Shown in pieces: positions 1 through 25,289 of a stretch of 25,289 bases of DNA. This DNA is from a virus: IMG/VR virus record IMGVR_UViG_3300006802_000509, positions 1 to 25,289 of that record; one strand, 5' to 3'. The first letter of the stretch is position 1, and each line of letters begins with the position of its first letter. Below the pieces are notes generated by a model. That model made no database searches. It saw nothing but the letters and a program-made list of their open reading frames with translations, and was not told the origin of the DNA. A program made the translations under genes and the position numbers.

Positions 1-216
1 CGCGCGTTGCCGTAGACCTGCGCGTCGCCGTAGACCCACGCGTCGCCGGAGACCCGCGCGCCGCCGTAGACCCGCGCGTTGCCGTAGACCTGCGCGTCGC
101 CGTAGACCCACGCGTCGCCGGAGACCCGCGCGCCGCCGTAGACCCGCGCGTTGCCGTAGACCTGCGCGTCGCCGTAGACCCGCGCGTTGCCGTAGACCCA
201 CGCGTTGCCGGAGACC
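1..216. repeat. 18-bp tandem repeats with a perfect 72-bp higher-order unit
   Basis: Twelve consecutive 18-bp units, each coding one hexapeptide on the minus strand, fill positions 1-216. Bases 1-72 and 73-144 are identical, so four hexads were duplicated as a block. Units 145-216 share the first two hexads of the block and then diverge. The array lies inside the coding region and every unit is a multiple of three bases, so gain or loss of units would keep the frame. Confidence 0.92.
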
Positions 217-341
217 TGCGCGGAATTGGCGATCCAGCCTCCGAGTGTGCCGTCAGGGTTGCGGTGCTTGTGCGCCGGCACTGAACCATTGCCATCGCTG
301 AAGTCGAGCGTCTGAGCAGCCGGATTCTCCGTCGCGGTCAC
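1..341 (-). CDS. Hexapeptide-repeat (beta-helix-like) protein, partial
   Basis: The gene starts at GTG 341 and runs off the left edge, so only about 113 residues are visible. The start is set by a strong GGAGGTGAT ribosome site 4-12 bases upstream, and it overlaps the preceding stop as GTGA. After about 40 ordinary residues containing HKHRNPDGTLGGW, the chain becomes hexads of the form V-(Y/S)-G-(N/D/G)-A-(R/Q/W). Val at position 1 and Ala at position 5 fit the left-handed beta-helix hexapeptide pattern. Such hexads occur in acyltransferases and in many phage or conversion proteins of unknown role. No catalytic residue is visible, so no enzyme function is claimed. It is the last visible gene of the integrase operon, a usual place for cargo or lysogenic-conversion genes. 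Confidence 0.75.
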   Translation of the reverse strand, partial: MTATENPAAQTLDFSDGNGSVPAHKHRNPDGTLGGWIANSAQVSGNAWVYGNARVYGDAQVYGNARVYGGARVSGDAWVYGDAQVYGNARVYGGARVSGDAWVYGDAQVYGNA

Positions 342-547
342 TGGATCACCTCCACGCCGGCCTCGCCGGCCTCACGCCAGCGGCGCAACAGGTCGAGCAG
401 CTCAAGCGCCACCCACTCTGGAGCGGCGCCGACGGTCTCCACGGCCTCGCCGCCGAGGTGCAGGCCATCCACTTGGACGCGCACGAGGCGCCGGCCTTGG
501 GCTTTGGCGTCGCGGCGGTAGTCACGCGGGAAGGGTGCGGACCTCAT
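338..547 (-). CDS. Small hypothetical phage protein (69 aa)
   Basis: I do not recognise a family. ATG 547 is preferred over upstream starts because it forms an ATGA overlap with the previous stop and has a GGGGGTG site just upstream. The product starts MRSAPFPRDYRRDAKAQG, continues with a short strand-like part (RRLVRVQVDGLHLGG), and ends in a predicted helix rich in Leu, Trp, Arg and Glu. There is no membrane segment, Cys or His cluster. It is coupled on both sides, to the 81-residue protein upstream and the hexapeptide-repeat protein downstream. It is probably a real small accessory gene of the integration operon. Confidence 0.55.
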   Translation of the reverse strand: MRSAPFPRDYRRDAKAQGRRLVRVQVDGLHLGGEAVETVGAAPEWVALELLDLLRRWREAGEAGVEVIQ

Positions 548-789
548 GGCGCACCCCCGGCCGAGCTCATGGCCGCGTGCCACGCCGGTGCCACGCACCA
601 GCGGAAACGAGTGTCGTCAGGTGCTGTCGCGCTCGCGCATGTGCTGCATGTCTCCGCGTCAGTACGCGGAGATTCATCGTTCAGCGACGTGCGGATGAGT
701 TGCTGTCGCGCCTTATCGGGCGCGCCACTCTCCTCGTCCTGACGCCGTTTCGTCGAGTTTGTTTCGAGTACGTTCCACGCCGGTGCCAT
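544..789 (-). CDS. Small Cys-containing hypothetical protein (81 aa)
   Basis: No family is recognised. The start ATG 789 shares its A with the integrase stop (TGATG), and AAAGGAAG lies just upstream, so reinitiation after the integrase is likely. The protein is polar and charged. A late segment carries a C-x2-C pair (CSTC) followed about 15 residues later by R-W-C, which could be a minimal metal knuckle but lacks a fourth ligand that I can identify. The N-terminal MAPAW and the later VAPAW are encoded by a 14-bp direct repeat. Operon position and coupling support it more than its composition does. Confidence 0.5.
   Translation of the reverse strand: MAPAWNVLETNSTKRRQDEESGAPDKARQQLIRTSLNDESPRTDAETCSTCASATAPDDTRFRWCVAPAWHAAMSSAGGAP
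580..788. repeat. 14-bp direct repeat pair just after the integrase gene
   Basis: The sequence ccacgccggtgcca occurs at 580-593 and again at 775-788, 195 bp apart. It lies at the two ends of the 81-residue gene and beside the integrase 3' end. It may only reflect repeated MAPAW/VAPAW codons. An integrase arm-site role is possible but untested. Confidence 0.4.
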
Positions 790-1880
790 CACTGCTTCCT
801 TTCCATGCGGAGCACGGTGGCGCCGCCGATCTTGGGGATGGCCGCAGCCGCCTGACGCAGCGGCAGGCTCGACCAGTCGAGGTAGTGGGCTCGCACGCCG
901 ACCACGGCATGCCCGATGAACAGCTCGGCGGCCTCGCGGCCGACGCCTGCTGCGGCCAAGCCCGTCACGATGCCGCGGCGGAAGGCCTGGTCGGGACGCC
1001 CGCGCCACACCGCCTCGCGGACGCCGGCGCGCTCCCAGGCCTCTGACACTGCGCGCTCGCGGGCCTGCCGCACGGGACGCCACGTCAGGACGAACCCTTC
1101 ACGCTCGCCCCAGGTGGCGAGCTCGGCCGCCAGGTGCTCGCTCATCGGCTGCCGGAATCCCGGCAGGCCCTTGTGCGGCGCGACCGTCAGCACGGCTTGC
1201 TTGAAGTCCACGTCGGCCCACGTCACCGCGAGCGCCTGACCGACGCGGAGGCCGGTGTAGCGCAGGATCGTGGTCAGCCTTTTCGGGCCTTCTCGCTGGC
1301 ACGCAAGGACGCATGCGTCCATCTCATCCCACGATGGGGCCACTACGGCGCGCGGCGGATTGGACGGCATCTGGATCTTCTTTGGCCGCGGCACGGACTC
1401 GTGCCACTCGATGTCGAACAGCCACCGCCATGCGTTCTCGACCTTCTCCACGATCCGGCGCTTGGTCGTGTCGCTGCGCGGACGATCCCAGCGGCCCTTC
1501 TCGAGCGCCGCGTAGTAGCCGGTGAGCATGTCGCGCGAGAGGTCGGCCACCGTGGCGTGCCCGAGGCCGGCTTGGTGGAGGTACTCGAGGAAGCCGATCA
1601 TGGCTTCTCGGTACGTCTTGAGCGTCCCAGGCGTCTGCACCCGCTGCACGTCTTCGAGAAACGCCTTCATTGCGTCGCCGATCGAAGGGACCGCGCGGCG
1701 AGGAGCTGCGGGGACGTATCGCTTGCCGAGGTCTTCGGCGAGCTGGACGGCGCGCAGGAGCTCATCACGCGCTTCCGCCGTCGAGACGACTCGCGACCGC
1801 TGGACGCGCTGTCCTTCGTTGCCGGGCTCGACCCACCGGACCTGCCAGCGGCCTGGTCCGAGCTTGCGATGGCTCGCCAT
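789..1880 (-). CDS. int: Tyrosine-family phage integrase
   Basis: This is a site-specific recombinase expected to insert and excise the phage genome. ATG 1880 (363 aa) is chosen because GGGAGGTG stands five bases upstream; a longer frame to 1964 has no such site. Residues 1-55 resemble an arm-binding domain (GRWQVRW... STAEARDELL). Residues 65-160 fit a SAM-like core-binding domain (TLKTYREAMIGFLEYL). The catalytic domain shows R212 in YTGLR, a possible lysine at K237, R301 in box II, H324 in IGHA and the nucleophile Y333 in RAHYLDW. The usual first box-II histidine appears to be Gln298 (QAFRR), a known kind of variation. It is coupled to a HTH protein upstream and a small gene downstream. 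Tyrosine recombinase identity is secure; the attachment site cannot be told from this window. Confidence 0.93.
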   Translation of the reverse strand: MASHRKLGPGRWQVRWVEPGNEGQRVQRSRVVSTAEARDELLRAVQLAEDLGKRYVPAAPRRAVPSIGDAMKAFLEDVQRVQTPGTLKTYREAMIGFLEYLHQAGLGHATVADLSRDMLTGYYAALEKGRWDRPRSDTTKRRIVEKVENAWRWLFDIEWHESVPRPKKIQMPSNPPRAVVAPSWDEMDACVLACQREGPKRLTTILRYTGLRVGQALAVTWADVDFKQAVLTVAPHKGLPGFRQPMSEHLAAELATWGEREGFVLTWRPVRQARERAVSEAWERAGVREAVWRGRPDQAFRRGIVTGLAAAGVGREAAELFIGHAVVGVRAHYLDWSSLPLRQAAAAIPKIGGATVLRMERKQ

Positions 1881-2071
1881 GCGTGCACCTCCCTCCACCA
1901 CGCGTCCACGCGCGATGACTCGAACGAATAGATGGGCCGAGCATGTGTTCCGACGTTGACCCACGCAGGCTCGATGCCGGCCGACGTGCCGGCGCGGATG
2001 ACCTCGCGGAGCTTGTGTGTTCCAACGCCGAACCGATCCCGCACCTCGTCATAGGTAAGCCACGGTTTCAC
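1667..2071 (-). CDS. Small HTH protein, excisionase-like
   Basis: This is a likely excisionase or recombination directionality factor. GTG 2071 follows GGAGGTG with five intervening bases and overlaps the upstream stop as GTGA. Residues 3-60 form a winged-helix-like unit: LTYDEVRDRFGVGTHKLREVIRAG, then VNVGTHARPIYSFESSRVDAWW, which resembles the fold of DNA-binding proteins that sit next to integrases. The frame continues for about 70 more residues as a Ser/Arg-rich tail that overlaps the integrase start by 214 bp in another frame. The tail may be real or just an open frame in high-GC DNA. Position directly before int supports the Xis role; sequence alone shows only DNA binding. Confidence 0.7.
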   Translation of the reverse strand: MKPWLTYDEVRDRFGVGTHKLREVIRAGTSAGIEPAWVNVGTHARPIYSFESSRVDAWWREVHAWRAIASSDQAAGRSGGSSPATKDSASSGRESSRRRKRVMSSCAPSSSPKTSASDTSPQLLAARSLRSATQ

Positions 2072-2283
2072 GGGCCCACCTCCGCATCGTCGATCGTGCC
2101 TCGCCCCAAGAACGCGTTCACACTCGCCCGGTACTGCTCCCACCGCCGCTGCGCGTCGGCGGCCTCCTCGAGCTCGCGGAGCAGCCCGCGCACAAACGCC
2201 GACGGCAGCACCACGTCACCCTGCGAGAAGTCGAGCCGGCTCTTGAGCAGACGCAAACGCTCGGGATCGATCTGATGGGTCAT
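2068..2283 (-). CDS. Small hypothetical protein (71 aa)
   Basis: I do not recognise this protein. ATG 2283 overlaps the preceding stop as ATGA, and its own stop overlaps the next GTG. The sequence is highly charged and helical (PERLRLLKSRLDFSQGD, then LLRELEEAADAQRRWEQYR), with no membrane segment and no cysteine. A short alpha-helical partner or regulator is possible. It lies between two HTH genes in the early operon, and its length and tight coupling support a real gene. Confidence 0.6.
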   Translation of the reverse strand: MTHQIDPERLRLLKSRLDFSQGDVVLPSAFVRGLLRELEEAADAQRRWEQYRASVNAFLGRGTIDDAEVGP

Positions 2284-2582
2284 GCGGTCACCCTCCTGCG
2301 TCGCGATTTCGCGGTCGCTCGCGCCTGTGCTGCGTCAATGTATTGAGCCACAGCACGCGCGCGTTCCTCGTGCCCTTCGTGCTGCTCGCAGAGCTGCGCC
2401 ACATGGGCGAGTTCCTCGCGCCCGAGGCCGGCGCGCACGGCGAGCGCCACGAGCGGGTGAAGACGGACACCGCCGGCGAGCGGCCGGATAGCCGGAATAT
2501 CTCCCGCATATACGCGGTTTGCGAGCGTCTTCGTCGAGACACCCAGCACGCGCGCAAGTTCACTAATCGTGACCAGCTCCAT
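2280..2582 (-). CDS. Small HTH DNA-binding protein (MerR/excisionase-like)
   Basis: Residues 3-50 (ISELARVLGVSTKTLANRV, then a turn and a basic wing, AGGVRLHPLVAL) fit a helix-turn-helix of the MerR/Xis type. The C-terminal half is helical, with HEGHEERARAVAQYIDAA, and ends in a basic tail KSRRRR. It probably binds phage DNA as a regulator or an accessory recombination factor. Two candidate Xis-like proteins lie in this operon; this one is farther from int, so I favour a regulatory role for it. ATG 2582 is preceded by a modest GGGGG-type site. A 95-bp spacer separates it from the ATPase gene upstream. Confidence 0.65.
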   Translation of the reverse strand: MELVTISELARVLGVSTKTLANRVYAGDIPAIRPLAGGVRLHPLVALAVRAGLGREELAHVAQLCEQHEGHEERARAVAQYIDAAQARATAKSRRRRVTA

Positions 2583-2677
2583 TCAGGCCCCCGAGGTGAA
2601 AGCGGCCCGTAACGTGGGCCAGCCGCGCTGCGTCTCCGTCACCGGCAGCGGCGGTGTGGGCTGCGTAGAAGGGAGAA

Positions 2678-3646
2678 CTACGCCGCGGAGTCCTGGGCGC
2701 CGTCGGCGCCGTCGAGTGTTGCTGGCGTCGGCTCGGCTTCAAGCGCCTCGACGACCGCTCGCCAGTCGTCAGCCGTGCGCGGTGCCTTGCCGGCGATGCG
2801 CCTCACCGCGGCGTTGCGCGCGGCCTTGAGGTCGTCGCCGGTCATGCCCGCGCCGATCTTGAGGCGGTCGAGCTCGGCGGCGGCGCGCCTCTGAAGGTCC
2901 CGCACGCTCGTCGGCGTGAGCGGCGCGACAGGTGCCACCGCGGGCGCCGACACAGGCGCCGGGCTACCGCCCTCGAGCCACGCCCGGATGCGGCGCCCGA
3001 AGTCCGCGCCGGCGCGCTCGATCATCTCGCCGTCGAGGAGGTCGATGCGGGTCTTCCCGACGGTGAGCGTGTGGCTCTGGTCGATGTCGCAGATGAGGTC
3101 GAACTCATACTCCATGCCGTCGCGCTGGACGGGCTGCATGCCCACCTTGCGAACGATGGTCTTTCCGCTGGCTTGGTCCCTCTCCTGCACAAACTCCATC
3201 TTCGTGCGCATCGTGACGACGAGGTGCATCTTGCAGGAAAGCAACCGCTCGACGAGCTTGTTGTGCATCGGCGTGGCGTCGCCCCACGCGTTGAAGGAGT
3301 TGCCGTTGCGCTTCGTGCGGTCGACGAACTCGAGGATGCCGCCCTTCCCGCTCCACGCATGCGAGAGCGAGTCGATGACGAGCACGTCATAGCCCGCCTC
3401 TTCGGCCTGCCCGATGGCCTCGATGTAGCGGTCGGGCGAGTAGTGCGTGAGCTCGAGGCAGTCGAACGCGACGAGGTGCGCGTACATGCTGGCCGAGCCG
3501 TGCTCGGTGTCGATGAGCGCGATGCGCTCACCGAGGCCGCGCGCGATCTCAAGCGCCGTGCGCGTCTTGCCTGCGCCCGCAGGCCCGAGCAGCGCCGCGC
3601 GGAGCTTCTTCGTTGTCCTCGTTGCTCGCTTGAATCCCGTCGTCAT
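2678..3646 (-). CDS. RecA-like phage ATPase (Sak4/AAA_24 type)
   Basis: This is a P-loop ATPase of the kind found in phage recombination modules, expected to act on single-stranded DNA or with an annealing protein. ATG 3646 (322 aa) has AAGGGGGCGG upstream and forms an ATGA overlap with the nuclease stop. Walker A is GPAGAGKT at 21-28, followed by the acidic ALIDTEHGS strand near 43-51. Walker B is DVLVIDSLSH at 87-96. A conserved-looking TMRTKMEF region follows. The last about 100 residues form a Pro/Ala linker and a helical domain (SVRDLQRRAAAELDRL, then DDWRAVVEAL) that makes it longer than a minimal Sak4. No separate Red-beta or RecT-like annealase is visible nearby. ATPase assignment is strong; the precise pathway is inferred. 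Confidence 0.85.
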   Translation of the reverse strand: MTTGFKRATRTTKKLRAALLGPAGAGKTRTALEIARGLGERIALIDTEHGSASMYAHLVAFDCLELTHYSPDRYIEAIGQAEEAGYDVLVIDSLSHAWSGKGGILEFVDRTKRNGNSFNAWGDATPMHNKLVERLLSCKMHLVVTMRTKMEFVQERDQASGKTIVRKVGMQPVQRDGMEYEFDLICDIDQSHTLTVGKTRIDLLDGEMIERAGADFGRRIRAWLEGGSPAPVSAPAVAPVAPLTPTSVRDLQRRAAAELDRLKIGAGMTGDDLKAARNAAVRRIAGKAPRTADDWRAVVEALEAEPTPATLDGADGAQDSAA

Positions 3647-4452
3647 GCCGCCGCCCCCTTCGCGAGCTTGATGCCCGCCTTTGCCCGATGGATCTCCAAG
3701 CACGCGAGGAACACCCGCTCGCCCGCCGCGAGCACCTCGGCAGGTACGCCCACGATCTGCACCTCGCCCTCGTCGGCAGGCACGTGGATCACCATCCCGC
3801 GCGCCACCTCGAGGCCGCGCTGCGTGCGCAGGAGGAGCGCGTACCCGGCGAGCTGCGCCGCCACGTCGAGGTGAACGTCCTTGCCGGTCTTGATGTCAGC
3901 GATCACGAGGTTGCCGTCGGCGTCACGCAGCAGCAGGTCGAGCGTCCCACCCCATCCGGCGGCGCGGTCCACGATCTGCTCCTCGGACATGACGAGCGAG
4001 TAGCCGCAGCCGACCCACCACGCCGCGAACTTGGCGTGCGCGCGGCGCGCGGCGTCCTGCACCTCGAGCGGCGCGAGGACGTCGATGGCGTCCTCGGGGT
4101 CGCGGCCCGTGACGAGGGCTTCTGACATCGCGTGGCCCATCGTGCCGGCTTCGGCCGCTTCGTCGCGGCGCGCGAACGGCGCACGCTTGGCGATCTCCAC
4201 GGCGTCCGCGTATGACGCGCCACCGGCGAGCGCGTCAGCGCAGGCCTGGGCGGCGAGGTTGGCCGACCAACGCATGAGGCCAGGCGTTTTCCAGCCGAGA
4301 TGCTGCAGCACCTCCGTGACCGACACGATCGGTGAGCCGTCCTCGGCCTCGCCGTACTGGCGCCGGCCCGGCTTCGGCGCCTTGGGCGCACGCGGCTTGC
4401 GCGCGCGCTTGGGTTTAGCTGGCGCCTGCGGTGCCTCGTCCTGATCGCTCAC
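3643..4452 (-). CDS. PD-(D/E)XK nuclease, RecB/Cas4-like
   Basis: This is a likely DNA exonuclease of the phage recombination module. GTG 4452 follows GAGGTG with four spacer bases and overlaps the upstream stop as GTGA (269 aa). Residues 8-31 are a Lys/Arg/Pro/Ala-rich basic stretch, probably disordered and DNA-contacting. The core shows G103-T-M-G-H107 (the usual G-x-x-x-H motif), D172 in GGTLDLLL, D186-I-K188 in IADIKTGK, and Q200-x3-Y204 in AAQLAGYALLL. These are the signature positions of the RecB/Cas4 branch. I see no cysteine cluster for an iron-sulfur centre, so it is not a typical Cas4. It is coupled directly to the RecA-like ATPase, a common nuclease-ATPase pairing in phages. Confidence 0.87.
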   Translation of the reverse strand: MSDQDEAPQAPAKPKRARKPRAPKAPKPGRRQYGEAEDGSPIVSVTEVLQHLGWKTPGLMRWSANLAAQACADALAGGASYADAVEIAKRAPFARRDEAAEAGTMGHAMSEALVTGRDPEDAIDVLAPLEVQDAARRAHAKFAAWWVGCGYSLVMSEEQIVDRAAGWGGTLDLLLRDADGNLVIADIKTGKDVHLDVAAQLAGYALLLRTQRGLEVARGMVIHVPADEGEVQIVGVPAEVLAAGERVFLACLEIHRAKAGIKLAKGAAA

Positions 4453-4610
4453 CGGACACCTCGCGCAGCGCGGCGTGCATCGCCCAAGGTGGGGTGTGTG
4501 GTTTCGCCCCAGCCCGGTCGGACGACCGACCAGACCACCCGGCCGGCGCCGATCTCGCGCAAGATGATCGCGCCCTCAAACCACTGAACGATTGTCACGT
4601 GTGCTCCCAT
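4449..4610 (-). CDS. Small hypothetical protein at the head of the early operon (53 aa)
   Basis: ATG 4610 is preferred over a longer frame from GTG 4736, because GAGG lies six bases before 4610 and the longer frame would cross the control region without a ribosome site. The product, starting MGAHVTIVQWFEGAIILREI, looks like a compact beta-rich protein with several Trp residues and a basic C-terminus (DARRAARGVR). No family is recognised. As the first gene after the control region and coupled by GTGA to the nuclease, it may be an early regulator or a nuclease partner, but that is only positional inference. Confidence 0.5.
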   Translation of the reverse strand: MGAHVTIVQWFEGAIILREIGAGRVVWSVVRPGWGETTHPTLGDARRAARGVR

Positions 4611-4690
4611 GCTCAGCCTCACTTGTGCTTGATCGTTTGTTCGTATGTCCAGCAAGTTTTTCTGTCCGTACTGTGGCGAAAATGCACATC

Positions 4691-4720
4691 TTTTGCCCGC
4701 GTTTGCCCGTGGATGCCCGA
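4691..4720 (+). repeat. Three direct TGCCCG repeats with 10-bp spacing
   Basis: Reading ttttgcccgc, gtttgcccgt and ggatgcccga, the core TGCCCG returns every 10 bp, close to one helical turn. This would put three binding sites on the same DNA face. It lies outside any supported gene. Confidence 0.6.
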
Positions 4721-4721
4721 G

Positions 4722-4737
4722 TGTGATCTGCGTCACG
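4722..4737. promoter_or_regulatory. CRP/FNR-like palindrome
   Basis: TGTGA, six bases, then TCACG matches the CRP consensus TGTGA-N6-TCACA at nine of ten arm positions. It may equally be an operator for the phage repressor, since short inverted repeats in this region suit a dimeric HTH protein. Confidence 0.4.
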
Positions 4738-4893
4738 TCTTGCCCTCTGACCGCTGTGCCAACTCACTCATGACATACGCTTCGCGAAATCGTCAAGCGA
4801 ATGAACGAGCGTGACAGATCAATCGGTATTTCAATCGCGCGAGATCGCTGCAGGGTTTCGCCTTTGGGTTTCCAGAGAGGCGTTCTGCGTGAC

Positions 4894-4899
4894 TATGCT
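4894..4899 (+). promoter_or_regulatory. Candidate -10 element for a leaderless repressor transcript
   Basis: TATGCT matches the -10 consensus at four of six positions. It would place the transcript start at or next to the repressor ATG at 4908. The best -35 candidate is poor (TTCCAG, 4870-4875, 18-bp spacer), so this is a suggestion only. Confidence 0.25.
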
Positions 4900-4907
4900 C
4901 CCGAGGT

Positions 4908-5156
4908 ATGCCACCGGCGCAATCTCGAAAGAGGCACAACCTGGCGAAGATCAGCCCAGCCCGTAAGCGCGTGGAGGGGTCGCACCTACGCGCGGCCCGG
5001 CAGCGCCGTGGCCTGACTCAAGAGCAGCTGGCGCGGCTGCTCGATGTGCGCATGGCTACGGTGAGCCTGCGCGAGAACGCCGATGATGGAGTGCCGTGGG
5101 AGGTGTGGCTGGCGTGGGCGATGGCGCTCGGCCTGCCGTCCGACTGGAAGCCCTGA
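4908..5156 (+). CDS. XRE-family repressor (short, Cro/CI-like)
   Basis: This is the only plus-strand gene I support. Its 82 residues begin with a basic stretch (SRKRHNLAKISPARKR) and then a complete XRE helix-turn-helix: HLRAARQRRGLTQEQLARLL, followed by the recognition helix ATVSLRENAD. It lacks a separate C-terminal oligomerisation or LexA-like cleavage domain, so it would be either a Cro-type protein or a minimal repressor. The helix five includes VPWEVWLAWAMALGLP. No ribosome site stands at normal spacing: GAGGT ends directly at the ATG. A later in-frame GTG near 4971 is possible but would cut the basic arm. It faces the control region on its left and ends three bases before the endolysin stop on its right. 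Confidence 0.75.
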   Translation: MPPAQSRKRHNLAKISPARKRVEGSHLRAARQRRGLTQEQLARLLDVRMATVSLRENADDGVPWEVWLAWAMALGLPSDWKP

Positions 5157-5159
5157 CCC

Positions 5160-5624
5160 CTACGGCCACGCCGCATACACCGTCCGCTGCCCCTGTCGCG
5201 TCGCTCTCAGCGACTGCTGACGCTGCACGCCGCTGGCGCGGTGGCTCACGTGGACCCACCCCGACGACGGCGTCTCGGGGTCGTGGAACTCGAGGATCAG
5301 CTGGTCGTATGGCAAGCGGAGTTCGAGAACCTTGCGCGCGAGCGCCGCGGTAGCGAGTCCTGCGCACTCGATGTCAGCCGCTTCGCCGAGCACGTGCTGC
5401 GACGACGATGCGCCGCCGGCGCGCACGTTGAGCATCGGCGAGCGGTAGCCGCTGGTGATGGTCAATGGTCGCCCCACGGCATCGCGCAGCGGGTCAAGCA
5501 CGTTGACCACGAGGAGAGTGAGACGCTGCACCACCTCGGGCGGTGGCTCGTTGCCGATACCCATGGCCCGCGCCGTCGGCGAGCGCGTCATCTCGGCGAG
5601 CGTGAACCAGCGCCCGATCTTCAC
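5160..5624 (-). CDS. Endolysin, peptidase M15A family
   Basis: This is a zinc peptidase expected to cut peptide cross-bridges of peptidoglycan at the end of infection. GTG 5624 (154 aa) overlaps the upstream stop as GTGA. It is chosen over a longer frame because the family normally begins with the motif seen here, WFTLAEMTRSPTA. The M15A core shows SGYRSPMLN with R61, then S75-Q-H77-x6-D84 (zinc ligands H77 and D84), and W123-V-H125-V-S, the third ligand. The chain is short and lacks a separate cell-wall-binding domain or signal peptide, so export would need a holin. Two membrane proteins lie directly upstream. Confidence 0.9.
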   Translation of the reverse strand: MKIGRWFTLAEMTRSPTARAMGIGNEPPPEVVQRLTLLVVNVLDPLRDAVGRPLTITSGYRSPMLNVRAGGASSSQHVLGEAADIECAGLATAALARKVLELRLPYDQLILEFHDPETPSSGWVHVSHRASGVQRQQSLRATRQGQRTVYAAWP

Positions 5625-5836
5625 TTTTTGGCGCCGAGCGCGATTCGCGCTTTCTCGATGGCGTCGGCAGCGGCAAGGAGCAGTGCCGCCTCGTCGTCGT
5701 TTTTCGGGTCCTTGTCGGCCTTCATCTTTTTGGCTTGCGCGCGCAGCACGCTGACCACGAGGTCGCGCAGAAGCGGCCCGAGGATGGCGATGGCGAGCAG
5801 CACGGCAGGATTCGAGGCGAGTTCGGGCAGGTTCAT
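5621..5836 (-). CDS. One-segment membrane protein, holin candidate (71 aa)
   Basis: ATG 5836 gives 71 residues. One strongly hydrophobic segment runs from about residue 9 to 31 (NPAVLLAIAILGPLLRDLVVSVL), followed by a charged stretch (KKMKADKDPKND) and an Ala-rich helix. A small protein with one membrane segment and a charged tail next to the endolysin fits a class III-like holin or a lysis accessory protein. The name is positional inference; no holin family motif is recognised. Its ribosome site is weak. Confidence 0.6.
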   Translation of the reverse strand: MNLPELASNPAVLLAIAILGPLLRDLVVSVLRAQAKKMKADKDPKNDDEAALLLAAADAIEKARIALGAKK

Positions 5837-5866
5837 GCGTCCACGCTACTCGCGCCACAAGCAGCG

Positions 5867-6193
5867 TCAGTGCTTGCGCAGGACGCCCGCGGCCTCGAGC
5901 TCGCGACGCAAACTCGCATGATGCGAGTCGAGGAGCGCCGAGAGCCGCGCCTCGAGCCCTGCCAGGTCTCCGCGCTGCGTCTCCTGCCCGCGCTGCAGGT
6001 GCTCGATGCTGCGCTCTAGCAGTGCGGTAGCGCGCTCAAGTCGCGCCGCCGCGCCTTCGAGCGACTCGAGGCGTTTGGATTGCCGCTCGCCCTCCTGCTC
6101 GACGCTGCGCAGCCGCCCAAGGACGACACCGACAGCGACACCCACTGACAGGAGAGTGGCAGCAAACGAGGCGCCGAAGGAGAGCCAGTCCAT
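5867..6193 (-). CDS. Membrane-anchored coiled-coil protein, lysis module
   Basis: From ATG 6193 the product is 108 residues. The N-terminal segment 5-28 (SFGASFAATLLSVGVAVGVV) is one membrane helix. Residues 30-105 are a heptad-rich coiled coil with RLESLEGAAARLERATALLE and LEARLSALLDSHHASL. It resembles phage holin-accessory or i-spanin-like proteins with one anchor and a long helix. No lipobox partner (o-spanin) is found nearby, so spanin function is unproven. Start choice is uncertain because no clear ribosome site precedes it. It sits between the tail fibre and the lysis genes. Confidence 0.6.
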   Translation of the reverse strand: MDWLSFGASFAATLLSVGVAVGVVLGRLRSVEQEGERQSKRLESLEGAAARLERATALLERSIEHLQRGQETQRGDLAGLEARLSALLDSHHASLRRELEAAGVLRKH

Positions 6194-6218
6194 GCGCGCA
6201 TGGTAGCGAGGCTGCAAG

Positions 6219-9200
6219 CTATGTGAACTCGTAGATGATGACGCAACCCTGCTGACCGGCCCCTCCTGACCTCGCGTTGTTGCCGCTCGATGCGCCGCCG
6301 CTGCCGCCCGCTCCGTAAGCATCCGCTGCGGCTGCGTTGCCTGCTGTGCCGCCAGCCGTAGTTTGCAACACGCTGCGTCCGCCGCCGCCAAACCTAGTCG
6401 AAGCGCCAGCGCCAGAGCCGACGATGGCAGCAGTCAGTCGGAGGCCATGGTCCCCTGGCTGTCCGTCGCATGCTCTCCCGTCGCCATTGGCACCTGCATT
6501 TACCGTTCCCCCCGTTCCGCCGAGGCCCCCGGCGCCGCCAAAATTGATTGTGTTCCCTGTTGCACCGGCACCGCCGCCCGTACCTCCTTTTAGCGTGAAT
6601 ATGTTTGGCGTCGTGTTGAGAAACAGAACAGTCGTATCGCCACCATTCCCGCCTGCGTTGGCTCCGGCCGCAGACGCAGCTCCACCGGCTCCCACGTTGC
6701 ATCGAATGGTTCCGTTCACCTTCGTCGATACGTAAGCAAACCCATATTCGCCTGCGCCGCCGCCGCCGCCCGCTGCCGAGGTGCTGGCCGCACCCGCGCA
6801 GCTGCCTCCTGCGCCTCCTCCGGCGATTGCCTCGATCCAAAGCCTGTTTGTCGCGCCGTCGAGGGTGACATCGACGTTTGATCCCGGTGTCGCAGTAACA
6901 ATAGTGATTTTGACGAGAGAAAACGTCGGCACCGTCCAGCCATCGGCGCGCAGATACTTGGACGATCCGCCGCCGCTGTTTGGCACAAGGCCCTTCAGCG
7001 TCGCGCTAAACAAATCAAGTCGTGCTGTCGCTTCTGTCCCGGTGAGTTCTTCGACGACACCACCGCCCGCGCTCTTGCGACCGAGAAATCTGTCTGTCGC
7101 TGAGACGTCCTGAATCTTTGCGTAAGTGACCACGCTGTTGTCGATCGTCCACGTCGCGCCGCTTGCACTGACCGTGATATCGCCTTTGTCTCCGTCGGTG
7201 ACGCCGCCGCCGCCTGTCGCCGTGATCGTCGTGCCGCTGATACTCAGTCCGGAGCCAGCGGTCAGGTAAGCCAGCTTTCCGTCGCTGTCATCCCAGAACA
7301 CGAGACGATCGGCATTGGGATCGACAGCGGATATCGTGTGATTATTCGCCGAGAGCACATCGGACGCGCCGGAACCGACGGTCGATGAGATCGTTACGTT
7401 AGTCTCAGCTGGTATTCCGTGCTGGTGGTCGCCACGCGACCACGCCGCGGACGATCCAGCAGATGGCGTCTGCCCAAAAACGAGGTTCGCGACGGTTGCG
7501 GATGCCGAAGGCACCGTCGGCTGAGATGCGTTGATCGTGATGCTGTCGTTCGTGGCATTCGTCGTGATCGTGACGTTGCTCCCCTGTACCAGCGTCAGCG
7601 TGTCGCTCGCGGCATCGGCATCGACGTCGCTCTGACCGGAAACAACGATCTTCCCGAACGCGTTAGCCGCAGCTGGCAACGTCTGCCACGAACCGTCACC
7701 ACGCAAGAACTTCGTGGTGTCGTTTGGCGCGGTAGGCACCAAGCCCTTTGCTGACGTGGAGACCACATCCAGCAGTGCCGTGACCGCGGTACCTGAGAGG
7801 TCCGTGATATTGCCGCTGCCGTCAGCGCCTTTGATCGTGCTTGGTGTCGTCGTCGCGAGCTTTACGTTGGTGATCGCGCCTGCGTCGATGTAGGTCGAGC
7901 CGATCGGCGTCACAGATGTGGATATCGCGGCACTTGCCGCTGAGGCGATTCCCGTGCGGTCACGGTGAATGAACTTGTACCAGATATCCGTTGCGTTCGG
8001 CGCCTGATCCACCACCGCGGAACTCTTGCCGCGCACGACAGCAACGAGCGTGGACTGGCTCGGCGTAAAACCCGACGAGTTCCCTCGATGAATCTCGGTC
8101 TCGAGGTACTGACGAGAACCCGCGTTGCGTGGATAGGCCCACTGCAAGCGCACACCGCCGATCGTCGGCTGATAGCTGATGCTCGACGGCACGGCGATCG
8201 GCCTCAGCCCGACCGATGGGACGCGGCCCGGCGTGACGACGAAATCAAACCAGCGAAGACGGAATCCGATCGGGTTTGCGCTGCGCAACGTGAGCGACGT
8301 GCGCCGCTCGGTTGCGCTCAGCGTGTGACGGTAGCCGACCACGGCGAATGACTGGTCAGCCGAAAACCGCATGCCGTCGGCTTCGAGGCGAATGACGTCG
8401 CCGATCTCCACGTAGGGGCGATAAAGCAGCGAGACTTCAGCGTCGGCCTTGGGATCCTTGAGGTCCGCGATGATCGCATCGGCGAGCTTTTGCGCCGATG
8501 TTCCGTCGTTGATCTCCGAGCTGCTGTCGATGCTCACGCGGCAGTAGCGTCGGCCGTACTTGGTGATCGACGTCGCGTCAGATGCGCTCTTGATAAGTCG
8601 CTTCCATTGGCGCGTGTTGTCCTCGACACCAGCGTCGCCATATTCGACGTCCACAGCGTTACGAATCTCGTCGCGCTTGATCTCAAGTGATCCATATTCG
8701 AGCACGTTTGACGACGAAAACGACGGGTCACCGGACAGCCACGTCTTCGTTCGGTCGGGCTGATACAGCGTGAGACGAAACGTCTTGCGAAAATCATCCC
8801 ACTTGTATCGACACAACCATCCGATCTGAGAGACCCACTCGCCGATCTGCCCGAGCACGTTGTTTGACGACGGCGTCGTCGTCTCATTCATCGCCCAGCC
8901 GGGTGACGCCGGTGTGTAGAGCGTCGGTGTGCCGCCGACGTAGCCGACGGTGGACGGCGCGTTGTCGTTGATGAGTTGCTGGATGTCCGTTTGCACGGCG
9001 ACGGTTGCGTTGTTGCTGCCATAAAGACGATCGATCGGCGGATTGGTCGATGTCTGGGCTGTGCGGTCAGGCTCGATCCACACGTCCTGCAGCGCGAGAC
9101 CACGATCCATGACGCGGACTGACATCACGTCGTCGGCATAGTCCACGCCTTCGATGTATCCGTCGAACACCACATCCCACACCGACTGCGACGTCGGCGT

Positions 9201-10217
9201 TGCACCGTCGGGCAGCGTTGCGGTCTCCACCACCACTCGACGGTTGAGCGCCAAGAGCGTGCCGCCAGCGTCCACGTTTGGTGCGCTCGTCGCCATGAGC
9301 GGCGCGACGTTGACCTCGTAAACGTCGCGCACGAGACTGATTCGGCACGTGGTGCCCTGGTCGTCCACGTCGTCCTGCACCTCGATGGAGCGAACGAGGT
9401 CCCACCCATAGACCGACGAGAGGTCAACGGCTGCACCCGCGGCGGTGTAGACAGTCACGCGCGCGTGAACTTGGTAGCTCAACGAGGCGTAGGTCGCTGA
9501 TGCGTCCACGCTCGATGCCGCGCGGGTGTAAATGTCTCGCACCATCTCAGCGGTTGCTGCGTATTTGAGCACAGCCACGTCGTCGAGAGTGCCGTCCCAT
9601 GTCGCGACATCAGTTGAACTCGATCCAAACCGCCATTTTGGCGAGGTCGAGCCTCCGTCAGCGTTCGTGAGGTTCGACACGACACCTGCAGCGACACCGT
9701 CCACATAAAAGCGCACGCGGTATTTCCCGGCGTTTGCCGGGTCGGCCTCTTTGACTGCGACGACGTGGTACGTCTGCCCGGCTGAAAGTGCTCCGTTCGC
9801 GGTCGCTGTCACGGTGACGCCTGCGCCGTGCTGCCATACGATCCGCGGCACGCCGTTCGCAGTCAGCAGCGATGCCAGGATGTTACCGCCTGCATAGTTG
9901 ATGATGTGATTGTTCCCGGCGGCAAACGTCGTCGCGTTGACCCAAACCGAGATTGTCCACTCGTCTAAGAGCGCGGTGGTCGATGCGCTGTCACCGTTCG
10001 CCGTCGCACGCGAGCTCGAGAATGTGCGCGATCCGGTGGTCCCAGATGGAGATGCAAACAGACCGCCGGCTGATCCAACGGTGCCAGCCGCGACGGTTGC
10101 GCTGTAGCTGCCTGCCTCGTCGATGAGCGATCCGGTCGCCTCGTCGCATCGCCACAACGCCAGAAAATCCGCAGCGCGGAACGGAATCGGCGCGTGCGGT
10201 GTCAGCAGTTCTCTCAC
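6219..10217 (-). CDS. Tail hub/fibre fusion with lectin-like N-terminus and Gly-rich tip
   Basis: GTG 10217 follows GAGGTG with four spacer bases, one base after the previous stop. Residues about 15-230 are a laminin-G/ConA-like domain (DEWTISVWVN, then YHVVAVKE, RFYVDGVAAG and DGTLDDVAVL). Residues about 245-655 look like a baseplate/hub region with alternating strands (VWDVVFDGYIEGVDY, IRNAVDVEYG). A fibronectin-III-like domain follows (about 670-770). Fibre repeats next carry TKFLRGDGSW (835-844) and SKYLRADGW (1086-1094), plus an HxH motif in RGDHQHG (928-934), which in other fibres binds metal and aids trimerisation. Residues about 1130-1332 are Gly-rich and end in GCVIIYEF, typical of polyglycine receptor-binding tips. 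The protein should contact the host surface. Hub assignment is less certain than the fibre part. Confidence 0.85.
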   Translation of the reverse strand: MRELLTPHAPIPFRAADFLALWRCDEATGSLIDEAGSYSATVAAGTVGSAGGLFASPSGTTGSRTFSSSRATANGDSASTTALLDEWTISVWVNATTFAAGNNHIINYAGGNILASLLTANGVPRIVWQHGAGVTVTATANGALSAGQTYHVVAVKEADPANAGKYRVRFYVDGVAAGVVSNLTNADGGSTSPKWRFGSSSTDVATWDGTLDDVAVLKYAATAEMVRDIYTRAASSVDASATYASLSYQVHARVTVYTAAGAAVDLSSVYGWDLVRSIEVQDDVDDQGTTCRISLVRDVYEVNVAPLMATSAPNVDAGGTLLALNRRVVVETATLPDGATPTSQSVWDVVFDGYIEGVDYADDVMSVRVMDRGLALQDVWIEPDRTAQTSTNPPIDRLYGSNNATVAVQTDIQQLINDNAPSTVGYVGGTPTLYTPASPGWAMNETTTPSSNNVLGQIGEWVSQIGWLCRYKWDDFRKTFRLTLYQPDRTKTWLSGDPSFSSSNVLEYGSLEIKRDEIRNAVDVEYGDAGVEDNTRQWKRLIKSASDATSITKYGRRYCRVSIDSSSEINDGTSAQKLADAIIADLKDPKADAEVSLLYRPYVEIGDVIRLEADGMRFSADQSFAVVGYRHTLSATERRTSLTLRSANPIGFRLRWFDFVVTPGRVPSVGLRPIAVPSSISYQPTIGGVRLQWAYPRNAGSRQYLETEIHRGNSSGFTPSQSTLVAVVRGKSSAVVDQAPNATDIWYKFIHRDRTGIASAASAAISTSVTPIGSTYIDAGAITNVKLATTTPSTIKGADGSGNITDLSGTAVTALLDVVSTSAKGLVPTAPNDTTKFLRGDGSWQTLPAAANAFGKIVVSGQSDVDADAASDTLTLVQGSNVTITTNATNDSITINASQPTVPSASATVANLVFGQTPSAGSSAAWSRGDHQHGIPAETNVTISSTVGSGASDVLSANNHTISAVDPNADRLVFWDDSDGKLAYLTAGSGLSISGTTITATGGGGVTDGDKGDITVSASGATWTIDNSVVTYAKIQDVSATDRFLGRKSAGGGVVEELTGTEATARLDLFSATLKGLVPNSGGGSSKYLRADGWTVPTFSLVKITIVTATPGSNVDVTLDGATNRLWIEAIAGGGAGGSCAGAASTSAAGGGGGAGEYGFAYVSTKVNGTIRCNVGAGGAASAAGANAGGNGGDTTVLFLNTTPNIFTLKGGTGGGAGATGNTINFGGAGGLGGTGGTVNAGANGDGRACDGQPGDHGLRLTAAIVGSGAGASTRFGGGGRSVLQTTAGGTAGNAAAADAYGAGGSGGASSGNNARSGGAGQQGCVIIYEFT

Positions 10218-10218
10218 G

Positions 10219-11130
10219 TCACACCTCGATAAAATCGACGGTCAAGACGCGCGCGTTGTTCCGGTGAGCGCCGCCGAGAACGACGTTTCGTTGCTCGAGC
10301 ACCGTCACGCGCGCGCAAACGCTGACGCCGTTGGCGTCGGGGATTGCGTCGCCACCAAGCACCACGCGCGGAGTCTGCGAGATCCACGGTAGCCCGGCGA
10401 GCCGTCGTGTGTCCGTGAAGGAGACCAGCGACGACTGCCAGCCCGACGGCAGCGCGAACGGAAGCGCAGTCAACATCGCGTAGTTGTGCGCGAAGTTCGC
10501 GCCAGCCGCATCACCCTCGCCGAACAAACTCAGCACGCCAGCCGAGCTCATCTCGAGCCAACGTCCCACGGCGAACGAGCCCGAGGTCCCGTCCTGGTAC
10601 TGTGTGAGACTCCCAGGATTTGGCGTGCCGACGGTCCACGTGACAGAGCCGGTCACGAGATACCGAAAGAAACCCGTGGCGGTGTCGCCCAGCGTCGTGC
10701 TGTTTTGCCGGTACACCGCGACTGTGTATCCGGACGTCGGGGTCCATCCTGGGCCCATGACGCTCGCGAGGTTCCACGCGACCGAGGCACCAGCGCCAAC
10801 GGAGATGCACCCAAGATTGCCCGCCGGTGCGCCCATCGTCGCGAAACTGAATGTGCCGCCGGCCTGGGGCCCAACACCTTTGGAGCTAATCGCGTTGCCC
10901 GACAAGGACCACTGATGCCCGCCGCCCTCGAGCATGGTGCGCCATGCTTCGGCCTCGGCGGCCTGCAAGAACACCGAACGCACCGACCATCTGCGCTTGC
11001 GCGTGGTGCGACTCTCAACGAGAGCACCGCTCTGAGAGCGTCCTGTGACATCACCGATAAACTCGGGTGACTCCGCAAAGCTGTTGGCCTCGCCGGGAAA
11101 TGTGACGCCGTTCACGGTGAGGTGAGGCAT
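10219..11130 (-). CDS. Distal-tail-like protein with a central insertion
   Basis: ATG 11130 shares its A with the tape-measure stop (TAATG). The 303 residues have an N-terminal part (1-85) with LTVNGVTFPGEA and TRKRRWSVRSVFLQAAEAEAW, which resembles tail proteins that sit between tape measure and baseplate. A region from about 92 to 245 is rich in Gly, Thr, Ser and Val with aromatic residues (VTWTVGTPNPGSLTQ, VGRWLEMSS) and looks like an inserted beta-sandwich, possibly carbohydrate binding. The last 60 residues return to a compact fold (ARVTVLEQRNVV... VLTVDFIEV). Position after the tape measure and before the fibre supports a Dit-like role; sequence alone does not prove it. Confidence 0.65.
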   Translation of the reverse strand: MPHLTVNGVTFPGEANSFAESPEFIGDVTGRSQSGALVESRTTRKRRWSVRSVFLQAAEAEAWRTMLEGGGHQWSLSGNAISSKGVGPQAGGTFSFATMGAPAGNLGCISVGAGASVAWNLASVMGPGWTPTSGYTVAVYRQNSTTLGDTATGFFRYLVTGSVTWTVGTPNPGSLTQYQDGTSGSFAVGRWLEMSSAGVLSLFGEGDAAGANFAHNYAMLTALPFALPSGWQSSLVSFTDTRRLAGLPWISQTPRVVLGGDAIPDANGVSVCARVTVLEQRNVVLGGAHRNNARVLTVDFIEV

Positions 11131-13166
11131 TAGTTTCTGCTCCCCGGCACTGACGACGGCGGGCCACCGTAGGGCACGCCACGCTGACGCATGGTGCGGC
11201 GAATCTGCTCGAGCACGTCGGCGTTCTTCGCAGTGATATTGATCGGCCCGTTGATGATCATGGCGCCACGGCCCGCCATGTCTCGACGGTTTGGCGAGCC
11301 GCGCCCGTCGGGTTCCTCAACGAGATATTCCGTCAGACTGTAACGGAACCCTGCGGGTAGGTTGGTCAAACTCTTGGAGAAGTCTTTGAGCGCGTCGGTG
11401 TTCTCCTCGAGGGCAGGCCGCAGCATGTCGATAATGCTGGTTGGCTCTGCCATCGTTGGCATAACGCTCAAGCGAATCGCGTCGAGACCAATCATGCCCA
11501 GCACGCGGTTGATCGCGAGGATGATCCCGTCGATTGCGTTTTTCATGCCGTCGTACAGGAACTTCGTGGCGCGCGCGATCGGCAAATAGAAATACTGGTC
11601 AAGAAACACCACGATCTGAAACAGCGCGCCGGACAAGAGCTGCAGCGCAGGCGTCACGATGCCGACGATGATCGTGGAGAAGTTGATCAGCGGCTTGACA
11701 GTGTTTTGCCAGATAGCAGCAAACAACGACGTCAGCATCTCAGCGATCGACGTCAGCGCGGGTGCGAGTGAGGCGAAATATCCGCCCACCGTGCGCGCAA
11801 TATCACCGAGCAGACCCATCGCTGGGAGCAGCGCGCCGACCACAGCGCGCAAGCCATCGAACAACGGCTTGAGCGTCCCCAGCTTCGCCATGAGGTCGTC
11901 AGCCATGGGCCCGAGGATGCCGCCGAGCGCACTCCCGACCTGCCCGCCGATCTGGCCGGTGACGTCGCCCAAAGCGACCGACACAGCAGCGCCGATGGCT
12001 CCCAGGCCAGCCTGTGAAGCAAACGATCCGATGGAGCCGGAGCCCACAGCGCCGATGACGCCGGCAGCGGTAGCCCCGTCTTGTCGTGCGCGTGCCGCCT
12101 CGGCCTTGGCAAGCTCCTGTGCTTGCTCCTCAGCGTCGCGCATGACGTCGCCGAGACCCTTGAACTTTTCCGTCACGCCAGTGACCGGCTTGTCGAGGCC
12201 CTGCATCACATCGCTGAGATCGGCGATACTGCCCTCCATCTGCGCGCTGATGTTGTCGGCATCGATCATCCGCGTGAGCGTTCGTGAGATACCGATGTCG
12301 TTTGCTGCCACCTCTGCGGCCTTCGGCGTGCCTTTGTTGGTCTTTTCGAGTTCGACCTGCAGGCCTGCCTCGACAGGAATGAGAGAGATCGCTTGTTTGA
12401 GATTGTTGATCTCTTTGTTGACGCCGCTGAGCTTCGTGCCGAGTTCAGCGAGGCTGCGACTTTCATCGGCCGTCATCTGTCGGCGCTGCTCGGAGAGCGT
12501 TTGCTGAATGGCTTGGGTCTGCCTCTCGTATTCCGTGCGCTCTTTGAGCAGCTTGTCTAGCTCTTGCTCTTTTCCTGACACCTCGAGCCCCGCATGCGCC
12601 ATGACTCGCTTTTCGCCGGTGTTTCCAACGTCAACGCGCAAACCTGCGATGCGGTTTTTGATTTTCTCGAGCTCGTCAGCCGATTTTGCTGCGCGATTTG
12701 CCGCCTCTTCGGTGAGCGTCTTGAGCTTGTCGGCTGCGTCCTTGCTCGCCTTGTCTGACTCTTCTCTCACCGACGCGATCTTGCTTGCGAGTGCGGTGAA
12801 TGCTGTGACGGCGAGCGCAACACCGGCGAGCAAAGGGCCACCGGCCGCAAACGACTGCGCGAGGCCGGATGCTGCACTGACCGCACCCTGCATCTGCGGG
12901 ACTGCCGTGGAGAACGCAGCACCCATGCCGCTTGTTACCGCGCCGATCTTTGAGAATCGCTCGCCCAGGTCGCGCGCGGATCCTTGAAGTCGATGAAGCG
13001 CGCCGGCCGCTTCCTCGGCCGCCTTGCCGCTGGCTTTGATCCTCTGAGACGACGCCTCGACGCGCGCGGAGAGCTTCTCCATGCTTTCGGTCGCGCGCTT
13101 CATCGCGGCTTCCCACAGCGCCGGGTCCGCCTTCAGCTCGGCTTCGAGTGTTCCCACCACCGTCAT
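11130..13166 (-). CDS. Tape measure protein
   Basis: ATG 13166 has GGAGGCCGACAC just upstream and overlaps the preceding stop as ATGA. The 678 residues begin with a helical, charged region (KRATESMEKLSARVEASSQR), contain long coiled-coil-like segments up to about 300, and then a Gly/Ala-rich hydrophobic stretch from about 355 to 560. Hydrophobic segments include FSTIIVGIVTPALQLLSG and LFQIVVFLDQYF. This layout, and the place directly after the overlapping chaperone pair, define a tape measure, which sets tail length and is ejected with DNA. At roughly 0.15 nm per residue the tail would be near 100 nm, a general rule rather than a measurement. The C-terminal 60 residues are polar with INITAKNADVLEQIRR. 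Confidence 0.93.
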   Translation of the reverse strand: MTVVGTLEAELKADPALWEAAMKRATESMEKLSARVEASSQRIKASGKAAEEAAGALHRLQGSARDLGERFSKIGAVTSGMGAAFSTAVPQMQGAVSAASGLAQSFAAGGPLLAGVALAVTAFTALASKIASVREESDKASKDAADKLKTLTEEAANRAAKSADELEKIKNRIAGLRVDVGNTGEKRVMAHAGLEVSGKEQELDKLLKERTEYERQTQAIQQTLSEQRRQMTADESRSLAELGTKLSGVNKEINNLKQAISLIPVEAGLQVELEKTNKGTPKAAEVAANDIGISRTLTRMIDADNISAQMEGSIADLSDVMQGLDKPVTGVTEKFKGLGDVMRDAEEQAQELAKAEAARARQDGATAAGVIGAVGSGSIGSFASQAGLGAIGAAVSVALGDVTGQIGGQVGSALGGILGPMADDLMAKLGTLKPLFDGLRAVVGALLPAMGLLGDIARTVGGYFASLAPALTSIAEMLTSLFAAIWQNTVKPLINFSTIIVGIVTPALQLLSGALFQIVVFLDQYFYLPIARATKFLYDGMKNAIDGIILAINRVLGMIGLDAIRLSVMPTMAEPTSIIDMLRPALEENTDALKDFSKSLTNLPAGFRYSLTEYLVEEPDGRGSPNRRDMAGRGAMIINGPINITAKNADVLEQIRRTMRQRGVPYGGPPSSVPGSRN

Positions 13167-13684
13167 GTGTCGGCCTCCTCGAGCGCGTGCAGCCTCTCGA
13201 TCATGGCGTCGTCATCAAGCTGCAAAGCCGCGTCCCACCCTTCGGCGTCTGACGCCTCTTTCGCCTCGCGCATTTCGCGCGCTCGAGCTTTCTCTGCGGC
13301 CGGGTCGTAACCGACGGTCGGCGCCTGGGCCTCCTCCTCGCCGAGCAGCTGCCCGACGGTGACAGACTGAGAGGACCACAGGTTGATCATGGTGGCGACT
13401 TGCCACGCGACGAGCCGCGCTTGCTCGCGCTGCCTGCGCCTGCACCCTGCGACATAGGCTTCAAGCTCCACCGGCGCGAGCCGGCGAACCTCGTCCACAC
13501 TCAGCCCGTGTTCCCCTGCGAGCTCGACGAGGGAGAGCCATTCTGCGACGGGACCTGTGGTGCGGCCCCTTCGGCGTTTGGGTCGTCGTCGTCCAGCAGG
13601 CCACCGTGCCTGTAGTGCGCCTCGGCCGCCAGGAGCAGCTTTGCCTCGAGCTCGCGGAGCTTTCCCGGCTCGCGGTCGAGCCAA
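13163..13684 (-). CDS. Tail assembly chaperone, downstream frame (GT-type extension)
   Basis: This open frame of up to 173 residues overlaps the end of the first chaperone by 184 bp in the -1 frame. The first about 45 residues (Arg/Gly/Ala-rich) are codon-poor and look like a shadow. Real coding signal begins near PVAEWLSLVELAGEHGLSVD and continues through VDEVRRLAPVELEAYV, a typical second tail chaperone. It is probably made as an extension of the first chaperone through a -1 frameshift, giving about 245 residues if the shift is at 13576-13582. It lies directly before the tape measure gene, as in lambda G/GT. An independent start cannot be ruled out. Confidence 0.78.
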   Translation of the reverse strand: MARPRAGKAPRARGKAAPGGRGALQARWPAGRRRPKRRRGRTTGPVAEWLSLVELAGEHGLSVDEVRRLAPVELEAYVAGCRRRQREQARLVAWQVATMINLWSSQSVTVGQLLGEEEAQAPTVGYDPAAEKARAREMREAKEASDAEGWDAALQLDDDAMIERLHALEEADT

Positions 13685-13899
13685 CCGCAGACGCGCTTCG
13701 GTGAGACCTTGTCGTCGGCGTGGCGAAACGCAGCGGCCGCGCAGATGGCAACGGTCCCCGTGTCTCGATACAGCGTCAGCGCCTCGCGCACCGTCATTTT
13801 TCCGGGGAGGAGAGACTGCGCGACGAGAATCGCCTCGGACGTGAACTTCAGCCCACGGGTTTGTCCGCCGATGTGAATAGGAACTTCAACAACGCTCAC
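13501..13899 (-). CDS. Tail assembly chaperone, first product (G-type)
   Basis: GTG 13899 follows GAGGTGACGC (132 aa). It begins SVVEVPIHIGGQTRGLKFTSEA, the usual opening of these chaperones, followed by a helical region (GKMTVREALTLYRDTG, ICAAAAFRHADDK). Toward the end it carries an acidic DDDD and then a Ser/Gln-rich tail of 24 residues after the candidate slip site. The product is expected to coat the tape measure during tail assembly. It sits between the major tail protein and the tape measure, and its 3' end holds two heptamers suited to a -1 frameshift into the next frame. Confidence 0.87.
   Translation of the reverse strand: MSVVEVPIHIGGQTRGLKFTSEAILVAQSLLPGKMTVREALTLYRDTGTVAICAAAAFRHADDKVSPKRVCGWLDREPGKLRELEAKLLLAAEAHYRHGGLLDDDDPNAEGAAPQVPSQNGSPSSSSQGNTG
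13576..13582 (-). other. Candidate -1 slippery heptamer C CCA AAC
   Basis: In the first chaperone frame the codons CCA AAC are preceded by C, giving the X XXY YYZ pattern. A slip here would join residue 108 of the first product to 137 residues of the second frame. High third-position GC stays with the first frame up to this point and then moves to the second, so I prefer this site. Confidence 0.55.
13660..13666 (-). other. Alternative -1 slippery heptamer G GGA AAG (lambda-like)
   Basis: GGGAAAG in the frame G GGA AAG is the same heptamer as the known lambda G/GT slip site. Use here would insert about 28 residues of Arg/Gly/Ala-rich, codon-poor sequence, which makes it the less likely site despite the exact match. 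Confidence 0.4.
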
Positions 13900-13907
13900 G
13901 CGTCACC

Positions 13908-14324
13908 TCAGGTTTGCGTCGTGATCGTGAATGCGCCGGACTTCTTGATGGTGACGTCGGTGGTAGCAAGACCACCCATCGGCGTGCCACGTTTCAGCGT
14001 GACGCTACCGGAGAACGCAATGGAGTCTTTGCCGGTCCCGGTTCCACTCGGTCGATAGATGACGAAAATCTTGTTCTTACCTGTGAACCCGGTTTGCAGG
14101 ACGTCCTGCCCGGCGTCCGCCTCGTCGGTGTAGACCTTGAAGGTTAGGTCGCCGTCGTCGAAGATGATCTCGTGCTCTTTTGAGCCCCCGCTGTCATTGG
14201 TCGTCGAGTCTGCGGTCTCAAGGCTCATCGACAAAGACGCGTCCATGTGCTTGCCGACGGGCGTTGCTGCGGGCGAGCTTGCGCCCACGAGGATGACCGC
14301 ATCGCGGCCTTTGAAGATTGCCAT
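13908..14324 (-). CDS. Major tail (tube) protein
   Basis: ATG 14324 has a clear GGAGG seven bases upstream. The 138-residue product is beta-rich, with GRDAVILVGA at the start, then HMDASLSMSLETADSTTNDS, which is close to the usual tube-protein opening around conserved Ser/Thr-Asn. It continues with DDGDLTFKVYTDE and ends in alternating strands (SIAFSGSVTLKRG, DVTIKKSGAFTITT). It should polymerise into the tail tube. Order is typical: terminator upstream, chaperones downstream, which strengthens the call. A stem-loop stands between its ribosome site and the preceding gene. Confidence 0.88.
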   Translation of the reverse strand: MAIFKGRDAVILVGASSPAATPVGKHMDASLSMSLETADSTTNDSGGSKEHEIIFDDGDLTFKVYTDEADAGQDVLQTGFTGKNKIFVIYRPSGTGTGKDSIAFSGSVTLKRGTPMGGLATTDVTIKKSGAFTITTQT

Positions 14325-14337
14325 GGCTGAACCTCCG

Positions 14338-14352
14338 GTGACGAAGCGTCAC
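14338..14352 (-). other. Six-base-pair stem-loop before the major tail gene
   Basis: GTGACG and CGTCAC form a perfect 6-bp stem with a 3-base loop, directly before the GGAGG of the major tail gene. There is no T-run, so it is not a standard terminator. It may protect or separate the downstream message. Confidence 0.45.
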
Positions 14353-14374
14353 GCGGGGGCAAGCTGCGGCCGTC

Positions 14375-14644
14375 CTACGTGTCGGAGGTGTGGCCGCACG
14401 ACGGGCACACCAGCGTGCTGTGCTGGGTGAGCCACGTCTCTTCATGCCCGCACGCCGGGCACGGCTTTGGGCCTGGTGCGGCCATGGCGTCGTCAGCCGG
14501 CGCCGCACTGCGCAGCCAGCGAACGGCCAGCGCGTGTTCTTCGTCCTCTTCGGCCTGCAGGCTCACCACCTGGGCTCGCCCCGCCACGATCGACGAGACG
14601 AGGTCGCGCAACATGCCGAGCGCCACGTCGTCGAGTCGCCTCAT
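14375..14644 (-). CDS. Small zinc-ribbon protein in the tail operon (89 aa)
   Basis: ATG 14644 forms an ATGA overlap with the preceding stop. The first 45 residues form a helix with a possible coil (RRLDDVALGMLRDLVSSIVAG, QAEEDEEHALAVRWL). A Pro/Ala linker follows, then a zinc-ribbon-like end: C62-P-A-C65-G-H, 14 residues, C80-P-S-C83-G-H. Four cysteines in two CPxCG knuckles strongly suggest one bound zinc. Such a protein between tail terminator and major tail protein is uncommon in textbook operons. Possible roles are a small structural tail component or a regulator of the late operon. I do not assign a function. Confidence 0.7.
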   Translation of the reverse strand: MRRLDDVALGMLRDLVSSIVAGRAQVVSLQAEEDEEHALAVRWLRSAAPADDAMAAPGPKPCPACGHEETWLTQHSTLVCPSCGHTSDT

Positions 14645-15069
14645 GTGTCGGCCCACAGCTGCACCGGGAGCACCCAGTAGTGCGGGTCTTCGTCGGCCTG
14701 CCCCTGGTATGCGGGTGAGTCGTTGGCGCGAACGTCCTCGTACACCTGCCCGCTCGCACCCGTGAATCGCCCGACGAGATGAATCGCGTCATAGACCTGA
14801 CGCGCCAAGAGCTCACCCCCGGCGTAGTCGTCGAGCGCCGAGCGAATGACGATCTCAACGGAGAGGTAGCGGTACTGTCCTCCGCCGTAGATGGTTCGGA
14901 ACTCGCCAGCGCGCACGACGAAAACGGCTCTTCGCGGCACCACGCCGAGCGTCGGCCGCTCGGGCCCGGCCCATAGGTTACGCGCAGCACCAGACACCGA
15001 GAGCACTGACGGCAGGATCGCGGCGAGCTTCGCGACCACGTCCGACTCGACGTCTGGTGTGGTGGTCAT
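14641..15069 (-). CDS. Likely tail terminator / minor tail protein
   Basis: ATG 15069 (142 aa) follows GAGGAGCAGAAGG and forms an ATGA overlap. The sequence opens with a helix (DVESDVVAKLAAILPSVL), then a strand-rich part RAVFVVRAGEFRTIYGGGQYR, YLSVEIVIRSALDDYAGG and GELLARQVYDAIHLVGR, and ends PHYWVLPVQLWADT. This helix-strand pattern and the location after the gp10-like protein fit tail terminator or completion proteins, which cap the tail tube and join it to the neck. No diagnostic residue is available, so the name rests on fold impression and order. Confidence 0.65.
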   Translation of the reverse strand: MTTTPDVESDVVAKLAAILPSVLSVSGAARNLWAGPERPTLGVVPRRAVFVVRAGEFRTIYGGGQYRYLSVEIVIRSALDDYAGGELLARQVYDAIHLVGRFTGASGQVYEDVRANDSPAYQGQADEDPHYWVLPVQLWADT

Positions 15070-15596
15070 CGCCTTCTGCTCCTCTGCGCGCTGCCGCGCT
15101 TCTTGCGCACGGTAACGAACGTGCCAGTGCTGCGAGAGAGCCGTAGCCGACGACGCGTAATCAGCCCCTTGCGCTGCTTTGTGTAGCCGTCTCCGCCGAT
15201 CGGCGACGGCGGGAACCAAGGCCGAACCTCGGTGACACCTCGCTTGATGTAGTCGGCCGTGCGCGCAGTCAGCTGGGCCAGGAACGTCGGAAAGAGATCC
15301 TCGAGCGCACCTGTGAAAAACTGAGGCCTCGCCGTGCGCAGGTTCTTGCGTCCGTTGACGATGAGTGCGTACCACGCGCCGAGACCAAATCTCACCGCGG
15401 TACGAGTCACCTTCATGTAGCCGCTCGTCCGAAGGAACCCCGTATCGACCGGCGCGCGGGTGACGATTTCCTGCATGGTCTCGTTAGCGAGGGTGACAAG
15501 CGCAGCGTGCGCTGCTTTCGGGTAGGCTCGACGCATGACGTCGAACTTTGCCGCGAGCTTCCTTGATTTTTCAAGGTCGAGCTTTGCCTCGTACAC
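15066..15596 (-). CDS. HK97 gp10-like neck/tail protein
   Basis: GTG 15596 begins one base after the preceding stop, with AAGGGGG upstream (176 aa). The diagnostic stretch is APVDTGFLRTSGYMKV (about 48-63), the usual PvdTGxLrxS motif of this family, flanked by helices YPKAAHAALVTLANETMQEI. The rest includes WYALIVNGRKNLRTARP and a strongly basic C-terminal tail (RRRLRLSRS, RKKRGSAQRSRRR). Proteins of this type sit at the head-tail interface. Its length is normal to slightly long because of the basic tail. Confidence 0.88.
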   Translation of the reverse strand: MYEAKLDLEKSRKLAAKFDVMRRAYPKAAHAALVTLANETMQEIVTRAPVDTGFLRTSGYMKVTRTAVRFGLGAWYALIVNGRKNLRTARPQFFTGALEDLFPTFLAQLTARTADYIKRGVTEVRPWFPPSPIGGDGYTKQRKGLITRRRLRLSRSTGTFVTVRKKRGSAQRSRRR

Positions 15597-15597
15597 G

Positions 15598-15924
15598 TCA
15601 GCAAGCCCCCTTCTTGCACTCGAGTAAACCGCTCACGACAAACGTGCGCCCGTTGTTTGTCGTCACCGTCGCACGCACTCGGTAGGTGCAGCCGGCAGTG
15701 CCAGATTGGAGCTTCTGCTTGATAATCGGTGCAAACGCGATATCGGCACCGCCCACCTTTGACAGCGTGCTTGCGTCGTTGGTGCCGCGCACGAGTTCAA
15801 CGTCGAACGTGCATGCAGTGACGGCTTCGAGGTTCCCGAGCAAAGCAGTGACGTCGAACCCGTATAGCTCGACCTCGTTAGGGTCTTTCACGGGGAATCG
15901 TGGACATAGGCCGTCGTGACTCAT
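15598..15924 (-). CDS. Fibre-tail adaptor-like protein (108 aa)
   Basis: ATG 15924 overlaps the upstream stop as ATGA. The product begins with PRFPVKDPNEVELYGFDV, which is typical of small proteins described as phage fibre-tail adaptors. It then forms a short Ig-like beta sandwich (AVTACTFDVELVRG, YRVRATVTTNNGRTFVVSG) and ends in a Cys-containing tail (LLECKKGAC). It probably joins a side fibre to the virion. It is the last gene of the fibre cassette and leads into the gp10-like gene. Family naming is from memory of similar sequences and is moderate in strength. Confidence 0.6.
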   Translation of the reverse strand: MSHDGLCPRFPVKDPNEVELYGFDVTALLGNLEAVTACTFDVELVRGTNDASTLSKVGGADIAFAPIIKQKLQSGTAGCTYRVRATVTTNNGRTFVVSGLLECKKGAC

Positions 15925-16352
15925 GTGTGCAGCTCCACGACGATGACTGTAGACCGCGCGCGCGCTGTGATGATCTCCGCGTAGGTCTCGACGCTGCCAT
16001 CACCTGCACCGACGAACGCGCCGAGCGTAACGGCGATCGTGCCGTACAAATCCGACGTGCCAGAGCCAGACGCCGTGAACGCGTCGAACACCGCCACGAT
16101 CGAGCCCGGCGTGGTCAGGGTCGCAGAGCCAGACGCGATGAGATCGTCGAGCGTGACAGAGCCAGACGCCGGCGTGGTGAGTGTGCCGGTTGCCGTGCTG
16201 GTCGATGCCTGGAGCGTAACGGCGATCGTGCCGTAGAGGTTCGACTTGCCCGATCCACTGCCGGCAAAGTTAGCGACAGACGCGATGAGCTCACCGCCGG
16301 TGAGCAACAGCCCGCCGATCTCAGCCTCGGCGATGCCGCTTCCCCCGATCAC
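15921..16352 (-). CDS. Small repeat-rich structural protein (143 aa)
   Basis: GTG 16352 overlaps the upstream stop as GTGA; the ribosome site is weak. The protein is made largely of Gly/Ser/Thr/Ala with two near-copies: GSGKSNLYGTIAVTLQA and GSGTSDLYGTIAVTLGA, 63 residues apart, separated by shorter units with TLTTPGS/TLTTPAS. It has almost no charged residues in the repeats. Likely a beta-rich virion or fibre component. No named family is recognised. Place between the spike and the adaptor gene supports a fibre-related role. Confidence 0.65.
   Translation of the reverse strand: MIGGSGIAEAEIGGLLLTGGELIASVANFAGSGSGKSNLYGTIAVTLQASTSTATGTLTTPASGSVTLDDLIASGSATLTTPGSIVAVFDAFTASGSGTSDLYGTIAVTLGAFVGAGDGSVETYAEIITARARSTVIVVELHT
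16023..16235. repeat. DNA repeats within the 143-residue gene
   Basis: A 24-bp perfect repeat occurs at 16023-16046 and 16212-16235, 189 bp apart. A second element, cagagccagacgc, occurs at 16061-16073, 16124-16136 and 16157-16169. All spacings (189, 63, 33) are multiples of three, so the repeats keep the reading frame and code the protein repeats. Confidence 0.85.
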
Positions 16353-16633
16353 GCGTCAGCCCACACACGACGAGGATGCGTTGGCGTCACCTCGTATGGA
16401 AGCAGCGCCGACACGTCCTCGTCGGGATACGCGCGCACGTTCACGTGCCATCCCGGCAAAGCGACAGGTTCAGGCCACGCGGCCTCTGGGTCTTCGGGCG
16501 GTGTAAGTTGCTCATAGATTACGCCCAGCACGTCGAGCGAGCGAAAGCGCGGGCGCTGGTCCTCGCCCTCGCCCTCGTATAGCAGCGGCAGAGACGTAGC
16601 CTCGTCGGGGAAGCGAAGAAAAATGTCTGTCAT
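16349..16633 (-). CDS. Small hypothetical phage protein (94 aa)
   Basis: ATG 16633 overlaps the spike stop as ATGA. The product opens MTDIFLRFPDEATSLPLLYE and continues with an acidic stretch, then GWHVNVRAYPDEDVSALL and a short tail. Proteins opening in this way often follow phage fibre genes, but their role is not known to me. No membrane segment or Cys is present. Possibly a fibre assembly factor, by position only. Confidence 0.65.
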   Translation of the reverse strand: MTDIFLRFPDEATSLPLLYEGEGEDQRPRFRSLDVLGVIYEQLTPPEDPEAAWPEPVALPGWHVNVRAYPDEDVSALLPYEVTPTHPRRVWADA

Positions 16634-18366
16634 GTGGTGAGCGCCTGGATCTGATGGTTAGCGAGGCGGAAGGGATAGTAAGCGAGGCGCTCGATGGTGC
16701 CGTTTGGCCGCTCTGTTGCGCCGGCAGAAGATCCGATGACCAGTTGCGTCACCGTCGATGGCACGGTGCCAGACGTGTCGGTGCCTGTTGTCGAGCCGTT
16801 CACAGAGAAGCCAAAACTGTCAGCCTTGTATGCGCCTGCTGCCGCGACGGTCTGGTTGACGACAAACGAAGACGCGACGTTTATGGAAGCCTGGTCGGAC
16901 CCCGACGTGCGCGACGTCATCTGCGTGTTCCCGCTATTTGCCCCAAGCATGAACACGGATCGGTTGTTTATTGTGCCGTCGTCAATGCACACGAGCCGGG
17001 CGTTTCCTGACGCTGCCGGCAGGGCGTATGGCCTCGCCCGCAGCACCAACGTCCCCTCATCCGCCCTGTACCACGTCGAAAAGTTGGTCCCCGTCATGCT
17101 CGCGCTGTCCGCGCTGCGCGTGACCTGTGCCGTGGTCGTGTAGATGTAGCTGGTGGCGAAAGCGCCGGCCTCAAGCTGAGCGCCCCAGGCGTAGATACCG
17201 GAGTAGCCGTCGCCAGTGTAGCTGGGTGTCGTATTCGACAGGCTCGTCGCAACTGTCGCGAAAACGATTACGGCGATGTCTGTGTTCGTGGTAAAGGTGA
17301 ATGCAAGCCTGTGCCAGCCGTTCCCGGCGTTCGTTGACGTAGCCGATAGAGACGTGAACGGAGACGCGCCACCGGCTGTGTATGTTGATCCGACTGTCCC
17401 GCTTGTCAGGTCAATGGCAACACCAGCGACATTTGCTTCCGCTGTGTCTGATACTCGTATCTGAGCGAAAGACCTCCCAGCCGATTTCAAATAGAAAGAT
17501 GCTGTATATTGAATAGCACTAGATGCTTTCGTGACTGATTGATACGCTCTATGAGTTCCTGACTGCGTGTCTTCCACGAGTTGATCAGCGGTGACCGTGC
17601 CGTCCGGGGCAACCGTGGCGTTGGGCGTAATTGATAATCGTGATTTCGTCCACGCCGCGTTATCGATCTCCTCGCTCCTCAAAAGCAGGTTCGCCCGCTG
17701 CTCCTCCACCAGCAGGCCGAGGCTCTCACCCGTCGTCGGGTTGTGGTCGAACCGAGCCACGCCCGCAGACGCGGTGACGAGGCGCGGAATGTAGCTGGTC
17801 ACGGTCGCCGTCGTGGTGGGCGTGTAGGCCGTGGCAGCGGAGCGTTGTTCGAGTTGAGCGCCCCACACCTCCACCACGTCGCCGCTCGTCACGACGCGGA
17901 CGCCGGGAGTGCGCGTGCCAGCCGTGAGCGTCTGCGTCACCGTGTAGCGCGCCCACGTCGAGGTGATCGTCTGCGTCACCCACGTGCCGCCAGAGTGCGC
18001 GGTGATGTCCACGTTCCCCGTGCCGGTCACGCGACGTAGCCACACGCTGAACGTGTAGTCCGCAGCGATCGCCGTCACCGACTGCGTGAGCGTGCCGTTG
18101 GCCGCGCCCGCCGTGAACTCCGTAGCGGTGGAGGTGCCGCCTGGTGCCGTCTTGCCGGTGACCGGCGTGAGATTTGATACTGTCCACGTCGCGCTGTAGT
18201 CCTGGCTTCGGAGCAGCAAGTTCTCCTCCGCCTTCACCGTCGTCCCGTCGTAGTACGTCCCCGTCGTCGCCCGCGTGAAAGTGATACGCGGGTCAAGCGT
18301 CTTCGCGTTGGCGAAGTCGAGACTCAGCGACGGCTTCACGGTGGGGTACAGCGACGACAGGCCCAT
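16630..18366 (-). CDS. Head-spike-type fibre protein with two carbohydrate-binding-like repeats
   Basis: ATG 18366 follows GGAGTGTGACGC, three bases after the previous stop (578 aa). The opening SLSLDFANAKTLDPRITFTR is characteristic of phage head-spike fibre proteins. Two similar units follow: NLLLRSQDYSATWTVS... VVEVWGAQLEQRSAATAY (about 49-182) and NLLLRSEEIDNAAWTKSR... YAWGAQLEAGAFATSY (about 227-410), each a CBM/jelly-roll-like fold that begins with NLLLRS and closes with WGAQLE. A third LamG-like unit (about 440-578) ends GTIERLAYYPFRL. It should bind surface sugars. Base composition falls in the second unit, near 17450-17640, suggesting separate ancestry. Confidence 0.85.
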   Translation of the reverse strand: MGLSSLYPTVKPSLSLDFANAKTLDPRITFTRATTGTYYDGTTVKAEENLLLRSQDYSATWTVSNLTPVTGKTAPGGTSTATEFTAGAANGTLTQSVTAIAADYTFSVWLRRVTGTGNVDITAHSGGTWVTQTITSTWARYTVTQTLTAGTRTPGVRVVTSGDVVEVWGAQLEQRSAATAYTPTTTATVTSYIPRLVTASAGVARFDHNPTTGESLGLLVEEQRANLLLRSEEIDNAAWTKSRLSITPNATVAPDGTVTADQLVEDTQSGTHRAYQSVTKASSAIQYTASFYLKSAGRSFAQIRVSDTAEANVAGVAIDLTSGTVGSTYTAGGASPFTSLSATSTNAGNGWHRLAFTFTTNTDIAVIVFATVATSLSNTTPSYTGDGYSGIYAWGAQLEAGAFATSYIYTTTAQVTRSADSASMTGTNFSTWYRADEGTLVLRARPYALPAASGNARLVCIDDGTINNRSVFMLGANSGNTQMTSRTSGSDQASINVASSFVVNQTVAAAGAYKADSFGFSVNGSTTGTDTSGTVPSTVTQLVIGSSAGATERPNGTIERLAYYPFRLANHQIQALTT

Positions 18367-18369
18367 GCG

Positions 18370-19221
18370 TCACACTCCGAATACTTCGATGAGGAGGCGC
18401 CCAGCGGTGTACGTACCAGCGGTAGCGCCCTGGGAGACGAGGTAAAGGAAGCCGCTGCTCGTGGCGTCAGCGGTCGCAACAGTCACGGTCCCCGTGGTTT
18501 GCGCGCCAGCGTTGATCAGCTGCGTCTCGGTCAGCGCGGTGATGGCGCCGTCGTAGGCGCCTGTGCCCTCGGTCGCGCTGTAGAGGTCGATGTCCGTCTC
18601 ACCGCCCGCCGGCGTCTCGAGGCACGTCATGCGCGCGCCGAGCATCGTGATCGTAGGCAGTTGCGCAATAAACGCCGCGCTCGTGCCTATGCCGATGATG
18701 TCGCCAGTCGCGCTCGAGGCGAGGCCAGTCAGGTCCACGATCACTCGCACCATCTTGAGCCCGCCCTCCACGTGCGCGGTGGCGCGGTGGACGGTGCCAG
18801 TGCCCGACGTGATGCCAGCGCCGGCCTGGATCGGGAACGTGAGAGCGCCCTGCCACGCGAGCGCGCCGAGCTGGCCCGAGAGCGGGATCTGATTCGGCGC
18901 GGTGCCGATGTCTCGGTCGAGGGCTACACGGTTCGCAGCGAACGCAATGAAGACCTGTTTGGTCCCCGCCGACAGGTTCACCGCGGCGCCAGCGTTAGAG
19001 CTCGAGAACACCTGCGTGCGCGAGAGCGTGTTGCCCGTGTTGTATGTCCCGAGTCCGACTTCCCACTCGCTCGAGCCCGTGATCACGTAGTGGCACACGT
19101 CAGCGTTCGTCATCACCGATGAGAACGTGCGCGCGCCAGTCACCGCGCCGGCCAGCGTTAGGTTGCCGGTCCCGGTCGTAGTCGTGGTTTCACGGACTCG
19201 GTCAGCGTCAACGAATGCCAC
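18370..19221 (-). CDS. Phage structural/fibre protein with TTTTGTG-type opening (283 aa)
   Basis: GTG 19221 follows GAGGTGAACC. The start AFVDADRVRETTTTTGTGNL, then LTLAGAVTGARTFSSVM and WEVGLGTYNTGNTLSRTQVF with SSNAGAAVNLSAGTKQVFIA, is a common module of phage tail or head fibres. The second half is beta-rich with few charges and ends GRLLIEVFGV. The N-terminal module probably docks the fibre; the C-terminal part may be the exposed domain. It is the first large gene of the neck fibre cassette and directly precedes the spike gene. Confidence 0.7.
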   Translation of the reverse strand: MAFVDADRVRETTTTTGTGNLTLAGAVTGARTFSSVMTNADVCHYVITGSSEWEVGLGTYNTGNTLSRTQVFSSSNAGAAVNLSAGTKQVFIAFAANRVALDRDIGTAPNQIPLSGQLGALAWQGALTFPIQAGAGITSGTGTVHRATAHVEGGLKMVRVIVDLTGLASSATGDIIGIGTSAAFIAQLPTITMLGARMTCLETPAGGETDIDLYSATEGTGAYDGAITALTETQLINAGAQTTGTVTVATADATSSGFLYLVSQGATAGTYTAGRLLIEVFGV

Positions 19222-19229
19222 GGTTCACC

Positions 19230-19628
19230 TCAGACATTCCCAGCGGTGATCGTGAACGCGGTGATCTCTACCTTCTGCGTCGCGACGATCGATGAGGTGA
19301 CGAGCTGCAGGTCGCCACCGCCGCCCGTCGATGTGACAGTCATGTCTACGATCCACGCGTTCGTCCCATCGACGATGCGCGCCCACGTCGCCGTCCCTGT
19401 GGCGTCGGCTGAGTTGTCCGACTGCGGCACGGTGAAGGTCAGGATTCCGCCGCTCGGCGAGCCGGCAGCAGGGTTTGCAAGCGCGATCTCGGCGAGGAGA
19501 TTTGTCGCTGCACCCCCGCTCGCAGGCTTGGCGCCGTCGTAAATGCGGAGTTTGCCCGCGGAGCCGATCGCCGTCGTGATCTGCGAGAGCATGTTGTTTC
19601 GCAGTGTGGTGTTGAAGGACAGCGCCAT
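19230..19628 (-). CDS. Small virion protein of the fibre cassette (132 aa)
   Basis: ATG 19628 is favoured over GTG 19637 because GAGGAGTGACCCAC stands at proper distance. The sequence begins ALSFNTTLRNNMLSQITTAI and continues with GKLRIYDGAKPASGG, LLAEIALANPAAG, and a beta-rich end (VEITAFTITAGN). Proteins with this opening accompany fibre genes in several phages. No enzymatic motif is seen. Likely a structural component near the neck or fibre base. Confidence 0.65.
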   Translation of the reverse strand: MALSFNTTLRNNMLSQITTAIGSAGKLRIYDGAKPASGGAATNLLAEIALANPAAGSPSGGILTFTVPQSDNSADATGTATWARIVDGTNAWIVDMTVTSTGGGGDLQLVTSSIVATQKVEITAFTITAGNV

Positions 19629-19643
19629 GTGGGTCACTCCTCG

Positions 19644-19994
19644 TCAGGCAAAATAGACGCGAAACAAGCAGGCGCGGCCGGCCTTATCAGTCGCCACCTC
19701 AACGCTCAGAGGCGTTCGTGCGCGCTGCGCGTCGGTGGGGTCGTCGGCAGGCTCGCCAGCGATTGAGGGCAGCCAGAATCGATCGGTCACATCGACGGGC
19801 GTGTCGAGCGCCATTACGTGACTTGCCACGACCTCGCGGCCGTTCGGCGTCCGCACAAGACGCGAGGTCTTCTCGACCCGTGCCTTCACGATGTGCTGAG
19901 TTCCAAAGACAGGATCGCCCTTTGCACCAACGGCCTTCTGCGAGTAGCGAGCCCGTGTCACCTCGTGGATGAGCCAGCGACGGAGGCTAGGCAT
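19644..19994 (-). CDS. Likely head-closure/stopper protein (116 aa)
   Basis: ATG 19994 overlaps the connector stop by eight bases. The protein has RRWLIHEVTRARYSQKAVG, a strand-rich middle (HIVKARVEKTSRLVRT, SHVMALDTPVDVTDRFWLP) and an end LSVEVATDKAGRACLFRVYF. Such small beta-barrel proteins after the connector usually close the head-tail channel. The D-R-F-W-L-P segment is common in this group. Assignment is from order plus beta-rich character. Confidence 0.65.
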   Translation of the reverse strand: MPSLRRWLIHEVTRARYSQKAVGAKGDPVFGTQHIVKARVEKTSRLVRTPNGREVVASHVMALDTPVDVTDRFWLPSIAGEPADDPTDAQRARTPLSVEVATDKAGRACLFRVYFA

Positions 19995-20646
19995 TGTGCA
20001 CTCTCGCGTAACGCTCGACGACGTCGCGGACCACCTGCGGCAGCATGCCGCCTTCTTCTCCGTCGGCGTAGGTTACCGAGTGCGATAGCAGCGACTCGCT
20101 CTTGACGCGGAGATCGGCGCCGCGGCGGGCAAACCGCGTTGCAACCATGGCGAGGCACGCGTCCTCGAGATCGTGCGGCAGGGTGCGCGTGGCAAACGCG
20201 CCGAGCACCACCTGCTGTGGGGTGACCCAGCCACCGCTGTACGTGACGCGCACGATCGGCGCTTCGCTGCCAGGCATGGGAGGCCACGTGATAGACGGCA
20301 GACGCGACGCACTCCACGGCCAGCCAGCAGCGCGGTAAATGCGGCCGGCTTCGGCCTCGGTCACGCTGTAGTCCGTCGAGGGGATCGTGGAGCCGCGATA
20401 CAGGATCGACGTCACCGACAGGATCGGCGTTCGGCTCACCAGCAGGTAGGCGGTGCCAAACGCGGGCACGTCCTCGACGATGGCGTCGGCACGGTGAAAT
20501 GTGCGGTGACACGCGTTCGCGAGAAAATCAGACGACGATGAGATCCACCTCTCGAGCCGCGCATCTTGAGCGCCGCCGTCGCTGACGAGGTCGAGTTCGT
20601 CGAGCGCAGCAGCCAACGTCGTCAATGCACCTGCGGCGAGAGCCAA
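19987..20646 (-). CDS. Head-tail connector (gp6/gp15-like adaptor)
   Basis: TTG 20646 lies after GGGGTGACTC (219 aa). Features typical of connector proteins are the short helix pair near the start (LTTLAAALDELDLV, then DARLERWISSSSDFLANACHR), the strand block VPAFGTAYLLVSRTPILSVT, and the later helix DLEDACLAMVATRFARRG followed by VKSESLLSHSVTYAD and VRDVVERYARV. This protein should bind below the portal. It lies in the standard place after the capsid block and before the closure protein. Confidence 0.82.
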   Translation of the reverse strand: MALAAGALTTLAAALDELDLVSDGGAQDARLERWISSSSDFLANACHRTFHRADAIVEDVPAFGTAYLLVSRTPILSVTSILYRGSTIPSTDYSVTEAEAGRIYRAAGWPWSASRLPSITWPPMPGSEAPIVRVTYSGGWVTPQQVVLGAFATRTLPHDLEDACLAMVATRFARRGADLRVKSESLLSHSVTYADGEEGGMLPQVVRDVVERYARVHNA

Positions 20647-20649
20647 GAG

Positions 20650-20898
20650 TCACCCCAGAGCGCGCGCGCGGCGCGGCTTGGCTTTGCGGTCGTCGAACAC
20701 CGCCGGCGCCGCGAGCTCCACGTCAGGAGACTCGGGCGGTGCCGGCGGTGGAGGCTGCGGCGTCACCTCAACGGGTTTCACTCGTGGACGTGCACGCCGC
20801 ATTTCCTGTTCATACTGCTCGACGCTGAGCGCAAACACCTCGTCAGGGTTGCACCCGAACACGTGCTCGATAGCCCTGACAAAAACGAGCGCGCTCAT
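20650..20898 (-). CDS. Small Pro-rich hypothetical protein (82 aa)
   Basis: ATG 20898 follows AGGTGACGT. The N-terminal half is helical (VFVRAIEHVFGCNPDEVFAL, QYEQEMRR). The second half is disordered and rich in proline (PQPPPPAPPESPD) and ends with a basic stretch RKAKPRRARA. No known family. It lies between the decoration-like protein and the connector, a place that often holds small helical packaging or capsid accessory proteins. Confidence 0.65.
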   Translation of the reverse strand: MSALVFVRAIEHVFGCNPDEVFALSVEQYEQEMRRARPRVKPVEVTPQPPPPAPPESPDVELAAPAVFDDRKAKPRRARALG

Positions 20899-20908
20899 AC
20901 GTCACCTA

Positions 20909-21376
20909 TCAGATTTCCACGACGAGACCGCCGAGAACGAAAAGTGCGGCGACCGTTGCGGTGTCAACGCCTGTTGCGTTCAGGTCTGGGGTCAGTTGCA
21001 CTCGAACATATCGGCGTAGAGACGCCAGATTGAGGCCGAGCTGATACTGCCCATTTTCCGTCGAGCCACCCGCACCGCCGGTCAAGGTCAGCACGACAGA
21101 GTCAGCAGCGCCGGCGGGCTGCAGTGCGGCAGCGACGTTAGTGAAGGTCGTGCCGTCGGCACTGTCCTGCACGATGAGTTTCACAGTCAGCGTCTTGGTA
21201 GCCGCAAGAACTGCGCGGGCGGTAACCACGACTGAGGCGCTCGTCGCGTCTTTGCGATCCACAGAGATGCCGTTCACCTGGGCGTTGTCGCCGGCAGCGC
21301 CAGCGGTGAACGTCGGAATGAGGCATGCGCTTCTGCATGCGAGCTGGTTGTCGATGTCGTTCGGGAAAAGAGACAC
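20909..21376 (-). CDS. Capsid decoration-like protein (155 aa)
   Basis: GTG 21376 is set by GGAGGTTCCC; an apparent longer frame lies in the pyrimidine-rich spacer and is rejected. The product opens SLFPNDIDNQLACRSACLIP and has GDNAQVNGISVDRKDATSAS, VVVTARAVLAATKTLTVKL and RRYVRVQLTPDLNATGVD. It is beta-rich, of normal decoration-protein size, and directly follows the major capsid gene. Similar proteins after MCP stabilise or decorate capsids. The family name is not certain. Confidence 0.6.
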   Translation of the reverse strand: MSLFPNDIDNQLACRSACLIPTFTAGAAGDNAQVNGISVDRKDATSASVVVTARAVLAATKTLTVKLIVQDSADGTTFTNVAAALQPAGAADSVVLTLTGGAGGSTENGQYQLGLNLASLRRYVRVQLTPDLNATGVDTATVAALFVLGGLVVEI

Positions 21377-21386
21377 GGGAACCTCC

Positions 21387-21430
21387 GAGAGAGAGAAGAG
21401 AGAGAGAAGAAGCAGGGCCCTCTCGGGCCC
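21387..21430 (-). terminator. GC hairpin with GNRA loop and CU tract after the capsid gene
   Basis: In the message, GGGCCC-GAGA-GGGCCC (21415-21430) is a 6-bp GC stem with a GNRA-type loop, followed downstream by a CU-rich tract (21387-21413). It lies 15 bases past the capsid stop. The lack of a pure U-run makes partial termination or message protection more likely than strong termination. Confidence 0.5.
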
Positions 21431-21444
21431 CACTCAGGTCAGGC

Positions 21445-22869
21445 TCACGCGCCCCAATCGACAGAGTCGATCACGCAGACTTCATCGCCGCGGTACGTCG
21501 CACCGAAGTCGTGCTTCGCCGTCGCCTGGATCACAACCTCGCGGTTTGTGATGCCGGACTGCATGGTGCCGCTCGGGTCCTTGTACGCTCCACCGTCGAA
21601 CGCGTTGATCTCGAGGCCTTCGCTTTCGGCGATGACGAGGTGGCCGAACGCCGCAAAGTAAACCTCGCTTTTATTCCCTGTACCCGTGCCGGCAGCGTCG
21701 CCAGTGAGGTTCTTCGGAATCTGCGTGGTCTTCTTGAACGGAAAACCGTACCACGTGCCAGCGCGCAGCTCGGGCCAGATTTCCATTTGCGTCGTCGAGT
21801 TGCGCTTCGACATGAGCCCGTACACCTCGCGCACCGGGATGATCCATCCTGGGTTCACGAGAGGCACGTTGCTGTCTTCGACGAGGCGCATAGCCTTGAG
21901 CGCGTCGGCGGTGATGGTGTCAACGGTGACGGCGCCAGTCGCCAGCGTGCGGTTGAACACGTGAGCCGAACCACCGCCCGACGACAAACCCGCCCAATAC
22001 TTCATGCCGCGCGGCGTGTCGGCAGTGCCGTCACCACGAATAAACGCAAGGTCTTCGCGCGCAGCGAGCACGCGAGCGAGGTGCATGCGCAAAAACTCGT
22101 CCACCGAGTAGCTGCTCTCGGCGAGAAGTTCTTTGGACATGGCGACGATCGCCGCGAGGATCTTGCGCGACAGGTTGAGCCGGCCTTCACCGGGCTGGGT
22201 CGCATTGGGTCCGGTGTTCTCACCGACGTATGACGCTGTCGCCGCCGCCGAAATGAATGGCATGGAGAGCTGCCCGCTCGAGAGCGGAAGCGTCGAGACT
22301 CCCGAGGACCGCACCACTGCGAGCGGCACAAGGAAGTCGATGATCTCGCTCGCGAGTTCGGGCTGAACGAAGCCCGCGCCGCTGCCGAGAGTAGTGGTTC
22401 CGAGGGCACGCTGCGCACGCTCACGGGTGAGATTGTCGCCGCTGCCGAGGTTGCGGACGTGGTCGCGTGACTCCTCGAGGAGACCGGCGATTTCCGCGTC
22501 GTCCCATGACTGCGCAACGGCGATAGCCCCTTCAATCGAAGCATTGCCGCTGAGCGCAACGCTGCGAGCCATGGCGCGCATCATGCGGACAGCGCGAAGA
22601 CCACGCGGGTCCTTGCGCTTGCCGTTGCCGATGCGATCGACGAACTGCTCGATGGTCTCGTCGGCGCCCATCACCTCGGGGCGTCCCGATGCGAGTGCGG
22701 CAGCGTAACGGCTGCGCGCGCGCACGCCTGCAGGCGACGAGAGTGCCGCCAGCTTCGCGTCGAGCTCGCGCACCTTTTCGTTTTGTTTCTCCATCCGCTC
22801 GGCGATGTCCGCGCCGAACGCGCCGAGCTCACTCTTCACCTCGGCGATGACGTCCTTGTTTCCGGCCAT
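21445..22869 (-). CDS. Major capsid protein, HK97 fold
   Basis: ATG 22869 follows CGGAG with seven spacer bases (474 aa); a longer frame has no ribosome site. Residues 1-45 form a coiled coil (KDVIAEVKSELGAFG, RMEKQNEKVRELDAKLAAL), and the segment up to about 150 is helical, a scaffold-like delta region that is usually removed by the protease. The HK97 fold then begins with LGTTTLGSGAGFVQPELASE near 156. Later signatures include ILAAIVAMSKELLAESSY, the E-loop/P-domain boundary, and FIRGDGTADTPRGM, the typical MCP stretch. It is followed by a hairpin and a decoration-like protein. Confidence 0.93.
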   Translation of the reverse strand: MAGNKDVIAEVKSELGAFGADIAERMEKQNEKVRELDAKLAALSSPAGVRARSRYAAALASGRPEVMGADETIEQFVDRIGNGKRKDPRGLRAVRMMRAMARSVALSGNASIEGAIAVAQSWDDAEIAGLLEESRDHVRNLGSGDNLTRERAQRALGTTTLGSGAGFVQPELASEIIDFLVPLAVVRSSGVSTLPLSSGQLSMPFISAAATASYVGENTGPNATQPGEGRLNLSRKILAAIVAMSKELLAESSYSVDEFLRMHLARVLAAREDLAFIRGDGTADTPRGMKYWAGLSSGGGSAHVFNRTLATGAVTVDTITADALKAMRLVEDSNVPLVNPGWIIPVREVYGLMSKRNSTTQMEIWPELRAGTWYGFPFKKTTQIPKNLTGDAAGTGTGNKSEVYFAAFGHLVIAESEGLEINAFDGGAYKDPSGTMQSGITNREVVIQATAKHDFGATYRGDEVCVIDSVDWGA

Positions 22870-22927
22870 GTGTGTCTCCGTAGTGCACGGCCGGCGTCCA
22901 CCATGGCGCCGGGTTGCGTGCGCAGTC

Positions 22928-23800
22928 TCAGGGCTTTGCAAGCTGGGCAGACAGGATGCCCGCCAGTGCGCCGCGCATGTCGTCCTCGGTCTCTTCGTTC
23001 TTGGCCTTGTCGGCGAGCGGCTCGTCCGACGACGGCGACGCCTCGCTTTTTTCCTCGCCGTCGGTCTCGATCTCGACGGAAACGCGAGGAGCTGCAGCCA
23101 TCACTAGGCCTTCGCCGCAGTGTGGGCACACGAGGGATACGGGGTCGGCGCGCTTCACAAGCGATCTCCTCGGCGCGTCAGCTGCGCGCCATACAGACAT
23201 GAGAGCCAGCCGCACGGCCAGCGGAGTCATCGGGTCGTCGAGCAAACGCTCGACGTCAGAGCGCAAGCGCACGCCGTCTGCACGGCTTGTGAGCGCCAGC
23301 GGGTCGGCGCCGATGTTTACGAGGCTCCACTCGTCGAGTTCGGCCTGCAGGATCTCGAGCGCCCAAGGGATTTCGCTTCTCACGTCGGCGGATGACGGCT
23401 CGGCCTCGACGATGCCGAACCCAACCGACGCGGCATGCCCGCGCGTGGCGGCGACTTCGCCGAGCGCATAGGCCAGCTCGGAGACATCACGTGGCAGCGG
23501 TGCGAACACGGCGCGCAGCTCGGAGCCGCGCACCTCGACGACGCTATCGCCGACGCGTGGCGCCGAGCGGTCGTGGTTCCACAACACCACCGGGTTGCGC
23601 TTGTACGCGTCGAGCTTCCACCCAGCTGCACGGATGACGTGGCCGTCAGCCGCGCGCGCCTCGGTCGAGATAACGAACGGCACCAGCCGGCCGGCCGCAG
23701 CGTCGTCGCCGAACTCCGCGCGCACGCGCTCGCGGTCCTCGGGCAAGAGCTCGGCGCGGACGCGAGGCGCGGCGGCGCGCATGTAACGTGGGGTCGTCAT
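22928..23800 (-). CDS. HK97-family prohead protease (S78)
   Basis: ATG 23800 has AGGAGAAGG upstream and overlaps the portal stop as ATGA (290 aa). It should cleave the capsid delta region during maturation. The core shows PVVLWNHDRSAP with catalytic H76, then GHAASVGF with the serine S125, and the family block LDEWSLVNIGADP (about 155-167). After the core the chain has CPHCG (C225, C228) and an acidic, disordered C-terminal tail. A lone CxxC pair in a prohead protease is unusual. Order portal-protease-MCP is classical. Confidence 0.93.
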   Translation of the reverse strand: MTTPRYMRAAAPRVRAELLPEDRERVRAEFGDDAAAGRLVPFVISTEARAADGHVIRAAGWKLDAYKRNPVVLWNHDRSAPRVGDSVVEVRGSELRAVFAPLPRDVSELAYALGEVAATRGHAASVGFGIVEAEPSSADVRSEIPWALEILQAELDEWSLVNIGADPLALTSRADGVRLRSDVERLLDDPMTPLAVRLALMSVWRAADAPRRSLVKRADPVSLVCPHCGEGLVMAAAPRVSVEIETDGEEKSEASPSSDEPLADKAKNEETEDDMRGALAGILSAQLAKP

Positions 23801-25167
23801 TGGACCTTCTCCTCGTCGGGGGCGGAAAGGACCCCCATCACCTCGCCGGCCGGGAGCACCTGCTCATCCACCTGGTCCGGCGTCGGCACGGCGCCCGGCG
23901 CGGCGTAAAGGCGATCGCCGTCGTCGCCGTCGAGCGGAGGCTCACCAGCGCGCGCGCGAATCTCGTTCAGGGTGAAGGCGCCGGGCAGCGCGACGATGAC
24001 GGACTTCTCGAACTCGGCGTCCGACGGAACCGGGCTCACGTAGTCGAGGATCAGGTCGTCGCCATACTCGGGCACCAGCCACGCCTGCAGCTCGGAGCGA
24101 AGCCGCTCGAGCATGGGCACCGTTGAGAACCGCGCGAAGAGAACCTCGGCGGCGTCGATCGTCGAGCGGTTGCTGTTCTCGAGCACTCCGAGGATCTCGG
24201 GCGGCGTGCCGAAGACCTGCACGGTGAAGTCGCGCAAGAGCTTTCGCAGCTCGACGTATTGCGACTCCACGAGGGTGTGGCTCAAGGTCTGAACCTTGAA
24301 GTCACGCGAGAGGAAGTGCGTTTGCCCGGCGCGCTCGATGCCGCGGTGTTTGTTTTCGAAGTCCGTGGCAAACCGCTTCAGCTGCTCCTCGGCGACGCCA
24401 TTGATCGCAACGATCGTCTCAGGAGTTGCGCGGTTGAAAAATCGCGTCTTTGCCATCGCTGACGCGTACTCGTCGGTTTCGAGCTCGTCGCCGAGCGCGC
24501 CCGCGGTTCCGACGCCACGACGGCGGAAAGGGTCGAGGGGATCGTGTTGCTTTATCCACACGATGTCGTCGTCGGGCACCTCGAGGATGCCGCCGCCGCG
24601 ACCGAACGATGGCGCGTTGATACTCCACGTGTCGCGGCCCTGATCGGGCATGCGCATGATCCACGTCGGCGTCACCGGCCATATCTCAGAGACGCGGCCT
24701 TGCTTGTCGCGGTCGAGCGCCCAGAACGATTCGCCGAGCAGGTCGTGGTGCTTGCTCGTGACCTCCCACAGCGCGCGGCCCGTCATGTACGGGTTGGGCC
24801 TCTCGAGCACGCGCAGAAACGGATGGTCGAGCAGCGGGTCTACCGCGCCGGCCTCGACGAGCGCGTCGATGGCGCGGTGGCGTCGGTCGCTTTGGGCGCG
24901 CAAACCGCGGAAGTCGCGCGAGCTGAGGCGAGCACCGACGCGGCGGCGGTAAAGCACCCACTCGACGGATGCGAGCGACTCAGCCCGACGTCGCACGACG
25001 GCGTGCAACCACGGGAGTTGCGCGTACGCCTCGAGCAGCTCGCGCGATCCTTTCTTCGGCGGAGACCCGTTGCCCAGCGTTGCCAGCTGCAGCGCCAGGC
25101 GGTCGGCCGGGTCGGCGACGTGCTGCTGTGCTCGGGTCTCGCGCTTCCAAAGGTGCCACCACGCCAT
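23797..25167 (-). CDS. HK97-family portal protein
   Basis: The portal forms the ring through which DNA enters and leaves the head. ATG 25167 (456 aa) is used; a TTG at 25191 would add eight residues, and neither has a strong ribosome site. Typical segments include LPWLHAVVRRRAESLASVEW, HPFLRVLERPNPYMTGRALW, and GESFWALDRDKQGRVSEIWP. Later come IVWIKQHDPLDPFRRRGVGT, DFTVQVFGTPPEILGVLEN with SNRSTIDAAEVLFARFS, and FTLNEIRARAGEPPLDG near the end, all hallmarks of the HK97 type. It is coupled by ATGA to the protease. The expected terminase gene would be to the right, outside the window. Confidence 0.93.
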   Translation of the reverse strand: MAWWHLWKRETRAQQHVADPADRLALQLATLGNGSPPKKGSRELLEAYAQLPWLHAVVRRRAESLASVEWVLYRRRVGARLSSRDFRGLRAQSDRRHRAIDALVEAGAVDPLLDHPFLRVLERPNPYMTGRALWEVTSKHHDLLGESFWALDRDKQGRVSEIWPVTPTWIMRMPDQGRDTWSINAPSFGRGGGILEVPDDDIVWIKQHDPLDPFRRRGVGTAGALGDELETDEYASAMAKTRFFNRATPETIVAINGVAEEQLKRFATDFENKHRGIERAGQTHFLSRDFKVQTLSHTLVESQYVELRKLLRDFTVQVFGTPPEILGVLENSNRSTIDAAEVLFARFSTVPMLERLRSELQAWLVPEYGDDLILDYVSPVPSDAEFEKSVIVALPGAFTLNEIRARAGEPPLDGDDGDRLYAAPGAVPTPDQVDEQVLPAGEVMGVLSAPDEEKVQ

Positions 25168-25223
25168 GAGGGCAGAGTCCCGCGCGGGCAAGCTGCGAGG
25201 CTGAACGGATCTGACGCCTGATC

Positions 25224-25243
25224 AGGCCGGCCCAGCCCGGCCT
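25224..25243 (-). terminator. GC-rich hairpin upstream of the portal gene
   Basis: AGGCCGG and CCGGCCT form a perfect 7-bp stem around a 6-base loop. It lies between a possible upstream stop (25249) and the portal start. No T-run follows, so termination is uncertain. Confidence 0.4.
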
Positions 25244-25248
25244 CGCGT

Positions 25249-25287
25249 TCACCGAAAACGAAAATCCGGCGCGAATTTCTGCGCAAG
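25249..25287 (-). CDS. Possible 3' end of the upstream gene
   Basis: One minus-strand frame ends at TGA 25249-25251 with the last residues LAQKFAPDFRFR. Order in related phages predicts the large terminase here. Only 12 residues are visible, so neither the gene nor the frame is established. The hairpin just after the stop gives slight support. Confidence 0.25.
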   Translation of the reverse strand, partial: LAQKFAPDFRFR

Positions 25288-25289
25288 AC

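Follow-up and report, generated by a model that had tools for sequence, protein, structure and literature searches.

A short and a long form of a tail-building helper protein are very probably made from two overlapping reading frames of this virus by a one-base backward slip of the ribosome, as in phage lambda. The window, i.e. the whole stretch of DNA that was analysed, comprises 25,289 bases of IMG/VR virus record IMGVR_UViG_3300006802_000509. Very likely, its frames G and T form a lambda-type pair of tail assembly chaperones, with a predicted −1 shift at the heptamer CCCAAAC giving a GT fusion. As far as sequence can tell, gene order, the relation between the frames and the relatives give good support to a −1 frameshift of the lambda type that links T to G. 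CCCAAAC is the favoured site on the basis of relatives, codon statistics and predicted fold. A second heptamer in G, GGGAAAG, which we take to be the same as the lambda site, is despite this identity probably incidental or a minor site.

Gene order and reading frames

The structural genes of the window lie on the minus strand (Table 1). G and T are two overlapping ORFs between the genes for the major tail protein and the tape measure, as expected for a lambda-type pair. In the window and in two related contigs, L003 and L002, the major tail protein gene is followed by G, then by T in the −1 frame and then by the tape-measure gene. The stop codon of T overlaps the tape-measure start by four bases, as ATGA at window positions 13163-13166 (minus strand) and as GTGA at L002 positions 7645-7648, which suggests coupled translation.

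Some other features of the region were also recorded. In the window, L003 and L002 alike, the gene immediately before that for the major tail protein encodes a small protein with two CxxC pairs, resembling a zinc ribbon. Two large ORFs of the window (6219-10217 and 16630-18366, minus strand) contain Laminin_G_3 domains, of the concanavalin A-like lectin type, and the larger one (6219-10217) also contains a glycine-rich domain.

Table 1. Location of the main features, with the evidence for each assignment. Positions refer to the window unless L003 or L002 is named.
Feature	Coordinates	Strand	Evidence
Portal		minus	Pfam Phage_portal, E 5.4e-46
Capsid		minus	Pfam Phage_capsid, E 5.5e-24
Small CxxC protein	14375-14644; L003 4403-4756; L002 6228-6497	minus (window)	Pfam matches all below cut-off
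Major tail (tube) protein, 138 aa	13908..14324	minus	phrog_1407 major tail protein, E 9.3e-11; 44% identity to L003 protein
G, frame-0 tail assembly chaperone ORF, 132 aa, GTG start, TGA stop	13501..13899	minus	ORF and translation; L003 homologue; aligned with L002 ORF
T, −1 frame open region (stop to stop), entered by predicted frameshift	13163..13885	minus	Frame scan; L003 T homologue
Tail tape-measure protein, 678 aa	11130..13166	minus	phrog_167 tail length tape measure, E 0.0011; L003 ORF after T, E 5e-7
CCCAAAC, favoured slip heptamer (C CCA AAC), G codons 107-108	13576..13582	minus	Phase; near L003 AAAAAAA; coding-frame statistics
GGGAAAG, second in-phase heptamer (G GGA AAG), G codons 79-80, probably not the functional site	13660..13666	minus	Phase

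T occupies the −1 frame of G and is open from stop to stop between 13885 and 13163; along G, this frame meets a stop at codon 4. The initial annotation had described a chaperone overlap of 184 bp. The two frames do overlap, but this length is an artefact of the ORF list, which starts T at 13684, the first start codon (TTG) in its frame after the last upstream stop. Measured from stop to stop, the overlap of T with G covers 13501-13885. A fusion made through either heptamer contains 245 amino acids, the two products differing in sequence and not in length.

T has no credible start of its own. Its independent translation, or re-initiation after the G stop, for instance at the T-frame GTG that begins at 13498, 3 nt on from the end of the G stop at 13501, is considered very unlikely. 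This GTG is preceded by no Shine-Dalgarno-like match. Moreover, the relatives do not share this start: in L003 the T frame offers its first start codon, a TTG, only 35 nt beyond the stop, again with no Shine-Dalgarno-like match, and in L002 a TTG 38 nt beyond it. No T-frame start with a Shine-Dalgarno-like sequence was found near the overlap in the window, in L003 or in L007, a third contig described below. L002 has only one, 71 nt past the G stop. Independent initiation of T, which had been put forward as the observation that would speak against frameshifting, is thus little supported.

Phase, spacing and chance occurrence of the heptamers

Both heptamers, GGGAAAG (13666-13660) and CCCAAAC (13582-13576), are in the slip frame, as the initial annotation had reported, since the second base of each starts a G codon (X XXY YYZ). 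A distance of exactly 28 codons separates them, and the intervening −1 peptide contains 7 Arg and 2 Lys in 28 residues, so that the two products would indeed differ by 28 Arg-rich residues, as had been predicted. CCCAAAC provides the slippery X XXY YYZ near the 3' end of G: counted from its second codon, the G stop is 25 codons away. For GGGAAAG this distance is 53 codons, against 8 to 25 codons for the candidate sites in the four records compared (window, L003, L002 and L007).

The presence of a heptamer is by itself weak evidence for slippage, because synonymous resampling of G codons 72-132 gave a probability of 0.26 for at least one slip-phase XXX(A/T)3Z (0.027 for at least two). Over all of G, the chances of at least one and at least two slip-phase heptamers were 0.34 and 0.054. 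A heptamer of the CCCAAAC type is expected by chance in the last 30 codons of G with P about 0.21.

The 17 ORFs tested (5,749 codons) contain only two slip-phase XXXAAAZ, namely GGGAAAG and CCCAAAC, both in G; in the other 16 ORFs, none was observed versus 3.3 expected (P 0.037). Over the four records, slip-phase XXXAAAZ occurs at 3 of 115 G-terminal codons (30 each from the window, L002 and L007, and 25 from L003) versus 1 of 12,479 other codons; the Fisher value of 3e-6 ignores amino-acid make-up and concerns a region picked after the sites had been seen. Chances by synonymous resampling were 0.206 for the window, 0.319 for L003 and 0.022 for L007, with a product of about 0.0014. L002 was left out of this product; it has no slip-phase XXXAAAZ, and its resampled chance is zero.

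These counts also bear on the proposal that slippage occurs on both heptamers, yielding two GT fusions of the same length that differ in carrying either a 28-residue helix or an Arg-rich linker. Two in-phase sites within G and none in the other 16 ORFs would fit such a double signal. However, neither of the two homologous relatives has two sites, and the −1 frame between the heptamers looks non-coding, which makes the proposal highly improbable. If it were true, the ratio of the fusions would be set by the host tRNAs, and would depend on how readily those for Lys and Asn slip.

Coding-frame statistics and RNA structure

Third-position GC was calculated in overlapping blocks of 90 bases. In the T frame it was 0.33-0.57 in the 11 blocks starting at 13899 to 13599 and 0.63-0.90 in the 12 blocks starting at 13569 to 13239. 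The upward switch near 13570 favours CCCAAAC, the later site in translation, in agreement with what the initial annotation had noted from base composition.

Codon usage was analysed as log-likelihood ratios. Between the two sites, frame 0 scored +21.4 and frame −1 scored −18.4. After CCCAAAC the scores were +1.5 for frame 0 and +2.1 for frame −1. The best free changepoint of the codon model was at 13395-13413 and not at CCCAAAC; it is later than both sites and a good fit to neither. CCCAAAC was 6.9 log units below this optimum and GGGAAAG 23.3, so that CCCAAAC ranked 16 log units above GGGAAAG. A content of at least 9 Arg plus Lys in 28 residues was found in 4 of 709 true-frame stretches versus 130 of 400 stop-free stretches of −1 by-product frames. 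Therefore, the Arg-rich stretch between the sites looks like an unused frame.

Downstream of CCCAAAC, RNA structure showed no excess over shuffled sequence (z 0.29), and that downstream of GGGAAAG was likewise no stronger than in shuffled sequence. Some tailed phages are reported to use a low-level shift that needs no stimulatory signals (PMC5009743).

Relatives of the pair

A scan of viral contigs with the capsid retrieved L002 (51% identity) and L003 (49%), the only two relatives found with a homologous G. Single queries with G, the major tail protein or the portal retrieved no relatives from the viral contigs, and scans of these with alignments of G, capsid and major tail protein gave no contig beyond those already known. 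Searches of the phage collection with G, the major tail protein and the tape measure found no relatives, nor did those of the genome contigs with G and the capsid.

The G protein of L003 is 54% identical to that of the window over residues 8-102. This frame-0 identity extends past GGGAAAG and ends just before the codons of CCCAAAC. The −1 frame product of L003 is 36% identical to the window T over 84 amino acids (E 4e-6), and the ORF that follows it is similar to the window tape measure, as listed in Table 1. The −1 frame of L003 has stops at G codons 47, 73, 78, 83 and 107. In the alignment, the equivalent of GGGAAAG is at codons 81-82, upstream of the last two of these. Therefore, a shift at the place matching GGGAAAG would meet two stops in L003. 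After codon 107, the sole slip-phase XXXYYYZ of L003 is AAAAAAA at codons 113-114, in an acidic linker. It lies within a few codons of the position of CCCAAAC, after a run of Asp shared by the two proteins.

L002 has the same frames and architecture as the window, and its G could be aligned with the window G. No canonical heptamer is present in this gene. GGGGGAA, 8 codons before the stop, comes closest; this run of five and two bases fits the motif name fivetwo of PRFect (PMC10885494), the meaning of the name being our own reading. Thus, the G/T arrangement has been kept in relatives despite divergence, with AAAAAAA in L003, and in L002 as regards the frames, with only GGGGGAA as a candidate site.

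L007 was found through an alignment of the distal tail protein, and its chaperone belongs to a different family (phrog_344, E 7.9e-5). The region 2273-2834 of this contig contains an in-phase GGGAAAC, located 13 codons ahead of the stop of its G; the −1 reading, of 67 residues, immediately precedes the tape-measure gene.

Predicted fold and family matches

An AlphaFold2 model of G, built from three sequences (mean pLDDT 60.5), places the last helix at residues 79-98, with pLDDT under 50 from residue 105. GGGAAAG falls at the start of this last predicted helix, and CCCAAAC in the disordered, low-confidence tail or linker. According to the model, a shift at GGGAAAG would cut off the last, conserved helix of G.

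Altogether, a −1 shift of the lambda kind at GGGAAAG (13666-13660) is considered quite unlikely; the resulting fusion would be without the last helix of G and would have an Arg-rich linker. The heptamer is in phase and is that of lambda; G_GGA_AAG is also among the most shift-prone heptamers in E. coli. However, the 28 codons that follow it show strongly frame-0, anti-T usage, L003 has −1 stops downstream of the matching place, a conserved predicted helix would be removed, and its 53-codon distance from the G stop is outside the range of the candidate sites in the four records.

Sequence comparison of G with Pfam and NCBIfam gave no family match, and neither G nor T matched a curated chaperone family at the family cut-off. 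The window G matched the tail protein family phrog_2115 over residues 7-93 with an E value of about 0.07-0.077, which is not significant by itself. The G of L002 matched the same family with E 1.3e-9, whereas the G of L003 had no PHROG match at E 0.05. L002 G also matched Pfam Phage_TAC_12 below the cut-off (E 0.0084). Foldseek searches with the G model in the PDB and BFVD libraries gave no match with E <= 0.001, and the search of solved structures with G returned nothing significant. Among the 50 matches listed in the viral Foldseek search, 10 bore the name of a tail assembly or tape-measure chaperone, N15 GT being one of them; the E values of these 10 all exceeded 0.1.

Comparison with known systems

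In lambda, gpG and gpGT are reported to be made at about 30:1, with the tape measure as the binding partner of G and the tail tube protein as that of T (PMC5009743). Like lambda, the window has two overlapping ORFs flanked by the genes for the major tail protein and the tape measure, with the second ORF, T, in frame −1 and a heptamer in the 3' part of G. It differs in its favoured heptamer, CCCAAAC instead of GGGAAAG, and in that its G and T lack a match to a curated chaperone family at the family cut-off.

The main difficulty for CCCAAAC is that, in E. coli, GGGAAAG slips strongly and XXXAAAC weakly. AAC is associated with poor shifting by the ribosomes of this bacterium (PMC4066793). XXXAAAC heptamers have nevertheless been proposed for tail chaperones of several phages: AAAAAAC in phiCbK and GGGAAAC in Colossus (PMC3556154), GGGAAAC in KL1 (PMC3483164), and XXXAAAC in the haloarchaeal HCTV-1 and HCTV-2 (PMC5009743). 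These systems share with the window a similar place in the gene order and AAC as the codon in the ribosomal A site, and the window differs from them in its P-site codon, CCA. A narrow literature search turned up no phage tail gene described with CCCAAAC.

Proposed mechanism and implications

In the scheme that we infer for slippage, its rate and the re-start at the tape-measure gene, most ribosomes would read G to its stop and release the 132-residue chaperone. A minority would slip back by one base on C CCA AAC (13582-13576), moving from the Pro and Asn codons to CCC AAA. The slip point would be in the flexible tail of G, just after the last helix. These ribosomes would then read the T frame to 13163, giving the 245-residue GT fusion; having terminated there, they may resume translation at the tape-measure ATG, which overlaps the T stop. 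If the roles described for lambda apply here, coating of the tape-measure protein would fall to the G part and recruitment of tail-tube subunits to the T part.

We regard the pair as an ordinary case of the known lambda G/GT mechanism in a divergent phage. It would add a divergent case to a very widespread recoding event. It also suggests that a heptamer identical to that of lambda says little about where the shift really occurs: the statistics of the frames, the stops of a relative and a domain boundary pick another heptamer here, one of the XXXAAAC type that is rated weak by E. coli data.
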